Below, piece after piece: positions 1 through 64,000 of a stretch of DNA of 64,000 nt. The notes under the pieces are model-generated. The model saw only the letters and a program-made list of their open reading frames with translations. It ran no database searches and was not told the origin of the DNA. The stretch comes from Streptomyces sp. Q6 (lineage in GTDB: Bacteria > Actinomycetota > Actinomycetes > Streptomycetales > Streptomycetaceae): contig NZ_CP146022.1 of assembly GCF_036967205.1 (NCBI RefSeq), positions 2,170,001-2,234,000 of the forward strand, in the 5' to 3' direction. The stretch's first letter is position 1; every line of letters starts with the position of its first letter. The translations under genes and the position numbers were made by a program.

Positions 1-533
1 TCGGCACCGACGCGCCCCGCCCCGGCGACCGCTGGGCCGCGCTCCCCGCCCGCCGGCGCCGCACCGCCGCGGCTCTCGTCGCCGCGGTCGCCGCCACCGC
101 CACCTTCCTGGTGACACGCCCCGACCCGCCGCCCCCGGCCCCCGCGTCCTGGCCCTCCCAGACCACCACGCTGCACTACGACGGCCCCGGCAAGCACGCG
201 GGCCGCTTCGCCTTCACCGTCAGCATCACCGGCGAGGATCCGGTGATCGTCCGTCACCTCGGCACGGGGATACCTCAGTTGGCCGCGACGGTCACCCCGG
301 CACTGCCACGGATCGTGCAACCGGACTCCCCCGCGCGGCTGAGCGTCCGGATCGCCGTCCAGGACTGCGCCACCCTGCCCGCCGGTATCAACCAGCCCTA
401 CGTGGAGCTGACCCTGCGCAACCGCCGCGCCCAGCAGAGGCACAGCTTCATCTTCGAGGGCCGCTACCCCCGCGACCTGTGGCGGTGGATCCACACCGTC
501 TGCGACGCGCGGAACGATCTCACACGCCGGTAA
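1..533 (+). CDS. C-terminal part of an unknown membrane-anchored protein, cut by window edge
   Basis: The frame is open from base 3 and stops with TAA at 531-533, giving 176 visible residues; the start lies outside the window. An Arg-rich stretch is followed by an Ala/Val/Leu membrane segment (about bases 66-113), then a Pro-rich linker and a soluble domain of about 125 residues containing two cysteines. This looks like a single-pass anchor with an extracytoplasmic domain. GTG at 111 could start a shorter product, but the upstream codons keep the same high-GC codon pattern, so I treat it as internal. I do not recognise the soluble domain. A small palindrome (GGTAAC-N5-GTTACC, 529-545) overlaps the stop. 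Confidence 0.6.
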   Translation, partial: GTDAPRPGDRWAALPARRRRTAAALVAAVAATATFLVTRPDPPPPAPASWPSQTTTLHYDGPGKHAGRFAFTVSITGEDPVIVRHLGTGIPQLAATVTPALPRIVQPDSPARLSVRIAVQDCATLPAGINQPYVELTLRNRRAQQRHSFIFEGRYPRDLWRWIHTVCDARNDLTRR

Positions 534-935
534 CACTCCGTTACCAGGGGCGCAACACGGCAAGGGAAGGATCGCGCGCCGCCTTTTACACCCGCGCGAC
601 CCCCCGCACAACCCTTGGGACATCACGGAATACATCATTCCGCCCCGCTCAAGATCGTCTCAAGTCCCTTAGCGGAACAGGGCGTTCTCGAAATGCGAAC
701 ATCACGACTCGGTATGCATACGCCCCAAACACCCCCACTGCACCCCCGCGGACACACCTCGGCATAACAAGAGCGTCACATCCTCACCCGCGCCGCTCCC
801 CACGCCCCGACCTGCGCTTATAGTCACGGCCAGTTACCGCGCCGCCGGGCGCGTCACTTGCACGGCCCCTGTACCAGACCAGTACGGCCCGGCGAGACAC
901 ACGGCCCCCGACCGGGAGCCGCGCCAGGGAGAGGA
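534..935. other. Intergenic region upstream of livK; no gene seen
   Basis: About 400 bases with no convincing coding frame on either strand; the short open frames here lack codon bias. A TATAGT hexamer at 819-824 could be a -10 element for livK, but no clear -35 partner lies upstream. The livK ribosome binding site (GGGAGAGGA) sits just before 936. Confidence 0.5.
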
Positions 936-2171
936 ATGATCGTGCGACACCGTTCTCTGCTCATACTCACGACCGTGCTCACCACCGGAGCCCTCACGCT
1001 CACCGCTTGCGGATCGCGTGACGACGACAAAGAGGGGTCGAGCAGCGACAAGAAGACCACCGTGGTCATCGGCGTCGACGCCCCCCTGACCGGCGCCAAC
1101 TCCGCCACCGGCCTCGGCATCCAGTACGGCGCCAAGATCGCTGTCGATGACGCCAACAAGAACAACACCGTCCCCGGTGTCACCTTCAAGCTCGTGGCCA
1201 AGGACGACAAGGCGCAGCCCGCCACCGGCCAGCAGAACGCCACCGCGCTGGTCGCCGACAAGGACGTCCTCGGCGTCGTCGGCCCCCTGAACTCCGGTGT
1301 GGCCACCCAGATGCAGCAGGTCTTCGCCACCGCCAACCTGGTGGAGATCTCGCCCTCGAACACCGCACCCGAGCTCACCCAGGGCAAGAACTGGCAGACG
1401 GACAAGAAGCGCGCCTACAAGACGTACTTCCGCACCGCCACCACCGACGCGCTCCAGGGCGGCTTCGCCGCCGACTACGCGTACAACACGCTCAAGAAGA
1501 AGAAGGTCTTCGTCGTCGACGACAAGCAGACCTACGGCGCGGGCCTCGCCAAGCTCTTCACCGCCGGCTTCAAGGACGCGGGCGGCAAGGTCGTCGCCAC
1601 CGACCACGTCAACACCGGTGACCGCGACTTCTCCACCCTCGTCACCAAGATCAAGAACTCCGGCGCCGACCTGCTCTACTACGGCGGCCAGTACGACGAG
1701 TCGCAGGTCCTCACCAAGCAGCTCAAGGAAGCCGGCGCCGACATCCCGCTCTTCGGCGGCGACGGCATGTTCACCCCGACCTACATCAAGACCGCGGGCA
1801 AGGCCGCCGAGGGCGACCTCGTCACCTCCATCGGCGTCCCCGTGGACACCCTGCCCGCCGCCAAGACGTTCGTCGACACGTACAAGGCCAAGAAGTACCC
1901 CGGTGACTACGGCACCTACGGCGCCTACGCCTACGACGCCGCCACCGCCATCATCAAGGCCGTCGGCACCGTCGTGAAGGACGGCAAGGTCCCCTCCGAC
2001 GCCCGCCAGCAGGTCGTCGACGCCGTCCAGAAGACCTCCTTCGACGGTCTCTCCGGCAAGGTCGCCTTCGACGAGTACGGCGACACGACCAACAAGCAGC
2101 TGACCGTCTACCAGGTCGTCAAGGGCGAGTGGAAGTCCGTCAAGAGCGGCACCTTCGAGCCCAAGAACTGA
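936..2171 (+). CDS. livK: Branched-chain amino-acid ABC transporter substrate-binding lipoprotein
   Basis: Lipid-anchored receptor that captures leucine, isoleucine, valine or similar ligands outside the membrane and delivers them to LivHMGF. ATG at 936 follows a good GGGAGAGGA site; an upstream in-frame codon at 858 would add residues that hide the signal peptide. The 411-residue product starts with a short basic n-region, a hydrophobic stretch and the lipobox LTAC, so Cys25 is the probable lipidation site. The body has the periplasmic-binding type 1 fold (opening VVIGVDAPLTG). It is first in a five-gene operon with the permeases and ATPases immediately downstream, which makes the assignment firm; exact ligand specificity is inferred. 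Confidence 0.93.
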   Translation: MIVRHRSLLILTTVLTTGALTLTACGSRDDDKEGSSSDKKTTVVIGVDAPLTGANSATGLGIQYGAKIAVDDANKNNTVPGVTFKLVAKDDKAQPATGQQNATALVADKDVLGVVGPLNSGVATQMQQVFATANLVEISPSNTAPELTQGKNWQTDKKRAYKTYFRTATTDALQGGFAADYAYNTLKKKKVFVVDDKQTYGAGLAKLFTAGFKDAGGKVVATDHVNTGDRDFSTLVTKIKNSGADLLYYGGQYDESQVLTKQLKEAGADIPLFGGDGMFTPTYIKTAGKAAEGDLVTSIGVPVDTLPAAKTFVDTYKAKKYPGDYGTYGAYAYDAATAIIKAVGTVVKDGKVPSDARQQVVDAVQKTSFDGLSGKVAFDEYGDTTNKQLTVYQVVKGEWKSVKSGTFEPKN

Positions 2172-2274
2172 CCGAAGCACCCCGCACCACCCCGGGCCGC
2201 GCGGCACAGACCACCGTCAACCGCGCGGCCCACCCACATACCCTGCTCGCTCCCCACCACATGGAGGCCATGCG

Positions 2275-3204
2275 GTGAACACCCTGCCGCAGCAGCTGGC
2301 CAACGGGCTGTTCCTCGGCTCGATGTACGGGCTGATCGCCATCGGCTACACGATGGTGTACGGCATCGTCCAGCTCATCAACTTCGCCCACGGCGAGATC
2401 TTCATGACGGGCGGCTTCGGCGCCCTCACCGTCTACCTCGTCCTGCCGGACGGCATATCCATGTGGATAGCCCTGCCGGCGATGCTCATCGGCGGCGCGC
2501 TCGTCGCCGTCCTCATCGCCGTCGGAGCGGAACGGTTCGCCTACCGACCACTCAGGGGAGCACCACGGCTGGCCCCCCTCATCACCGCCATCGGCCTCTC
2601 GCTGGCACTCCAGCAGCTCGTCTTCAACCTGTACCCCAAGGCCGAGAACGCCCGCGTCTTCCCCCAGCTCCCCTTCGGCCCCTACCACCTGGGCTCGATC
2701 CGGATCCAGAGCGGCGACATCTTCCTCATCATCGCGGCCCCCCTCTGCATGGCCGCCCTCGCCTTCTTCGTCCGCCTCTCCCGCACCGGCCGCGCCATGC
2801 AGGCCACCGCTCAGGACCCGGACACCGCCCAGCTCATGGGCATCGACACCAACCGCATCATCGTCATCGCCTTCGCCATCGGCGGTCTCTTCGCCGCTGT
2901 CGCCGGCGTCGCGTACGGCGTCAAATACGGTGCCGTCGAATACAACATGGGCTTCCTCGCCGGCCTCAAAGCCTTCACCGCGGCCGTCCTCGGCGGCATC
3001 GGCAACATCTACGGAGCCATGCTCGGCGGCCTCGTCCTCGGCCTCGCCGAAGCCATGGCCACCGCCTACATCTCCGACATCCCCGGCATGGAACAACTCG
3101 GCGGCCAGGGCTGGTCCGCCGTCTGGGCCTTCGTCCTGCTGATCCTCGTGCTCCTACTGAGGCCACAAGGCCTACTCGGCGAACGCGTCGCGGACAGGGC
3201 GTGA
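2275..3204 (+). CDS. livH: Branched-chain amino-acid ABC transporter permease LivH
   Basis: Inner-membrane channel subunit of the Liv importer, 309 residues, predominantly hydrophobic with about eight membrane segments. The start is GTG at 2275, 8-12 bases after GGAGG. The conserved cytoplasmic loop region (GLKAFTAAVLGGIGN) that contacts the ATPase is present near residue 235-250. The stop codon TGA overlaps the GTG start of livM (GTGA), indicating translational coupling. It pairs with LivM to form the membrane channel. Confidence 0.95.
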   Translation: MNTLPQQLANGLFLGSMYGLIAIGYTMVYGIVQLINFAHGEIFMTGGFGALTVYLVLPDGISMWIALPAMLIGGALVAVLIAVGAERFAYRPLRGAPRLAPLITAIGLSLALQQLVFNLYPKAENARVFPQLPFGPYHLGSIRIQSGDIFLIIAAPLCMAALAFFVRLSRTGRAMQATAQDPDTAQLMGIDTNRIIVIAFAIGGLFAAVAGVAYGVKYGAVEYNMGFLAGLKAFTAAVLGGIGNIYGAMLGGLVLGLAEAMATAYISDIPGMEQLGGQGWSAVWAFVLLILVLLLRPQGLLGERVADRA

Positions 3205-4991
3205 CCACCATGACCGACACCACCACCGCCCAGGCACCGGCGCAGGAGAGCGGACTCGTCCCGCTCCCCACCGCCACCGCCCGCGCCCTCATCCTCATCG
3301 GCGCCGTCGGCACCATCGCCAGCACCTTCATGTCCTGGACCTGGACCGACGAATTCCCCGGCGACCTGACCGTCTACGGCTACCCCGCCGGCCTCCAGAT
3401 CATCGCCCTCGTCGCCGGCCTGTTCACGCTCCTCCACGGACTCGCCCTCCAGGGCGTGAAACCCCTGCGATTCCTCAACCCCGCGGGCGCCACCTCCCCC
3501 GTCTTCCTGATGACGCTCAGCGGCTTCACCGTCTGCTGGTTCACCGCCATCGCCATCGCCGTCGACCTCGGCGGACTCGCCAACCTCGACCCCGGCGCCT
3601 ACGTCGCCATGGTCGCCTCCGCGATCCCCGTCGTCGGCGCACTCGCCCTGCCCGGCACCACGCTCAAGGACTACATCACCAAGTCCGACCAGCCCCGCCC
3701 GACGCGACTCGGCCCGCTCGCCGAACGCCTCGTGCTCACCGCCGGCACCACCATCGCGCTGATCGTCTTCACCTACGGCATCGGCATCGACGACGAAGAC
3801 AGCGAAACGTTCATCGGCTACCTGCTGCTGATCATCTTCGCCGTCTGGTCCGCCACCCACGCCGGGCTCCTCGACCGCTACGCCGACATCGGCAGACGCC
3901 ACAAGGGATTCGCCGCCGGTCTCGCCTTCCTCGCCGCCGCGATCTTCCCCTTCACCCAGAGCGACGACCACAACGCCAACCTCGGCGTCAGCATCCTCAT
4001 CTTCGCCACCGTCGCCCTCGGCCTGAACATCGTCGTCGGCCTCACCGGCCTCCTCGACCTCGGATACGTCGCCTTCCTCGGCGTCGGCGCCTACGCCGCC
4101 GCCCTCGTCTCCGGCTCCGAGTTCTCCCGCTTCTCCGGCGTCCAATTCCCTTTCTGGGCCGCCGCGTTGACCGGTATGGCCGCATCCCTCGTCTTCGGCG
4201 TCCTGATCGGCGCACCGACCCTGCGACTGCGCGGCGACTACCTCGCCATCGTCACCCTCGGCTTCGGTGAGATCTTCCGCATCGCCGTCAACAACATGGA
4301 CGGCTCCTCCGGCCCCAACATCACCAACGGGCCCAACGGAATCTCCCAGATCCCCGACCTCGAGATCTTCGGCTTCAACCTCGGCGTCCCGCACGACATC
4401 GGCTCCTTCACCCTCGGCCGATTCGCGAACTACCTCTTCCTGATGCTGTTCGTCACCGCGATCGTCGTCCTCGTCTTCACCCGCGCCGCGGACTCCCGCA
4501 TCGGCCGCGCCTGGATCGCCATCCGCGAGGACGAGACCGCCGCCACCGCGATGGGCATCAACGGCTTCCGCGTCAAACTCATCGCCTTCGCCCTCGGCGC
4601 CTCCCTCGCCGGCCTCGCGGGCACCGTCATGGCGCACGTCAACTACAGCGTCAACCCGCAGCCCTACAAGTTCGCCGACGCCGTACCCCCCAACTCCGCC
4701 TTCCTCCTCGCCGCCGTCGTCCTCGGCGGCATGGGAACCGTCAGCGGACCCCTCCTCGGCGCCAGCCTGCTGTACCTCATCCCCGAGAAGCTCCAGTTCC
4801 TCCAGAACTACTCGCTCCTCGCCTTCGGCCTGGCCCTCGTCCTCCTCATGCGCTTCCGCCCCGAGGGGATCATCGCCAACCGCCGCCGCCAGCTCGAATT
4901 CCACGAGACCGGCCAACTCGACATCCCCGAACAACAGAGCCTGCCCGAAGGAACCATCGGCGCTGCCAAGGCCACCAAGGCAGGTGCGTGA
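3201..4991 (+). CDS. livM: Branched-chain amino-acid ABC transporter permease LivM
   Basis: Second channel subunit. The gene starts at GTG 3201 (overlapping the livH stop) or at ATG 3210; both give about 595 residues, well above the roughly 425 of the enterobacterial protein. The extra length is an N-terminal extension of about 200 residues that itself contains several hydrophobic segments, as seen in actinobacterial LivM. The permease core follows, with the family motif LRGDYLAIVTLGFGEI and a C-terminal loop VLGGMGTVSGPLLGA. The hydrophilic tail (last 40 residues) is charged and probably cytoplasmic. The livG start overlaps its stop. Confidence 0.94.
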   Translation: MTTMTDTTTAQAPAQESGLVPLPTATARALILIGAVGTIASTFMSWTWTDEFPGDLTVYGYPAGLQIIALVAGLFTLLHGLALQGVKPLRFLNPAGATSPVFLMTLSGFTVCWFTAIAIAVDLGGLANLDPGAYVAMVASAIPVVGALALPGTTLKDYITKSDQPRPTRLGPLAERLVLTAGTTIALIVFTYGIGIDDEDSETFIGYLLLIIFAVWSATHAGLLDRYADIGRRHKGFAAGLAFLAAAIFPFTQSDDHNANLGVSILIFATVALGLNIVVGLTGLLDLGYVAFLGVGAYAAALVSGSEFSRFSGVQFPFWAAALTGMAASLVFGVLIGAPTLRLRGDYLAIVTLGFGEIFRIAVNNMDGSSGPNITNGPNGISQIPDLEIFGFNLGVPHDIGSFTLGRFANYLFLMLFVTAIVVLVFTRAADSRIGRAWIAIREDETAATAMGINGFRVKLIAFALGASLAGLAGTVMAHVNYSVNPQPYKFADAVPPNSAFLLAAVVLGGMGTVSGPLLGASLLYLIPEKLQFLQNYSLLAFGLALVLLMRFRPEGIIANRRRQLEFHETGQLDIPEQQSLPEGTIGAAKATKAGA

Positions 4992-5785
4992 CCACCATGA
5001 CCAACACCGTCCTCGAAGCCAGCGGCGTCACCATGCGCTTCGGCGGTCTCACCGCCGTCCGCAACGTCGACCTCACCGTCAGCGAAGGCGAGATCGTCGG
5101 CCTCATCGGCCCCAACGGCGCCGGTAAGACCACCTTCTTCAACTGCCTCACCGGCCTCTACATCCCCACCGAGGGCAAGGTCTCCTACAAGGGCACCGTC
5201 CTCCCGCCCAAGCCCCACCTCGTCACCCAGGCCGGCATGGCCCGCACCTTCCAGAACATCCGGCTCTTCGCCAACATGACCGTCCTGGAGAACGTGCTCG
5301 TCGGCCGCCACACCCGCACCAAAGAAGGCCTCTGGTCGGCCCTCCTGCGCGGACCCGGCTTCCGCAAAGCCGAAGCCACCTCCGAAGAACGCGCCATGGA
5401 ACTCCTGGAGTTCATCGGTCTCGCCCACAAACGCGACCACCTGGCCCGCAGCCTGCCGTACGGCGAGCAGCGCAAACTGGAGATCGCCCGAGCCCTCGCG
5501 AGCGAGCCCGGACTCCTCCTCCTCGACGAGCCCACGGCCGGCATGAACCCCCAGGAGACCCGCGCCACCGAGGAACTCGTCTTCGCCATCCGCGACAAGG
5601 GCGTCGCCGTCCTCGTCATCGAGCACGACATGCGGTTCATCTTCAACCTCTGCGACCGCGTCGCCGTCCTCGTCCAAGGCGAGAAACTGGTGGAAGGCAC
5701 CAGCGACGTCGTCCAAGGCGACGAACGCGTCATCGCCGCCTACCTCGGCACCCCCTACGAAGGCGCGGAAGGAGACACCAAGTGA
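4988..5785 (+). CDS. livG: Branched-chain amino-acid ABC transporter ATPase LivG
   Basis: Cytoplasmic ATP-binding subunit, 265 residues, energising LivHM. Walker A GPNGAGKT is at residues 41-48; the signature segment is LPYGEQRKLEIARAL, the Liv-type variant of LSGGQ, followed by Walker B LLLLDEPTAG and the switch His in VLVIEHDM. GTG 4988 overlaps the livM stop; ATG 4997 is an alternative start. The 3' end overlaps livF by four bases. Confidence 0.95.
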   Translation: MTTMTNTVLEASGVTMRFGGLTAVRNVDLTVSEGEIVGLIGPNGAGKTTFFNCLTGLYIPTEGKVSYKGTVLPPKPHLVTQAGMARTFQNIRLFANMTVLENVLVGRHTRTKEGLWSALLRGPGFRKAEATSEERAMELLEFIGLAHKRDHLARSLPYGEQRKLEIARALASEPGLLLLDEPTAGMNPQETRATEELVFAIRDKGVAVLVIEHDMRFIFNLCDRVAVLVQGEKLVEGTSDVVQGDERVIAAYLGTPYEGAEGDTK

Positions 5786-6498
5786 CCGCACTGCTCGAAG
5801 TCGAAGACCTCAAGGTCGCCTACGGCAAGATCGAAGCCGTCAAAGGCATCTCCTTCAGCGTCGAGGAAGGCCAGGTCGTCACCCTCATCGGCACCAACGG
5901 CGCCGGCAAGACGACCACCCTGCGCACCCTCTCCGGACTCCTCAAGCCGCTGAGCGGCAAGATCACGTTCAACGGGCAACCGCTGCACTCCGTCCCCGCC
6001 CACAAAATCGTGGCCATGGGCCTCGCCCACTCCCCCGAGGGGCGACGGATCTTCCCCCGCCTGTCCATCGCCGAGAACCTCCAACTCGGAGCCTTCCTCC
6101 GCAAGGACACCGCGGGCATCGAGAAGGACATGCAGCGCGCCTACGACCTCTTCCCCATCCTGGGCGAACGTCGAAAGCAAGCCGCGGGCACGCTCTCCGG
6201 CGGCGAGCAGCAGATGCTCGCCATGGGACGCGCCCTGATGTCCCAGCCCAAACTCCTGATGCTCGACGAGCCCTCCATGGGCCTCTCCCCGATCATGATG
6301 CAGAAGATCATGGCGACGATCGTCGAACTCAAGGCCCAGGGCACGACCATCCTCCTCGTCGAGCAGAACGCCCAGGCGGCGCTCTCCCTCGCCGACGAGG
6401 GCCACGTCATGGAGGTCGGCTCCATCGTCCTCTCCGGCAGCGGCCAGGACCTCCTCCACGACGAGTCCGTCCGCAAGGCGTACCTCGGCGAGGACTGA
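5782..6498 (+). CDS. livF: Branched-chain amino-acid ABC transporter ATPase LivF
   Basis: Second ATPase of the Liv importer, 238 residues. Walker A GTNGAGKT is at residues 37-44, signature LSGGEQQMLAMGRAL, Walker B LLMLDEPSMG and switch His region ILLVEQNA. The GTG at 5782 overlaps the livG stop (GTGA). It is the last gene of the operon; a strong hairpin follows at 6514. Confidence 0.95.
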   Translation: MTALLEVEDLKVAYGKIEAVKGISFSVEEGQVVTLIGTNGAGKTTTLRTLSGLLKPLSGKITFNGQPLHSVPAHKIVAMGLAHSPEGRRIFPRLSIAENLQLGAFLRKDTAGIEKDMQRAYDLFPILGERRKQAAGTLSGGEQQMLAMGRALMSQPKLLMLDEPSMGLSPIMMQKIMATIVELKAQGTTILLVEQNAQAALSLADEGHVMEVGSIVLSGSGQDLLHDESVRKAYLGED

Positions 6499-6513
6499 TC
6501 CACCCCGTACGCC

Positions 6514-6552
6514 GATGAGGCCCGCGCCCCCTTTCGGGGCGCGGGCCTCATC
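6514..6552. terminator. Bidirectional hairpin terminator between livF and the response regulator gene
   Basis: Perfect 17-bp inverted repeat (6514-6530 with 6536-6552) around a 5-base loop CTTTC. It lies between the stops of the convergent genes livF and the ANTAR regulator, so it can end transcription from both sides. There is no long T-run, which is common in Streptomyces. Confidence 0.85.
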
Positions 6553-6569
6553 ACTGCGATCAGGTGCGA

Positions 6570-7226
6570 TCAGCCCTTCGACGCCTTCTTCTCCGCGGCG
6601 TCCTCGATGACCGCCTCGGCGACCTGCTGCATCGACAGCCGACGGTCCATCGACGTCTTCTGGATCCAGCGGAACGCGGCCGGCTCCGTCAGCCCGTACT
6701 CCGTCTGGAGAATCGACTTCGCCCGGTCCACCAGCTTCCGCGTCTCCAGACGCTGTGTGAGGTCCGCGACCTCCTGCTCCAGCGTCTTCAGCTCCGTGAA
6801 CCGCGAGACGGCCATCTCGATCGCCGGCACGACATCGCTCTTGCTGAACGGCTTCACCAGGTACGCCATGGCACCGGCGTCACGCGCACGCTCGACGAGG
6901 TCGCGCTGCGAGAACGCGGTCAGCATGAGCACCGGGGCGATGGACTCCTCGGCGATCTTCTCCGCCGCGCTGATGCCGTCCATCTTCGGCATCTTCACGT
7001 CGAGGATCACCAGGTCGGGCTTGTGCTCGCGGGCCAGCTCGATGGCCTCCTCGCCGTCGCCGGCCTCACCCACGACGGTGTAGCCCTCTTCTTCGAGCAT
7101 CTCTTTGAGGTCGAGGCGGATCAGGGCCTCGTCCTCGGCGATGACGACACGGGTCGTCAGCGGCGGGACGTGCGACTTGTCGTCGTCGGCGGCGTCAACG
7201 GGCTGGGGCGACTCGGGGGCGGTCAC
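6570..7226 (-). CDS. pdtaR: ANTAR-domain response regulator, PdtaR-like
   Basis: Cytoplasmic response regulator of 218 residues that acts on RNA instead of DNA. The receiver domain spans about residues 24-140: acidic pocket EDE (31-33), phospho-acceptor Asp76 in LVILDVKMP, conserved Lys125 in YLVKPF. A coiled region leads into a C-terminal ANTAR domain (about 150-215), which in this family binds dual-hairpin RNA to prevent termination. The start is GTG at 7226, preceded by AAGGAG at a good distance. The usual partner is the histidine kinase PdtaS, which is not in this window, so control is by an unlinked kinase (inference). It is transcribed away from tRNA-Leu. Confidence 0.9.
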   Translation of the reverse strand: MTAPESPQPVDAADDDKSHVPPLTTRVVIAEDEALIRLDLKEMLEEEGYTVVGEAGDGEEAIELAREHKPDLVILDVKMPKMDGISAAEKIAEESIAPVLMLTAFSQRDLVERARDAGAMAYLVKPFSKSDVVPAIEMAVSRFTELKTLEQEVADLTQRLETRKLVDRAKSILQTEYGLTEPAAFRWIQKTSMDRRLSMQQVAEAVIEDAAEKKASKG

Positions 7227-7333
7227 GGGGGCGCTCCTTGGTTGAGCAGGGCGGGGGTACTGCTGACAAGAGCCTACCTAGCTGCGTCGCGATACGAAGA
7301 CCCGGTATGCTTCCCTGCAGCTCACCGCACCCT

Positions 7334-7416
7334 GCCCGGTTGGCGGAACGGCATACGCTGATGTCTCAAACACATCTGTTCGAAAGAACATGTGGGTTCG
7401 AATCCCACACCGGGCA
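7334..7416 (+). tRNA. tRNA-Leu (anticodon CAA)
   Basis: All cloverleaf arms can be paired: acceptor GCCCGGT (7334-7340) with ACCGGGC (7409-7415); anticodon stem GATGT/ACATC (7360-7364, 7372-7376) with loop CTCAAAC, so anticodon CAA at 7367-7369 reading UUG; long variable arm TGTTC/GAACA (7377-7390) typical of class II leucine tRNA; T stem GTGGG/CCCAC (7392-7396, 7404-7408) with loop TTCGAAT. Discriminator A at 7416. The CCA end is not encoded. It is distinct from the rare-codon tRNA bldA (UAA anticodon). No integrase or duplicated 3' end nearby suggests use as an integration site. Confidence 0.95.
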
Positions 7417-7423
7417 CCTCCTG

Positions 7424-7460
7424 AAGCGGATGTTCACCTTCTCGTGAACATCCGCTTTTT
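7424..7460 (+). terminator. Rho-independent terminator of tRNA-Leu
   Basis: Perfect 14-bp stem (7424-7437 with 7444-7457), 6-base loop, immediately followed by a T run (7456-7460). It starts 8 bases after the tRNA 3' end, so it ends the tRNA transcript. Confidence 0.9.
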
Positions 7461-7817
7461 CTCTGCCTCGCGTCACATATTCATGCAGAATTTCCGCATA
7501 AGTATCCGCGCGCCTGGGTCCCGGCGACGCGCCATCACGCTGCTGCGCGGCGGATCCAGGACTGCCGACGCCGCGAGTGCGCGCAATGTCAGCTCCGCAC
7601 GGAAACCCGTACGACGTCTCCGTCGCCCGCAGAGCGGACGTGGCCCTGCTCGACCTCCCCGTGGGCCCCACGCGCTGACCCGCAATATGACCCGTCACAG
7701 CGACCCCGGCCGCCCCCTGGGACCTGCCCCAATCTCCCCGGCAGACCTTGACCGGTCCGGTCGCCTCCGACGATGTTCGGGATCACCATCAGCCACCCGT
7801 GATCCGAAGAGGTATCC
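7461..7817. other. Intergenic region upstream of the alkylsulfatase gene
   Basis: About 350 bases between the tRNA terminator and ATG 7818. No frame shows convincing codon bias. A perfect 13-bp palindrome GACCGGTCCGGTC lies at 7750-7762, about 55 bases before the start, and TTGACC at 7748 overlaps it; this could be a promoter with an operator, but nothing else supports it. Confidence 0.4.
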
Positions 7818-9725
7818 ATGCCCCCGATCAACCGGCGCCAGTTCGTCGCGGCCGCGGCAGGCGCCGCCGCGGCCGCCGTGGCCGTGAGTCCCGGATCCGC
7901 GTTCGCCGCCCCGTCCGCGGCCGGCGCCGCTCCTGACGCCGATTTCGCCGACGCCGACCGGGGGTTCATCGCCGCGCTCACGCCGGGCGTGGTCAGGAAC
8001 GCCGCCGGGAAGGTCGTGTGGGACAACGACGCGTACGACTTCCTGAAGGGTGACGCGCCCTCGACCGTCGACAAGAGCCTGTGGCGGCAGTCCCAACTCG
8101 TGCGCAAGCAGGGCCTGTACAAGGTCACGGACCGGATCTATCAGGTGCGTGGGCTCGATCTGTCGAACATGACGATCGTCGAGGGTGACACGGGGCTGAT
8201 CGTCATCGATCCGCTGATCTCCGCCGAGACGGCCGCCGCCGCGCTCAAGCTGTACCGCGACCACCGGGACGCCGCCGCCAAGAAGGTCACAGCGCTGATC
8301 TACACGCATCCGCACGTGGATCACTTCGGTGGCGCGTACGGGGTGTTGCCGGACGGGGCGGGGGACGTTCCCGTGATCGCTCCGGAGGGGTTCCTGGGGC
8401 ACGCGGTCTCGGAGAACGTGTATGCCGGTACGGCGATGACGCGGCGTTCGTCGTACATGTACGGGTCGCATCTGCCGAAGTCGGCACGGGGTCAGGTGGG
8501 GTGCGGTCTGGGGCAGACGGTGTCGCTGGGGACGGTCGGGCTGATCGCGCCGACCCGGAGTGTCTCGCAGACCGGTCAGGTGGAGACGGTCGACGGGGTG
8601 CGGATCGAGTTCCAGATGACGCCGGGGACGGAGGCGCCTGCGGAGATGAACTTCGTGTTCCCGGAGCTGCGTGCGGTGTGCATGGCGGAGAACGCGACGC
8701 ACACGATGCACAACATCATCACGTTGCGAGGTGCCCAGGTGCGGGACGCCCGCGAGTGGGCGCACTATCTGAATGAGTCCATCGATCTGTTCGGGGGTCG
8801 CGTGGACGTGGCGTTCGCTTCGCATCACTGGCCGACGTGGGGTGCGCAGGAGATCACGGAACTGCTCGCGCAGCAGCGGGACTTGTATGCGTACATGCAT
8901 GACCAGACGCTGCGGATGATCAATCTGGGGATGACGGGGCGGGAGATCGCGGAGGAGATCACGCTTCCGCCGGGTCTGCAGGGGTGGGCGAACCGTGGGT
9001 ACTACGGGTCGCTGAGTCACAACGTGAAGGGCATCTACCAGCGGTACATGGGCTGGTTCGACGCGAATCCGGCTCATCTCTGGGAGCACACGCCGGTGGA
9101 GGAGGCGAAGCGGTATGTGAAGGCGATGGGTGGGCGGTCGGCGACGGTCGCCAAGGCCAAGGGGTTCGTGCGGGACGGGGATCTGCGGTTCGCGGCGACG
9201 TTGCTGAATCATGTGGTGTTCGCCGATCCGGACCATCGGGCCGCGAAGGCTGAACTGGCCCGCTTATATACGACGTTGGGGTACGCCTCGGAGAACGCGG
9301 TGTGGCGGAACTTCTATCTGACCGGGGCCCAGGAGCTGACGGACGGGGTGCGGGCGGGTGCGTCGACGACGGTCAGCGCGACGATGATGATGGCGCTGAG
9401 CGTGGACCAGCTCATCGATTCCGTGGCGATCCGGATCAATGGTCCGAAGGCCTGGGATCTGGGGATGACCATGGACTGGAGTTTCCCGGCGCTGGGCACG
9501 GTGTACCACTTGACCCTGCGCAACGGCGTGTTGACGTACAGGAGCGATGCGAAGGCCGATGGCGGGGCCGGGGTGACGCTCACGATGACGAAGCCGCAGT
9601 TGCTCGCCCTGCTGGGCGGGAAGGGGCTGGGTGACATCAAGGTGTCGGGTGATGTGTCGCTGTTGCAGAAGTTGCTCGCGGTGGTCGACAAGCCGGATCC
9701 GAATTTCGCGATCGTGACGCCGTAG
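7818..9725 (+). CDS. Exported alkyl sulfatase of the SdsA/BDS1 type (metallo-beta-lactamase fold)
   Basis: Predicted to hydrolyse alkyl sulfate esters such as dodecyl sulfate to the alcohol and sulfate outside the cytoplasm. The 635-residue product begins with a Tat-type signal (NRRQFV, then an Ala-rich core, cleavage near residue 31). The zinc-binding motif THPHVDHFGG is at residues 163-172, and the family segment MAENATHTMHN follows in the middle. The C-terminal 130 residues resemble the SCP2-like lipid-binding domain usual in this family. Length fits the family (about 650). It is monocistronic, with a hairpin after the stop. Base composition in the middle of the gene is G-rich like its neighbours. 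Substrate chain length is not predictable. Confidence 0.88.
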   Translation: MPPINRRQFVAAAAGAAAAAVAVSPGSAFAAPSAAGAAPDADFADADRGFIAALTPGVVRNAAGKVVWDNDAYDFLKGDAPSTVDKSLWRQSQLVRKQGLYKVTDRIYQVRGLDLSNMTIVEGDTGLIVIDPLISAETAAAALKLYRDHRDAAAKKVTALIYTHPHVDHFGGAYGVLPDGAGDVPVIAPEGFLGHAVSENVYAGTAMTRRSSYMYGSHLPKSARGQVGCGLGQTVSLGTVGLIAPTRSVSQTGQVETVDGVRIEFQMTPGTEAPAEMNFVFPELRAVCMAENATHTMHNIITLRGAQVRDAREWAHYLNESIDLFGGRVDVAFASHHWPTWGAQEITELLAQQRDLYAYMHDQTLRMINLGMTGREIAEEITLPPGLQGWANRGYYGSLSHNVKGIYQRYMGWFDANPAHLWEHTPVEEAKRYVKAMGGRSATVAKAKGFVRDGDLRFAATLLNHVVFADPDHRAAKAELARLYTTLGYASENAVWRNFYLTGAQELTDGVRAGASTTVSATMMMALSVDQLIDSVAIRINGPKAWDLGMTMDWSFPALGTVYHLTLRNGVLTYRSDAKADGGAGVTLTMTKPQLLALLGGKGLGDIKVSGDVSLLQKLLAVVDKPDPNFAIVTP

Positions 9726-9739
9726 CCGGACAGCCCAGT

Positions 9740-9787
9740 ACGCGGCGGGGGCCGCGCCCGTGACTCCGGGCGCGGCCCCCACCGCGT
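9740..9787. terminator. Two-way hairpin terminator between alkylsulfatase and pyruvate kinase
   Basis: Inner 14-bp perfect stem (9747-9760 with 9767-9780) and loop TGACTC, extended after a single mismatch by six more pairs (9740-9745 with 9782-9787). It lies between two convergent stop codons. Confidence 0.85.
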
Positions 9788-9798
9788 ATCGGGTGCGG

Positions 9799-11235
9799 CT
9801 ACTTCGGGCTGTCGTCCTCGCCGATGTGGTGGACGCGGACGAGGTTGGTGGAGCCGGCGACGCCGGGCGGGGAGCCCGCGGTGATGACGACGATGTCGCC
9901 CTTCTTGCAGCGGCCGATCTTGAGGAGCTGCTCGTCGACCTGGGCGACCATGGCGTCGGTGGAGTCGACGTGGGGGCCGAGGAAGGTCTCCACGCCCCAG
10001 GTGAGGTTGAGCTGGGAGCGGGTGGCCTGGACGGGGGTGAAGGCGAGGAGCGGGATCGGGGACCGGTAGCGGGAGAGCCGCTTCACGGTGTCGCCGGACT
10101 GGGTGAACGCCACGAGGAACTTCGCGCCCAGGAAGTCGCCCATTTCGGCGGCGGCGCGGGCGACGGCGCCGCCTTGGGTGCGGGGCTTGTTGCGTTCGGT
10201 GAGCGGGGGCAGGCCCTTGGCGAGGATGTCTTCTTCCGCCGCTTCGACGATGCGGCCCATGGTCTTGACGGTCTCGATGGGGTATTTGCCGACGCTGGTT
10301 TCGCCGGAGAGCATGACGGCGTCGGTGCCGTCGATGACCGCGTTGGCCACGTCGCTCGCTTCCGCCCTGGTGGGTCGGGAGTTGTCGATCATCGAGTCGA
10401 GCATTTGTGTGGCGACGATGACCGGTTTCGCATTGCGCTTGGCGAGTTTGATGGCGCGCTTTTGAACGATCGGGACTTGTTCGAGAGGCATTTCGACGCC
10501 GAGGTCACCGCGGGCGACCATGATGCCGTCGAATGCGGCGACGATGTCCTCGATGTTGTCGACGGCCTGGGGCTTTTCGACCTTGGCGATGACGGGGAGG
10601 TGGCGGCCTTCTTCGTTCATGATGCGGTGGACGTCTTCGATGTCGCGGCCGCTGCGGACGAAGGAGAGGGCGATGACGTCGGCGCCGATGCGCAGGGCCC
10701 AGCGGAGGTCGGCCTGGTCCTTCTCGCTGAGGGCGGGGACGGAGACGGCGACGCCGGGGAGGTTGAGGCCCTTGTGGTCGGAGACCATGCCGCCCTCGAT
10801 GACCTGGGTGCGGACGCGGGGTCCGTCGACTCCGGTGACTTCGAGGCTGACTTTGCCGTCGTCGACGAGGATGCGCTCGCCCGGGGTGACGTCGGCGGCG
10901 AGGCCGTCGTAGGTGGTGCCGCAGCGCTGGCGGTCGCCCTGGATGCCGTCTTCGACGGTGATGGTGAACTCGTCGCCGCGTTCGAGGAGTACGGGGCCTT
11001 CGCTGAAGCGGCCGAGGCGGATCTTCGGGCCTTGAAGGTCGGCGAGGATGCCGACGCTGCGGCCGGTCTCGTCGGAGGCCTTTCGCACGCGCTGGTAGCG
11101 CTCCTCGTGTTCGGCGTAGGTGCCGTGGCTGAGGTTGAAGCGGGCGATGTCCATTCCGGCTTCTACGAGGGCCTTGATCTGCTCGTACGAGTCGGTGGCG
11201 GGGCCCAAAGTACAGACGATCTTTGCTCGGCGCAT
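9799..11235 (-). CDS. pyk: Pyruvate kinase
   Basis: Glycolytic enzyme converting phosphoenolpyruvate and ADP to pyruvate and ATP, 478 residues, standard length for the bacterial enzyme. It shows the N-terminal KIVCTLGPAT, the substrate-binding ARFNLSHG, the B-domain (about residues 70-165), the active-site region around Lys in IAKVEKPQAV, the magnesium/PEP motif MVARGDLGVE, and the C-terminal allosteric domain. ATG 11235 gives the conserved start MRRAKIV; the ribosome binding site is weak. It is transcribed alone, convergent with the sulfatase gene. Confidence 0.95.
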   Translation of the reverse strand: MRRAKIVCTLGPATDSYEQIKALVEAGMDIARFNLSHGTYAEHEERYQRVRKASDETGRSVGILADLQGPKIRLGRFSEGPVLLERGDEFTITVEDGIQGDRQRCGTTYDGLAADVTPGERILVDDGKVSLEVTGVDGPRVRTQVIEGGMVSDHKGLNLPGVAVSVPALSEKDQADLRWALRIGADVIALSFVRSGRDIEDVHRIMNEEGRHLPVIAKVEKPQAVDNIEDIVAAFDGIMVARGDLGVEMPLEQVPIVQKRAIKLAKRNAKPVIVATQMLDSMIDNSRPTRAEASDVANAVIDGTDAVMLSGETSVGKYPIETVKTMGRIVEAAEEDILAKGLPPLTERNKPRTQGGAVARAAAEMGDFLGAKFLVAFTQSGDTVKRLSRYRSPIPLLAFTPVQATRSQLNLTWGVETFLGPHVDSTDAMVAQVDEQLLKIGRCKKGDIVVITAGSPPGVAGSTNLVRVHHIGEDDSPK

Positions 11236-11378
11236 GGTTCGAGCCTAGGCCCTACCGGCGGGTAGAGAATTGGATGGGTATGACTACTCAACAACCTTTG
11301 CATGAAGGGTTATTGACAAGCGGCGGAGAGTAGTCGCCAAGTTTTGAATGTGCGCGGGGTGGTGCTCTGATGAGCAAT

Positions 11379-12083
11379 TCAGAGGGTGGGTGGGTGAAGG
11401 GTGAAGTGGGCGTTGACGGTGGCGTGGATGTGCTGGCGTTCGGGTTCGAGGTCGAGGACCGGTGGCGGGTCGTCCGGGCCCGTGGTGTCGATGCCCGCCA
11501 GGCCGGCCCTGCGGCTGTGTGCGAAGAGCGCGGGGCCTTCGGTGCCGGTGTCGGCGAGTTCGACGAGGGCGGCGAGGGTGGTGCCGAGCGCGTCGGCGTA
11601 TTCACGGGCGCGCTGGACGGCTTCGCGGACGGCCTGTTGACGGGCCTGGGCGTGGACGGGTGAGGTGCGGCGCAGGGACCAGGTGGGACCGTCGACGCGG
11701 GTGAGTTCGAGGTCGGCGAGGCGGGTGGTGAGTTCACCCAGAGCGGTGAAGTCGGTGAGTTCGGCGGTGATGTGGACGCGTCCGTGATAAGTGCGGACGC
11801 GTTCGCCGCGGCCGTGCCGGGTGAGTTCGGGGGTGAGGGAGAAGGCGCCGGTCTGCAGTCTCTCGACGCAGTCGCCGTAGGACCTGATGAGGTCGAGGGT
11901 GGTGGTGTTGCGGCGGGTGAGGTCGTCGAGCGCGGCGCGGCGGTCGGTGCCGCGGGCCGTGACCGTGACGGTGATCCGGGCGAGTTCGGGGTCTGCTTCG
12001 AGGTGCGCTTCGCCGCGGACGGCCAGGCGGGGGGCCTCAGGGGTTCCACAGGGGCCGCTCAGGCTGGGGGCGTCATGGGTCAT
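11379..12083 (-). CDS. SIMPL (DUF541) domain protein
   Basis: A 234-residue protein dominated by a SIMPL domain: the opening EAPRLAVRGEAHLEADPEL and the regular alternation of beta-strands with AREYADAL-type helices are typical. No signal peptide is visible with the chosen ATG at 12083, so it is probably cytoplasmic, unlike many SIMPL proteins. An open frame runs further upstream, but it crosses the presumed promoter region of the divergent nucleotidase gene and loses codon bias, so I use 12083. Family function is poorly defined (stress or signalling-linked in other organisms); no role can be assigned here. Confidence 0.75.
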   Translation of the reverse strand: MTHDAPSLSGPCGTPEAPRLAVRGEAHLEADPELARITVTVTARGTDRRAALDDLTRRNTTTLDLIRSYGDCVERLQTGAFSLTPELTRHGRGERVRTYHGRVHITAELTDFTALGELTTRLADLELTRVDGPTWSLRRTSPVHAQARQQAVREAVQRAREYADALGTTLAALVELADTGTEGPALFAHSRRAGLAGIDTTGPDDPPPVLDLEPERQHIHATVNAHFTLHPPTL

Positions 12084-12234
12084 GGGTCCCACTTTGACAC
12101 TGTTCGGGTTCGGGTTCAGGTCATCAGATCGAAACCTGTAAGGGGTGTTGCGGGGTGGGTCGACTGGGCCAGAATCTACGCGCGTTGCAGTGTGTGAGCC
12201 TCGTACGTACGTCACGAAGGTCAGGAGCCTTTCC

Positions 12235-14040
12235 ATGCCGTTGAACCGCAGATCCTTCCTGGGCAAGTCCGCCGCGACCGGTGCCGGTGTCGCGCTCACG
12301 GGTGCCGTGGTGGCACCGTCGGCCGAGGCCGCGCAGGAGAGCCGGGCCCGGAAGAAGAAGCGGTACTCCTTCACCGTGATGGGGACGACGGACCTGCACG
12401 GTCACGTCTTCAACTGGGACTACTACAAGGACGCCGACTACAAGGACGCGGCGGGCAACGCTCAGGGTCTGTCGCGGATCTCGACCCTGGTGCAGCAGGT
12501 GCGTGCGGAGAAGGGCCGTCAGAACACGCTGCTGATCGACGCGGGTGACACGATCCAGGGGACGCCGCTGACGTACTACTTCGCGCGGGTGGACCCGATC
12601 ACCGCGGAGAACGGCCCGGTGCACCCGATGGCGCAGGCGATGAACGCGATCGGGTACGACGCGGCCGCGCTCGGCAATCACGAGTTCAACTACGGCATCG
12701 ACACGCTGCGGAAGTTCGAGTCGCAGTTGAAGTTCCCGCTACTCGGTGCGAACGCGGTGGACGCGAAGACCGAGAAGCCGGCGTTCCGGCCGTACGTCAT
12801 CAAGACGCTGCGGACGCCGCACGGCAAGGACGTGAAGGTGGCGGTCCTGGGGCTGACGAACCCGGGTATCGCGATCTGGGACAAGGCGTATGTGCAGGGC
12901 GTGTTGAAGTTCCCCGGGCTTGAGGAGCAGGCCGCGCTGTGGGTGCCGAAGCTGCGGTCGATGGGCGCGGACGTCGTGATCATCTCGGCGCACTCGGGGG
13001 CGTCGGGGACGTCGTCGTGGGGTGACCAGCTGCCGTACGTGGAGAACGCGGCGGCGAACGTGGCGAAGAAGGTGCCGGGGATCGACGCGATCCTGGTCGG
13101 GCACGCGCACGTGGAGATCCCGCAGCAGCTGGTGACGAACGACGAGACGGGCAGGTCGGTCGTACTGGCGGAGCCGCTGTGCTACGCGGAGCGTCTCGCG
13201 CTGTTCGACTTCGATCTGGAGTGGGACAAGGGCCGCTGGACGGTGGTCTCGGCGTCGTCGAAGCTGCTGAACTCGGCGTCGGTGGCCGACGATCCGAAGA
13301 TCACGAAGCTGCTGGCGGACGAGCACGCGCTGGTCGTGAAGTACGTGAACCAGGTCGTGGGCCGGGCGACGACGACGCTGACGACCGTGGACGCCCGCTA
13401 CAAGGACGCGCCGATCATCGACCTGATCAACAAGGTGCAGGCCGATGTGGTGACGGAGGCGCTGAAGTCGACGCAGTACGCGTCGCTGCCGGTGCTGTCG
13501 CAGGCGTCGCCGTTCTCGCGTACCTCGGAGATTCCGGCCGGTGACGTGACGATCCGGGATCTGTCGAGCCTGTACGTGTACGACAACACGCTGGTCGCGA
13601 AGTTGATGACGGGTGCGCAGGTGCGGGCGTACCTGGAGTACTCGGCGGAGTACTTCGTGCAGACGGCGGCGGGTGCGGTCGTCGACGTGGAGAAGCTGAC
13701 GAACGCGGGGAACCGGCCGGACTACAACTACGACTACGTGTCGGGGGTGTCGTACGACATCGACATCGCGCAGCCGGCGGGTTCGCGGATCAAGAACCTG
13801 ACGTTCGGGGGTGCGGCGCTGGACGACGCGGCGCGGTTCGTGTTCGCGGTGAACAACTACCGGGCGAACGGTGGCGGCGCGTTCCCGGGGGTGGCGACGG
13901 CGCAGGAGCTGTGGGCGGAGTCGACGGAGATCCGGACGCGGATCGCGGAGTGGGTGACGGCGAAGGGCGTCCTCGACCCGGCCGATTTCGCTTCGGTGGA
14001 CTGGAAGCTGACGCGGGACGGGACGCCGGTGTTCTCGTGA
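12235..14040 (+). CDS. Tat-exported bifunctional metallophosphatase / 5'-nucleotidase (CpdB/UshA family)
   Basis: Extracellular enzyme of 601 residues that dephosphorylates nucleotides or 2',3'-cyclic nucleotides to scavenge phosphate and nucleosides. ATG 12235 follows AGGAG and opens with the Tat motif NRRSFLGKS. The metallophosphatase domain contains TTDLHGH (51-57), LLIDAGDTIQG, AALGNHEFNYG and GHAHVEIP, all di-metal ligand motifs. The C-terminal 5'-nucleotidase domain has YVYDNTLVAKLMTGAQ and NNYRANGGGAFPG, the substrate-base pocket. The close fit of the middle section to 2',3'-cyclic phosphodiesterases leaves CpdB-type activity as likely as UshA-type. It is convergent with the N-monooxygenase gene, eight bases apart. 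Confidence 0.9.
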   Translation: MPLNRRSFLGKSAATGAGVALTGAVVAPSAEAAQESRARKKKRYSFTVMGTTDLHGHVFNWDYYKDADYKDAAGNAQGLSRISTLVQQVRAEKGRQNTLLIDAGDTIQGTPLTYYFARVDPITAENGPVHPMAQAMNAIGYDAAALGNHEFNYGIDTLRKFESQLKFPLLGANAVDAKTEKPAFRPYVIKTLRTPHGKDVKVAVLGLTNPGIAIWDKAYVQGVLKFPGLEEQAALWVPKLRSMGADVVIISAHSGASGTSSWGDQLPYVENAAANVAKKVPGIDAILVGHAHVEIPQQLVTNDETGRSVVLAEPLCYAERLALFDFDLEWDKGRWTVVSASSKLLNSASVADDPKITKLLADEHALVVKYVNQVVGRATTTLTTVDARYKDAPIIDLINKVQADVVTEALKSTQYASLPVLSQASPFSRTSEIPAGDVTIRDLSSLYVYDNTLVAKLMTGAQVRAYLEYSAEYFVQTAAGAVVDVEKLTNAGNRPDYNYDYVSGVSYDIDIAQPAGSRIKNLTFGGAALDDAARFVFAVNNYRANGGGAFPGVATAQELWAESTEIRTRIAEWVTAKGVLDPADFASVDWKLTRDGTPVFS

Positions 14041-14047
14041 GTCGCCG

Positions 14048-15481
14048 TTAGTCGACGAGTTTGATCAGGTTGCCGCGCTGCCCGGCCCCTTGGGGGTGCT
14101 GGGTGGCGCGGTTCTCGTGTCCGGTGAGGCCGAACGTGGTGAACGCGGTGCGCTGCGGCTGCGGGTAGGGGTCCTTGCCCGTCAGGGAGTTGAGGATGGT
14201 GGCGCTGCGCCAGGCGGCGAGTCCGAGGTCGGGGGCGCCCACGCCGTGGGTGTGGCGTTCGGCGTTCTGGACGTACACCGCTCCGGTGACGGACGGGTCG
14301 AGGACGAGGCGGAACTGGTCGTCGATGCGCGGTCGTTCGGAGCTGTCGCGGCGGAGGTAGGGGTCGAGGCCGGCGAGCAGTTGGCCGAGCGGGCGTTCCT
14401 TGTAGCCGGTGGCGAGGACGACGGCGTCGGTGGTGAGGCGGGAGCGGGTGCCCTGCTGGCGGTGTTCGAGGTGGAGTTCGACCTTGGTGGCGGCGACGCG
14501 GCCGGCGGTGCGGACGCTGACGCCGGGGGTGAGGGTGGCGTCGGGCCAGCCGCCGTGGAGGGAGCGCTGGTAGAGCTCGTCGTGGATGGCGGCGATGGTG
14601 TCGGCGTCGATGCCTTTGTGGAGCTGCCACTGGGCGGGGACGAGGCGGTCGCGTTCGGCTTCGGGGAGTGCGTGGAAGTAGCGGGTGTAGTCGGGGGTGA
14701 AGTGTTCGAGGCCGAGTTTGCTGTACTCCATGGGGGCGAACGCTTCGGTGCGGGCGAGCCAGTAGATCTTCTCGCGGCCTGCGGGGCGGGCTTTGAGGAG
14801 GTCGAGGAAGATCTCGGCGCCGGACTGCCCTGAGCCGATGACGGTGATGTGGTCGGCGGCGAGGAGGCGCTCGCGGTGGGTGAGGTAGTCGGCGGAGTGG
14901 ACGACGGGCACGGTGGGCGCGTCGGCGAGCGGTTTCAGCGGTTCGGGGACGTAGGGCTCGGTGCCGACGCCGAGGGCGATGTTCTTGGTGTAGGTGCGGC
15001 CGAGCGCTTCGGCTTCGCCCTGGTCGTCGAGTTGGGTGAAGTCGACTTCGAAGAGGGCGCGTTCGGGGTTCCAGCGGACGGCGTCGATCTGGTGGCCGAA
15101 GTGGAGTCCGGGCAGGTGCTCGCTGACCCAGCGGCAGTAGGCGTCGTAGTCGGTGCGCTGGATGTGGAAGCGCTCGGCGAAGTAGAAGGGGAAGAGGCGG
15201 TCGCGGGTCTTGAGGTAGTTCAGGAACGTCCAGTTGCTGGTGGGGTCGGCGAGGGTCACCAGGTCGGCGAGGAAGGGGACTTGGAGGGTGGCGCCGTCGA
15301 TGAGGAGTCCGGGGTGCCAGTGGAAGGCGGGGCGCTGGTCGTAGAAGGCGGTGTCGAGTTCGGTGAGGGGGTGGGCGAGGGCGGCGAGGGAGAGGTTGAA
15401 GGGGCCGATGCCGATGCCGACGAGGTCGCGGGGTGCTTCGGTGGTCGTGGGGGTGGAGGTCGGTGCGGGCGCGGCGTTCAT
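14048..15481 (-). CDS. Lysine/ornithine (or diamine) N-monooxygenase, DesB/SidA/IucD family
   Basis: FAD- and NADPH-dependent enzyme that hydroxylates a side-chain or diamine amino group for a hydroxamate siderophore. The 477-residue product has the FAD motif GIGIGPFN (22-29), the family block FHWHPGLLIDGATLQVPFL, the NADPH motif VIGSGQSGAEI, and the C-terminal ATGYKERPLG. ATG 15481 overlaps the stop of the upstream PLP decarboxylase (ATGA), so the two form an operon. In desferrioxamine producers such a pair (DesA, DesB) makes cadaverine and N-hydroxycadaverine; the partner genes desC and desD are not present on either side here. Substrate is therefore inferred from the neighbour. Confidence 0.85.
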   Translation of the reverse strand: MNAAPAPTSTPTTTEAPRDLVGIGIGPFNLSLAALAHPLTELDTAFYDQRPAFHWHPGLLIDGATLQVPFLADLVTLADPTSNWTFLNYLKTRDRLFPFYFAERFHIQRTDYDAYCRWVSEHLPGLHFGHQIDAVRWNPERALFEVDFTQLDDQGEAEALGRTYTKNIALGVGTEPYVPEPLKPLADAPTVPVVHSADYLTHRERLLAADHITVIGSGQSGAEIFLDLLKARPAGREKIYWLARTEAFAPMEYSKLGLEHFTPDYTRYFHALPEAERDRLVPAQWQLHKGIDADTIAAIHDELYQRSLHGGWPDATLTPGVSVRTAGRVAATKVELHLEHRQQGTRSRLTTDAVVLATGYKERPLGQLLAGLDPYLRRDSSERPRIDDQFRLVLDPSVTGAVYVQNAERHTHGVGAPDLGLAAWRSATILNSLTGKDPYPQPQRTAFTTFGLTGHENRATQHPQGAGQRGNLIKLVD

Positions 15482-16862
15482 CGGGCGGTGTGTCCTTCCA
15501 CCAGTTTCAGGAGTGCGGCGAGGTCGCCGGGTTCGGTGTGCGGGTTGAGCAGGGTGGCTTTGAGCCAGAGGCGTCCGTCCATGCGGGCGCGGCCGAGGAC
15601 GGCGCGGCCTTCGGTGAGGAGGTCGCGGCGGACGGCGGCGACGCGGTCGTCGCTCGCGCCGGTGGGCCGGAAGAGGACGGTGGTGAGGGTGGGGGTGTCG
15701 TAGAGCTCGAAGGCGGGGTGTACGTCGACGAGGCGCGCGAGGTGGTGCGCGAGGGCGGCGACCTGGTCGACGAGGGCGCCGATTCCGGTGCGGCCGAGTG
15801 CGGTGAGGGTGACGGCGATCTTGAGGATGTCGGGGCGTCGAGTGGTGCGCAGGGAGCGTCCGAGGAGGTCGGGGAGTCCCGCTTCGGTGTCGTCGTCGGC
15901 GTTGAGGTAGTCGGCGGTGTGGGTGAGGGCGCGGGTGTCGGCCTGGTCGCGGACGGCGAGGAGGCCGGCGGCGACGGGCTGCCAGCCGAGTTTGTGGAGG
16001 TCGAGGGTGACGGTGTGGGCGCGGGTGAGGCCGTGCAGTCGGGCAGCCTGGCGGGCGCTGAAGAGGAGGCCCGCTCCGTAGGCGGCGTCGATGTGCAGGC
16101 GGGCGCCGTGGTGTTCGCAGATGTCGGCGATCTCGGGGAGCGGATCGATGAGGCCCGCGTCGGTGGTGCCGGCGGTGGCGGCGACGAGTTTGGGTCCGGG
16201 GAGGTCGGTGAGGGCTTCGTCGAGGGCGGCGGGGTCGAGGGTGCCGGTGGGGGCGGGCACGGTGAGGGGTTCGGGAAGGCCGAGGAGCCAGGCGGCGCGG
16301 GCGAGGCTGTGGTGGGCGTTGGCGCCGACGAGGAGGCGCAGGGGTTCGGGATGGTGGGTGTGCTCGCGGGCGAGGAGGACGGCGAGTTGGTTGGCTTCGG
16401 TGCCGCCGGTGGTGACGAGGGCGTCGCTGTCGTGGTGGTCGCCGTAGACCTCGTGGGCGAGGGTGCGGGTGACGAGGGCTTCGAGGGCGGAGGCGGCGGG
16501 GGCCTGGTCCCAGGAGTCCATCGAGGGGTTGAGGGCGCCGGCGGCGAGGTCGGCGGCGGTGGCGACGGCGAGCGGGGGACAGTGCAGGTGGGCGGCGCAG
16601 AGGGGTCGGCGGGGTCGGCGGCGCCTTCGGTGAGGGCGGTGACGAGGGTGCGCAGGGCGGTGTCGGCGCCGGTTCCGTGTTCGGGGAGCACGTCGCCGAT
16701 CCGGTCGTGGAGTCGGGCGGTGACGGCGTCGGGGCCGCCGGCGGGGAGCGGGCCGCCGCGGCGGGTGGCGCCGTCGTGGAGTGCGTCGAGGACGGTGTCG
16801 AGCAGCGGCCGCAGGGCGTGGGGTCCTCGGGTGCCTCCGGCGAGGGGCGGCAGCGTACTCAT
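15478..16862 (-). pseudogene. PLP-dependent decarboxylase, DesA-like, interrupted by a single-base frameshift
   Basis: Group II pyridoxal-phosphate decarboxylase (lysine or diaminobutyrate type). ATG 16862 follows GAAGGA. The first 86 or so codons are in one frame and the rest, including the PLP lysine in TLDLHKLGWQP and the active-site TTGGTEANQLAV, are in another. The switch falls at a run of four G on the + strand (16602-16605); adding one base gives a continuous protein of about 461 residues, close to family length. Either the gene is inactivated or the read has a homopolymer error. It is the first gene of an operon with the N-monooxygenase. No iron-box operator is apparent upstream. Confidence 0.8.
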
Positions 16863-17070
16863 GCGTGTCCTTCGGTGCGGTGGCGGTGTCGCGCGTGGGG
16901 GTGGCGCACGCGCGTGCGGGGGTGGCCGTGCGGCCGTGGTGCACCAGCCTGGACGGGCGGGGGGTGGCTTGTGGGGGTTTTGTGGCACGCTCCCCTCGAA
17001 CGGGGGCTGTTCGGCCAGGAATTGAACGTTTTGTGTCGGGTCTGATCATGTGGGTGGTGGGTCGGGAGAA

Positions 17071-17117
17071 CGCGACGGGGCGCTGTCCGCCGGGTCGGCG
17101 GACAGCGCCCCGTCGCG
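17071..17117 (-). terminator. Strong hairpin terminator downstream of pepN
   Basis: Perfect 22-bp inverted repeat (17071-17092 with 17096-17117) separated by GGT. It begins 12 bases beyond the pepN stop in the direction of transcription and separates pepN from the desA-like gene, which therefore needs its own promoter in 16863-17070. Confidence 0.88.
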
Positions 17118-17128
17118 GGGTTCGGCGG

Positions 17129-19627
17129 TCAGGAGCCGGCGGCCTCCCGGACCTTCGCCGCGCGGGCGAGGTCGTCGAGCTGGTCGACGAGCTTGCGGCG
17201 CAGGGCGGGGGTGGGGGCGCCGTGGGTGAGGCACTTCTCGCCGAGGCTGAGGGTGTCGGCGTCGATGGCGTACACGGGGAAGGCGTACCGTCCGGCGGCG
17301 TCCGCGATGGCGGGGCCGCGGCGGTCGGCGAGGGCGGGGGCGTCGCTGAAGTAGCGGGGGACGTAGCGGCGCAGCAGGTCGGCCTGTTCGGGCTGCCAGA
17401 AGCCCTGGGCGGTGGCGGTGAACAGGTAGTTGGACAGCTCCTGGCCGGGGTCGGTGGTGAACAGGGCGTCCCAGGCGGCGTCCTTGGCCTGGGGGTCGGG
17501 CAGGGCGGCGCGGCAGCGGGCGGCGCCCTCCTGTCCGGTGGCGCTGGGGTCGTGGGCGAGTTCGGCGTCGATGACGGCGTCGTCGACGGCGCCGAGGACG
17601 CTCATCCGGGCGAGGATCCGCCAGCGCAGCTCGGGGTCGAGCTCGGGGCCGCCGGGCACGCCGTTGTCGTACCAGCCGCGGATGGTGTCGGCGTGCTGGG
17701 CGGTGTCGATGACGTGGCGTACGGCGGTGAGGCGCAGGCCGGAGTCGCTGCCGTCCTCGGTACGGCGCAGGAGCTCCTCGCACAGGGCGGTGAGGAGGGT
17801 GAGGGCGGCGGGCCGGTCGACGGGGCCGCTGTAGCGGTCGGCGACCTGGGTGTGGGCGAAGGCGAGGACGCCCTGGACGAGGGCGAGGTCGCTCTCCTCG
17901 GGCAGGTGCGCGGCGGCCGCCTCCAGGTAGGCGGCGGGTTCGAGGTCGCCGTCGCGGACCATGTCGCGCAGGGCGTTCCACAGGACGGCGCGGGTGAGCG
18001 GGTCGGGGACGCCGGACAGGCCGCGCAGGGCCGCTTCCTCGGAGGCGGGGTCGAGGCGGACCTTGGCGTAGGTGAGGTCCTGGTCGTTGGGGACGATCAG
18101 GGCGGGGCGCGGGCCGCGGAAGGCGGTGGGTTCGCCGGGGACGTCGACGTCGACGCGCTCGCGCAGCACGAAGGCGTGCGGGTCGGCGGGGTCGCGGTCG
18201 TAGAGGCCGACGGCGACGCGGTGCGGGCGGCTGCCCGTGCGGTCGAGGGCGAGCGTCCAGGAGGTGTCGGTGTCGTCGGTGACCCGCGCGGTGAGGGTGT
18301 CGACCCCGGTGGTGCCCAGCCATGCCTCGGCCCAGGCGTGGACGTCGCGCTCGGTGTGGTGGGCGAGGGAGTCGATGAAGTCGGCGAGCGTGGCGTTGGC
18401 GAACTTGTGCCGCTCGAAGTGGGTGTTGATCCCGGCGAGGAAGTCCTTCTCGCCGAGCCAGGTGACCAGTTGCCGCAGCGCGGAGGCGCCCTTGGCGTAC
18501 GAGATCCCGTCGAAGTTGAGCAGCGCGGAGGCCGTGTCGGGGACGGCTTCGGGGGCGACGGGGTGGGTGGAGGGCCGCTGGTCGGCGTCGTAGCCCCAGG
18601 ACTTGCGGGCGACGCCGAAGTCGACCCAGGTGTCGGTGAAGCGGGTGGCTTCGGTCAGGGTCTGGTAGCCCATGTACTCGGCGAACGACTCGTTCAGCCA
18701 GATGTCGTCCCACCACTGGAGGGTGACGAGGTCGCCGAACCACATGTGGGCCATCTCGTGGGCGATGACCATGGCGCGGGTCTGGCGCTCGGTGTCGGTG
18801 ACGGCGGAGCGGTAGACGAACTCGTCGCGGAAGGTGACGAGTCCGGGGTTCTCCATCGCTCCGGCGTTGAACTCGGGGACGAACGCCTGGTCGTAGGAGT
18901 CGAAGGGGTACGGCTCCTGGAACTTCTCGTGGTAGCGGTCGAAGCACGCGCGCGTGACGTCGAGGAGCTCGTCGGCGTCGGCGTCCAGGTAGGGCGCGAG
19001 CGAGCGGCGGCAGTGCAGGCCGAAGGGCAGGCCGCGGTGCTCGGTGCGGACGGAGTGCCAGGGGCCGGCGGCGACGGCGACGAGGTAGGTGGACAGGAGG
19101 GGGGTGGTGGCGGCCTGCCAGGTCCCCTCCCCCAGGTGCTCGGTGACGCCGTTGGCGAGGACGGTCCAGCCTTCGGGGGCCTTGACGGTGAGGTCGAAGA
19201 CGGCCTTGAGGTCGGGCTGGTCGAAGGCGGCGAAGACCCGCTGGACGTCTTCCATGAACAGCTGCGTGTAGACGTACGTCTCACCGTCGGTGGGGTCGGT
19301 GAAGCGGTGCATGCCCTCGCCGGTGTGCGAGTAGCGCATGACGGTGTCGAGGCGCAGTTCGTGCGTGCCTTCGGTGAGGCCGGTGAGCGGCAGCCGGTTG
19401 CCGTCGAGGGTGGCGGGGTCGAGGGGCTGTCCGTCGAGGGTGACGGAGCGCAGCGCGTCGGGCTTGAGTTCGACGAAGGTGTCGCCCGGGGTGTGGGCGG
19501 TGAACCGGATCACGGTGCGGGAGCCGAAGGTGTCGGCGCCGGTGGTCAGGTCGAGGTCGACCGTGTACCGCTCGACGTCGATGAGTCGGGCTCGGTTCTG
19601 CGCTTCGTCGCGCGTCAGTACGGGCAT
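17129..19627 (-). CDS. pepN: Aminopeptidase N (M1 zinc metallopeptidase)
   Basis: Cytoplasmic enzyme that removes N-terminal residues from peptides. ATG 19627 starts an 832-residue protein in the range of actinobacterial PepN. The N-terminal beta domain leads to the exopeptidase motif GAMEN (256-260) and the zinc site HEMAH (290-294) with the third ligand Glu313 in WLNESFAEY; the C-terminal half is the all-helical ERAP1-like domain. An open frame continues upstream of 19627 but has no codon bias and overlaps the chorismate mutase gene region. No good ribosome binding site precedes the start. A strong terminator follows. Confidence 0.93.
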   Translation of the reverse strand: MPVLTRDEAQNRARLIDVERYTVDLDLTTGADTFGSRTVIRFTAHTPGDTFVELKPDALRSVTLDGQPLDPATLDGNRLPLTGLTEGTHELRLDTVMRYSHTGEGMHRFTDPTDGETYVYTQLFMEDVQRVFAAFDQPDLKAVFDLTVKAPEGWTVLANGVTEHLGEGTWQAATTPLLSTYLVAVAAGPWHSVRTEHRGLPFGLHCRRSLAPYLDADADELLDVTRACFDRYHEKFQEPYPFDSYDQAFVPEFNAGAMENPGLVTFRDEFVYRSAVTDTERQTRAMVIAHEMAHMWFGDLVTLQWWDDIWLNESFAEYMGYQTLTEATRFTDTWVDFGVARKSWGYDADQRPSTHPVAPEAVPDTASALLNFDGISYAKGASALRQLVTWLGEKDFLAGINTHFERHKFANATLADFIDSLAHHTERDVHAWAEAWLGTTGVDTLTARVTDDTDTSWTLALDRTGSRPHRVAVGLYDRDPADPHAFVLRERVDVDVPGEPTAFRGPRPALIVPNDQDLTYAKVRLDPASEEAALRGLSGVPDPLTRAVLWNALRDMVRDGDLEPAAYLEAAAAHLPEESDLALVQGVLAFAHTQVADRYSGPVDRPAALTLLTALCEELLRRTEDGSDSGLRLTAVRHVIDTAQHADTIRGWYDNGVPGGPELDPELRWRILARMSVLGAVDDAVIDAELAHDPSATGQEGAARCRAALPDPQAKDAAWDALFTTDPGQELSNYLFTATAQGFWQPEQADLLRRYVPRYFSDAPALADRRGPAIADAAGRYAFPVYAIDADTLSLGEKCLTHGAPTPALRRKLVDQLDDLARAAKVREAAGS

Positions 19628-19749
19628 GGGGTCATGCTGCCTGATGGCACTGACATCGGGACAGGGGGTTTGTGCCGAGGTCTCCTGCTCAGCCCCCGGA
19701 CCCCGCCGCTCGGGAGCCGTCGAGGACGCCTTCCGGGCCGGGCGCCTTC

Positions 19750-20094
19750 TCAGGCGCCGGGGGTGCTCGAGGTCGCCTCGGCGATCTGCTCGTGGTGGCG
19801 GATCACCTCGGAAATGATGAAGTTGAGGAATTTCTCGGCGAACGCCGGGTCGAGTTTGGCGTTCTCGGCGAGCTGGCGCAGGCGCTCGATCTGGCGGGCC
19901 TCGCGGGCCGGGTCCGCCGGGGGCAGGGCGTGCTGGGCCTTGAGGTGTCCGACCTGCTGGGTGCATTTGAAGCGTTCGGCGAGCATGTGGACGACTGCGG
20001 CGTCGATGTTGTCGATGCTGTCGCGCAGGCGGCCGAGCTCGGCGCGGACGGCCGGGTCGACTGCGGGCTGCTGTTCGGGCGTGCTGGTGGTCAT
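19750..20094 (-). CDS. Chorismate mutase, AroQ type
   Basis: Small all-helical enzyme (114 residues) that rearranges chorismate to prephenate for phenylalanine and tyrosine synthesis. It shows the AroQ pattern: LRDSIDNIDAAVVHMLAERF near the N-terminus with the active-site Arg, then VGHLKAQ and, near the C-terminus, FLNFIISEVIRHHEQI. No signal peptide, so it is cytoplasmic. It lies between pepN and the AraC regulator, all on the minus strand, but gaps of 6 and 122 bases make only the regulator-mutase pair a possible operon. Confidence 0.9.
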   Translation of the reverse strand: MTTSTPEQQPAVDPAVRAELGRLRDSIDNIDAAVVHMLAERFKCTQQVGHLKAQHALPPADPAREARQIERLRQLAENAKLDPAFAEKFLNFIISEVIRHHEQIAEATSSTPGA

Positions 20095-20100
20095 GACGGA

Positions 20101-20987
20101 TCAGCCTACGTGGAGCATGGGCGGGTCGTCGGGGTCGGGGATCTTGTCGGACCAGCCACCGGGGACGGCACGGCCCTGTTGTTCGCGGAAGCGGACGGGT
20201 GCGGTGCCGACGCGGCGGGTGAACAGGCGGGAGAAGTAGGCGGGGTCGTCGTAGCCGACGCGGCGGGCGACGGCGGCGACGGGCAGTTCGGTGGCGGCGA
20301 GGAGTTCCTTGGCGCGGCCGAGGCGGATGCCGAGGAGGTAGTCCTTGGGGCTGCATCCGGCGCCGCGCCGCACGGCCGTGCGCAGTTCGGCGGGGGTCAT
20401 GCCGTGCCGTGCGGCGTGTTCGGCGACGGACAGCGGCTGGAAGGCGTCGCGGGCGAGCGCCTGGAGGACGGGGTCGCCGTCGGGGGCCATGTCGGCGCGG
20501 GCGCGGCGCAGGGCGACGAGGAGCTCGTGGACGGCGGCTCCGGTCTCCACCTCCAGGAGGGGTTGCCGCGGCGGGCGGCGCGGGCGATGCGGCCGACGGC
20601 GGCGCGGGCCTGGGCGGCGTCGGAGAGGGGCACGACGGGCCGCTCGGGCTCGATGTAGCCGAGTTCGGTGTACGTGGTGGTGGCGGGCCCGGTGAAGTCG
20701 ACGAAGCACTCGTCCCAGCCGGTGCCGGGGTCGGCTCCGTAGTGGTGGGGGCGGCCGGGGGTGAGCCAGATCAGGGCGGGCGCGGTGAGGGTGGTGCGGC
20801 GCCCTTCGGTGTCCTGGTACCAGCCGCTGCCCGCGGTGACGACGACGGCGACGTGATGGTCGAGGGTGCGGGGTCCGACGGTGGGCAGCAGGCCGTGCTG
20901 GAGTCCGACGCCGAGGCAGACGAGGCCGAGCCGGTGGTGGACCGGGCTGGGCGTGAAGTAGCGCATCCAGGTGTGATACGTGGACAT
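20101..20987 (-). pseudogene. AraC-family transcriptional regulator, interrupted by a single-base frameshift
   Basis: Regulator divergent from the GH35 beta-galactosidase. ATG 20987 follows a strong GGGAGGGG site. The N-terminal half is the cupin-like ligand domain (HHVAVVVTAGSGWYQDTEG, LTPGRPHHYGADPG); the C-terminal half has both AraC helix-turn-helix motifs (ELPVAAVARRVGYDDPAYF, FTRRVGTAPVRFR). The halves are in different frames; the break coincides with a run of four G on the + strand (20559-20562), and one added base restores a protein of 295 residues. The position suggests control of galactoside use by an effector sugar. It may be genuinely broken or a sequencing error of the same kind as in the PLP decarboxylase gene. 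Confidence 0.8.
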
Positions 20988-21113
20988 GTGTCCCCTCCCG
21001 TGGTGATTCGCGCGCCGGTCTCCGTCCGACAAGAGCCGTCCAACAACAGCCGATCTTTGTCCATGGACCGTTCCGTCCGCCAGAGGTGAAGGTGGCGGCC
21101 GGTGGGTGATGCG

Positions 21114-21150
21114 CCCGTCGGGCGGACCCGTCAGGCGGACCCGTCAGGCA
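21114..21150 (+). repeat. 13-bp tandem repeat in the beta-galactosidase leader
   Basis: Nearly three copies of CCCGTCAGGCGGA (21114, 21127, 21140), the first with one change. It ends directly before the AAGAGGAG ribosome binding site of the GH35 gene. Confidence 0.8.
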
Positions 21151-21164
21151 AAGAGGAGCACGTG

Positions 21165-22907
21165 ATGGCCGAGTTCAGGGTGGGCGAGGACGACTTCGAG
21201 GTGGACGGGCGGCCCGTGCGGCTGCTGTCGGGGGCCTTGCACTATTTCCGGGTGCACGAGGAGCAGTGGCCGCACCGGCTGCGGATGCTGCGGGCGATGG
21301 GCCTGAACTGCGTGGAGACGTACGTGCCGTGGAACCTGCACGAGCCGCGTCCCGGTGAGGTGCGCGACGCGGCGGCGGTGGGCCGTTTCCTGGACGCGGC
21401 CCAGGAGGCGGGTCTGTGGGTGATCGTGCGGCCCGGTCCCTACATCTGTGCCGAGTGGGAGAACGGCGGGCTGCCGCACTGGGTGACGGGCGCCCTGGGC
21501 GCGCGGATCCGCACCAGGGATACGGAGTTCCTCTCCTGTGTGGAGCGGTGGTTCGGAGCGCTGCTGCCGCAGGTCGTGGAGCGGCAGATCGATCGGGGCG
21601 GCCCGGTGATCATGGTGCAGGTGGAGAACGAGTACGGCAGTTTCGGCTCGGACCACCTCTACTTGCGCGCTCTTGCCGACCTCCTTGTCGAACTCGGTGT
21701 GACAGTGCCGCTGTTCACGTCGGACGGCCCCGAGGACCACATGCTGACGGGCGGTTCGGTTCCCGGGATCCTCGCGACGGCGAATTTCGGCTCCCACGCG
21801 CGCGAGGGCTTCGCGACGCTGCGCAGGCACCGCCCCAAGGGGCCGCTGATGTGCATGGAGTTCTGGTGCGGCTGGTTCGACCACTGGGGCGCGGAGCACG
21901 TCGTACGCGACGCGCAGGACGCGGCGCGGGCGCTGCGGGAGATCCTGGAGTGCGGGGCGTCGGTGAACCTGTACATGGCGCACGGCGGGACGAGTTTCGG
22001 CGGCTGGGCGGGGGCGAACCGGGGCGGGGGCGCGCTGCACGGCGGACAGCTTCAGCCGGACGTCACCTCGTACGACTACGACGCGCCGATCGACGAGTTC
22101 GGGCGGCCCACGGAGAAGTTCTGGCTGTTCCGGGAGGTGCTCGCCGCTTACGCGGACGGTCCGCTGCCCGACGTGCCCGAGCAGCCCGCCGCCCTGGCGG
22201 GCCCGGTCACGGCCGAGCTGACGGCCTGCACGGCGCTGGGCGGCGTCCTGGAGGCGCTGGGCGGCCCCGAGGCCGAGTACGCGGTGCCCCCGTCGTTCGA
22301 GGACCTCGACGTGGACCGTGGCCTGGTCCGGTACGCGGTGACGGTGCCCGGACCGCGGAAGCCGTACCCGCTGCGGGCGGCCGGGCTGCGGGACCTCGCT
22401 CTCGTGTACGTCGACGGAGAGCGGGCCGGTGTCCTCACGGAGGACGAGCCGCAGCTCGCGCGGGAGGTCGCGGGGCACGCGCGCGTGGAGCTGTGGGTGG
22501 AGTCGCTGGGCCGGGTCAACTACGGTCCGCGCACCGGTGAGTCGAAGGGCGTCACGGGCGGCCTGCTGCACGAGCGGCAGTTCCTGCACGGAGTACGGGC
22601 GCGGGGCCTGCGGCTGGACGCGTTCACGGCCGCGGGGGTGGCCGCGCTGCCGTGGGACGGACGGTCCGGCGACGGTCGGGGCCTGCACCGGGGAACGTTC
22701 GAGGTGTCCGGGGCGGGGGACGCGGCGCTCGAACTGCCGGGGTGGACCCGGGGGTTCGTGTGGGTGAACGGGTTCTGCCTGGGCCGCTACTGGGCCGTCG
22801 GACCACAGGAGTCGCTGTTCGTTCCGGGCCCGGTGCTGCGGGAGGGCGTCAACGAGGTGTGGGTGCTGGAGCTGGAGGAGGCCGGGGAGCGGATCACTCT
22901 GCGGTGA
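21165..22907 (+). CDS. Glycoside hydrolase family 35 beta-galactosidase
   Basis: Retaining beta-galactosidase of 580 residues. ATG 21165 lies 6 bases after AAGAGGAG. The GH35 TIM barrel shows LLSGALHYFRV (20-30), IVRPGPYICAEWENGG (87-102), the acid/base Glu156 in QVENEYGSFG and the probable nucleophile Glu232 in CMEFWCGWFDHWG; C-terminal jelly-roll domains end in the conserved GFVWVNGFCLGRYW. There is no signal peptide, so it likely acts inside the cell on imported galactosides. It is divergent from an AraC regulator, the expected controller. A stem region follows the gene. Confidence 0.92.
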   Translation: MAEFRVGEDDFEVDGRPVRLLSGALHYFRVHEEQWPHRLRMLRAMGLNCVETYVPWNLHEPRPGEVRDAAAVGRFLDAAQEAGLWVIVRPGPYICAEWENGGLPHWVTGALGARIRTRDTEFLSCVERWFGALLPQVVERQIDRGGPVIMVQVENEYGSFGSDHLYLRALADLLVELGVTVPLFTSDGPEDHMLTGGSVPGILATANFGSHAREGFATLRRHRPKGPLMCMEFWCGWFDHWGAEHVVRDAQDAARALREILECGASVNLYMAHGGTSFGGWAGANRGGGALHGGQLQPDVTSYDYDAPIDEFGRPTEKFWLFREVLAAYADGPLPDVPEQPAALAGPVTAELTACTALGGVLEALGGPEAEYAVPPSFEDLDVDRGLVRYAVTVPGPRKPYPLRAAGLRDLALVYVDGERAGVLTEDEPQLAREVAGHARVELWVESLGRVNYGPRTGESKGVTGGLLHERQFLHGVRARGLRLDAFTAAGVAALPWDGRSGDGRGLHRGTFEVSGAGDAALELPGWTRGFVWVNGFCLGRYWAVGPQESLFVPGPVLREGVNEVWVLELEEAGERITLR

Positions 22908-23216
22908 GGACGGCCGCCCCCGCAGGGCCCTTCTCCGCGCCCGTGTGCGGCGGAGACGGGTGTCAGGCCCTGTGACAGTTCGTGGGGTCGGCGCGCTGGA
23001 GGAGTGCCCGGCCTTGCGCTGCCGCTCCGACACCCCCGGGACCGGTGGCGCGAGGCCCGGCGCGCCCGCTCCGCCGCACCCGATTCCCCCGAGGCCGGCG
23101 GAGCGGGCCGCTCTGGCGTGCTGTTCGGGGGCGGCGGGCCCGCCGTACTCTGGAGGCGCCGGGCCCGGGGGCGGGCCCCGGAGGGACACGGCCCGGCGGC
23201 CCCTGGGGGTGCGCGC
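22908..23216. other. Intergenic region between beta-galactosidase and metalloprotease genes
   Basis: 309 bases. The open frame of the next gene extends back to 23004, but codon usage and composition there are non-coding in character (Gly/Arg/Pro-rich). The first 65 bases hold an interrupted hairpin, listed separately. I see nothing else. Confidence 0.4.
22923..22972 (+). terminator. Possible interrupted hairpin terminator after the beta-galactosidase gene
   Basis: Two nested inverted repeats, CAGGGCC (22923-22929) with GGCCCTG (22966-22972) and CTCCGC (22933-22938) with GCGGAG (22950-22955), 16 bases past the stop. The stem is broken, so the call is tentative. Confidence 0.4.
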
Positions 23217-24122
23217 GTGGCGAACGGCGGACCGGTGGTGCACGGCTACCCGCATCTGGAGACCGTACGGTCGGCGGTCACCGCGCTGTACAAGCGCCTC
23301 TCGTACGACACGGTGCACACGTTCGCGACGAGTGTCGCCCCGGCGGACGTGGCGTTCTGCGACCAGGACGATCTGCACATGGGGGCGCAGCGCGTGGCCC
23401 GCGAACTGGTGCGGCACTACCGGCTGCCCGACGCCCGGATGATCGTGAGCTTCCGCGAGATGCACCACGCGGCGAGCGTCGAACTCGCGGCGGGCCCCGA
23501 GTACTTCATCGAGCTGAACGACCGGTTCCGTACGCATCGCAGGGACATCGGGGCGGCGCTCGCGCACGAGGTCATGCACGTGTATCTGCACCGCCTCGGC
23601 CTGGAGTTCCCGGGGACGCGCGACAACGAGATCCTCACGGACACGGCCGCGACGTATCTGGGCGCGGGCTGGCTGCTCCTCGACGCGTACCGGGAGGACG
23701 CGTCGTCGTCGCAGAAGCTCGGCTATCTGACGCCGGAGGAGTTCGGCTACGTACTGGCGAAGCGGTCGCTGGTGTTCGGTGAGGCGCCGGAGACGTGGTT
23801 CACCAGTCCGCAGGCGTACACGGCGTACGCGAAGGGGCTCGCGCAGGCGCGGCGCGACGAGCAGCAGCCGCCGCTGACCGCCGCCGGGTGGGCGGGCCGG
23901 CGCCGGTACGCGAAGGACCGCCGTTACGCGCAGGATCACGGGACGCGCGGGCCCGCGCCGGCGGGCCCCTACACCTTCTCGGCGGAGGGTCCGCAGGACA
24001 GGAGCGGGTTGCGGGTGGCGTTCCCCTGTCCTACGTGCCATCAGCGGATCCGGGTTCCGGTACGGGGACGGGTGCGGGCGCGGTGCGGGTTGTGCCGCAC
24101 GGTCCTGGAGTGCGATACGTAG
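23217..24122 (+). CDS. Putative zinc metallopeptidase with C-terminal zinc ribbon, function unknown
   Basis: A 301-residue protein from GTG 23217, preceded by a G-rich stretch. A gluzincin-like active site HEVMH is at residues 117-121, followed about 20 residues later by DNEILTDTAATYLG, whose acidic residues could supply the third zinc ligand. The C-terminus carries a compact ribbon, CPTC and CGLC about 20 residues apart. The arrangement resembles small bacterial proteins related to DA1/IrrE-type peptidases, but I do not recognise a named family. No signal peptide or membrane segment. The next gene downstream is the ankyrin/HEAT protein, 151 bases away, same strand. Confidence 0.6.
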   Translation: MANGGPVVHGYPHLETVRSAVTALYKRLSYDTVHTFATSVAPADVAFCDQDDLHMGAQRVARELVRHYRLPDARMIVSFREMHHAASVELAAGPEYFIELNDRFRTHRRDIGAALAHEVMHVYLHRLGLEFPGTRDNEILTDTAATYLGAGWLLLDAYREDASSSQKLGYLTPEEFGYVLAKRSLVFGEAPETWFTSPQAYTAYAKGLAQARRDEQQPPLTAAGWAGRRRYAKDRRYAQDHGTRGPAPAGPYTFSAEGPQDRSGLRVAFPCPTCHQRIRVPVRGRVRARCGLCRTVLECDT

Positions 24123-24273
24123 CGCGGCGGCGCCCGGGGAGGCGGCTCGGAGGTGCCTCCGGAGGTGTGTCCGGAGGGTGGCCGGAGGGGTGTCCGGGGG
24201 GGCTCGGGGGCGGCGCGAGTCTTTTGCCCGCAATTGCTTTGCGTTCGGGGGGTCTGCGGGTGAGGCTCGTCGT

Positions 24274-25983
24274 ATGGAGGACGAGCGGAAGGCGGGTGTT
24301 TCCGGCCTGTTCGAGGCGGTGCACGGCGGTGACGAGGACGCGGTGGTGCGGCTGTTGCGGGCCGGAGTGCCGGGCGAGGTGTGCGATACGGACGGGGAGA
24401 GCGCGCTGTACCGGGCCGCGATGTGCGACGAGCCCGGCATCGTACGGCTGCTGCTCGCGGCCGGCGCGGACCCCGACAAGTTGAGCAGTGGTACGGATCT
24501 GCCGTTGTGCGGGGCGGCGTGCGGCGGGCACGCCGAGGTGGTGCGGGCCCTGCTGTCGGCGGGGGCGCGGGCGGACGGGGTGGAGCAGGGCGGCTGGCGG
24601 GCGCTGACGTGGGCGGTGCAGTTGGGGCACGAGGCCGTGGTGCGGGCCCTGCTCGACGGCGGCGCGGACCCTCGACTGCCGGGTCCGAGCGGGGAGTTGC
24701 CGCTGGTAGTGGCCGCGCGGCGCGGGTCGACCGGGTGTGTGCGGGCGCTCCTCGAACAGGGGGCGGCGGGGCGCGAGGAGGCGCTGGCGGAGGCGCGGCG
24801 GTGGTTGGGGGTGGATGTGGCGGAGCGGTTGCGGGAGGGGCTTGTGGCGTCGGTGCCGGACGGCGCGTCCCGGGAGGCGGTGGTCCAGCGGTTCCCGGAG
24901 GACGGCGGCGTCACGGTCGTCGTCGAACTGCTCGACGCGACGGGCCGCCCGACGAGCGGCAACCATCAGCAGACGGGCCATGCCGCGATCGCCACGCTCC
25001 TGGAGGCCGACCTCGGCGTCCCGACACCCGCGGCCGAGTTGGCCGACCGGGCGGTGCGCTGCGGCGACCCCGACAACGACGACTGGATCGAGGCGATGGA
25101 GGTGCTGCGCCGCCGCGGCGACGACGCGACGTTCCGCGCGGCGGCGGCGTGGTGCGTGGACCGGGAGCCGTTGCGGCGGGCCTTCGCGGCGGATGTGCTG
25201 GGGCAGTTGGGGTCGCCGGGTCCGGGCGGGGTCCGTCCGTTCGCCCGCCGGGCGTTCCCTTCGCTACGGAGGATGGCTCGACGCGGGAACACGGCGGCGG
25301 GGGCTGGGGCCGCGGCGGGTGCTGGGGCTGGGGCTGGAGCCGGGGCCGGGGCCGAGAGTGGGGCCGGGGCCGAGACTGGGACTGGAGCCGGGGCCGAGAG
25401 CGGGACTGGGGCCGGGGCCGGGGCCGGGAGTGGGGCCGGGGACGAGAGTGGCGCCGAGGGTCCGAGCTGGTTCGAGCTCCGTTCCATCATCGGCGCGTTC
25501 GGGCAGTCGACCGACCCCGCCGCCGTGCCGGAGGTGATCCGGTTCGCGGGTCATACGCATCCCGAGGTACGGCGTGCGGTCGCCCTCGCCCTGCACGGCC
25601 TGACCGGCGGTGTTCCCGGGGCCGCTGGGGACTCGGGCGACGACAGTGCCGCCGTCGACGCGCTCCTCGCCCTCACCCGCGACACCGATCCCGGCGTCCG
25701 GACGTGGGCCGCGGCCGCGCTCGCCGGAACCGGGGCGGACACCCCGCGGGTGCGTGCCGCGCTGGCCGCCCTGCTGGACGACCCGCGGGACGACGTGGCG
25801 GCGGAGGCGGCCCGCGGGCTCGCCGTCCGCCAGGACGCACGCGCCGTGGACACGCTCGCGCGACTGCTGGCCTGCGCCACGCCCGGCGACTACGCGCGTG
25901 ACGTGGCCCAGGACGGCGCCCGCGCCCTGACCGACGTACGGGTCAGGAATCGACTGGAGTGGACCCTCCCGCGCCGGAGTTGA
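24274..25983 (+). CDS. Ankyrin-repeat and HEAT-like repeat protein with a Gly/Ala linker
   Basis: A 569-residue probable scaffold protein. ATG 24274 is preferred over upstream in-frame codons because it opens directly into the first ankyrin repeat. About four ankyrin repeats fill residues 8-150 (for example LLRAGVPGEVCDTDGESALY, VVRALLSAGARADGVE). A middle domain follows (150-335), then a low-complexity Gly/Ala/Glu linker at about 342-395 made by a GGGGCC-like DNA repeat, then HEAT-type repeats to the end (AGHTHPEVRRAVALALHGL, DTDPGVRTWAAAALAGTGAD). No enzyme motif, no signal peptide. Binding partner unknown; the adjacent peptidase-like gene is a candidate. Confidence 0.75.
   Translation: MEDERKAGVSGLFEAVHGGDEDAVVRLLRAGVPGEVCDTDGESALYRAAMCDEPGIVRLLLAAGADPDKLSSGTDLPLCGAACGGHAEVVRALLSAGARADGVEQGGWRALTWAVQLGHEAVVRALLDGGADPRLPGPSGELPLVVAARRGSTGCVRALLEQGAAGREEALAEARRWLGVDVAERLREGLVASVPDGASREAVVQRFPEDGGVTVVVELLDATGRPTSGNHQQTGHAAIATLLEADLGVPTPAAELADRAVRCGDPDNDDWIEAMEVLRRRGDDATFRAAAAWCVDREPLRRAFAADVLGQLGSPGPGGVRPFARRAFPSLRRMARRGNTAAGAGAAAGAGAGAGAGAGAESGAGAETGTGAGAESGTGAGAGAGSGAGDESGAEGPSWFELRSIIGAFGQSTDPAAVPEVIRFAGHTHPEVRRAVALALHGLTGGVPGAAGDSGDDSAAVDALLALTRDTDPGVRTWAAAALAGTGADTPRVRAALAALLDDPRDDVAAEAARGLAVRQDARAVDTLARLLACATPGDYARDVAQDGARALTDVRVRNRLEWTLPRRS
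25298..25450 (+). repeat. Imperfect GGGGCC/GGGGCT hexanucleotide repeat inside the ankyrin/HEAT gene
   Basis: About 150 bases built from six-base units of the form GGGGCY, interspersed with GAGAGT and GACTGG variants. It encodes the Gly-Ala linker without breaking the frame and is rich in G4 runs able to form quadruplexes on the coding strand. Confidence 0.8.
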
Positions 25984-25984
25984 G

Positions 25985-26175
25985 CGACCCGACGCCCCTC
26001 CCCGCCGAGGGAGGGGCACGGCGTCGAGAGTGCCGCGGGCCCGCCCTGCGCGCAGCAGCGCGCCGTGGTGGCCGCGCCGCACGGCGAGCACCTCGTACGG
26101 GGCGAGGGCTTCGACGGGCCGTCCGGTCTCACCGCGGGCGCGCCACGTCCACGCGTCGGCCAGGAGATACCTCAC
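25985..26175 (-). other. Possible short coding frame or gene remnant after the SDR operon
   Basis: On the minus strand a GTG at 26175, five bases after the stop of the upstream SDR, opens a frame with strongly GC-rich third positions for about 60 codons (start MRYLLADAWTWRARGETGRP). The frame has no stop before it runs antisense into the ankyrin/HEAT gene. It could be a remnant, a frameshifted small gene, or chance. Confidence 0.22.
25995..26016. terminator. Hairpin terminator between the ankyrin/HEAT gene and the SDR genes
   Basis: Eight-base perfect stem (25995-26002 with 26009-26016), 6-base loop, with partial further pairing outside (GACG with CGTC). It lies just after the ankyrin/HEAT stop, facing the convergent SDR operon. 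Confidence 0.6.
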
Positions 26176-26179
26176 GGCG

Positions 26180-27121
26180 TCAGGAAGCCCCGTACACCTC
26201 CCCCGGTGTTCGTGCCCGCTGCACCAGCTCCCGCGCCGCGTCCCCCGCCCCCGACGGAGTCCACCGCTCGCCCTTGTCGACGGTCGGTCCCGGGTGCCAG
26301 CCCTCCATCACGGTGATCCGGCCGCCCTCGACCTCGAAGACCCGCCCGGTCACCCCGTCGCTGGGCGCGCCCGAGCCGAGCCAGACCACCAGCGGTGACA
26401 CGTTCTCCGGGGCCATCGCGTCGAAGGCGCCCGCCTCGGGGGCCGCCATCGTCTCGGCGAACGCGGCCTCGGTCATCCGGGTCCGCGCGGCCGGTGCGAT
26501 CGCGTTGACCTGTATCCCGTACCGGCCCATCTCGGCGGCGGCCACCAGGGTGAGGCCGAGTATCCCGGCCTTGGCGGCGCTGTAGTTGCCCTGGCCGACC
26601 GACCCCAACAGGCCGGCCCCGGACGAGGTGTTGACGACGCGGGCGACCGGCGTGCGGCCCGCCTTCGCCTCGCCGCGCCAGTAGGCCGCGGCGTGCCGGA
26701 GCGGCAGGAAGTGGCCTTTGAGGTGGACGCGCAGCACGGCGTCCCAGTCGTCCTCGTCGAGGTTGACCAGCATGCGGTCGCGCAGGAACCCGGCGTTGTT
26801 CACCAGGGTGTCGAGCCTCCCGAAGGTGTCGACGGCCGCGGCGACGAGGGAAGCGGCCCCCTCCGACGTCGCGATGTCGCCGCCGTGCGCGACCGCCTCG
26901 CCACCCGATGCCCGTATCGCGTCGACCACGTGGGCCGCCGGGCTGTCGGGGGCGGGCTGTCCGTCGAGCCCCACCCCGAGGTCGTTCACGACGACCTTCG
27001 CCCCTTCGGCGGCGTACGCGAGGGCATGCGCGCGGCCCAGGCCACGGCCCGCCCCGGTCACCACGACCACGCGTCCCGCGCACAGACCGCCGCCCGCCGA
27101 CGCCGCACCCTGATCCGTCAT
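26180..27121 (-). CDS. SDR family oxidoreductase, Rv3548c-like (steroid C/D-ring cluster)
   Basis: NAD(P)-dependent short-chain dehydrogenase of 313 residues: cofactor motif TGAGRGLG, NNAG, and catalytic Tyr/Lys in YSAAKAG, with a C-terminal extension of about 60 residues after the Rossmann core (GGRITVMEGWHPGP). The extension and its place directly next to a second SDR and divergent from echA20 match the KstR2-regulon gene Rv3548c of mycobacteria (from memory). Probably acts on a CoA-thioester intermediate in ring C/D breakdown. ATG 27121 lies next to the stop of the upstream SDR, so the two are cotranscribed. Confidence 0.82.
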   Translation of the reverse strand: MTDQGAASAGGGLCAGRVVVVTGAGRGLGRAHALAYAAEGAKVVVNDLGVGLDGQPAPDSPAAHVVDAIRASGGEAVAHGGDIATSEGAASLVAAAVDTFGRLDTLVNNAGFLRDRMLVNLDEDDWDAVLRVHLKGHFLPLRHAAAYWRGEAKAGRTPVARVVNTSSGAGLLGSVGQGNYSAAKAGILGLTLVAAAEMGRYGIQVNAIAPAARTRMTEAAFAETMAAPEAGAFDAMAPENVSPLVVWLGSGAPSDGVTGRVFEVEGGRITVMEGWHPGPTVDKGERWTPSGAGDAARELVQRARTPGEVYGAS

Positions 27122-27122
27122 C

Positions 27123-27863
27123 TCATGCCTCCTTGTTGGCCGTTGCCGCGTCGAGAAAGGCGGGGCGCTCCCCGCCGCCGTGCACGAGCAGGCTCGCCCC
27201 GCTGATGTACGAGGCGGCGTCCGACGCCAGGAACACCGCCGCCTCGCCGATCTCGCGGGGCTCGGCGAGCCGTCCCAGGGGCACCGTCGCGCCGACCGCG
27301 GCGATGCCCGCCTCGTCCCCGTAGTGCAGGGCCGAGAGTTCCGTGCGCACCATGCCGAGGACCAGCGTGTTGACCCGGATCTCCGGCGCCCACTCCACGG
27401 CCATCGACCGCGCCAGGTTCTCCAGGCCCGCTTTCGCCGCCCCGTACGCCGCGCTGCCGGGTGAGGCCCGGGTGGCGCTGACGCTGCCGATCATCACGAT
27501 CGATCCGCGCGCCGCGGCGAGCCGCTCGCGGGCGGCGAGGGACGCGGTCAGCGGCGCCGTCAGGTTCAGCTCGATGACGCGTGCGTGCCGCTCGGCGTCG
27601 CTGTCGCCGAGCAGCCGGTACGGCGTACCGCCCGCGTTGTTCACGAGGACGTCGACCCGGTCGAGGCCCGCGAAGAAGTCCCGTACGGCGGTGGCGTCCC
27701 GCAGGTCGACCGACAGGAACTCACAGCCCGCCAAAGGCACTTCGGGCGGCCTGCGCGCACAGATCACCACACGTGCCCCGGCCTGCGCGAAGGCGCTCGC
27801 GATCCCCGCGCCCACCCCCCTCGTACCACCGGTCACCACCGCGACCCGGCCCGTCAGATCCAT
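27123..27863 (-). CDS. SDR family oxidoreductase, Rv3549c-like (steroid C/D-ring cluster)
   Basis: Short-chain dehydrogenase of 246 residues with TGGTRGVG near the N-terminus, VNNAGG, and the catalytic YGAAKAG. ATG 27863 follows GGGGCGGGAG and is preferred to the upstream in-frame GTG. It is the first gene of a two-gene minus-strand operon and is divergent from echA20 across a 108-base gap that holds a TetR-type operator. Position and family match Rv3549c in the mycobacterial HIP-degradation cluster. The exact reaction is not established by the sequence. Confidence 0.82.
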   Translation of the reverse strand: MDLTGRVAVVTGGTRGVGAGIASAFAQAGARVVICARRPPEVPLAGCEFLSVDLRDATAVRDFFAGLDRVDVLVNNAGGTPYRLLGDSDAERHARVIELNLTAPLTASLAARERLAAARGSIVMIGSVSATRASPGSAAYGAAKAGLENLARSMAVEWAPEIRVNTLVLGMVRTELSALHYGDEAGIAAVGATVPLGRLAEPREIGEAAVFLASDAASYISGASLLVHGGGERPAFLDAATANKEA

Positions 27864-27935
27864 CTCCCGCCCCTCTCCCCCGCACCCCGCCCGGCCCATT
27901 CCGCTGCCTGCCGTCGCCTGCTACGGTCATGTTCA

Positions 27936-27951
27936 CCAAACAAACGTTAGG
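27936..27951. promoter_or_regulatory. TetR-type operator (KstR2-like box) in the SDR/echA20 divergent promoter
   Basis: Inverted repeat CCAAAC-AAAC-GTTAGG. The same half-sites with the same N4 spacing occur at 37869-37884, the other divergent promoter of this gene cluster. It lies 20 bases upstream of the echA20 ATG. Binding by the KstR2-like proteins encoded at 34553 and 36387 is inferred. Confidence 0.7.
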
Positions 27952-27971
27952 TGGAAAGGCAGCTGAACGCC

Positions 27972-28793
27972 ATGGGTGTCCACACCTCCTCACCCGAAAA
28001 GGGGATCGCCGTCGTCACGGTGGACTTCCCTCCGGTCAACGCGCTGCCGGTACAGGGCTGGTACGACCTGGCGGACGCCGTGCGCGCCGCCGGCCTCGAC
28101 CCCGACGTGCGCTGCGTGGTGCTGACGTCCGCCGAGGGCGGCCGGGGGTTCTGCGCAGGGGTGGACATCAAGGAGATGCAGCGCGAGACGGCCGCGGCGA
28201 AGGGCGGCCACAGCGTGCTCCTCGGCGCCAACCGCGGCTGCTACGAGGCGTTCTCGGCGGTGTACCGGTGCGAGGTGCCGGTCGTGGCGGCCGTCGCCGG
28301 GTTCTGCCTGGGCGGCGGCATCGGGCTCGTGGGGAACGCGGACGCGATCGTGGCGAGCGACGACGCCACGTTCGGCCTGCCCGAGCTGGACCGTGGCGCG
28401 CTCGGCGCCGCCACGCACCTCTCGCGCCTGGTCCCCCAGCATCTGATGCGCGCCCTCTTCTACACGTCCCGCACGGCCACCGCCGCCGAACTGCACGCGC
28501 ACGGTTCGGTGTGGCGGGTCGTCCCGCGCGAGCGCCTGCGCGAGGCGGCGGTGGAGCTGGCGCGCGACATCGCCCGCAAGGACGGCAGCCTCATCCGCCT
28601 CGCGAAGGCCGCGCTGAACGGCATCGACCCCATGGACGTCCACCGCAGCTACCGCTTCGAGCAGGGCTTCACCTTCGAGGCGAACCTCAGCGGCGTCGCC
28701 GACCGGGTCCGCGAGACGTTCGGACAGCCCGACACGTCCGGGCAGTCCGGTACCTCCGGACAGTCCGGTACGTCCGGACAGGAGGACACATGA
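27972..28793 (+). CDS. echA20: Enoyl-CoA hydratase family ring-D hydrolase EchA20
   Basis: Crotonase-fold enzyme, 273 residues from ATG 27972. In mycobacteria EchA20 opens steroid ring D by hydrolysing the cyclic beta-diketone-like CoA intermediate. The segments NALPVQGWYDLADAV, AGVDIKEMQR, ANRGCYEAF, CLGGGIGLVGN and GALGAATHLSRLVPQHLMR match what I recall of Rv3550 nearly word for word. The C-terminal tail is unusual: after RETF it consists of an 18-bp tandem repeat giving GQSGTS units. The stop overlaps the ipdA start (ATGA). A KstR2-type operator lies just upstream. Confidence 0.9.
   Translation: MGVHTSSPEKGIAVVTVDFPPVNALPVQGWYDLADAVRAAGLDPDVRCVVLTSAEGGRGFCAGVDIKEMQRETAAAKGGHSVLLGANRGCYEAFSAVYRCEVPVVAAVAGFCLGGGIGLVGNADAIVASDDATFGLPELDRGALGAATHLSRLVPQHLMRALFYTSRTATAAELHAHGSVWRVVPRERLREAAVELARDIARKDGSLIRLAKAALNGIDPMDVHRSYRFEQGFTFEANLSGVADRVRETFGQPDTSGQSGTSGQSGTSGQEDT
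28721..28792 (+). repeat. 18-bp tandem repeat across the echA20/ipdA junction
   Basis: Four units beginning CGGACAG or CGGGCAG at 28721, 28739, 28757 and 28775. The last unit is degenerate and contains the AGGAGG ribosome binding site and the ATG of ipdA. Confidence 0.85.
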
Positions 28794-29665
28794 CCATGAC
28801 GGACCGGAACCGGACCACGACGGACAAGACCATGACACCCGACGAGGTCGTCGCCCGCCTGCGCAGCGGCATGACCGTCGGCATCGGCGGCTGGGGCTCG
28901 CGCCGCAAACCCATGGCGCTGGTGAGGGCGTTGCTGCGCAGCGACGTGACAGACCTGACCGTCGTCTCGTACGGCGGCCCGGACGTCGGACTGCTCGCCG
29001 CCGCCGGGAAGATCCGCAAGCTGGTCGCCGCGTTCGTGACGCTCGACTCGATCCCGCTCGAACCGAACTTCCGGGCCGCGCGCCAGCAGGGCACGGTGGA
29101 GATGGAGGAAGTCGACGAGGCGATGTTCATGTGGGGCCTGCACGCGGCGGCGAACCGGCTGCCGTTCCTGCCGGTGCGGGCGGGCATCGGCTCGGACGTG
29201 ATGCGCGTCAACCCGCGTCTGCGGACCGTCACCTCACCGTACGAGGACGGGGAGACGTTCGTCGCGATGCCCGCGCTGCGCCTGGACGCGGCGCTCGTGC
29301 ACGTGAACCGCGCGGACCGGCACGGCAACGGCCAGTACCTGGGCCCCGACCCGTACTTCGACGACCTGTTCTGCGAGGCGGCCGACGCGGCGTACGTCTC
29401 CTGCGAGCGGCTGGTCGACGGTTTCGGGAGCGATGTCGTCCCGCAGTCCCTCCTCATCAAGCGGTACGCCGTGACGGGCGTCGTCGAGACGCCGAACGGG
29501 GCGCACTTCACCTCCTGCGTGCCCGACCACGACCGGGACGAGGCGTTCCAGAAGCTGTACGCGACCACGCCCTGGCCCGAGTTCGCCGCGCGGTTCCTGC
29601 CGCCGGGCGGCGACGAGAAGCAGTACCAGTCCGCCGTACAGGCCTGGCACGAGGAGCAGAAGTGA
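28790..29665 (+). CDS. ipdA: CoA-transferase family alpha subunit IpdA (ring-C hydrolase)
   Basis: Alpha subunit, 291 residues, of a heteromeric enzyme with the class I CoA-transferase fold. In mycobacteria and rhodococci IpdAB does not transfer CoA but hydrolyses ring C of the steroid remnant (COCHEA-CoA). The N-terminal glycine motif GMTVGIGGWGSRRKP (about 28-42) and SYGGPDVGLLAAAGKI are typical. ATG 28790 overlaps the echA20 stop with AGGAGG six bases before. The stop overlaps the GTG of ipdB. The order echA20-ipdA-ipdB-ipdC is the mycobacterial one. Confidence 0.88.
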   Translation: MTMTDRNRTTTDKTMTPDEVVARLRSGMTVGIGGWGSRRKPMALVRALLRSDVTDLTVVSYGGPDVGLLAAAGKIRKLVAAFVTLDSIPLEPNFRAARQQGTVEMEEVDEAMFMWGLHAAANRLPFLPVRAGIGSDVMRVNPRLRTVTSPYEDGETFVAMPALRLDAALVHVNRADRHGNGQYLGPDPYFDDLFCEAADAAYVSCERLVDGFGSDVVPQSLLIKRYAVTGVVETPNGAHFTSCVPDHDRDEAFQKLYATTPWPEFAARFLPPGGDEKQYQSAVQAWHEEQK

Positions 29666-30438
29666 CCTCCCCCGAGACGGGCGCCGAGGCCGGCGCCACC
29701 ACCGTCAGCCGCGCCGAGTACTGCGTGATCGCGTGCGCCGACGCCTGGCGGGACGACGGGGAGGTGCTCGCCAGCCCCATGGGCCTGATCCCGTCGGTCG
29801 GGGCGCGGCTCGCCAAGCGGACCTTCTCCCCCGATCTGCTGCTCACCGACGGCGAGGCGACACTGATCGGCCTCGACGGCGAGGCCGAGGGCTGGCTCCC
29901 GTACCGGCAGCATCTGGCGATGGTGAGCGGCGGGAAGCGGCACGTGATGATGGGCGCGAGCCAGCTCGACCGGTTCGGGAACCAGAACATCTCGTGCATC
30001 GGCGACTGGGCGCGGCCCGACCGGCAGCTGCTCGGGGTGCGCGGCGCGCCCGTCAACACCCTGAACAATCCGGTGAGTTACTGGGTTCCGCGGCACAGTC
30101 GCCGGGTCTTCGTCGAGAAGGTCGACATGATCAGCGGAGTGGGGTACGACAGTGCGGCCGCGGCCGGGCCTTCGGCGACCCGCTATCACCGTCTTCCGCG
30201 CGTCGTGACGAACCTGGCCGTCCTGGACTTCGAGACGCCCGACCACGCGATGCGGCTGGCCTCCGTCCATCCGGGGGTCACGGTCGAGGAGGTGCGGGAG
30301 GCGACGGGTTTCCGGCTCGCGCTGCCGCGGGGCGGCGAGGTGCCCTTCACGCGTGAGCCCACGGCCGAGGAACTGCGGCTGATCCGGGAGGTCGTCGACC
30401 CGAAGGGGACGCGGGAGCGGGAGGTCCCGTCCGTATGA
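29662..30438 (+). CDS. ipdB: CoA-transferase family beta subunit IpdB (ring-C hydrolase)
   Basis: Beta subunit, 258 residues from GTG 29662, which overlaps the ipdA stop (GTGA). Family segments include EYCVIACADAWRDDGE, the loop SPMGLIPSVGARLAKRTF, and MMGASQLDRFGNQNIS. It is expected to assemble with IpdA as a heterotetramer in the cytoplasm. It ends with an overlap onto the ipdC start (ATGA), so stoichiometric expression is likely. Confidence 0.88.
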   Translation: MTSPETGAEAGATTVSRAEYCVIACADAWRDDGEVLASPMGLIPSVGARLAKRTFSPDLLLTDGEATLIGLDGEAEGWLPYRQHLAMVSGGKRHVMMGASQLDRFGNQNISCIGDWARPDRQLLGVRGAPVNTLNNPVSYWVPRHSRRVFVEKVDMISGVGYDSAAAAGPSATRYHRLPRVVTNLAVLDFETPDHAMRLASVHPGVTVEEVREATGFRLALPRGGEVPFTREPTAEELRLIREVVDPKGTREREVPSV

Positions 30439-31508
30439 GCGGCGGCGGCGCGTTCACGCTCAGTACGCCCCTGACCGAGCTCGTCGGCGTGCGCCACCCC
30501 CTCGTCCAGACCGGCATGGGCTGGGTCGCGGGTCCCCGGCTCGTGTCGGCCTCGGCGAACGCGGGGGCGCTCGGCATCCTCGCCTCCGCGACCATGACGG
30601 TCGATCAACTGCGTTCCGCCGTACGGGAGGTGAAGTCCCGCACCGACGAGCCGTTCGGCGTGAATCTGCGGGCCGACGCGGGCGACGCGCGGGAGCGGGT
30701 CCGGATCATCGTGGACGAGGGCGTGAAGGTGGCCTCGTTCGCGCTCGCCCCCTCGCGCGAGCTGATCGCCGAGCTGAAGGACGCCGGGGTCGTCGTCATC
30801 CCGTCGATCGGGGCGCGGCGGCACGCGGAGAAGGTCGCGGCGTGGGGCGCGGACGCGGTGATCGTGCAGGGCGGCGAGGGCGGCGGCCATACGGGCGAGG
30901 TGGCCACCTCGGTGCTGTTGCCGCAGGTCGTCGACGCGGTGGACATACCGGTGGTCGGCGCGGGCGGCTTCCACGACGGGCGTGGCCTGGTCGCCGCGCT
31001 CGCCTACGGGGCGGCGGGCGTCGCGATGGGGACACGGTTCCTGCTGACGTCCGACTCCACGGTCCCCGACGCGGTGAAGGCCCGCTATCTCGCGGCGTCG
31101 GTGAAGGACGTCACCGTGACGCGGGCGGTCGACGGTCTTCCGCATCGCATGCTGCGCACGGATCTCGTGAACTCCCTGGAGAGCGCGGGGCGTTCGCGTG
31201 CGCTGTTCCAGGCGGTACGGCGCGCCGCCGGGTTCCGCAGGCTCTCCGGTCTCTCCTGGCCGCAGATGGTCAGGGACGGGCTCGCCATGAAGCACGGCAA
31301 GGACCTCACCTGGAGCCAGGTCCTGCTCGCCGCGAACACCCCCATGCTCCTGAAGGCGTCCATGGTCGAGGGCCGCACCGACCTCGGCGTGATGGCGTCG
31401 GGCCAGGTCGCGGGGCTCATCGAGGACCTGCCCAGCTGCGCGGAGCTCGTCGACCGCGTGCTGGCCGAGGCCCGGCACGTGCTCGGCACCCTGCCGACAC
31501 CAGGGTGA
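30435..31508 (+). CDS. ipdC: NAD(P)H:flavin oxidoreductase of the nitronate monooxygenase family, IpdC
   Basis: FMN-binding TIM-barrel protein of 357 residues related to 2-nitropropane dioxygenases. The substrate and FMN motifs are HPLVQTGMGWVAGPRLVSA near the N-terminus, VIVQGGEGGGHTGE in the middle, VVGAGGFHDGRG and AAGVAMGTRFLLT. In steroid degraders IpdC reduces or isomerises a C-ring CoA intermediate before ring opening. Last gene of the echA20-ipdABC operon, starting on the ipdB stop. A 43-base gap separates it from the phosphatase gene. Confidence 0.86.
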   Translation: MSGGGAFTLSTPLTELVGVRHPLVQTGMGWVAGPRLVSASANAGALGILASATMTVDQLRSAVREVKSRTDEPFGVNLRADAGDARERVRIIVDEGVKVASFALAPSRELIAELKDAGVVVIPSIGARRHAEKVAAWGADAVIVQGGEGGGHTGEVATSVLLPQVVDAVDIPVVGAGGFHDGRGLVAALAYGAAGVAMGTRFLLTSDSTVPDAVKARYLAASVKDVTVTRAVDGLPHRMLRTDLVNSLESAGRSRALFQAVRRAAGFRRLSGLSWPQMVRDGLAMKHGKDLTWSQVLLAANTPMLLKASMVEGRTDLGVMASGQVAGLIEDLPSCAELVDRVLAEARHVLGTLPTPG

Positions 31509-31551
31509 TCCACAGGCCGTCGACCGGCCGCTTCCGCAAGGGAGTTCACGT

Positions 31552-32457
31552 ATGCCAGCCACGAGCAGAGCCATGTTCCCGCGGCGCCGGGTGCTCGGCG
31601 CCGCCCTCGGCACGGTGACGGCGGCGGCACTCGCCCCGGCCGTCGCCACCGCCGCTCCCGGCACCCCCAGGATCCGGCAGATCCCGCTGCAAGGAGCGGT
31701 GAACGTCCGTGACATCGGCGGCCACCGGGCCGGCCACGGCGGCCGGGTGCGCCACGGGCTGGTCTACCGGGCCGACGCGCTGAGCAAGCTGACCGCTGCC
31801 GACGTGACGACGCTCAGCGCGCTGAGGCTGCGTCAGGTCGTCGACTACCGGGTGCCGTTGGAGGTCCAGTACGACGGCGCGGACCGGCTGCCCGCGGGGG
31901 TGCCCGGCGTCGCGCGCCCGGTCACGGACAACGGCCTGTACGCGCGGATCCTGGCCGCCATCGCCTCCCAGGACCCGGTCCGGCAGGAGGAGATGCTGGG
32001 CGGCGGGCGGGCGGCCGCGTTCATGCGGAGCGTCTACCCGATGTTCGTGACCAGCGCCGACAATCGCGCGCGGTTCGCGGCGACGCTGCACGACATCGCG
32101 TACGGCAGGGGCAGCCTGCTGTACCACTGCACCTCCGGCAAGGACCGCACCGGCTGGACGACGTACGTGCTGCTGCGCCTGCTCGGCGTGCCTGAACGGA
32201 TCGCTGTCGACGACTACTTGGCGTCCAACACCTTCCGCGCGGCGCACGACGCGAAGCTGCGCGAGAGCCTGCGGCAGTCCGGTGCGATGCGCGATCCGGA
32301 GCTGCTGATCCCGCTCCAGGAGGTGCGCACGGAGTACCTGGGGGCCGCCCTCGATCAGGTCCGCGCCGACCACGGCAGCCTCCGCCGGTACGTCACCGAC
32401 GGACTCGGTGTCGACCGGCGCACGGTGGCGATGCTGCGGGCGCGACTCGTCGAGTGA
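31552..32457 (+). CDS. Exported protein-tyrosine/serine phosphatase, PtpB-like
   Basis: Cysteine-based phosphatase of 301 residues. The N-terminus carries a twin-Arg signal (PRRRVLGAALG, Ala-rich core, cleavage near residue 35), and the family opening NVRDIGGHRAGHGG follows. The catalytic P-loop is HCTSGKDRTG with Cys193 and Arg199. The type is the broad-specificity Y_phosphatase3 group that includes mycobacterial PtpB. ATG 31552 follows AAGGGAG. It is convergent with the helicase gene. Its link to the surrounding CoA-catabolic genes is not apparent. Confidence 0.85.
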   Translation: MPATSRAMFPRRRVLGAALGTVTAAALAPAVATAAPGTPRIRQIPLQGAVNVRDIGGHRAGHGGRVRHGLVYRADALSKLTAADVTTLSALRLRQVVDYRVPLEVQYDGADRLPAGVPGVARPVTDNGLYARILAAIASQDPVRQEEMLGGGRAAAFMRSVYPMFVTSADNRARFAATLHDIAYGRGSLLYHCTSGKDRTGWTTYVLLRLLGVPERIAVDDYLASNTFRAAHDAKLRESLRQSGAMRDPELLIPLQEVRTEYLGAALDQVRADHGSLRRYVTDGLGVDRRTVAMLRARLVE

Positions 32458-32493
32458 GTCGCGCCCGTCTCCTTCGAGGTACCTTCGGCCGGG

Positions 32494-34092
32494 TTACGCG
32501 GCGGCCTTGCGGGGGCCACGCGGACCCCGGCCACGCCGGGCGCCACCGGCGCCCGCGCCGGTCCCGGAACCCGCACCGGCGCCGTTCGCACCGCCACCGG
32601 CGGAGCGGCGGCGGCCGCCGGACCCGGCGGCCGAGGAGCGCTGCTGGCCCTCGCCACCGGCCGCACGGCCCGTACCCCCGTTGCCGGAACCGGCACCGCG
32701 GGAGCGGCGCGAGCGGCGCGGCTTCGAGGCGGCGGACGGCGCGGTCGGCTCGGGCACGGCGATGGTGACGGCCACCCCGGACGGCTCGCGGGCGCCGGTG
32801 ATCTCCACCAGCTCCTCGTCCGTGGACCGGACCTGCGTCGTACGGGGCTGGACCTTGGCGTCGCGCATGAGGCGCTGCACATCGCGCTTCTGCTCGGGCA
32901 GGACCAGCGTCACGACGCTGCCGGACTCACCGGCGCGGGCGGTGCGGCCGCCGCGGTGCAGGTAGTCCTTGTGCTCGGTGGGCGGGTCCACGTTCACGAC
33001 GAGGTCGAGGTCGTCGACGTGAATGCCGCGCGCGGCGACGTTCGTGGCGACGAGCGCGGTGACCCGGCCGTCCTTGAACTGCTCCAGCGTGCGGTTGCGC
33101 TGCGGCTGGCTGCGGCCGCCGTGCAGCGGCGCGGCGAACACGCCGCTGGCCAGCAGGCGCTTGGCGAGCCGGTCGGCGGAGCGCTTGGTGTCGACGAAGA
33201 GGATGACGCGGCCTTCACGCGCGGCGATGCGCGCCGTGACGGCCTTCTTGTCGGTCTCGTCGAGCAGGTGCAGGACGTGGTGCTCCATCGTCGTGACGGC
33301 GCCCGCGGACGGGTCGACCGAGTGCACGACGGGGTCGGTGAGGAACTGCCGTACGAGACGGTCCACGTTCCGGTCGAGCGTCGCGGAGAACAGCATCGTC
33401 TGGCCGCCCGCCTCGACCTGCTTGAGCAGCGCGGTGACCTGCGGCATGAAGCCCATGTCGGCCATCTGGTCGGCCTCGTCGAGGACGGTGATGCGGACCT
33501 GGGCGAGGTCGCAGTCACCTCGCTCGATGAGGTCCTTGAGGCGGCCGGGGGTGGCGACGACGACCTCGGCGCCACGGCGCAGCTGGCCGGCCTGCCGCGC
33601 GATCGACATGCCGCCGACGACGGTGGCCATGCGCAGGTTGACCGAGGTGGCGTACGGGGTGAGGGCGTCGGTGACCTGCTGGGCCAGCTCGCGCGTGGGG
33701 ACGAGCACGAGGGCCAGCGGGGTGCGCGGCTCGGCCTTCGCACCGGCGGTGCGGGCGAGCAGCGGAAGCCCGAAGGCGAGGGTCTTGCCGGAGCCGGTGC
33801 GGCCGCGGCCGAGCAGATCCCGTCCGGCGAGAGAGTTGGGCAGCGTCGCGGCCTGGATCGGGAAGGGCGCGGTGACGCCCTGCGCGGCCAAGGTCTTCAA
33901 CAGGGCTGCGGGCATGTCGAGTTCGGCGAAGGTGTCGACCGGGGGCAGCGCGGGAGTGGTGTTCTCCGGCATGGTGAACTCGCGCGGCGGCGTGGGCTGC
34001 TGCCGGCGCTGCTGCTCGGGGGCGCGGCGCTTTCCGCCGGTGGTGGCGGGGCGGGGACTGCGACGGCGGGACGGGCGGGGTGAGCTGGCCAT
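32494..34092 (-). CDS. DEAD-box ATP-dependent RNA helicase
   Basis: RNA helicase of 532 residues. After a basic N-terminal 40 residues come the Q motif region (FPIQAATLP), motif I GRTGSGKT, motif Ib TPGR, motif II DEAD in ITVLDEADQM, motif III SAT and motif VI HRGGRTARAG. The last 100 residues are a Gly/Arg/Ala-rich basic tail likely to bind RNA. The gene shares its orientation with a cold-shock gene just upstream (83-base gap), a common link with RNA remodelling at low temperature. ATG 34092 is the start; a GGAAGG lies somewhat far upstream. Confidence 0.92.
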   Translation of the reverse strand: MASSPRPSRRRSPRPATTGGKRRAPEQQRRQQPTPPREFTMPENTTPALPPVDTFAELDMPAALLKTLAAQGVTAPFPIQAATLPNSLAGRDLLGRGRTGSGKTLAFGLPLLARTAGAKAEPRTPLALVLVPTRELAQQVTDALTPYATSVNLRMATVVGGMSIARQAGQLRRGAEVVVATPGRLKDLIERGDCDLAQVRITVLDEADQMADMGFMPQVTALLKQVEAGGQTMLFSATLDRNVDRLVRQFLTDPVVHSVDPSAGAVTTMEHHVLHLLDETDKKAVTARIAAREGRVILFVDTKRSADRLAKRLLASGVFAAPLHGGRSQPQRNRTLEQFKDGRVTALVATNVAARGIHVDDLDLVVNVDPPTEHKDYLHRGGRTARAGESGSVVTLVLPEQKRDVQRLMRDAKVQPRTTQVRSTDEELVEITGAREPSGVAVTIAVPEPTAPSAASKPRRSRRSRGAGSGNGGTGRAAGGEGQQRSSAAGSGGRRRSAGGGANGAGAGSGTGAGAGGARRGRGPRGPRKAAA

Positions 34093-34175
34093 GCGGCATG
34101 CCTTCCGGGGACGGGGACAGCGCGAGCCGGGGCCCGCACCGTCAGCGGTGCGGACCCCGGCCCGGTGATGCTGGA

Positions 34176-34379
34176 TCAGGCGGGGAGGATGTTCTCCGCC
34201 TGCGGGCCCTTCTGGCCCTGCGTCACGTCGAACGTGACCTTCTGGCCCTCCTGGAGCTCACGGAAGCCCGAGGTGGCGATGTTCGAGTAGTGGGCGAAGA
34301 CGTCGGCGCCGCCGCCGTCCTGCTCGATGAAGCCGAAGCCCTTTTCCGAGTTGAACCACTTCACGGTACCGGTGGCCAT
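34176..34379 (-). CDS. Cold-shock protein, CspA family
   Basis: A 67-residue single-stranded nucleic-acid chaperone. It has both RNP motifs, KGFGFI and VFAHY, in the expected positions of the five-stranded barrel and the standard length. A very strong ribosome binding site AAGGAGAA precedes ATG 34379. The 170-base region upstream is less GC-rich than its surroundings, as usual for the leader of these genes. It probably helps keep mRNA unfolded; it is followed by the DEAD-box helicase. Confidence 0.96.
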
Positions 34380-34467
34380 GTCATTCTCCTTGAACAGGTA
34401 GCAGCCCCCATTCCGAGAACGCTCATGGGAACGCCGGATTCCGGGAACACACCCCGGAAAACAATAA

Positions 34468-34497
34468 TGCGCCTGAGGAACATTCCCGTCAGGCGCA
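34468..34497 (-). terminator. Hairpin terminator after the KstR2-like TetR gene
   Basis: Nine-base perfect stem (34468-34476 with 34489-34497) with further GGAA/TTCC pairing inside the loop. On the minus strand it is followed by a T-rich stretch (ATTATTGTTTT). It lies 56 bases after the TetR stop and separates that operon from the cold-shock gene. Confidence 0.75.
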
Positions 34498-34552
34498 CAT
34501 AAAGTCTATGGGTACCAAAACTGCAACACGTAGATCATAGCACGCGGCCCGC

Positions 34553-35173
34553 TCATGTGTCGCGTCGGGCGATCCCGTCCAGGACCATCGAAAGGTACTG
34601 GCGTGCGATCTCCTCGGGGCTGTGCTGCCCGCCGGGCCGGTACCAGGAAGCGGCCACCCACACCGTGTCGCGCACGAAGCGGTAGGTGAGCCGGATGTCC
34701 AGGTCGGCGCGGAAGACACCGTCGGCGACGCCCTGCTCCAGGGTGGTCAGCCAGGCCTTCTCGAAGCGGCGCTGCGACGCGGCGAGGAACCCGAAGCGCT
34801 CCTGGGCGACGAGGGCCTTCGCCTCGCGCTGGTAGATGGCGACGGCGGGGCGGTGCCGGTCGATCTCCCGGAAGGACTCGGTGACCAGCGCCTCCAGGGT
34901 CTGCCGCGGTCCGAGGCCCGCGTCGAGCACGGTGTCGTAGCCGGTCCACAGCTCGTCGAGGAACGTGCGCAGGATCTCCTCCAGCATCGATTCCTTGGAG
35001 TCGAAGTGGTAGTAGAGGCTGCCCGCGAGCATGCCCGCCTGATCCGCGATCTTGCGGACGGTGGTGGCGTTGTACCCCTGCTCGGCGAAGACCTCGGCCG
35101 CGGTGTGGAGGAGTTCACCGCGCCGCTCGGGCGGGGCGGCGGTCGTCGACTGGGGCTTCTTCTTGGTAGGCAC
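34553..35173 (-). CDS. TetR-family repressor, KstR2-like (second copy)
   Basis: A 206-residue repressor: N-terminal helix-turn-helix (TTVRKIADQAGMLAGSLYYH, about residues 37-56) and a ligand domain ending in YRFVRDTVWVAASWYRPGG, the segment I recall as diagnostic of KstR2, whose effector is a HIP-CoA thioester. It is about three-quarters identical by eye to the protein at 36387-37013, the main differences being the longer basic N-terminus here. Last gene of the minus-strand operon ipdF, kstR2, fadA6, this gene; a terminator follows. Having two such repressors around fadA6 is unusual. Confidence 0.87.
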   Translation of the reverse strand: MPTKKKPQSTTAAPPERRGELLHTAAEVFAEQGYNATTVRKIADQAGMLAGSLYYHFDSKESMLEEILRTFLDELWTGYDTVLDAGLGPRQTLEALVTESFREIDRHRPAVAIYQREAKALVAQERFGFLAASQRRFEKAWLTTLEQGVADGVFRADLDIRLTYRFVRDTVWVAASWYRPGGQHSPEEIARQYLSMVLDGIARRDT

Positions 35174-35207
35174 GGCCCCATTGTCCCGCCCCGCGCCGAG
35201 CCATCCC

Positions 35208-36365
35208 TCACAGGCGTTCGATCACCGTCACATTGGCCTGGCCGCCGCCTTCGCACATGGTTTGCAGGCCGAACCTGCCTCCGGTGCGCTCCAGTTCGTG
35301 CAGGAGGGTGGTCATCAGGCGGGTGCCGGTGGCGCCGAGGGGGTGGCCGAGCGCGATCGCGCCGCCGTTCACGTTGACCTTCTCGGGGTCGGCGCCCGTC
35401 TCCTTCAGCCACGCGAGGACGACGGGCGCGAACGCCTCGTTGATCTCGACCAGGTCGATGTCGGCGATGCTCAGGCCGGTCTTCTTCAGGGCGTGGGCGG
35501 TCGCCGGTATCGGGGCGGACAGCATCCGGATGGGGTCCTCCCCGCGTACGGAGAGGTGGTGGACGCGGGCCCGGGGCGTCAGACCGTGTTCCCGTACGGC
35601 CCGCTCGGAGGCGAGGAGCATCGCGGCCGCGCCGTCGGAGACCTGGGAGGAGCAGGCGGCGGTGATGGTGCCGCCCTCGACGACGGGAGCGAGGCCGGCC
35701 ATCTTCTCCAGGGACGTGTCGCGGCGCGGGCCCGCGTCGACGGTGACATCGCCGTACGCGACGGTCTCGCGGGCGAAGCGGCCCTCGTCGATGGCGCGCA
35801 GGGCACGCCGGTGGGAGCGCAGGGCCCATTCCTCCTGGTCACGGCGGCTGATGCCCCACTTCGCGGCGATGAGCTCCGCGCCGTGGAACTGGTTCACCGG
35901 CTGATCGCCGTAGCGGGCGCGCCAGCCCTCGCTGCCGGCGAAGGGCCCCGCGGTGAGGCCGAGCGGTTCGGCGGCCTGCCGGGAGGCGAAGGCGATGGGG
36001 ATCATCGACATGTTCTGCACGCCGCCCGCGACGACGAGGTCCTGGGTGCCGGACATGACGCCCTGCGCGGCGAAGTGCACGGCCTGCTGCGAGGAGCCGC
36101 ACTGGCGGTCGACGGTGACGCCGGGCACCTCCTCGGGCAGCCCGGCGGCGAGCCAGGCGGTGCGGGCGATGTCCCCGGCCTGCGGTCCGACCGTGTCGAG
36201 GCAGCCGAAGACGACGTCCTCGACGGCGGCCGCGTCGATGCCGCTGCGGGCGACGAGTTCCTTGAGGACATGGGCGCCGAGGTCGGCGGGGTGGACGGCG
36301 CTGAGGGCGCCCCTGCGGCGCCCCACCGGGGTGCGGACTGCTTCGACGATGTAGGCCTCGGCCAT
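35208..36365 (-). CDS. fadA6: Acetyl-CoA acetyltransferase (thiolase) FadA6
   Basis: Thiolase of 385 residues that performs the CoA-dependent cleavage step in breakdown of the ring-opened steroid remnant. The nucleophile is Cys89 in VDRQCGSSQQAV; the second catalytic pair is in GGAIALGHPLGATG (His) and MCEGGGQAN (Cys). N-terminal YIVEAVRTPVGRRRGALS is typical of actinobacterial FadA5/FadA6. ATG 36365 with GAGCCG upstream. It is flanked by two KstR2-like genes in one operon, gaps of 21 and 34 bases, matching the fadA6-kstR2 neighbourhood in mycobacteria. Confidence 0.9.
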   Translation of the reverse strand: MAEAYIVEAVRTPVGRRRGALSAVHPADLGAHVLKELVARSGIDAAAVEDVVFGCLDTVGPQAGDIARTAWLAAGLPEEVPGVTVDRQCGSSQQAVHFAAQGVMSGTQDLVVAGGVQNMSMIPIAFASRQAAEPLGLTAGPFAGSEGWRARYGDQPVNQFHGAELIAAKWGISRRDQEEWALRSHRRALRAIDEGRFARETVAYGDVTVDAGPRRDTSLEKMAGLAPVVEGGTITAACSSQVSDGAAAMLLASERAVREHGLTPRARVHHLSVRGEDPIRMLSAPIPATAHALKKTGLSIADIDLVEINEAFAPVVLAWLKETGADPEKVNVNGGAIALGHPLGATGTRLMTTLLHELERTGGRFGLQTMCEGGGQANVTVIERL

Positions 36366-36386
36366 GACGGCTCCTTCGGCTGGCGG

Positions 36387-37013
36387 TCACTCTGCGATCG
36401 ACTGGGCGGTTCCATCGGGTTCTTCGGATGCCTGTACGGCGATGCCGTCGAGGACCATCGCCAGGTACTGGCGGGCGATCTCCTCGGGGCTGTGTCGGCC
36501 GTCGGGCCGGTACCAGGAGGCGGCCACCCACACCGTGTCGCGCACGAACCGGTAGGTGAGCCGGGGGTCGAGGTCGGCCCGGAACACTCCGGCCGCGCCC
36601 CCTCTCTCCAGGGTGGTCAGCCAGGTCGTCTCGAACCTGCGCTGCGAGGCGGCGAGGAACGCGAACCGCTCCCGCGCCGCGAGGGCCGCGGACTCCTTCT
36701 GGTAGATGGCGACGGCGGGCCCGTGCCGGTCGATCTCCCGGAACGACTCGGTGACCAGCGCCTGCATCGTCTCCCGGGGGCCGAGACCGGCGCCGAGCAC
36801 GGCGTCGTAGCCGCCCCACAGCTCGTCGAGGAAGCCGCGCAGGATCTCCTCGACGATCGAGTCCTTGGAGTCGAAGTGGTAGTAGAGGCTGCCCGCGAGC
36901 ATCCCGGCCGCGTCGGCGATCCGGCGCACGGTGGTCGCGCTGTAGCCCTGGGCGGCGAACACCTCGGCGGCGGTGGCGAGGAGCTGGCGGCGCCGCTCGG
37001 GCGAGGGAGTCAT
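36387..37013 (-). CDS. kstR2: TetR-family repressor KstR2 (controls HIP-degradation genes)
   Basis: Repressor of 208 residues: helix-turn-helix TTVRRIADAAGMLAGSLYYH at about 27-46, then the ligand domain with ALVTESFREIDRH and the near-C-terminal YRFVRDTVWVAASWYRP. In the family, CoA thioesters of the C/D-ring acid release it from DNA. The gene is directly downstream of ipdF (19-base gap) and upstream of fadA6, the mycobacterial arrangement, so I assign the kstR2 name to this copy. Likely binding sites are the CCAAAC-N4-GTTAGG boxes at 27936 and 37869; the second would autoregulate this operon. Confidence 0.86.
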   Translation of the reverse strand: MTPSPERRRQLLATAAEVFAAQGYSATTVRRIADAAGMLAGSLYYHFDSKDSIVEEILRGFLDELWGGYDAVLGAGLGPRETMQALVTESFREIDRHGPAVAIYQKESAALAARERFAFLAASQRRFETTWLTTLERGGAAGVFRADLDPRLTYRFVRDTVWVAASWYRPDGRHSPEEIARQYLAMVLDGIAVQASEEPDGTAQSIAE

Positions 37014-37032
37014 CGGCCGTGTCCCGGTTCCG

Positions 37033-37851
37033 TCAGGCCCGCTGACTGCTCACGGACACGACTTCGCCGGTGAGGTAGGAGGAGTAGGTGGAGGCCAGGA
37101 ACACGATCACGTTGGCCACCTCCCAGGGCTCCGCGTACCGGCCGAAGGCCTCCTTCTCGGTGAGCTCGGCGAGGAGCTCGGCCGAGGTGACCTTCACCAG
37201 GTGCGGGTGCATGGCCAGGCTCGGCGCCACCGCGTTGACCCGTACGCCGAGGTCCGCCGCCTCGGTCGCCGCGCAGCGGGTCAGCGCCATCACGCCGGCC
37301 TTGGCGGCGGCGTAGTGCGCCTGCCCGGCCTGGGCACGCCAGCCCACCACCGACGCGTTGTTGACGACGACGCCCGTGCGGCCGGTGTCGCGGAAGGCGC
37401 GCAGGGCGGCGCGTACGCAGCGGAACGTCCCGTTCAGCGTCACGTCGAGGACACGGCTCCACTGGTCGTCGCTCATGTCGACGAGGGCCGATGTCCCGCC
37501 GAGACCGGCGTTGTTGACGACGATGTCGAGGCCGCCGTGCACCTCGCCGACGTGCGCGAACAGCGCCTGTATCTGCTCCTCCCGGGTGACGTCGCAGGGC
37601 AGGGCCGAGACCCGGTCGGCGCCGAACTCGGCGGCGAGCGCCTGCTCGCTCTCCTTGAGGCGGCGGGCGTGGGCGTCACTGAGGACGACGCGGGCGCCCT
37701 CCTCCAGCAGGCGGCGCGCGGTGGCGCCGCCTATCCCCGCGCCCGCGGCGGCGGTGACGACGGCGGTGCGTCCGGCGAGCAACTCGTGCCCCGGCACGTA
37801 CGCGGGTGCCGCCCGGCGGATCTTCGCTCCGAACTCCTCGACGCTGTCCAT
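37033..37851 (-). CDS. ipdF: SDR family oxidoreductase IpdF
   Basis: Dehydrogenase of 272 residues. It begins with an extra 25-residue N-terminal segment before the Rossmann motif AAAGAGIGGATARRL; NNAG and catalytic Tyr/Lys in YAAAKAGVM follow. In mycobacteria IpdF (Rv3559c) oxidises the 5-hydroxyl of the HIP-CoA series. It is the first gene of the operon that includes kstR2 and fadA6, reading away from the acyl-CoA dehydrogenases. ATG 37851 lies 18 bases from the shared operator. Confidence 0.85.
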   Translation of the reverse strand: MDSVEEFGAKIRRAAPAYVPGHELLAGRTAVVTAAAGAGIGGATARRLLEEGARVVLSDAHARRLKESEQALAAEFGADRVSALPCDVTREEQIQALFAHVGEVHGGLDIVVNNAGLGGTSALVDMSDDQWSRVLDVTLNGTFRCVRAALRAFRDTGRTGVVVNNASVVGWRAQAGQAHYAAAKAGVMALTRCAATEAADLGVRVNAVAPSLAMHPHLVKVTSAELLAELTEKEAFGRYAEPWEVANVIVFLASTYSSYLTGEVVSVSSQRA

Positions 37852-37868
37852 GCTCGTACGCTAACCTA

Positions 37869-37884
37869 CCAAACACTTGTTAGG
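37869..37884. promoter_or_regulatory. KstR2-like operator in the ipdF / acyl-CoA dehydrogenase divergent promoter
   Basis: CCAAAC-ACTT-GTTAGG, identical half-sites and spacing to the box at 27936. The overlapping 14-mer ACCAAACACTTGTT (37868-37881) differs at one defined position from the KstR2 consensus AnCAAGnaCTTGnT as I remember it from mycobacteria. Confidence 0.75.
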
Positions 37885-37951
37885 GAAGGGTGGTGTGCCG
37901 AGGTCCGCTGAACAGCGGGCGGGCGCGCCGGGCGTACGAGGTGGGGGCCCG

Positions 37952-39091
37952 ATGGATCTGGAGTTCACGGCCGAGGAGGACGCGTTCCGCGAGGAGGCGC
38001 GGGCCTGGCTCACCGCGCACGTGCCCGCCGACCCGCTGCCGTCCCTGGAGACCGCGGAGGGGTTCGCCGCGCACCGCGCCTGGGAGGCCGAACTGCACGC
38101 GGACCGCTGGTCGGTGGTGTCGTGGCCGCGGGAGTTCGGGGGCCGCGGCGCCGACATCGTCCGCTGGCTGATCTTCGAGGAGGAGTACTACGCGGCGGGC
38201 GCCCCGGGCCGCGTCTCGCAGAACGGCATCAATCTGCTGGCCCCCACCCTCTTCGACCACGCCACGGACGAGCAGCGGGCGCGGGTGCTGCCGTCGATGG
38301 CGAGCGGCGAGGTGATCTGGGCGCAGGCCTGGTCGGAGCCGGAGGCAGGGTCGGACCTGGCGGCGCTGCGCTCGCGGGCGATACGCACGGACGGCGGATG
38401 GCTGCTGCGCGGGCAGAAGACATGGTCGTCGCGGGCCGCGTTCGCCGACCGGGCGTTCGGCATCTTCCGCTCGGACCCGGAGGCGGACAAGCCGCATCGC
38501 GGGCTGACCTACCTGATGTTCGACCTGCGCGCCCCCGGCGTCACGGTCCGCCCGATCGGGCGCCTCGACGGGAAGCCGGCGTTCGCGGAGCTGTTCCTGG
38601 ACGACGTGTTCGTGCCGGACGAGGACGTGATCGGCGAGGTGGGCCAGGGCTGGCGCATCGCGATGTCGACGACGGGGAACGAGCGGGGGCTGATGCTCCG
38701 CTCCCCGGGCCGCTTTCTCGCGTCGGCCGACCGGCTGCTGCGGCTGTGGCGGGAGCGCGGTGCGGATCCGGGGACGCGGGACCGGGTGGCGGACGCGCTG
38801 ATCGGGGCGCGGGCGTACCAGCTCTTCACGTACGGGGGCGCGTCGCGGTTCGCGGCGGGCGGGCGGATCGGCGCGGAGTCGAGCCTGAACAAGGTGTTCT
38901 GGTCGGAGTACGACATAGCCCTGCACGAGACGGCGCTGGACCTCCTGGGCCCGGAGGGCGAGCTGGCGGACGGCGCGTGGGCGGAGGGCTACGTCTTCTC
39001 GCTGGCCGGCCCCATCTACGCGGGGACGAACGAGATCCAGCGGGACATCATCGCCGAGCGGCTGCTCGGCCTCCCGAAGGGGCGTCGCTGA
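37952..39091 (+). CDS. Acyl-CoA dehydrogenase, FadE30-like (alpha-type subunit)
   Basis: FAD enzyme of 379 residues introducing a double bond into an acyl-CoA. ATG 37952 is preceded by GAGGTGGGGG. It shows the flavin-binding WSEPEAGSDLAALRSRA, the block STTGNERGLMLRSPGRF and the C-terminal YAGTNEIQRDIIAERLLG, which holds the isoalloxazine and CoA contacts. The next gene encodes a shorter, less conserved dehydrogenase starting on this stop codon; such pairs form alpha2beta2 enzymes in steroid degraders. The gene is divergent from ipdF across a KstR2-type box. Which FadE of the KstR2 regulon it corresponds to (30, 31 or 32) is not settled here. Confidence 0.85.
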   Translation: MDLEFTAEEDAFREEARAWLTAHVPADPLPSLETAEGFAAHRAWEAELHADRWSVVSWPREFGGRGADIVRWLIFEEEYYAAGAPGRVSQNGINLLAPTLFDHATDEQRARVLPSMASGEVIWAQAWSEPEAGSDLAALRSRAIRTDGGWLLRGQKTWSSRAAFADRAFGIFRSDPEADKPHRGLTYLMFDLRAPGVTVRPIGRLDGKPAFAELFLDDVFVPDEDVIGEVGQGWRIAMSTTGNERGLMLRSPGRFLASADRLLRLWRERGADPGTRDRVADALIGARAYQLFTYGGASRFAAGGRIGAESSLNKVFWSEYDIALHETALDLLGPEGELADGAWAEGYVFSLAGPIYAGTNEIQRDIIAERLLGLPKGRR

Positions 39092-40044
39092 TGAGGTTCC
39101 TGCTGGACGCGGAGCAGACCGAGTTCGGCCGCACCCTGGAGCGGATGCTGGCCGCGGCGGACACCCCGTCGGCGATCCGGGCGTGGGCGGCCGGGGACCA
39201 CGGGCCGGGGCGGGCACTGTGGGCGCGGATCGCCGAGGCGGGCGTGTTCGCGCTGGCGGTCCCGGAGGCGTACGAGGGCGTGGGTCCGCTGCCGGTCGAG
39301 CTGGCGGTGGCCTACGTGGAGTTGGGGCGGCACGGGGTGCCGGGCCCGGTGGTGGAGACGGCGGCGGTGGCGGCGTTGCTCGCGGGGCTGCCGGAGGGCG
39401 CCGGTCCCGCGAAGGAGTGGCTGCCCCGGATCGCGTCCGGCGACGCGGTGGTGTCGCTGCGGTCGGAGGTGTTCGCGCTGGACGCGGACGCGGCGGACGC
39501 GGTGTTCGTGGCGGAGGGCGACGAGGTGCGGCTCGCCGTCGCGGGGCACGGGCCGCCGCGGGAGTCGGCCGATCCGGCGCGGCGCCTGTGCGCGCCCGGA
39601 AGCGGTGAGGTGGTGGCGCGGGGCCCGGAGATACGCGAGGCGGTGGCGCGGGCGCGGGACCTGGCGGCGTTCCTGACAGCGGCGCAATCACTGGGTGTGG
39701 GACTCGAACTGCTGCGCCGCACCGTCGCATACGTGCGGCAGCGGGAGCAGTTCGGGGTTCCGGTCGGCTCGTTCCAGGCGGTCAAGCACCGGCTCGCGGA
39801 TGTGCTCGTCGGCCTGGAGTTCGCGCGGCCGCTGCTGTTCGGCGCGGCGCTCACCCTGTCCGCGGCGGACGTGGCGGCGGCGAAGGTCGCGGCGGGAGAG
39901 GCGGCGTACACGGCGGCGCGGGCGGCGCTCCAACTGCACGGCGCTGTCGGCTACACGCAGGAGCTGGACCTGTCGCTCTGGCTGCGCAAGGCGCGGCCGC
40001 TGCGGGACGCGTGGGGACGCCCGCGCGGTGCCGGGCGACGGTGA
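39091..40044 (+). CDS. Acyl-CoA dehydrogenase, partner (beta-type) subunit
   Basis: A 317-residue dehydrogenase-like protein. ATG 39091 shares its A with the previous stop (TGATG). The C-terminal domain is recognisable (VRQREQFGVPVGSFQAVKHR, LQLHGAVGYTQELDLSLWL), but the middle flavin-binding domain is short and the typical WxxTEPxxGSD motif is missing, as is the C-terminal GTNEI. This fits the non-catalytic partner in alpha2beta2 dehydrogenases of cholesterol and cholate pathways. It ends with a basic tail. Followed 30 bases later by an SDR gene. Confidence 0.8.
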   Translation: MRFLLDAEQTEFGRTLERMLAAADTPSAIRAWAAGDHGPGRALWARIAEAGVFALAVPEAYEGVGPLPVELAVAYVELGRHGVPGPVVETAAVAALLAGLPEGAGPAKEWLPRIASGDAVVSLRSEVFALDADAADAVFVAEGDEVRLAVAGHGPPRESADPARRLCAPGSGEVVARGPEIREAVARARDLAAFLTAAQSLGVGLELLRRTVAYVRQREQFGVPVGSFQAVKHRLADVLVGLEFARPLLFGAALTLSAADVAAAKVAAGEAAYTAARAALQLHGAVGYTQELDLSLWLRKARPLRDAWGRPRGAGRR

Positions 40045-40074
40045 CGGCTGCGGTCCGCGTGGGCAGGTCCTGAC

Positions 40075-40803
40075 ATGGGGGTCTCGCTCGACGGGAAGGT
40101 CGTCCTGATCACCGGTGCCGGGCGGGGGCAGGGCGCGGCCGAGGCACGCCTGTTCGCGGCGGCCGGGGCGCGCGTCGTGATCGGTGACGTACGGGAGGAG
40201 GAGGGGCGCGAGGTCGCCAAGTCCCTCGACGGCCAAGGGCGATTCACACGTCACGACGTGACGTCCGCCGAGAGCTGGGGCGGGGCCGTGCGCACCGCGC
40301 TGGACGCGTTCGGGCGGCTCGACGCCCTCGTCAACAACGCCGCGGTGTGGCGCACCGCCCCCGTCGAGGAGGAGACGTACGAGAACTTCGAGGCGCTGCT
40401 GCGGGTCAATCTGCTCGGCCCGTTCCTCGGCATACAGGCGGTGCTGCCCGCCCTGAAGGAGGCGGGCGGCGGCTCGATCGTGAACGTCTCGTCGACCGCC
40501 GGGCTCGTCGGCATCAAGGGCCACGCGGCGTACGGGTCGTCGAAGTTCGGGCTGCGCGGCCTGACCCGGTCGGCGGCGCTCGACCTCGCGCCGCACCGGA
40601 TCCGGGTCAACTCGGTGCACCCCGGCGCGATCGACACCCCGATGGTCGCGGAGGTCGGCCGCACCGACTGGTCGCATCTGCCGCTGGGCCGGATGGGCCG
40701 CCCCGAGGAGGTCGGTGAGCTGGTGGTGTTCCTGGCGTCGGACGCGGCGTCGTACATCACCGGCGCGGAGTTCGCCGTGGACGGGGGGTCCACGACCGGC
40801 TGA
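40075..40803 (+). CDS. SDR oxidoreductase similar to 3-alpha/20-beta-hydroxysteroid dehydrogenase
   Basis: Classical SDR of 242 residues: LITGAGRGQG, VNNAAV, IVNVSSTAGL, catalytic YGSSK, and a C-terminal GAEFAVDGGSTTG. The segments RIRVNSVHPGAIDTPMV and the GG-TTG end closely resemble the 20-beta-hydroxysteroid dehydrogenase of Streptomyces that I recall, which fits the steroid-catabolic context. ATG 40075. It is the third gene of the operon begun by the acyl-CoA dehydrogenases and probably acts on a hydroxyl of the steroid or of a CoA intermediate; the exact substrate is open. Confidence 0.8.
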   Translation: MGVSLDGKVVLITGAGRGQGAAEARLFAAAGARVVIGDVREEEGREVAKSLDGQGRFTRHDVTSAESWGGAVRTALDAFGRLDALVNNAAVWRTAPVEEETYENFEALLRVNLLGPFLGIQAVLPALKEAGGGSIVNVSSTAGLVGIKGHAAYGSSKFGLRGLTRSAALDLAPHRIRVNSVHPGAIDTPMVAEVGRTDWSHLPLGRMGRPEEVGELVVFLASDAASYITGAEFAVDGGSTTG

Positions 40804-40850
40804 CCGCGAGGACGTCGGTCAGGCGCGGGCCCCCTCCCGGGGCGGTCGGT

Positions 40851-41753
40851 TCAGGCGGGGCGGCGGGTGAGGCCGGCGAACTTGTCGGGGTTGACCTGGA
40901 AGCGGAGTTCCTGGATGAGGCCGTCGACCGTGTCCACGACGAGCGCGCCGATGAGGTGCCCGTCGACGGTGAACAGGACGCCGGGCTGCCCGTTGATGCC
41001 GACGCTCTCGAAGCTGACGTTCCGTGTGCCGGGCTTGGCGAGCACGCCGAGCAGCCAGCGGGCGACGTTGTCGACACCGTGCAGGGGGCGGCGCGCGGCG
41101 GTCACCTTGCCGCCGCCGTCCGACCAGGCGGTGACGTCGGGGGCGAGCAGTTCCATCACGGCGTTCAGGTCGCCGCCCGAGCACGCCGCGAGGAACTTGT
41201 CCGTGACCTCGCGGCGGGCGTCGTCGTCCGTGTCGTAGCGCGGGCGGCGCGCCTGGACGTGCCCGCGGGCCCGGTGCCCGGCCTGGCGCACGGCGGCCTC
41301 GCCGCGTTCGGTGGCTTCGGCGATCTCCGCGTACGAGTAGCCGAAGGCCTCGCGCAGGACGAACACGGCGCGCTCCAGCGGGGAGAGCGACTCCAGGACG
41401 ACGAGCATCGCGAGGGAGACGGACTCGGCCCGCTCGACCTTCTCGGACGCGTCGGGCACCGGTTCGGTCCCGGCCTCTCCCCCGGCGTCGGTGAGCAGCG
41501 GTTCCGGCAGCCACGGCCCGACGTACGTCTCACGCTGGGCGCGGGCCGAAGTGAGCCTGGTCAGGCAGAGGTTGGTGACGGTGCGCACGAGGTACGCCCG
41601 GTGGTTGGCGACGCCGGCCCGGTCCACGCCGTCCCACTTGATCCAGGCGTCCTGGAGCACGTCCTCGGCGTCGGCGACGCTGCCGAGCATCCGGTAGGCG
41701 GTGGAGAACAGCAGCCGCCGGTGTTCCGCGAAAGCGTCGGAGATCTCGATCAC
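40851..41753 (-). CDS. ECF sigma factor of group ECF41 with SnoaL-like C-terminal domain
   Basis: RNA polymerase sigma factor of about 300 residues. Sigma region 2 (LFSTAYRMLGSVADAEDVLQ) and region 4 (LSPLERAVFVLREAFGYSYA, EIAEATER) are followed by a SnoaL-type domain. All three ECF41 signatures are visible: WLPEP in the linker, DGGGK in the extension and NPDK near the C-terminus. In this group the extension tunes activity in place of an anti-sigma factor. GTG 41753 gives the usual short lead-in; GTG 41777 is possible. The group is often beside a carboxymuconolactone decarboxylase/oxidoreductase/epimerase gene; here the neighbours are an SDR (convergent) and hutD. Confidence 0.9.
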   Translation of the reverse strand: MIEISDAFAEHRRLLFSTAYRMLGSVADAEDVLQDAWIKWDGVDRAGVANHRAYLVRTVTNLCLTRLTSARAQRETYVGPWLPEPLLTDAGGEAGTEPVPDASEKVERAESVSLAMLVVLESLSPLERAVFVLREAFGYSYAEIAEATERGEAAVRQAGHRARGHVQARRPRYDTDDDARREVTDKFLAACSGGDLNAVMELLAPDVTAWSDGGGKVTAARRPLHGVDNVARWLLGVLAKPGTRNVSFESVGINGQPGVLFTVDGHLIGALVVDTVDGLIQELRFQVNPDKFAGLTRRPA

Positions 41754-41843
41754 GCCGGTCAGGCTGCCAGCGCGCACCCCACCCGGCAAGCCCCCACCCC
41801 CCGGAGGGACTCCTTCCACCCCCGAACCGTCAAGTGACCCTGC

Positions 41844-42404
41844 TCACAGGCCGCTGACCACGGCGACCTGCCCCCTGGCGTGCAGCGCGGCGGCACCGTC
41901 ACCGGTCACGAGCGCGGCGTCGTAGCGGCCGAGCCGCTGCCCCGCGATCTCGGCTCCTTCGTCGGCGAGGGCGACGACGAGGGCGGGCCCGGCGAGCGGC
42001 AGCCGCCCGCTCACGACGGCGACGGACGGCGCGGCGGTGAGCGCGGCGCGCCGCCACATGACGTTGAAGTTGACGACGGGCGCACCCAGCAGGCGGCACC
42101 CGGTGGGCACATCACCGGGGAAGTCCCTTGGCGCGTAAGGGGTGTCGACGAGAGTCACCCGCCCGTCGACCGTCAGCTCCATGCCGTCGCCCTCGACCAT
42201 GGTGAGCGTGCGGTCGACGCCGGGGAACGCGGAGAACGGCCCGTCGGCGGCCACCTCCGCGAGACTCACCCGCCACCGGAAGTCCGCCATGCCCGCGCCC
42301 TGCGGGGCTCCGGCGATCTCGCGGGTGACGCCGCCGCCGTTCTTCCAGGCGACAGCGGTGCGCCCCGCGGCGGGCAGCAGGCGTACGGGGGCCTCGGTGT
42401 CCAT
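41844..42404 (-). CDS. HutD/Ves family cupin-like protein
   Basis: A 186-residue cytoplasmic protein of the HutD/Ves family. Recognisable segments are TAVAWKNGGGVTREIA, FRWRVSLAEVAADGPFSAFPGVDRTLTMVEG and VVNFNVMWRR. The family is a bicupin, linked to histidine use (HutD) or cold response (Ves) in proteobacteria, without a settled enzymatic role. ATG 42404 is preferred over upstream in-frame codons, which lack conservation to the family opening. It is upstream of the ECF41 sigma gene in the same direction (90-base gap). Confidence 0.85.
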   Translation of the reverse strand: MDTEAPVRLLPAAGRTAVAWKNGGGVTREIAGAPQGAGMADFRWRVSLAEVAADGPFSAFPGVDRTLTMVEGDGMELTVDGRVTLVDTPYAPRDFPGDVPTGCRLLGAPVVNFNVMWRRAALTAAPSVAVVSGRLPLAGPALVVALADEGAEIAGQRLGRYDAALVTGDGAAALHARGQVAVVSGL

Positions 42405-42549
42405 GGGCGCAGACGGTACGTGATCGAGACCTGACCGGGGCGTCCGACCCCCGCCGGGTTCGCTATTTTGTTCGCCGCCCCATGTCGACGGGCGCACCGC
42501 CGCGGACCCCGTCGACGCATTCCCTGATCAGACCCCCAGGAGCCCGGCC

Positions 42550-43464
42550 GTGGAGCCCACGCCCCAGTCCGCCACGGCGCCGACGTGCTACCGCCACGCC
42601 GACGCCGAGACGCATATCAACTGCACGCGCTGCGAGCGGCCCATATGCCCGTCCTGCATGCGGGACGCGGCGGTCGGCTTCCAGTGCCCGGAGTGTGTGC
42701 GCGAGGGGGCCCGTTCCGTGCGGCAGGCCCGCACGGTGGCGGGCGGCCGGATCTCGGCCGTACCGCTGGTGACGTACGCGCTGATGGCGGTGAACATCCT
42801 CGTCTTCCTCGGCGAGGCGATCTTCCCGGACCTCGTGGACCGGCTGCAGATGCTCGGTCTCGGCCTGGCCGGTCCGGACGGCGGCGGGTACGTCTACCAG
42901 GACGAGTACCCGGCCGCCTTCCATCCCGAGGGCGTGGCGGCGGGCGAGTGGTACCGACTGCTGACCGGCGCGTTCCTCCATCTGTCGCCCACCGAGAGCG
43001 TGTTCGGGATCCTGCACATCGGCCTGAACATGTGGTCGCTGTGGAACATCGGCCGGATCGTCGAGTCCCAGCTGGGCCGCGTCCGCTATCTCGCCCTGTA
43101 TCTGATCGCGGCGCTCGGCGGCTCGGTCCTGGTGCTGCTGATCGCGCCGGACGAGTCGACGGTCGGGGCGTCCGGCGCGATCTTCGGGCTCGCGGCGGCG
43201 TACTACGTGATCGCGCGCCGGATCGGCGCGGACATGAGCGGCGTCAACCGCTTCATGGCGTACTTCCTGGTGTGGCTGGTGATCTCGTCCCGGTTCGCCT
43301 CGTGGCAGGGCCACTTGGGCGGGCTCCTGACAGGCGGGATCGTGGCCCTGGCGCTGGTGTACGCGCCGCGGGAGCGACGGGGCCTGGTGCAAGGGGTGGC
43401 GTGCGTGGCGCTGGTGGGGCTCCTTCTGGTCCTGGCGGCGCTGAAGGCATCGGCACTCCTGTGA
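42550..43464 (+). CDS. Rhomboid-family intramembrane serine protease with N-terminal zinc finger
   Basis: A 304-residue membrane protease. The first 60 residues form a B-box-like zinc site (CYRH, CTRC, CPSC, CPEC). Six or seven membrane segments follow. The catalytic Ser is in the GASGAIFGL motif and the His in WQGHLGG two helices later; the upstream HIGLNMWSLWNIG provides the oxyanion loop. GTG 42550 follows AGGAG. Likely cleaves membrane proteins within the bilayer; substrates unknown. Confidence 0.92.
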   Translation: MEPTPQSATAPTCYRHADAETHINCTRCERPICPSCMRDAAVGFQCPECVREGARSVRQARTVAGGRISAVPLVTYALMAVNILVFLGEAIFPDLVDRLQMLGLGLAGPDGGGYVYQDEYPAAFHPEGVAAGEWYRLLTGAFLHLSPTESVFGILHIGLNMWSLWNIGRIVESQLGRVRYLALYLIAALGGSVLVLLIAPDESTVGASGAIFGLAAAYYVIARRIGADMSGVNRFMAYFLVWLVISSRFASWQGHLGGLLTGGIVALALVYAPRERRGLVQGVACVALVGLLLVLAALKASALL

Positions 43465-43553
43465 CAACCGGCCCCGCCCTCATCGGAGAGCGAGGCCACC
43501 CGGCGGACATCACGGGGACCACCCCCTCCCCCACGAAGACCACAAACCCCCCA

Positions 43554-43607
43554 GACATCACAGCCATCACAGGCATCACAGTCGCCACAGAGGCCCCAGG
43601 CACCACA
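43554..43607 (+). repeat. 9-bp imperfect tandem repeat downstream of the rhomboid gene
   Basis: Units of the form GNCATCACA at 43554, 43563 and 43572, decaying to GTCGCCACA and GGCACCACA. Non-coding, in the 205-base gap before the chitosanase gene. Confidence 0.7.
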
Positions 43608-43669
43608 TGACATCTCAATAGAGGACACAGGCAACAGCCACCTCACAGCTCCCGCTTACTCTGTCCCGC

Positions 43670-44584
43670 ATGAAACGCGCAGGCTGTCTGGTCCTCTCCT
43701 TTCTCGCCGTGGCCCCCGTCGCCACAGCGGTCGTGTTCCTCCTGTCCCCCGACGGCGGATCGGGCGACTCCCCGGCCATGCCGTCGGTGTCGGCCGGCGC
43801 CTCCGCGCGCTCGTACGACGACGGCAAGTCGGCCGCGGAGCGCAAGGCCGACGACAAGCTGATCGCGAGCCTGCCGCCCGGTCTCTCCGCGCCCGCCTCC
43901 AAGGAGCTGGCGCAGCAGATCGTGGCCAGCGCCGAGAACTCCACGCTCGACTGGCGCAGCGCGTACGGATACATAGAGGACATAGACGACGGCCAGGGTT
44001 ACACCGCGGGCATCATCGGTTTCTGCACCGGCACCCACGACCTGTTGACCCTGGTCGAGCGTTACACCAAGGCCCACCCGGACAACGGCCTCGCCCGCTA
44101 CCTCCCGGCCCTGCGCAAGGTCGACGGCACGGACTCGCACGAGGGTCTGGACCCCGGGTTCACGGCGGCCTGGAAGGCGGAGGCGGCCAAGACGGCGTTC
44201 CGCGACGCCCAGGACGAGGAACGCGACCGGGTCTACTTCAACCCGGCGGTCCGCCTCGCCAAGCTCGACGGCCTCGGCACGCTCGGCCAGTTCATCTACT
44301 ACGACGCGATGGTCCTGCACGGCCCCGGCATCGGCCCGAACGGCTTCTACGGCCTGCGCGAACGCGCGATGAAGGAAGCCGACACCCCGTCCCAGGGCGG
44401 CAAGGAGAAGGCGTACCTGGACATCTTCCTGGACATCCGCCGCAAGGCGATGAAGTCCAAGAACCCGGACCGCGACACCACGCGCATCGACACGGCGCAG
44501 CGCACGTTCCTCTACGACGGGAACCTGAGCCTCAAGAAGCCGCTCACGTGGCAGGTCTACGGCGAGACGTACCGCGTGCCGTAG
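43670..44584 (+). CDS. Secreted chitosanase, glycoside hydrolase family 46
   Basis: Exported endo-enzyme that cleaves chitosan. The 304-residue precursor has a short hydrophobic signal (about residues 7-26) followed by a Ser/Gly/Asp-rich spacer. The GH46 catalytic region is intact: general acid Glu in SAENSTLDW and nucleophile-activating Asp in YIEDIDDGQGYTAGIIGF, with the family CTGTHD after it. The motif FIYYDAMVLHGPG and the C-terminal region match the family length. Product escapes the cell to free glucosamine oligomers. It is preceded by a 9-bp repeat region and is probably monocistronic. Confidence 0.94.
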   Translation: MKRAGCLVLSFLAVAPVATAVVFLLSPDGGSGDSPAMPSVSAGASARSYDDGKSAAERKADDKLIASLPPGLSAPASKELAQQIVASAENSTLDWRSAYGYIEDIDDGQGYTAGIIGFCTGTHDLLTLVERYTKAHPDNGLARYLPALRKVDGTDSHEGLDPGFTAAWKAEAAKTAFRDAQDEERDRVYFNPAVRLAKLDGLGTLGQFIYYDAMVLHGPGIGPNGFYGLRERAMKEADTPSQGGKEKAYLDIFLDIRRKAMKSKNPDRDTTRIDTAQRTFLYDGNLSLKKPLTWQVYGETYRVP

Positions 44585-44695
44585 GCCACGGCGGTTACGA
44601 CGATTCGACCCCGCGAACACCCACCCGTCTGTGAAGATGGCGTGTCGATTTCGCGGTGCCCGCGTGCGTACCGCCTGCCCAAAAGAGGACAACAC

Positions 44696-45205
44696 ATGCA
44701 TATACGCCCGACTTTGGCCGCCGCCTCCGCGCTCACCGTCTCCGCCCTGGCGGCCGTGGCCCTGCTGGGTGCGGCCCCCGCGTACGCCACCGAGTACAGC
44801 TCGGCGCTGAAGGTCCGCGGGGTCCAGTACGACGCACCGGGAAGCGACGACAACCGCTGCTCCGGCGGCAACACGTACAAGGAGTACGTGACGATCAAGA
44901 ACTACTCCAGCACCGCGACGATCAACCTCAAGGGCTACAAGGTCAAGGACGCGGCAGGCAACACGTTCACGTTCACCAACAGCCACAGCCTTCAGCCCGG
45001 CGACTACGTCCGGCTGCGCGGCGGCAGGGGCACGGACTCCGACGCGAACAACGTCGTCTACCGCAACAACTGCAACTTCCTGTGGAACAACACCAGCGAC
45101 ACGATCTCCCTGTACAAGCCGTCGGGCAGCCACGCGGACACGCACGCGTACACCAAGTCGCGCGACGACTCCGACGGCAACGGGTACATCGGCTTCCACA
45201 GCTGA
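44696..45205 (+). CDS. Secreted single lamin-tail (LTD) domain protein
   Basis: A 169-residue precursor with a clear Sec signal (MHIRPTLAAASAL, hydrophobic to LLGAAPAYA, cleavage near residue 31). The mature part is one LTD immunoglobulin-like domain (EYVTIKNYSSTATINLKGY, LQPGDYVRLRGG, FLWNNTSDTISLY) with a pair of cysteines likely disulfide-bonded. No catalytic domain. ATG 44696 follows AAAAGAGGA. Such solo LTD proteins are common in Streptomyces; role unknown, possibly surface binding. Confidence 0.85.
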   Translation: MHIRPTLAAASALTVSALAAVALLGAAPAYATEYSSALKVRGVQYDAPGSDDNRCSGGNTYKEYVTIKNYSSTATINLKGYKVKDAAGNTFTFTNSHSLQPGDYVRLRGGRGTDSDANNVVYRNNCNFLWNNTSDTISLYKPSGSHADTHAYTKSRDDSDGNGYIGFHS

Positions 45206-45232
45206 GGCTTCAACCGGCGAGGTCCAGCTCCG

Positions 45233-45295
45233 GGATCCACGGCTGAGATCCACATCCAGGATCCGCGGCTGAGATCCACATCCGGGATCCACGGC
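45233..45295 (+). repeat. 26-bp tandem repeat downstream of the LTD gene
   Basis: Two full copies (45233-45258, 45259-45284) differing by two bases and 11 bases of a third, each beginning GGATCC. Non-coding, between the LTD gene stop and the gltD stop. Confidence 0.85.
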
Positions 45296-45365
45296 CGACC
45301 GCGAAGCACCGCGACGCCCACCCGGTCGTCCGGTCGGGGACAGTAGGGCAGGCGTCGCGCTCAGT

Positions 45366-45394
45366 TCCGTACGCCGTTGTACGGGACGTCTTTT
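45366..45394. terminator. Weak hairpin between the LTD gene and gltD
   Basis: CCGTAC (45367-45372) pairs with GTACGG (45379-45384), loop GCCGTT, and a T4 run follows within 10 bases on the + strand. It sits between convergent genes. The stem is short. Confidence 0.35.
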
Positions 45395-45417
45395 GATGGA
45401 CCGTCAGGTCACCGGAC

Positions 45418-46873
45418 TCACACCATGAGGGCGCGGTCCGTCGGGCGGATCGGGGCGGGGAGCTCCGAGACGCCGGTCAGGAAGCGGTCCACGCCGCGGG
45501 CGGCCGAGCGGCCCTCCGCGATGGCCCACACGATGAGCGACTGACCGCGGCCGGCGTCACCGGCGACGAAGACGCCGGGGACGTTCGTCTGGAAGTCGGC
45601 GTCGCGCTCGATGTTGCCGCGCGCGTCGAGGTCCAGGCCGAACTGCGCGACCAGACCGTTCTCCTGGTCGGTGCCGGTGAAGCCCATGGCGAGGGTGACG
45701 AGCTGGGCGGGGAGCTTGCGCTCCGTGCCCGGCTTCGGCGTCAGCTTGCCGTCGATGAACTCGACCTCGGTGAGGTGCAGCCACTGGACGTTGCCGTCCT
45801 CGTCGCCCTCGAAGTGCGTCGTGGACACCGAGTAGACGCGCTCGCCGCCCTCCTCGTGGGCCGAGGTCACCTTGTACAGCATCGGGAACGTCGGCCACGG
45901 CTGCGAGACCGGGTCACGGTCGTCGTTCGGCCGCGGCATGATCTCCAGCTGCGTGACCGAGGCGGCACCCTGGCGGTGGGCGGTGCCGACGCAGTCGGCG
46001 CCGGTGTCGCCACCGCCGATGACGACGACGTGCTTGCCCTCGGCGGTGATGGGGGGCTGCACGAAGTCGCCCTCCTGCACCTTGTTCGAGAGCGGCAGGT
46101 ACTCCATCGCGAAGTGGATGCCGTTCAGCTCACGGCCCGGGACCGGCAGGTCGCGGGAGACGGTGGCACCGGCGGCGACGACGACCGCGTCGTAGCGCTT
46201 GCGCAGCTTCGCCGCGTCGATGTCGCGGCCGATCTCCACGCCCGTACGGAACTTGGTGCCCTCCGCGCGCATCTGCTCGATGCGGCGGTTGATGTGGCGC
46301 TTCTCCATCTTGAACTCGGGGATGCCGTAGCGCAGCAGGCCGCCGATGCGGTCGGCGCGCTCGTACACGGCGACCGTGTGACCGGCCCGCGTCAGCTGCT
46401 GGGCGGCGGCGAGACCCGCCGGGCCCGAGCCGATGACGGCGACGGTCTTGCCCGACAGGCGCTCGGGGATCTGCGGGGCGACGTCGCCCCGGTCCCACGC
46501 CTGGTCGATGATCGAGACCTCGACGTTCTTGATGGTGACGGCCGGCTGGTTGATGCCGAGCACACACGCCGACTCGCACGGGGCCGGGCACAGTCGGCCG
46601 GTGAACTCCGGGAAGTTGTTCGTCGCGTGCAGACGCTCCTGCGCGGCCGACCAGTCCTCGCGGTACGCGTAGTCGTTCCACTCGGGGATCAGGTTCCCCA
46701 GCGGGCAGCCGTTGTGGCAGAACGGGATGCCGCAGTCCATGCAGCGCGACGCCTGCTTGCTGATGATCGGCAGCAGGGACCCCGGAACGTAGACCTCGTT
46801 CCAGTCCTGCACGCGCTCGCCGACGGGACGGGTCTTGGCGACCTCGCGCCCGTGGTTGAGAAAGCCCTTGGGA

Positions 46874-46881
<8 letters not shown>
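45418..46881 (-). CDS. gltD: Glutamate synthase (NADPH) small subunit
   Basis: Beta subunit, 487 residues, that takes electrons from NADPH through FAD to the large subunit. The N-terminus has cysteines for the iron-sulfur clusters (Cys47, Cys50, Cys55, Cys59 in [14 protein letters not shown], and CPAPCESAC further on). The FAD motif is [15 protein letters not shown] and the NADPH motif [17 protein letters not shown] 46881 overlaps the gltB stop by eight bases, so expression is coupled. The pair assimilates ammonium together with glutamine synthetase. Confidence 0.96.
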
Positions 46882-51478
<4,597 letters not shown>

Positions 51479-51840
51479 CGGCTCTCCCGTCGTCGTCGTG
51501 GCATTTGCGTGCCGAGGGACGACGTTGGCCCTCTGCGGAGTACTGCGAAAACGTGTTGTCGCAGGCATGCTGCGGCAAAATTTCGTGCAGGTTACATGAT
51601 GGAGCGATTCTCGGGAACCGGATACTTCGTTCCAACATGCGGACACCGCGGGTGGGCGGCGAGGAGAGGCCCGGGCGGACAGGTCGATGGCCGGGGGCCG
51701 ATATGCCGGTGAGCGCCGCGGGCCTCATTGCCCTCAGCGCTTACGGCTCATGCCCCGCGGTCAAGTAATCGAAACCGTCCAGTAACGACTACTTATGCAA
51801 GGCCCTGTATAGCCATCTTCCGGCCGTGACCGGCGAACCG
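51479..51840. other. Intergenic region upstream of gltB and downstream of the VIT gene
   Basis: 362 bases holding the gltB promoter region. It is less GC-rich than the flanks around 51530-51620 and 51760-51810. I find no strong hairpin, repeated operator or riboswitch-like pattern. Confidence 0.4.
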
Positions 51841-52572
51841 TCAACCTATTGCCGTTCCGAAAAGACTGCCCAGGAGATACGTCACACCCGCAGCGGCGCC
51901 ACCCAGGGCCAACTGCCGCAACCCGCTGAACCACCACGACCGCGCCGTCACCCGGGCCACGAGGGCTCCGCAGGCGAAGAGCCCGACGAGCGCGAGCAGG
52001 ACGGCCGGCCACAACTGGCTCGCCCCCAGCAGGTACGGCAGTACGGGGATGAGGGCGCCCAGCGCGAACGCGCCGAAGGACGAGACGGCGGCCAGCATCG
52101 GCGAGGGCAGATCGCCCGGATCGATGCCGAGCTCCTCGCGGGCGTGGATCTCCAGGGCCTGCTCGGGGTCCTTGGAAAGCTGCCGGGCGACCTCGTGGGC
52201 GAGCTCGGGCTCGACGCCACGCGAGACGTACAGCTCGGCGAGCTCGCGCTCCTCGTCGGCCGGATGCTTCCTCAACTCCCGCCGCTCGACGTCGAGTTCG
52301 GCCTCGACCAACTCACGCTGCGAGGCGACGGAGGTGTACTCGCCCGCGGCCATGGAGAAGGCGCCGGCGGCCAGTCCCGACAGACCGGTGATGACGATCG
52401 TCTGCTGCGAGACGGCGCCGCCGGCGACACCGGCCATGAGCGCGAAGTTGGAGACGAGCCCGTCCATCGCACCGAACACCGCCGGGCGCAGCCAGCCCCC
52501 GTTGACGTCGCGGTGGGTGTGGTTGTCCCGGTGCGCGTCGTGAAGTGTCGCCTCGGTCTCGATGATGGCCAT
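51841..52572 (-). CDS. VIT/CCC1-family divalent metal transporter
   Basis: Membrane protein of 243 residues in the family that exports or stores iron and manganese. ATG 52572 after GGGGAG. The first membrane helix contains the signature AVFGAMDGLVSNFALMAG; a second hydrophobic helix (TIVITGLSGLAAGAFSMAAG) precedes the cytoplasmic charged segment (about 85-150, rich in Glu and Arg), which in the family binds metals; three C-terminal helices follow. A His-rich N-terminal stretch (DAHRDNHTH) may add to binding. It is divergent from the LacI gene. Confidence 0.88.
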   Translation of the reverse strand: MAIIETEATLHDAHRDNHTHRDVNGGWLRPAVFGAMDGLVSNFALMAGVAGGAVSQQTIVITGLSGLAAGAFSMAAGEYTSVASQRELVEAELDVERRELRKHPADEERELAELYVSRGVEPELAHEVARQLSKDPEQALEIHAREELGIDPGDLPSPMLAAVSSFGAFALGALIPVLPYLLGASQLWPAVLLALVGLFACGALVARVTARSWWFSGLRQLALGGAAAGVTYLLGSLFGTAIG

Positions 52573-52899
52573 GCTCGCGCTCCCCGCTCCCCTGCCCGAG
52601 CCTGGACAAGATCCAGGTTCGGACTCATTCGAAGTCTCTTCCTGGAACACGAAAATACGCGCGAATAATCCTGGCCGCTAGCAAGGAAGGCCGTACTTAC
52701 CTGCGGTTTTGCGCCCTGCGCAACACCCTCGGCGCGGGCTGACCTCGATCTTCCCGCCGTCACCCGTGAGATGGATCACGCGATGGGGCCGTTGACGGCT
52801 GGGAAACATCACCGCAACATCTGTAAACGTTTCCAGTTGCGGGAAACGTTTACAGCAAGAGCCGATACCGGAGCATGCAGGACGTATGGGGGCAAGGGA
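52573..52899. other. Divergent intergenic region between the VIT gene and lacI-type gene
   Basis: 327 bases with no coding pattern. Its main content is the double palindrome at 52821-52855, listed separately, about 45 bases before the LacI start. The in-frame extension of the LacI frame back to 52771 runs through this operator and is not used. Confidence 0.5.
52821..52855. promoter_or_regulatory. Double LacI-family operator upstream of the DraG operon regulator
   Basis: CTGTAAACGTTTCC (52821-52834) is repeated inverted as GGGAAACGTTTACAG (52841-52855). Each arm is itself a near-palindrome around AAACGTTT, the core of LacI/CcpA-type sites, with centres 19 bases apart (about two helical turns). 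Binding by the LacI protein encoded 45 bases downstream, and thus autoregulation, is inferred. Confidence 0.8.
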
Positions 52900-53928
52900 A
52901 TGGGCACGGGTCAACCGACAGTCGTCTCGATCGCCGAGCGCGCCGGGGTCTCCATCGCGTCGGTCTCGCGCGTCCTGAACGGCGTGGGGGCCCGCCGCGA
53001 CACCGTAGAGCGGGTCGAACGCGCCGCCAGCGAGCTCGGCTACGTGCCGAACGCGGTGGCCCGCTCCCTCAAGGGCGGCCGCACCCGCCAGCTCACGTTC
53101 GCGATGCCCGACATCGGCAACCCGGTCTACGTGGCGATGGTCCGCGCGATCCAGACGGTGACGAAGGCCGCCGGGTACCGCCTGCTCCTGCACTCCACGG
53201 ACGCCGTCGTCGACGACGAACTGGCCGTCCTGCGCAGCCTCGGCGACCGCACCAGCGACGGCCTGATCATCTGCCCCATCCGCATCACCGACGACCACGT
53301 GGAGGCGCTGCGCACGGCCGCGGGCCCGGTGGTGGTCATAGGGTCCCTGCCCGACGACGTCCCGGTGGACAGCGTGCGCGCCGACTCCGTCGCCGGGGCC
53401 GAGCTCGCCGTCCGCCATCTGCACGACACGGGCCGCCGCCGGATCGCCTTCGTGAACGGCCCCTCGGACACGGTCCCCGGCCACAACCGCGACCGGGGCT
53501 ACCGCGCCGCGCTCGCCGACTGCGGTCTCGTATACGACCCGTCGCTCGTGCGGCACACCGACTTCGGGATCGAGTCGGGCGCCGAGGCCGCCGAGGCGCT
53601 CCTCGACCACGCCCCCGACGCGGTCTTCTGCGCCAACGACCAGCTGGCGCTCGGCGCCGCCCGCGCCCTGCACGCCCGTGGCCTGCGCATACCCGAGGAC
53701 GTCGCCGTCGCGGGAATGGACGACAGCATGCTCGCGCAGGCCGGCTGGCCCCCACTGACCAGCGTCGACCTCGGCTCCACGGAGCGCGGCCGGCGCGCGG
53801 CAGAACTGCTTCTGGAGCGCCTCGGCATCGCCGGGGCCTCCACCGGGAACCCACCACCCCGGAGCACCACCGCCCCTCCCCGCCTCGTCGTCCGTGCCTC
53901 CACAGGCCCGGCGGCGACCGACAGTTGA
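52900..53928 (+). CDS. LacI-family transcriptional regulator
   Basis: Repressor of 342 residues probably controlling the sugar-transport and DraG operon that follows. N-terminal helix-turn-helix VSIAERAGVSIASVSRVLNG (about residues 9-28), hinge region, then a periplasmic-binding-like ligand domain (DGLIICPIRITDDHVEAL, CANDQLALGAARALHARG). ATG 52900 is preceded by GGGGGCAAGGGA, closely spaced. A strong double operator lies 45 bases upstream. The gap to the permease gene is 16 bases, so regulator and transporter are cotranscribed. The effector is unknown. Confidence 0.9.
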   Translation: MGTGQPTVVSIAERAGVSIASVSRVLNGVGARRDTVERVERAASELGYVPNAVARSLKGGRTRQLTFAMPDIGNPVYVAMVRAIQTVTKAAGYRLLLHSTDAVVDDELAVLRSLGDRTSDGLIICPIRITDDHVEALRTAAGPVVVIGSLPDDVPVDSVRADSVAGAELAVRHLHDTGRRRIAFVNGPSDTVPGHNRDRGYRAALADCGLVYDPSLVRHTDFGIESGAEAAEALLDHAPDAVFCANDQLALGAARALHARGLRIPEDVAVAGMDDSMLAQAGWPPLTSVDLGSTERGRRAAELLLERLGIAGASTGNPPPRSTTAPPRLVVRASTGPAATDS

Positions 53929-53944
53929 GAACGCGAGGACCCTC

Positions 53945-54904
53945 ATGCGCCTCACCGCCTCCCGGGACAGCGCCGTCCCGGGCAGTCGCGGCACACCGCC
54001 GCCCCGGACCCCGGCCCAGCGCAAACGCGCGCTCGGCCTGGACCGGGACGCGTGGTTCCTGCTGCTTCCCGCGCTGATCCCGATCCTGATACTCAGCGTC
54101 GGACCGCTCCTGTACGGCGTCGCGCTCGCGTTCACCGACTCGCAGGCGGGCCGCACGGCACCCACGCAGTTCATCGGCCTCGACAACCTCCTGGACCTGC
54201 GCCACGACAACCTGTTCTGGGAGTCGTTCCGCATCGGCCTGATCTGGGCGGTGTGCGTCACGGCCCTCCAGTTCGTCCTGGCCCTCGGCCTGGCGCTGCT
54301 GCTGAACCAGAATCTGCGCTTCCGCTGGCTGGCCCGCACCCTCGCCCTGGTCCCCTGGGCGATGCCGGAGGTCGTGGTCGGCATCATGTGGCGCCTCGTC
54401 TACCACTCGGACGCGGGCATCCTCAACAAGACGCTGACCCAGCTCGGCGTCATCCACGAGAACGTCGACTGGCTCGCGGACCTCTCCTACGCGCTGCCCG
54501 CGGTCATCGTCGTCGGGGTCTGGGCGGGCATGCCGCAGACCACAGTGGTCCTCCTCGCGGGCTTGCAGAACGTGCCGCACGAACTGCGCGAGGCCGCCCA
54601 GCTCGACGGAGCGGGCCTGTGGCGCCGCTTCACGACGGTGACCTGGCCGGCGCTCAAGCCCGTGGTCATGGCCATCACCGCGCTCAACTTCATCTGGAAC
54701 TTCAACTCCTTCGGCCTCGTGTACGTACTGACCCAGGGCGGCCCCGGCGGCCAGACCCGCCTGCCGATGCTCTTCGCGTACGAAGAGGCCTTCAAGTACG
54801 GCCAGTTCGGTTACGCGGCGGCGATGGGCCTGGTCATGGTCGCGGTGATCGCCGTCCTGCTGACCCTCTTCCTCCGTACGAAGCTGAAGGAGGACGCGGC
54901 ATGA
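53945..54904 (+). CDS. ABC sugar transporter permease (MalF/CUT1 type)
   Basis: Membrane subunit of 319 residues with six predicted helices after a cytoplasmic N-terminus rich in Arg and Pro. The EAA loop, which docks the ATPase, is ELREAAQLDGAGLWRRF. ATG 53945 follows GAGGA. Its stop overlaps the start of the second permease (ATGA). No ATPase gene is in the operon, as usual in Streptomyces where a shared ATPase of the MsiK type serves many importers. Confidence 0.92.
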   Translation: MRLTASRDSAVPGSRGTPPPRTPAQRKRALGLDRDAWFLLLPALIPILILSVGPLLYGVALAFTDSQAGRTAPTQFIGLDNLLDLRHDNLFWESFRIGLIWAVCVTALQFVLALGLALLLNQNLRFRWLARTLALVPWAMPEVVVGIMWRLVYHSDAGILNKTLTQLGVIHENVDWLADLSYALPAVIVVGVWAGMPQTTVVLLAGLQNVPHELREAAQLDGAGLWRRFTTVTWPALKPVVMAITALNFIWNFNSFGLVYVLTQGGPGGQTRLPMLFAYEEAFKYGQFGYAAAMGLVMVAVIAVLLTLFLRTKLKEDAA

Positions 54905-55749
54905 GCACGAGCACGACCCTCTCCCGAACCGCGGGCCGGACCGGCCAGTACCTGGCCCTGCTCTGCTACATGGTGTTCCTGGCCTTCCCCTTCCTCTGGC
55001 TCCTCTCGACATCCTTCAAGTCGCCACAGGAACTGGGCTCGATCGATCCGACGTGGTTCCCGCAGCACCCGAGCCTGGACAACTACCGCGCGGCCTTCGA
55101 CGCGCAGCCGCTCCTGCACTCGGCGCTCAACAGCCTGATCGTCGCGGTGAGCGCGTCGCTGATCTCGGTGGCGATCGCCGTGCCCGCGGCGTACGTGATG
55201 GTCCGTTACCGGTCCCGGGTCAGCCAGGCGGGCACGGTCTGGATCCTGGTCAGCCAGATGTTCCCGTTCGTCCTGGTGATCATCCCGCTGTTCCTGGTGC
55301 TCAAGAACCTGCACATGATCGACAGCATCCCCGGCCTGATCATCGTGTACGTCGTCTGGAACCTGCCCTTCTCCCTCTGGATGCTCCAGGGCTACGTCAA
55401 GTCGGTGCCGCGCGAACTGGAGGAGGCGGCGGCGATGGACGGCGCGGGCCGCCTGCGCACGCTCACCAATGTCGTCCTGCCCCTCCTCGCGCCGGGCCTG
55501 GTGGCGACGCTGATGTTCAGCTTCGTGACGGCCTGGAACGAGTTCTTCTTCGCGCTCGTGCTTCTCAAGTCTCCGGAGAACCAGACGATGTCGGTCATCC
55601 TCACCCGCTTCCTGGGCGCCGAGGGCGTCGCCGACCTCGGCCCGCTCGCGGCGGCCTCGGTCCTCGCCACGATCCCCAGCCTCGTCTTCTTCGCGCTGCT
55701 GCAACGCCGGCTCGTGGGCGGCATGCTCGCCGGGGCGGTGAAGGGCTGA
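54901..55749 (+). CDS. ABC sugar transporter permease (MalG/CUT1 type)
   Basis: Second membrane subunit, 282 residues, six helices. EAA loop ELEEAAAMDGAGRLRTL in the expected position before the last two helices. The start ATG 54901 overlaps the previous stop; the stop TGA shares its A with the ATG of the binding-protein gene (TGATG). Forms a heterodimer with the MalF-type permease. Confidence 0.92.
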   Translation: MSTSTTLSRTAGRTGQYLALLCYMVFLAFPFLWLLSTSFKSPQELGSIDPTWFPQHPSLDNYRAAFDAQPLLHSALNSLIVAVSASLISVAIAVPAAYVMVRYRSRVSQAGTVWILVSQMFPFVLVIIPLFLVLKNLHMIDSIPGLIIVYVVWNLPFSLWMLQGYVKSVPRELEEAAAMDGAGRLRTLTNVVLPLLAPGLVATLMFSFVTAWNEFFFALVLLKSPENQTMSVILTRFLGAEGVADLGPLAAASVLATIPSLVFFALLQRRLVGGMLAGAVKG

Positions 55750-57068
55750 TGCGTACAAGGAAGCCGACAGCACTGGTCACGGCGGCCCTCGCCCTCACGC
55801 TCGTCGCGGGCTGCACCGGATCGGACGACGACGCGGACGGCACGGTCACCCTCGAATTCCTCAGCCTCGCCTGGCAGAAGGAGTCGGTGGACGCCAACAA
55901 GGCCCTGGTCAAGCAGTGGAACGACACCCACTCGACGGTCAAGGTCACATACGTACAGGGCAGTTGGGACAACATCCACGACCAGCTGCTCACGTCCTTC
56001 GAGGGCGGCGAGGCGCCGGACATCTTCCACGACGACGCCTCCGACCTCACGGACTTCGCGAACGGCGGCTACCTGGCCGACCTCACTCCGTACCTCCCGA
56101 AGTCCCTCCGCGCGGACATCCCCCAGGCGTCCTGGAACACCACCACCTATGACGACAAGACGTACGGCGTCCCGTTCCTCCAGGAGCCGCGCGTCCTCAT
56201 CGCGAACACCAAGCTCCTCAAGCAGTCCGGAGTCCGCATCCCCACGGCCCAACACCCCTGGACCTGGGCGGAATTCGAGAAGGCGAGCAAACGCCTGACG
56301 AAGAACCCCGGCACCACCACCAACGACGACAAACCCCACACCTACGGCGTGGCGTGGTCGATGAAGGAGCCGGTCAGTCAGTCGGTCAATCTCTCCCTCT
56401 CCACCGGCGGCAAGATCTTCTACAAGGACGCGGACGGCAAGAACGAGATCCGCTACGACGCGGCGGACTCAGCGGTCGCCCAACTGATCAACCGCCAGGT
56501 CAACCAGGACCACACCGCGCCCAAGACGGGCCTGGGCATGTCGGGCTCGGACACGCTGCCCGGCTTCTTCGCCGGCCGCTACGCGATGCTGCCGCTCAAC
56601 TTCTCGTACCGCCAGCAGGTCAAGCAGCAGGCGCCCAAGGGCTTCGACTGGACGGTCCTGCCGATGCCGTCGGGCGAGGGAGGCACGGCCCAGGGCACCG
56701 CACCCCAGACCCTCTCGGTCTCCGAGGACAGCAACCACAAGCAGGAGGCCACCGACTTCATCGCCTTCCTCACGCAGGCACAGCACCAGGTCGAACTGGC
56801 CCGAGGGGACTGGCTGTTGCCCACGAGCACCAAGGCGCTGAAGGACCCGTCCCTCACGACGACCGCGTACGGCTGGAAGACGGGGGCGGACATAGCGACG
56901 TCCCTGCGCCCGTCGCCGGTCCTGGGCGTCCGCGGCTATGCGGAGTGGAAGGACAAGATCGCGACTCCGGCCTACCAGGAGTACTACAACGGCGCGTTCG
57001 GGGTGGACGAGCTACGCAAGCGCCTGGCCCAGGACGGCAACAGAATCCTGGACCGCTACCAACGCTAA
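55749..57068 (+). CDS. ABC transporter substrate-binding lipoprotein (family 1, MalE-like)
   Basis: Extracellular receptor of 439 residues. Lipobox LVAGC gives Cys22 as the lipidated residue. The fold is the extracellular-solute-binding family 1 type: WQKESVDANKALVKQWNDTH, GGEAPDIFHDD, TYGVPFLQEPRVLIANTKLL. It defines what the operon imports, but the ligand cannot be read from sequence. It differs from classical maltose/trehalose receptors enough that I do not assign a sugar. It is third in the operon, unusual in that it follows the permeases. A 226-base repeat-rich gap separates it from the first DraG gene. Confidence 0.9.
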   Translation: MRTRKPTALVTAALALTLVAGCTGSDDDADGTVTLEFLSLAWQKESVDANKALVKQWNDTHSTVKVTYVQGSWDNIHDQLLTSFEGGEAPDIFHDDASDLTDFANGGYLADLTPYLPKSLRADIPQASWNTTTYDDKTYGVPFLQEPRVLIANTKLLKQSGVRIPTAQHPWTWAEFEKASKRLTKNPGTTTNDDKPHTYGVAWSMKEPVSQSVNLSLSTGGKIFYKDADGKNEIRYDAADSAVAQLINRQVNQDHTAPKTGLGMSGSDTLPGFFAGRYAMLPLNFSYRQQVKQQAPKGFDWTVLPMPSGEGGTAQGTAPQTLSVSEDSNHKQEATDFIAFLTQAQHQVELARGDWLLPTSTKALKDPSLTTTAYGWKTGADIATSLRPSPVLGVRGYAEWKDKIATPAYQEYYNGAFGVDELRKRLAQDGNRILDRYQR

Positions 57069-57129
57069 ACGCCCCGAGCCCCCTCACGACCCCAACAACC
57101 GACCCCACAACCACCGCCACAACCACAAC

Positions 57130-57168
57130 CACCGCCACCGCCACCGCCACCGCCACCGCCACCGCCAC
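57130..57168 (+). repeat. CACCGC hexanucleotide microsatellite
   Basis: Thirty-nine bases of uninterrupted CACCGC units in the gap between the binding-protein gene and the first DraG-type gene. Around it the sequence is also repetitive (ACTGGCACA and AACTAGCA variants from 57175 to 57275). Confidence 0.9.
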
Positions 57169-57294
57169 AACTCAAACAACTGGCACGGCTAGCACAGCTA
57201 ACACAACTGAAACAACTAGCAAAATCGACATAACTAGCACCACTGGCACAACTGGCACAAATGGCACCACCCCACTAGAGAGCACGAGCACACC

Positions 57295-58368
57295 ATGAGC
57301 GTCAGCGTCGACCCAGATCCATCGGCTCGCAGGCTCCGCACGGTCCCGCACCCCACACCCCCGGCCGCGATCACTCCGCGGGACCGTGCCCGCGGCGCGC
57401 TCCTGGGACTGGCTGTCGGCGATGCGCTGGGCGCGCCCGCCGAGAACATGAAGCCGTCCCAGATCCGCGAACGCTGGGGCCGCATCGAGGGGTTCGTCTC
57501 CGACAACCCGGCAGGGACGGACGACACCGAGTACGCGATCTTCTCGGGCCTGCTGCTGGCCGAGCACGGCGCGGCCCTCACCATCGCCGACGTGGAGGCG
57601 GCCTGGCACACCTGGATCGCGGACCAGGACGAGGGCCCGTTCAAGGGTGCCGGGTTCAGCGAACGCGGCACCCTGGAGAACCTGCGCCGGGGCCTGGCCG
57701 CCCCCATCTCGGCCCAGCACCGCCACGCGTGGAGCGACGGCCTGGCCATGCGCGCGGCACCCTTCGGCGTCTACGCGGCCGGCCGCCCCGCCGAAGCCGC
57801 CCGCCTGGTCTCGATCGACGGCACGGTGTCGCACGACGGCGAGGGCATCCACGGCGGCCGGGCAGTGGCGGCGGGCGTGGCCGCCGCCATGGTCAGCCAC
57901 AACCCCGACGCGGTGGTCCAGGCAGCCCTCTCCGTGGTCCCCGAGGACTCCTGGACGGCCCGCTCCCTGCACCGCGCCGTGTCGGCGGCGCGCCGGGCCC
58001 GCCGCGACCCGGACGCCACCCAACTCTCCATGGAAAGGGCGGTACGCAAGGCCGTCGTGATCGGCGGCTACCCCTGGACGGACCTGGCACCGGAGGCGGT
58101 CGGCCTCGCCTTCGGGGCGTTCGCGGTGGCCCGAGGCGACTTCAGCGAGTCGATCCTCACCGCGGTCAACATGGGCCGCGACGCCGACACCACGGCCGCG
58201 GTCGCGGGAGCACTGGCCGGGGCACTCTGCGGCGAGGCGGCGATCCCCGAGGTCTGGGCATCGGCGATCGGCCCGGTCCGCGGCAGCTGCCTCCCGTCCA
58301 TGGCGGGCCGCCACATCCTGGACGTGGCGGACCAGCTGTCACCGCCGCCCCCGGGAGCCGTGGCATGA
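57295..58368 (+). CDS. ADP-ribosylglycohydrolase (DraG) family protein 1
   Basis: A 357-residue all-helical di-magnesium hydrolase. All metal motifs are intact: GDALGAPAE (42-50), TDDTE (75-79) and GRDADTTAA near residue 292. The family removes ADP-ribose from arginine, serine or nucleic acid, or cleaves related glycosides. Here it follows a sugar importer, which argues for a small-molecule glycoside as substrate over a protein (inference). ATG 57295. Its stop overlaps the start of a small frame at 58365. Confidence 0.85.
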   Translation: MSVSVDPDPSARRLRTVPHPTPPAAITPRDRARGALLGLAVGDALGAPAENMKPSQIRERWGRIEGFVSDNPAGTDDTEYAIFSGLLLAEHGAALTIADVEAAWHTWIADQDEGPFKGAGFSERGTLENLRRGLAAPISAQHRHAWSDGLAMRAAPFGVYAAGRPAEAARLVSIDGTVSHDGEGIHGGRAVAAGVAAAMVSHNPDAVVQAALSVVPEDSWTARSLHRAVSAARRARRDPDATQLSMERAVRKAVVIGGYPWTDLAPEAVGLAFGAFAVARGDFSESILTAVNMGRDADTTAAVAGALAGALCGEAAIPEVWASAIGPVRGSCLPSMAGRHILDVADQLSPPPPGAVA

Positions 58369-58643
58369 CGACCACCACCCGCACCCGCCCACGCACCGGG
58401 CGGGGACGCGTCGGGGTGCCCCCGCAGGACTCCGCAGGCACTCAGCACACCCGTACCCGACTTCGGTCGTCCGGAGGCGACGAGACCCATCCGGCCGAGG
58501 AGGCACCCCGACGCGGCCCCGCCCCACCCCGCGACGGACGGCGACCGTCCGAGGCCCCTCCGGCACATGAGAAGCGGGCCCCGAGGCAGAGCCCCGCGAC
58601 CTCGCCCGAGAACACCCGCACCACCGAAAGGCCCCGCCCATGA
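58365..58643 (+). CDS. Possible small disordered basic protein inside the DraG operon
   Basis: A 92-codon frame that starts with ATG on the DraG1 stop (ATGA) and ends with TGA on the DraG2 start (ATGA), filling the gap exactly. The product would be rich in Arg, Pro, Thr and Ser with no hydrophobic core. The perfect double overlap argues for translation; the low-complexity content argues against a folded protein. It may serve only to couple translation. Confidence 0.4.
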   Translation: MTTTTRTRPRTGRGRVGVPPQDSAGTQHTRTRLRSSGGDETHPAEEAPRRGPAPPRDGRRPSEAPPAHEKRAPRQSPATSPENTRTTERPRP

Positions 58644-59809
58644 CCCCCGCGGACGCGCCCCGCATCGAGGGCCTCCTTCTGGGCATCGCCGCAGGCGACG
58701 CAGCCGGCTGGCCCTCGGGCCGGCACCGCGCCGCCCGCCTGCCCGACTGGACCCGCCGCCTCACCCGCGAACTCGACACGTTCGCCGAGCAGAACGCCAC
58801 CACGACCCTCCCGGTCCCCATCGCCCTGAACCAGCCCCCCGAACCCCTGCGCCTCGGCCCGTCCGACGACGCGGAGTGGGCGGCCTTCACCGCGCAGGCC
58901 GTCCTCGACGCGTACGCGGCGGGCCTCAGCGACCTCCCGCCCGACCAGAGCGTCCGCTCGGCGCTCGCCCTCGCCTGGAACAACCTCGCGGACGAGATCG
59001 CGGCGGCGGCGGCCCGAGCGGACGAGATCGAGTCGGCGCGCATGCCGCTGCGCGCCCGCATCTCGGTCCGGGCGGGCCTGGGCAACCTGGCCGCGGGCCT
59101 GCGCCCTCCGGCGACCGGCCACGACAACCCGCACTACTTCGACGACGCGGCCTGCGTACGCGCCGCCGTCCTCGCGGTGGTCCATCCGGGCGACGCCCAA
59201 CGGGCCGCGGATCTGGCCGAGTTCGACGCCCGCTACACCCAGGACGGCGACGGCGTGCACGGCGCCCGCGCGATGGCGGCAGCCGTCGCGACGGCGCTCG
59301 GCGGCGCGGCCGTGGACGTCTGCGTGGACGAGGCGCTCGCGCAGCTTCCGCCGGGCACGGAGATCCATCGCAACGCCCACCGCGCGGTCGAACTCGGCCG
59401 GGCGGCGGCCACGGCCCGCCCCGGCCGCCACGGCAACGCGTTCGCGCTCGTCCCCGTCCTCGAACACGAGATCGTCGACCACGTCTACAGCTACGGCATC
59501 GCGGCGGCGGAGACCGTCCCGGTGGCGCTGGCCGTGGCGACGGCGGCCGCGGGCGACGTCACCGAGGCGGTGCCCACGGCGGCCTGCCTGTCCCGCGTCG
59601 CGGACTCGGCCCCGGCGCTGGCCGGAGCGCTCACGGGCGCGATCGGCGGCGCGGAGGCGCTCCCCGACACCTGGCGGGACGCCTGCCGCGTCCTCGCGGG
59701 CTGCGCCCTGCCCCGCCTCGCGGGCACGGACCTCATCGACCTGGCCGCCCGCCTGTCACAGATCACTTCGTACTCGAACTCCCCCGCCTTGAAGGGAACG
59801 TCGGCATGA
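58640..59809 (+). CDS. ADP-ribosylglycohydrolase (DraG) family protein 2, degenerate metal site
   Basis: A 389-residue relative with the same helical layout, but with altered metal ligands: the N-terminal motif is GDAAGWPSG (lacking the final Glu), TDDTE is replaced by SDDAE, and the C-terminal GRDADT equivalent is SRVADS, losing the first Asp. It retains GALTGAIGG after it. It may be a non-catalytic partner or have a changed mechanism. ATG 58640 and the ATGA overlap with the next gene keep it in the coupled series. Confidence 0.75.
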   Translation: MTPADAPRIEGLLLGIAAGDAAGWPSGRHRAARLPDWTRRLTRELDTFAEQNATTTLPVPIALNQPPEPLRLGPSDDAEWAAFTAQAVLDAYAAGLSDLPPDQSVRSALALAWNNLADEIAAAAARADEIESARMPLRARISVRAGLGNLAAGLRPPATGHDNPHYFDDAACVRAAVLAVVHPGDAQRAADLAEFDARYTQDGDGVHGARAMAAAVATALGGAAVDVCVDEALAQLPPGTEIHRNAHRAVELGRAAATARPGRHGNAFALVPVLEHEIVDHVYSYGIAAAETVPVALAVATAAAGDVTEAVPTAACLSRVADSAPALAGALTGAIGGAEALPDTWRDACRVLAGCALPRLAGTDLIDLAARLSQITSYSNSPALKGTSA

Positions 59810-60954
59810 CCACCGTTTCGTTGGAAGACCGCATCACCGGCGCCCTCGTAGGAGCCGCTGTGGGCGACGCGCTCGGCGGCCCCGTCGAGGGCTGGACCCC
59901 GGAGGCCATCGCGGAGCGCCACGGCGGCCGGGTCCGCGGCATCGTGGAGCCGTTCTACAAGGACGACTGGAGGACGGCGAGGCCGATCGCGCCGTACCAC
60001 AAGGGCGACGGTCACGTCACCGACGACACTCTCATGACGCACGCGCTGATCCGCGTGTACGAGAAGGTCCGCGACCACCTCGACGCGTACTCCGTGGCGG
60101 ATCACCTGGTCCCGGACCTGATCACGACTCCGCGCTGGATCCCGGAGCTGGAGGCGGAGGCCCTCCCCCTCCAGCGCATCTTCCTGGCGGAGAAGTGGAT
60201 CGTGGCGCGGATCCACTACGGCCACGTCGACCCGCGTGAGGCGGGCGTCGGCAACATCGTGAACTGCGGTGCGGCGATGTACATGGCGCCGGTGGGCGCG
60301 GTCAACGCGGGCAACCCGCTCAAGGCGTACGAGGAGGCGCTGGATGTCGCGGGCGCGCACCAGAGTTCGTACGGCCGTGAGGCGGCGGGGGTCTTCGCGG
60401 CGGCGGTAGCGGCGGCCCACAAACCGGACGCGACACCCACCACGGTGATCGACGAGGTTCTGGCGCTGGCGAAGGACGGGACGAAGTCGGCGATCGAGGC
60501 GGTCTGCGAAGTGGCGGGCCGCTACGACGACTTCGAGGAGGCGCTGAAGCCGCTGCGTGCGGCGGTGGCTCCGTTCGACACGGTGGGCGACGAGTACCGC
60601 AAGCCGTCGCTGGGGGCGCGGCGCCCGTCGCGGCTGCACGCGATCGAGGAACTCCCGGTGGCGCTGGGCATGTTGCTGGTGGGCGGCGGCGACTTCCGGC
60701 ACACCGTCCTCGGTTCGGTGAACTACGGCCGGGACTGCGACTCGATCGCGACGATGAGCGGCGCGATCGTCGGTGCGCTGTACGGGGAGAGCGCGGTGCC
60801 CAAGGAGTGGAGCGCGGAGATCGCGCGGGCGAGCAAGCTGGACCTGCACTGTCCGGCGGCGTCGCTGGCGAGGATCACGCGTGAGGTGTACGCGAAGGAC
60901 CAGGAGCGCCGCCGGGCCCACGAGTCCGCGTTCGCGGCGATCACGGCGCTGTGA
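59806..60954 (+). CDS. ADP-ribosylglycohydrolase (DraG) family protein 3
   Basis: A 382-residue family member with complete motifs: GDALGGPVE (20-28), TDDT (72-75) and NYGRDCDSIATMSGA near the C-terminus. Contains several extra Trp and aromatic residues (FYKDDW, TPRWIPELE) that may shape a pocket different from DraG1. ATG 59806 follows GAAGGGA and overlaps the previous stop. Sequence divergence from DraG1 is large, so it is not a recent duplicate. Confidence 0.85.
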   Translation: MTTVSLEDRITGALVGAAVGDALGGPVEGWTPEAIAERHGGRVRGIVEPFYKDDWRTARPIAPYHKGDGHVTDDTLMTHALIRVYEKVRDHLDAYSVADHLVPDLITTPRWIPELEAEALPLQRIFLAEKWIVARIHYGHVDPREAGVGNIVNCGAAMYMAPVGAVNAGNPLKAYEEALDVAGAHQSSYGREAAGVFAAAVAAAHKPDATPTTVIDEVLALAKDGTKSAIEAVCEVAGRYDDFEEALKPLRAAVAPFDTVGDEYRKPSLGARRPSRLHAIEELPVALGMLLVGGGDFRHTVLGSVNYGRDCDSIATMSGAIVGALYGESAVPKEWSAEIARASKLDLHCPAASLARITREVYAKDQERRRAHESAFAAITAL

Positions 60955-62312
60955 TGCTCCGCCTGACCTGGGTCCAGCCCGAGGACCTGATCGGCCACGA
61001 ACTGCGCCAGGCGGCGCAGGACGGCCGGGACGCCGCCGCGATCGAGGCGCGCTGGACGGCGGCGGGCGGCCACTTGGCGCCGCCCCGGGCCGGCGCTTCA
61101 GCGACACCGCCGAACGCGGAACTGAAACTGCTGGCCACGGAGTTGCTCGCGGAACTGGCGGCGATGACCCCGCCCCCCACGGCAGTGGACGAGCCCACGG
61201 ACCTGGAGGCGATCAAGGCGGCCTGCCCTGCGTGGCCCACCGCGAGGACGCCCTCGGCCGCGTACGGCACGAAGGCACTGCATGCGGCATGGCTGGGCAG
61301 GGCGGCAGGCTGCCTCCTGGGCAAGCCGGTGGAGAAGCTCCCTCTCAAGGGCATCCGAGCCCTGGCGCGGGCCACGGGCAACTGGCCGCTGCGCGGCTGG
61401 TTCACGGAGGTGGGCCTGGACCGGGAGACGGCCGCGGCGTACCCCTGGAACCGCCGCAGCGCGCCCACCTCGCTCGCCGAGAACATCGACGGTATGCCGG
61501 AGGACGACGACCTCAACTACCCGCTCCTGGCGCTGCTCCTGCTCCGGCGGCACGGTGCCGGCTTCACCACCGAGGATGTGGCGAAGCTGTGGCTGGACGA
61601 GCTCCCGGCGGGCCGTACGTTCACGGCGGAGAGGGTCGCGTACCGCAATCTCCTCGACGGCCTGGAGCCCCCCGCGACGGCGGTGCACCGCAACCCGTTC
61701 CGGGAGTGGATCGGCGCGCAGATCCGGGCCGACGTCTTCGGCTGGACGAACCCGGGCGACCCGGGGCGGGCGGCCGAGCAGGCGCACCGGGACGCCGTCC
61801 TGACGCACACGGCGAACGGCGTGTACGGGGAGATGTTCACGGCGGCGGTCATCGCGGCGGCGGCGTCGGGCACGACGGACGTGCACGGGGCGCTGCGGGC
61901 GGGCCTCGCGGTCGTGCCGCCGCGGTCGCGCTACGCGAAGGCGATCGACCTGGGCATCCGCCTGGCCGCGGAGCACAGCGACTTCGACCGGGTGGCGGAC
62001 GAACTGCACGCCGTCTACGCCGACCACCACTGGGTGCACGTCCTGCCGAACGCGGCGCTCCTGGCCGCGGCGCTCACCCACGCGGACGGCGACTTCGGCG
62101 CCTCCGTCTGCCGTGCGGTGGAGGGCGGTTGGGACACGGACTCGAACGGCGCGACGGCCGGCTCGATCGCGGGCCTGCTGGCGGGGGACCCGGACGCGCT
62201 CGGCGAGGCGTGGACGGCCCCGTTGAAGAACCGCTTGGCGACCACGGTGGGCGGTTTCGACGGCATCGGCTTCGACGAACTGGCCCGGCTCACTCTGGAG
62301 GCCCGCACATGA
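60951..62312 (+). CDS. ADP-ribosylglycohydrolase (DraG) family protein 4, extended variant
   Basis: The longest of the four, 453 residues, with about 100 residues before the core. Its motifs belong to a different subgroup: GCLLGKPVEKL in place of GDALG, EDDDLNY in place of TDDT, and GGWDTDSNGATAGS at the C-terminal metal site. That last pattern is common in family members next to sugar or nucleoside uptake genes. GTG 60951 overlaps the DraG3 stop; ATG 60954 is the alternative. Its stop overlaps the CoA-transferase start. Confidence 0.82.
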   Translation: MMLRLTWVQPEDLIGHELRQAAQDGRDAAAIEARWTAAGGHLAPPRAGASATPPNAELKLLATELLAELAAMTPPPTAVDEPTDLEAIKAACPAWPTARTPSAAYGTKALHAAWLGRAAGCLLGKPVEKLPLKGIRALARATGNWPLRGWFTEVGLDRETAAAYPWNRRSAPTSLAENIDGMPEDDDLNYPLLALLLLRRHGAGFTTEDVAKLWLDELPAGRTFTAERVAYRNLLDGLEPPATAVHRNPFREWIGAQIRADVFGWTNPGDPGRAAEQAHRDAVLTHTANGVYGEMFTAAVIAAAASGTTDVHGALRAGLAVVPPRSRYAKAIDLGIRLAAEHSDFDRVADELHAVYADHHWVHVLPNAALLAAALTHADGDFGASVCRAVEGGWDTDSNGATAGSIAGLLAGDPDALGEAWTAPLKNRLATTVGGFDGIGFDELARLTLEART

Positions 62313-63541
62313 CGACCCCTCAAAATCACCACCGGCCGAACCCTCCGCACCAACCCCAGGGCCCCCTGAAGGGCTTGCGCGTCCTGGACCTGGCCACTCT
62401 CTTCGCGGGTCCGCTCTGCGCCACGATGCTCGGCGACTTCGGCGCCGAGGTCATCAAGGTGGAGCACCCGCGCAAGCCGGACCCGTCGCGCGGCCACGGC
62501 CCGTCGAAGGACGGCGTGGGCCTGTGGTGGAAGACGCTGGGCCGCAACAAGAAGAATCTCACCCTGGACCTCTCCTCCCCCGGCGGCCGCGAGGTCCTGC
62601 TCAAGCTGGCGGCCGAGTCGGACGTGATCGTCGAGAACTTCCGTCCGGGCACCCTGGAGAAGTGGCACCTCGGCTGGGAGGAGCTGTCGGCGGCGAACCC
62701 CCGCCTGGTCCTGGCGCGTGTCACCGGCTTCGGCCAGTTCGGCCCGTACGCCCGCCGCCCCGGATTCGGCACGCTCGCGGAGGCCATGTCGGGCTTCGCG
62801 GCGATCACGGGCCAGCCGGACGGCCCGCCGACGCTCCCTCCGTTCGGCCTCGCCGACTCCATCGCCGCGCTGGCCACCTCGTACGCGATCATGGCGGCGC
62901 TGCGCGGCCGGGACACGACCGGGCGCGGCCAGGTCGTCGACATGGCGATCATCGAGCCGATGCTGGCGATCCTCGGCCCGCAGGCCACGTGGTACGACCA
63001 GCTCGGCTACGTCCAGCCGCGCACCGGCAACCGTTCGACGAACAACGCGCCGCGCAACACGTACCGCACCAGCGACGGCCTGTGGGTGGCGGTCTCGACC
63101 TCGGCCCAGTCGATCGCGGAGCGCGTGATGCGTCTCGTGGGGCGGCCCGAGTTCATCGAGGAGGAGTGGTTCGGGTCGGGTGCGGGCCGCGCCGCTCACG
63201 CGGACGAACTGGACGAGGCGGTCGGCGGCTGGATCGCGGCCCACACCCGGGACGAGGTCGTGGCGGCCTTCGAGCGGGCGGAGGCGGCGATCGCCCCGAT
63301 CTACGACGTCCGTGACGTGATGCGGGACGAGCAGTACCGGGCGCTGGGTTCCATCACCGAACTCCCGGACCCGGACCTCGGCACGGTCAAGATGCAGAAC
63401 GTCCTGTTCCGCCTCTCCGAGACCCCCGGGGCCATCAGGTGGACGGGCCGGGAGCACGGCGCGGACACCGACGAGGTCCTCGACGGCCTCGGTCTGACGG
63501 AGGCGGACATCGTGGCGCTGCGAAAGGCCGGTGCGGTATGA
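62309..63541 (+). CDS. CaiB/BaiF family (class III) CoA-transferase
   Basis: Transfers CoA between carboxylic acids; 410 residues, the family's usual length. Motifs: LKGLRVLDLATLFAGPLCA, LGDFGAEVIKVEHP, NFRPGTLEKW, and the catalytic Asp in GRGQVVDMAIIEPM. The first 18 residues are a Pro/His/Asn-rich extension. ATG 62309 overlaps the DraG4 stop and the stop overlaps the CitE-like gene, tying acid activation to the glycohydrolase genes. Likely activates an organic acid for the lyase encoded next. Confidence 0.9.
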   Translation: MTTPQNHHRPNPPHQPQGPLKGLRVLDLATLFAGPLCATMLGDFGAEVIKVEHPRKPDPSRGHGPSKDGVGLWWKTLGRNKKNLTLDLSSPGGREVLLKLAAESDVIVENFRPGTLEKWHLGWEELSAANPRLVLARVTGFGQFGPYARRPGFGTLAEAMSGFAAITGQPDGPPTLPPFGLADSIAALATSYAIMAALRGRDTTGRGQVVDMAIIEPMLAILGPQATWYDQLGYVQPRTGNRSTNNAPRNTYRTSDGLWVAVSTSAQSIAERVMRLVGRPEFIEEEWFGSGAGRAAHADELDEAVGGWIAAHTRDEVVAAFERAEAAIAPIYDVRDVMRDEQYRALGSITELPDPDLGTVKMQNVLFRLSETPGAIRWTGREHGADTDEVLDGLGLTEADIVALRKAGAV

Positions 63542-64000
63542 CCACCAGGCGGCACACCCCACAGAACACCTGGCCGAACACCCCCCGGACCACCTCTGCG
63601 AACACGCCCCGGACCACCTCTCAGCCGGTGCACGTCACCTGGCTGTACGCCCCTGGTGACCGCCCCGATGTCGTCGCCAAGGCCCTCGGCTCGGGCGCCG
63701 ATGTGGTGCTGGTCGACCTGGAGGACGCGGTCGCCCCGGACCGCAAGGCGTACGCCCTCGACGCGACGGCCGAGCTGCTGGCCGACCGGCCCGAGGTGCC
63801 GGTGCATGTGCGCGTGAACGCGCTCGACGGTCCGCTCGCCGAGCACGAGGTACGCCGTCTCGCCGCGCTGCCGGGCCTGGGCGCGCTGCGTCTGCCGAAG
63901 GTGCACGGCCCGGCGGACCTGGCGCGGGTCGCCGACTGGACGGGCGAGGGGCCCGAAGACCTGCCGCTGTACGCCCTGTTGGAGTCGGCGCTCGGCGTCG
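63538..64000 (+). CDS. CitE-like (HpcH/HpaI family) lyase, cut by the window edge
   Basis: The frame begins with ATG 63538 on the CoA-transferase stop and runs to the end of the window without a stop (154 residues visible). After a repetitive Thr/Pro/Asn N-terminus (about 30 residues) it shows the family opening WLYAPGDRPDVVAKALGSGA and the metal-site region VVLVDLEDAVAPDRK, then HVRVNALDGPL and LRLPKVHGP. Family members cleave or form malyl-, citramalyl- or related CoA thioesters. With the CoA-transferase this makes a plausible activate-and-cleave pair. Confidence 0.85.
   Translation, partial: MTTRRHTPQNTWPNTPRTTSANTPRTTSQPVHVTWLYAPGDRPDVVAKALGSGADVVLVDLEDAVAPDRKAYALDATAELLADRPEVPVHVRVNALDGPLAEHEVRRLAALPGLGALRLPKVHGPADLARVADWTGEGPEDLPLYALLESALGV
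63577..63621 (+). repeat. 24-bp tandem repeat in the start of the CitE-like gene
   Basis: Units at 63577 and 63601 (AACACSCCCCGGACCACCTCT plus GCG after the first), giving two NTPRTTS stretches in the N-terminal extension of the protein. Confidence 0.8.

What the first reader, a model, noticed from the sequence alone, without database searches (positions are those of the whole stretch)
52821..64000. Operon joining a sugar importer, four DraG-type glycohydrolases, a CoA-transferase and a CitE-like lyase
One plus-strand unit encodes a LacI regulator, two CUT1 permeases, a lipoprotein receptor, four ADP-ribosylglycohydrolase-family proteins, a CaiB/BaiF CoA-transferase and a CitE-like lyase. The last six junctions are all 4-nt ATGA/GTGA overlaps (58365, 58640, 59806, 60951, 62309, 63538). 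I know of no described pathway with this set. DraG proteins are best known for reversing protein or nucleic-acid ADP-ribosylation, yet here they sit with uptake and acid-CoA catabolism. Hypothesis: import of an N- or O-glycoside, hydrolysis to sugar and acid, CoA activation and C-C cleavage.
Basis: partly seen in the sequence, partly recalled or inferred. Interest (0 to 1): 0.85.

Follow-up and report, generated by a model that had tools for sequence, protein, structure and literature searches.

The report
Four-DraG riboside catabolic operon in actinomycetes
Soil actinomycetes carry a conserved gene cluster in which four enzymes of a family known for removing ADP-ribose tags sit with a sugar importer, a ribose kinase and two acid-degrading enzymes, which suggests that these enzymes help digest an unknown ribose-containing compound as food.

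Summary
The gene set is real: LacI, two sugar-type permeases, a lipoprotein receptor, four PF03747 (DraG/ARH) proteins, a CaiB CoA-transferase and a CitE/RipC-like lyase. Two of six claimed overlaps belong to a 92-codon ORF that is not conserved. The link is not accidental: of 42 genomes with a DraG4 orthologue in a class-wide draw, 41 have CaiB and CitE in the same locus (the other is cut by a contig end), and all 22 assessable loci outside Streptomyces also carry LacI and importer. Relatives reveal a missing member, a ribokinase, in 34 of 42; three of five tested pass NCBI's ribokinase cut-off. Twin LacI operators at 52821-52855 are, within two mismatches, the only ones in the 8.95-Mb genome. 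Against a strict import pathway, most Streptomyces keep the DraG and CoA genes but lack the importer beside them. Best reading: a catabolic unit for a riboside, with DraG-fold riboside hydrolases, ribose phosphorylation and CoA-dependent cleavage of a hydroxy-acid. Substrate and reactions are unproven; the syntenic S. coelicolor proteins SCO2028 and SCO2030 were inactive on uracil-ADP-ribose (PMC13036486).

The parts
52821..52836 (.). LacI operator 1 (CTGTAAACGTTTCCAG)
   Evidence: only such sites in the window and, within 2 mismatches of a 15-mer, in the whole genome; AAACGTTT lies near the lacI start in 33 of 34 distinct lacI-bearing loci
52840..52855 (.). LacI operator 2 (CGGGAAACGTTTACAG), centre 19 bp from operator 1
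52900..53928 (+). LacI-family regulator (342 aa with ATG start downstream of the operators)
53945..54904 (+). CUT1-type permease 1 (319 aa)
54901..55749 (+). CUT1-type permease 2 (282 aa)
55749..57068 (+). Lipoprotein solute-binding protein, SBP_bac_1 (439 aa)
57295..58368 (+). DraG1, PF03747; canonical TDDT and GRDADT metal motifs; by synteny S. coelicolor SCO2028
   Evidence: synteny inferred
58365..58643 (+). 92-codon ORF, judged not a gene (listed because the finding counted it)
58640..59809 (+). DraG2, PF03747, degenerate metal site (V, L or T in place of the first C-terminal Asp in 81 of 81 aligned)
59806..60954 (+). DraG3, PF03747; TDDT and GRDxDS motifs; by synteny SCO2030
60951..62312 (+). 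DraG4, PF03747 with about 105-residue N-terminal extension; EDDDL and GGWDTDS motifs; DraG/ARH fold predicted
62309..63541 (+). CaiB/BaiF family III CoA-transferase with LAD motif
63538..64000 (+). CitE/RipC-like C-C lyase (continues to L009:13465, equal to window position 64464)

Best explanation
A LacI-controlled catabolic operon for a ribose-containing conjugate. Proposed working: (1) LacI holds the promoter shut at twin operators until the substrate or a product appears (inferred from the sites). (2) The lipoprotein receptor and the two permeases import the conjugate, with an ATPase encoded elsewhere (inferred; no ATPase gene is in the operon). (3) DraG1, DraG3 and DraG4, which keep the two-metal ligand motifs of DraG/ARH enzymes, hydrolyse ribosyl bonds of the substrate or of related substrates; DraG2, which has lost one metal ligand, is an altered or supporting partner (motifs shown, activity inferred). 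(4) Ribose is phosphorylated by the operon's ribokinase in relatives, and in this strain probably by another kinase, such as the 45%-identical one at G000:C1:3086960 (gene shown, role inferred). (5) The released acid receives CoA through CaiB, and the CitE/RipC-like lyase cuts the resulting beta-hydroxyacyl-CoA into an acyl-CoA and a keto acid, as citramalyl-CoA lyases do (inferred from families). No hydratase was seen in the operons read, so the acid should already carry its hydroxyl group, as malate-, citramalate- or HMG-type acids do (inference).
For: Co-conservation over five families, 42 orthologue-bearing genomes of an even class-wide draw, all read: DraG3/4 42, CaiB 41, CitE 41, DraG2 40, DraG1 39, ribokinase 34, LacI, permeases and receptor 23 each. 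Same content, except the ribokinase, in shuffled order in L125. DraG1 and CaiB agree in 58 of 61 Streptomyces genomes, p 1.2e-11. Ribokinase identity: TIGR02152 309.8, 304.6 and 317.0 (above the 299.65 cut-off), 298.9 and 295.5 (just below) in five operon copies. Operators unique in the genome, beside lacI in 33 of 34 distinct lacI-bearing loci and absent from 62 of 62 lacI-less named loci that hold DraG1 and its upstream region. Metal motifs conserved in DraG1 (77 and 78 of 78), DraG3 (91 and 92 of 92) and DraG4 (85 of 85). CitE: RipC_Ccl is the best NCBIfam model, and the closest solved chains are named acyl-CoA lyase or citrate lyase. In 4 of 9 genomes of other families searched, every PF03747 match lies in this operon. 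Of 11 loci of distant DraG4 homologues read, 5 have importer genes of this type nearby, one of them with a nucleoside hydrolase gene (L127) and one with ribokinase-like kinase, importer and DraG4 divergent from DraG1-DraG2 (L131).
Against: No substrate or activity is shown for any member. The importer is missing beside the core in most Streptomyces loci measured, and 12 of 44 DraG1-positive genomes have no receptor match at E 1e-60. One Streptomyces (G625, L146) keeps receptor and permeases and lacks DraG1, DraG3 and CaiB. The window's operon has no ribokinase, nor do 7 other of the 42 loci (one cut by a contig end). L131 has kinase, importer and DraG1/2/4 homologues but no DraG3, CaiB or CitE match, so the acid branch is separable. 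CitE and CaiB fall well below every specific NCBIfam cut-off. Six of the 11 distant DraG4-homologue loci show no importer like the window's. Another S. coelicolor DraG homologue, SCO5809, does act on ADP-ribosylated RNA ends (PMC11833690, passages). CUT1 importers more often carry oligosaccharides than nucleosides (recalled).
Confidence: 0.5

Rival explanations
1. Riboside (nucleoside-type) salvage only: importer, DraGs and ribokinase take a riboside apart, while CaiB and CitE serve a separate acid, such as malate-, citramalate- or itaconate-type acids, and merely share the transcript.
For: L131 has importer, ribokinase-like kinase, DraG4, DraG1 and DraG2 homologues without CaiB/CitE. Known DraG-transporter-kinase trios without CoA genes exist: E. 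coli yegTUV (PMC10819704) and S. epidermidis SERP2218-2216 (PMC3637587). The CaiB plus CitE pair alone resembles acid degradation.
Against: CaiB and CitE are in the DraG locus in 41 of 42 genomes over five families; CaiB comes and goes with DraG1 in Streptomyces; both remain where the importer is absent. They are tied to the DraGs more tightly than the importer is.
Confidence: 0.25
2. The DraGs are ordinary ADP-ribosylhydrolases that strip ADP-ribose from proteins, nucleic acids or small molecules, and the other genes recycle the products.
For: Family and fold: PF03747, DraG/ARH metal motifs, solved relatives DraG, MJ1187 and ARH3. S. coelicolor SCO2028-2031 are listed as DraG/ARH homologues (PMC9411070). 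Another homologue of that strain, SCO5809, removes ADP-ribose from RNA phosphate ends (PMC11833690, passages).
Against: No ADP-ribosyltransferase among the operon's genes; four copies with a sugar-type regulator, importer and, in relatives, ribokinase. DraG1 and DraG3 are far below the DraG and Tri1 equivalog cut-offs: 75.9 and 51.8 of 337, 52.3 and 51.8 of 490. SCO2028 and SCO2030 showed no activity on U-alpha-ADP-ribose (PMC13036486), though that is a single substrate.
Confidence: 0.15
3. The substrate is a glycoside of another sugar or a sugar acid, the ribokinase homologue having drifted, and the extra FGE-domain protein in some loci of other families reflects an oligosaccharide diet.
For: Importer of the CUT1 type; a protein with an FGE-sulfatase-like domain sits between ribokinase and CaiB in 15 of 42 loci; an FGGY kinase gene lies next to CitE in L122.
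Against: Three of five operon kinases tested pass the curated D-ribokinase cut-off and the other two lie within 5 bits of it.
Confidence: 0.1

Closest known systems
E. coli yegTUV with its repressor GgaR/YegW (PMC10819704, passages read)
   Same: Transporter, DraG-like protein and putative sugar kinase in one transcript under a nearby regulator with a single genomic target
   Different: MFS symporter instead of an ABC importer, one DraG instead of four, GntR instead of LacI, no CoA-transferase or lyase; function of its enzymes also unproven (a link to ADP-glucose is proposed)
S. epidermidis SERP2218-2216 / S. haemolyticus WCH1 region R1 (PMC3637587, passages read)
   Same: ADP-ribosylglycohydrolase, nucleobase-type permease and ribokinase side by side
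   Different: No LacI, ABC importer, extra DraGs or CoA genes in that region
Itaconate/citramalate degradation: CoA-transferase with RipC/Ccl (S)-citramalyl-CoA lyase, and Rv2498c (PMC6689899, passages read)
   Same: CitE here is best matched by the RipC_Ccl model and by solved lyases 8khl, 9nzb and 3qll; pairing with a CaiB-type transferase is recalled for such pathways
   Different: No hydratase gene seen in the operon; score far below the equivalog cut-off; coupled to DraGs, ribokinase and importer
S. coelicolor SCO2028-SCO2031 (PMC9411070, PMC5087735, PMC13036486, passages read)
   Same: By synteny the DraG1-4 of a model strain, listed in print as uncharacterised DraG/ARH homologues (PMC5087735 lists three of the four)
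   Different: Papers treat them as possible ADP-ribosylhydrolases; the passages I read do not mention neighbouring CoA, ribokinase or importer genes
Rhodospirillum rubrum DraG and human ARH3
   Same: Fold and metal-binding motifs
   Different: Remove ADP-ribose from nitrogenase reductase or protein serine (recalled; DraG also); not part of a catabolic operon

Membership tests
ADP-ribosylglycohydrolase superfamily (PF03747) | Whole-protein score above the Pfam gathering score | tested here: met
   All four DraGs: 199, 125, 181 and 167 bits against 26.2
ADP-ribosylglycohydrolase superfamily (PF03747) | Two-metal ligand motifs: N-terminal DD and C-terminal GxDxD[TS] (roles recalled) | tested here: met
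   DraG1, DraG3, DraG4. DraG2 fails: the first C-terminal Asp is V, L or T in 81 of 81 aligned sequences, one further row gapped
DraG / ARH ADP-ribosylhydrolases sensu stricto (TIGR02662, NF041672) | Score above the curated equivalog cut-off | tested here: not met
   DraG1 75.9 of 337 and 52.3 of 490; DraG3 51.8 of 337 and 51.8 of 490; DraG2 and DraG4 no match
DraG / ARH ADP-ribosylhydrolases sensu stricto (TIGR02662, NF041672) | Release of ADP-ribose from a modified target | not testable with these tools
   In print: SCO2028 and SCO2030 inactive on U-alpha-ADPr (PMC13036486); other linkages not reported for them in the passages read
CaiB/BaiF family III CoA-transferase | PF02515 match and the Asp-bearing LAD motif (motif role recalled) | tested here: met
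   414 bits against 23.3; motif in 90 of 90 orthologues
(S)-citramalyl-CoA lyase RipC/Ccl (NF038242) | Score above the equivalog cut-off | tested here: not met
   147.6 of 375, although it is the best NCBIfam model
HpcH/HpaI-CitE superfamily (PF03328) | Pfam gathering score | tested here: met
   116 bits against 25; DLEDAV in 87 of 88 orthologues
Ribokinase (TIGR02152), operon member in relatives | Score above the equivalog cut-off | tested here: met
   3 of 5 copies above 299.65, two at 298.9 and 295.5; absent from the window's operon
yegTUV-type transporter-DraG-kinase operon | Transporter, DraG and PfkB kinase in one unit with a local single-target regulator | tested here: inconclusive
   Gene content met in relatives and a single operator locus here, but the kinase is missing in the window and the transporter class differs
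Anti-phage defence systems (PADLOC-DB) | Match to any PADLOC model at E 0.001 | tested here: not met
   No match for DraG1-4 or CaiB; the other genes were not scanned

The most novel reading that the evidence does not exclude
DraG-fold enzymes form a metabolic branch of riboside hydrolases: four of them divide the linkages of one imported ribose conjugate whose acid part is burned through a citramalyl-CoA-type cleavage, making this a previously undescribed actinobacterial carbon-source pathway and a non-signalling job for the ADP-ribosylhydrolase fold.
Probability: 0.4. Interest if true: 0.8.

Novelty: new variant of a known kind. Interest (0 to 1): 0.6.

Why it matters
Bacterial DraG/ARH homologues are often assumed by name to reverse ADP-ribosylation. 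For S. coelicolor the number of such hydrolases has been read as a sign of a lively ADP-ribosylation metabolism (PMC5087735, passage), and eight DraG/ARH homologues are listed (PMC9411070, passage). If four of those eight belong to a catabolic operon, the count is misleading and substrate screens should turn to small ribosides. The conserved operon, with its own operators, receptor and, in relatives, kinase, makes the question directly testable: the receptor's ligand and the deletion phenotype would name the substrate.

Tried and rejected
Chance neighbourhood: rejected by conservation over five families and by co-occurrence. Short ORF 58365-58643 as a gene: rejected. Defence island: no PADLOC match for DraG1-4 and CaiB. 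Importer relocated in other Streptomyces: a 57-66% identical receptor lies elsewhere in many genomes. In the 10 such loci read (L140-L145, L147-L149, L152), both permeases are present in all and a glycosyltransferase-like gene, recognised by eye, in 8; but a receptor match is only weakly associated with DraG1 (32 of 44 against 8 of 17, p 0.076), so I do not claim it as the same importer. DraG2 structure: AlphaFold2 model of mean pLDDT 53, not used. DraG4 model (pLDDT 76) gave only the DraG/ARH fold; the VIA-align library was not available. Naming the substrate from the CitE or CaiB subfamily: no curated equivalog cut-off was reached. Ten paper searches: no listed title or abstract start described a pathway with this gene set; I read passages of eight papers, none in full, and subscription papers are mostly not held. 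A phylum-wide draw with DraG3 found only genomes of the window's own genus (10 of 396 at E 1e-30), so it added no new lineage.
Full report
What is there. The window is G000:C1:2170001-2234000 of an 8.95-Mb genome. The locus shares its flanks (gltB and VIT on one side, lgt on the other) with named Streptomyces records, so I infer a Streptomyces; VIT and LGT are Pfam matches, gltB and the trp genes were recognised by eye. On the plus strand lie LacI (52900-53928), permease 1 (53945-54904), permease 2 (54901-55749), lipoprotein receptor (55749-57068), DraG1 (57295-58368), DraG2 (58640-59809), DraG3 (59806-60954), DraG4 (60951-62312), CaiB (62309-63541) and a CitE-like gene (63538 to 64464, its end lying in L009). 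Pfam confirms every family. The next gene, lgt, is on the other strand, so the unit ends with CitE. The 92-codon ORF counted between DraG1 and DraG2 is not a gene by composition, family search and conservation, which removes two of the six claimed overlaps.

Regulation. Two 16-bp near-palindromes, CTGTAAACGTTTCCAG and CGGGAAACGTTTACAG, sit with centres 19 bp apart at 52821-52855, just before LacI. In the window the 12-mer with one mismatch occurs only there: 4 strand-wise matches against 0.05 expected, 0 of 100 shuffles reaching 4. In the whole genome the 15-mer with two mismatches occurs only there (4 strand-wise matches; reversed control pattern 1). AAACGTTT lies within 700 bp before the lacI start in 34 of 35 lacI-bearing loci (L137 has none; L187 repeats the L124 genome, so 33 of 34 distinct loci), and nowhere in 62 of 62 lacI-less named loci that hold DraG1 with upstream sequence. 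LacI thus looks like a dedicated, single-target regulator. Binding is inferred, not shown.

Conservation. An even draw of 246 genomes from the class gave 49 with a DraG4 homologue at E 1e-20. Seven of these have only distant homologues (36-47% identity); the remaining 42, at 53% or more and in five families, have an orthologue, and I read all 42 loci. Counts of 42: DraG3 42, DraG4 42, CaiB 41, CitE 41, DraG2 40, DraG1 39, ribokinase 34, LacI, permeases and receptor 23 each, an FGE-domain protein 15. The missing CaiB/CitE (L123) and DraG1/DraG2 (DraG1 in L126, L170, L172; DraG2 in L126, L172) lie beyond contig ends. Of the 24 loci outside the window's genus, 22 carry LacI and importer and the other two are cut by contig ends. 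Of the 18 Streptomyces loci only the window's shows the importer; 16 lack it and L170 is cut. Order is constant except in L125, where CaiB-CitE stand first, DraG3-4 precede DraG1-2 and no ribokinase was found. In 71 loci (70 named records and the window's L009) the VIT-DraG1 gap is 175-434 bp in 62, holds LacI only in 2 and the full importer in 7. L150 and L151 are Streptomyces with the complete operon including ribokinase, in another genomic setting. A tree of 83 concatenated DraG3-DraG4-CaiB sequences, rooted on L126, puts importer-bearing loci near the base and in several Streptomyces branches. Some deep supports are weak (0.24, 0.28, 0.47), and its kinase label for L151 is wrong because the gene caller fused two ORFs. 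So 'ancestral full operon, importer lost in most Streptomyces, ribokinase lost several times' is likely, not proven.

Co-occurrence. In 61 Streptomyces genomes (the window's and 60 drawn) DraG1 and CaiB (at least 75% identity) are both present in 42, both absent in 16 and discordant in 3; the three (G604, G619, G634) have 560-1140 contigs (p 1.2e-11). DraG1 and DraG3 agree in 59. A receptor match at E 1e-60 is present in 32 of 44 DraG1-positive and 8 of 17 DraG1-negative genomes (p 0.076). Related genomes are not independent, so these p values overstate. Against a strict importer link: 12 DraG1-positive genomes have no receptor match, and G625 keeps receptor and permeases at the native site while DraG1, DraG3 and CaiB are not found (L146).

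The missing member. Between DraG4 and CaiB, 56 of 103 loci (three of them pieces of the window's own genome) have a gap over 500 bp; the 12 I printed all encode a PGGKGANQ kinase. Five copies score 309.8, 304.6 and 317.0 bits, above NCBI's D-ribokinase cut-off of 299.65, and 298.9 and 295.5 just below it. The window's operon lacks it; the best match in its genome is 45% identical, at C1:3086960. This is the strongest hint at the sugar. In 15 of 42 loci an FGE-domain protein follows the kinase; the four I read have 638-704 codons.

The DraGs. DraG1, DraG3 and DraG4 keep both metal motifs in all or all but one of 78, 92 and 85 orthologues; DraG2 keeps the first, but the second has V, L or T instead of its first Asp in 81 of 81 aligned sequences, one more row being gapped. 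Solved relatives of DraG1 and DraG3 include MJ1187, R. rubrum DraG, the immunity-type protein 6dre and ARH3. DraG4 has no sequence match in the PDB at E 0.001; its AlphaFold2 model (pLDDT 76.3, pTM 0.84) matches DraG and ARH3 with probability 1.00. DraG1 and DraG3 are far below the DraG and Tri1 equivalog cut-offs. By synteny they are S. coelicolor SCO2028-2031: four consecutive DraG homologues in print (PMC9411070, passage) a few genes before trpX, SCO2038 (PMC5036795, abstract start in the listing). SCO2028 and SCO2030 were purified and inactive on U-alpha-ADPr (PMC13036486, passages). Against my reading, SCO5809, another homologue of that strain, reverses ADP-ribosylation of RNA phosphate ends (PMC11833690, passages). 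In 4 of 9 genomes of other families searched (G226, G168, G090, G102) all PF03747 matches lie in this operon.

The acid end. CaiB belongs to family III (414 bits, LAD motif in 90 of 90), with PDB relatives such as benzylsuccinate, formyl-CoA and succinate-HMG CoA-transferases. CitE has RipC_Ccl as its best NCBIfam model (147.6 of 375), and its best solved relatives are 8khl, 9nzb and 3qll. Lyases of this superfamily cut beta-hydroxyacyl-CoAs such as citramalyl-, malyl- and HMG-CoA, and the same paper warns that functional assignment by bioinformatics alone is unreliable here (PMC6689899, passages). I saw no hydratase gene in the operons read.

Recurrence elsewhere. Of 11 loci of distant DraG4 homologues read (L127-L136, L139), 5 have importer genes like the window's nearby (L127, L131, L132, L134, L135), 3 a ribokinase-like kinase (L128, L131, L132), one a nucleoside hydrolase (L127) and one an HpcH/HpaI-fold protein (L135); the other six show no importer matching the window's. 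Known DraG-transporter-kinase trios are E. coli yegTUV and SERP2218-2216.

Conclusion. The best reading is a catabolic operon in which DraG-fold enzymes work as riboside hydrolases and the acid product is cleaved as a CoA ester; confidence 0.5, because no substrate or activity is known. The trio of transporter, DraG and kinase has precedents, so I rate it a new variant of a known kind.

Noticed in passing
L127:6213-15094: A distant DraG4 homologue lies with importer genes, a ROK regulator, an inosine-uridine nucleoside hydrolase family protein and a GFO/IDH/MocA dehydrogenase.
   Followed up: partly
L131:4877-19010: Reduced version: ribokinase-like kinase, two permeases, receptor, DraG4 homologue and LacI, divergent from DraG1 and DraG2 homologues, with no DraG3, CaiB or CitE match; a further 651-aa DraG-like protein sits next to a BPD_transp_2 permease.
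   Followed up: partly
L120:12547-14460 and equivalents in 15 of 42 loci: A protein with a C-terminal FGE-sulfatase-like domain and an N-terminal part without Pfam match is inserted between ribokinase and CaiB.
   Followed up: partly
L146 (G625:C1:6172001-6191000): Receptor and permeases kept between lgt and VIT while the DraG and CoA genes are gone: the reverse of the usual Streptomyces loss.
   Followed up: no
G615:C1: DraG1 (7.16 Mb), DraG3 (8.84 Mb) and CaiB (4.05 Mb) lie far apart in a one-contig genome; real dispersal or an assembly artefact.
   Followed up: no
L140-L145, L147-L149, L152 (Streptomyces): Importer genes 57-77% identical to the operon's recur elsewhere in many Streptomyces, in 8 of these 10 loci with a glycosyltransferase-like gene (by eye) and in none with a LacI match.
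   Followed up: partly
window 57069-57294: The receptor-DraG1 spacer is an odd A/C-rich run of CACCGC and AACTGGCAC-like repeats; measured by tblastn ends, the largest gap of 9 loci is 230 bp and the median 67 bp.
   Followed up: no
window 7334-7418: tRNA-Leu (caa), the only tRNA gene of the window; the first 14 kb have lower GC (0.67-0.68) than 14-28 kb (0.70-0.77).
   Followed up: no
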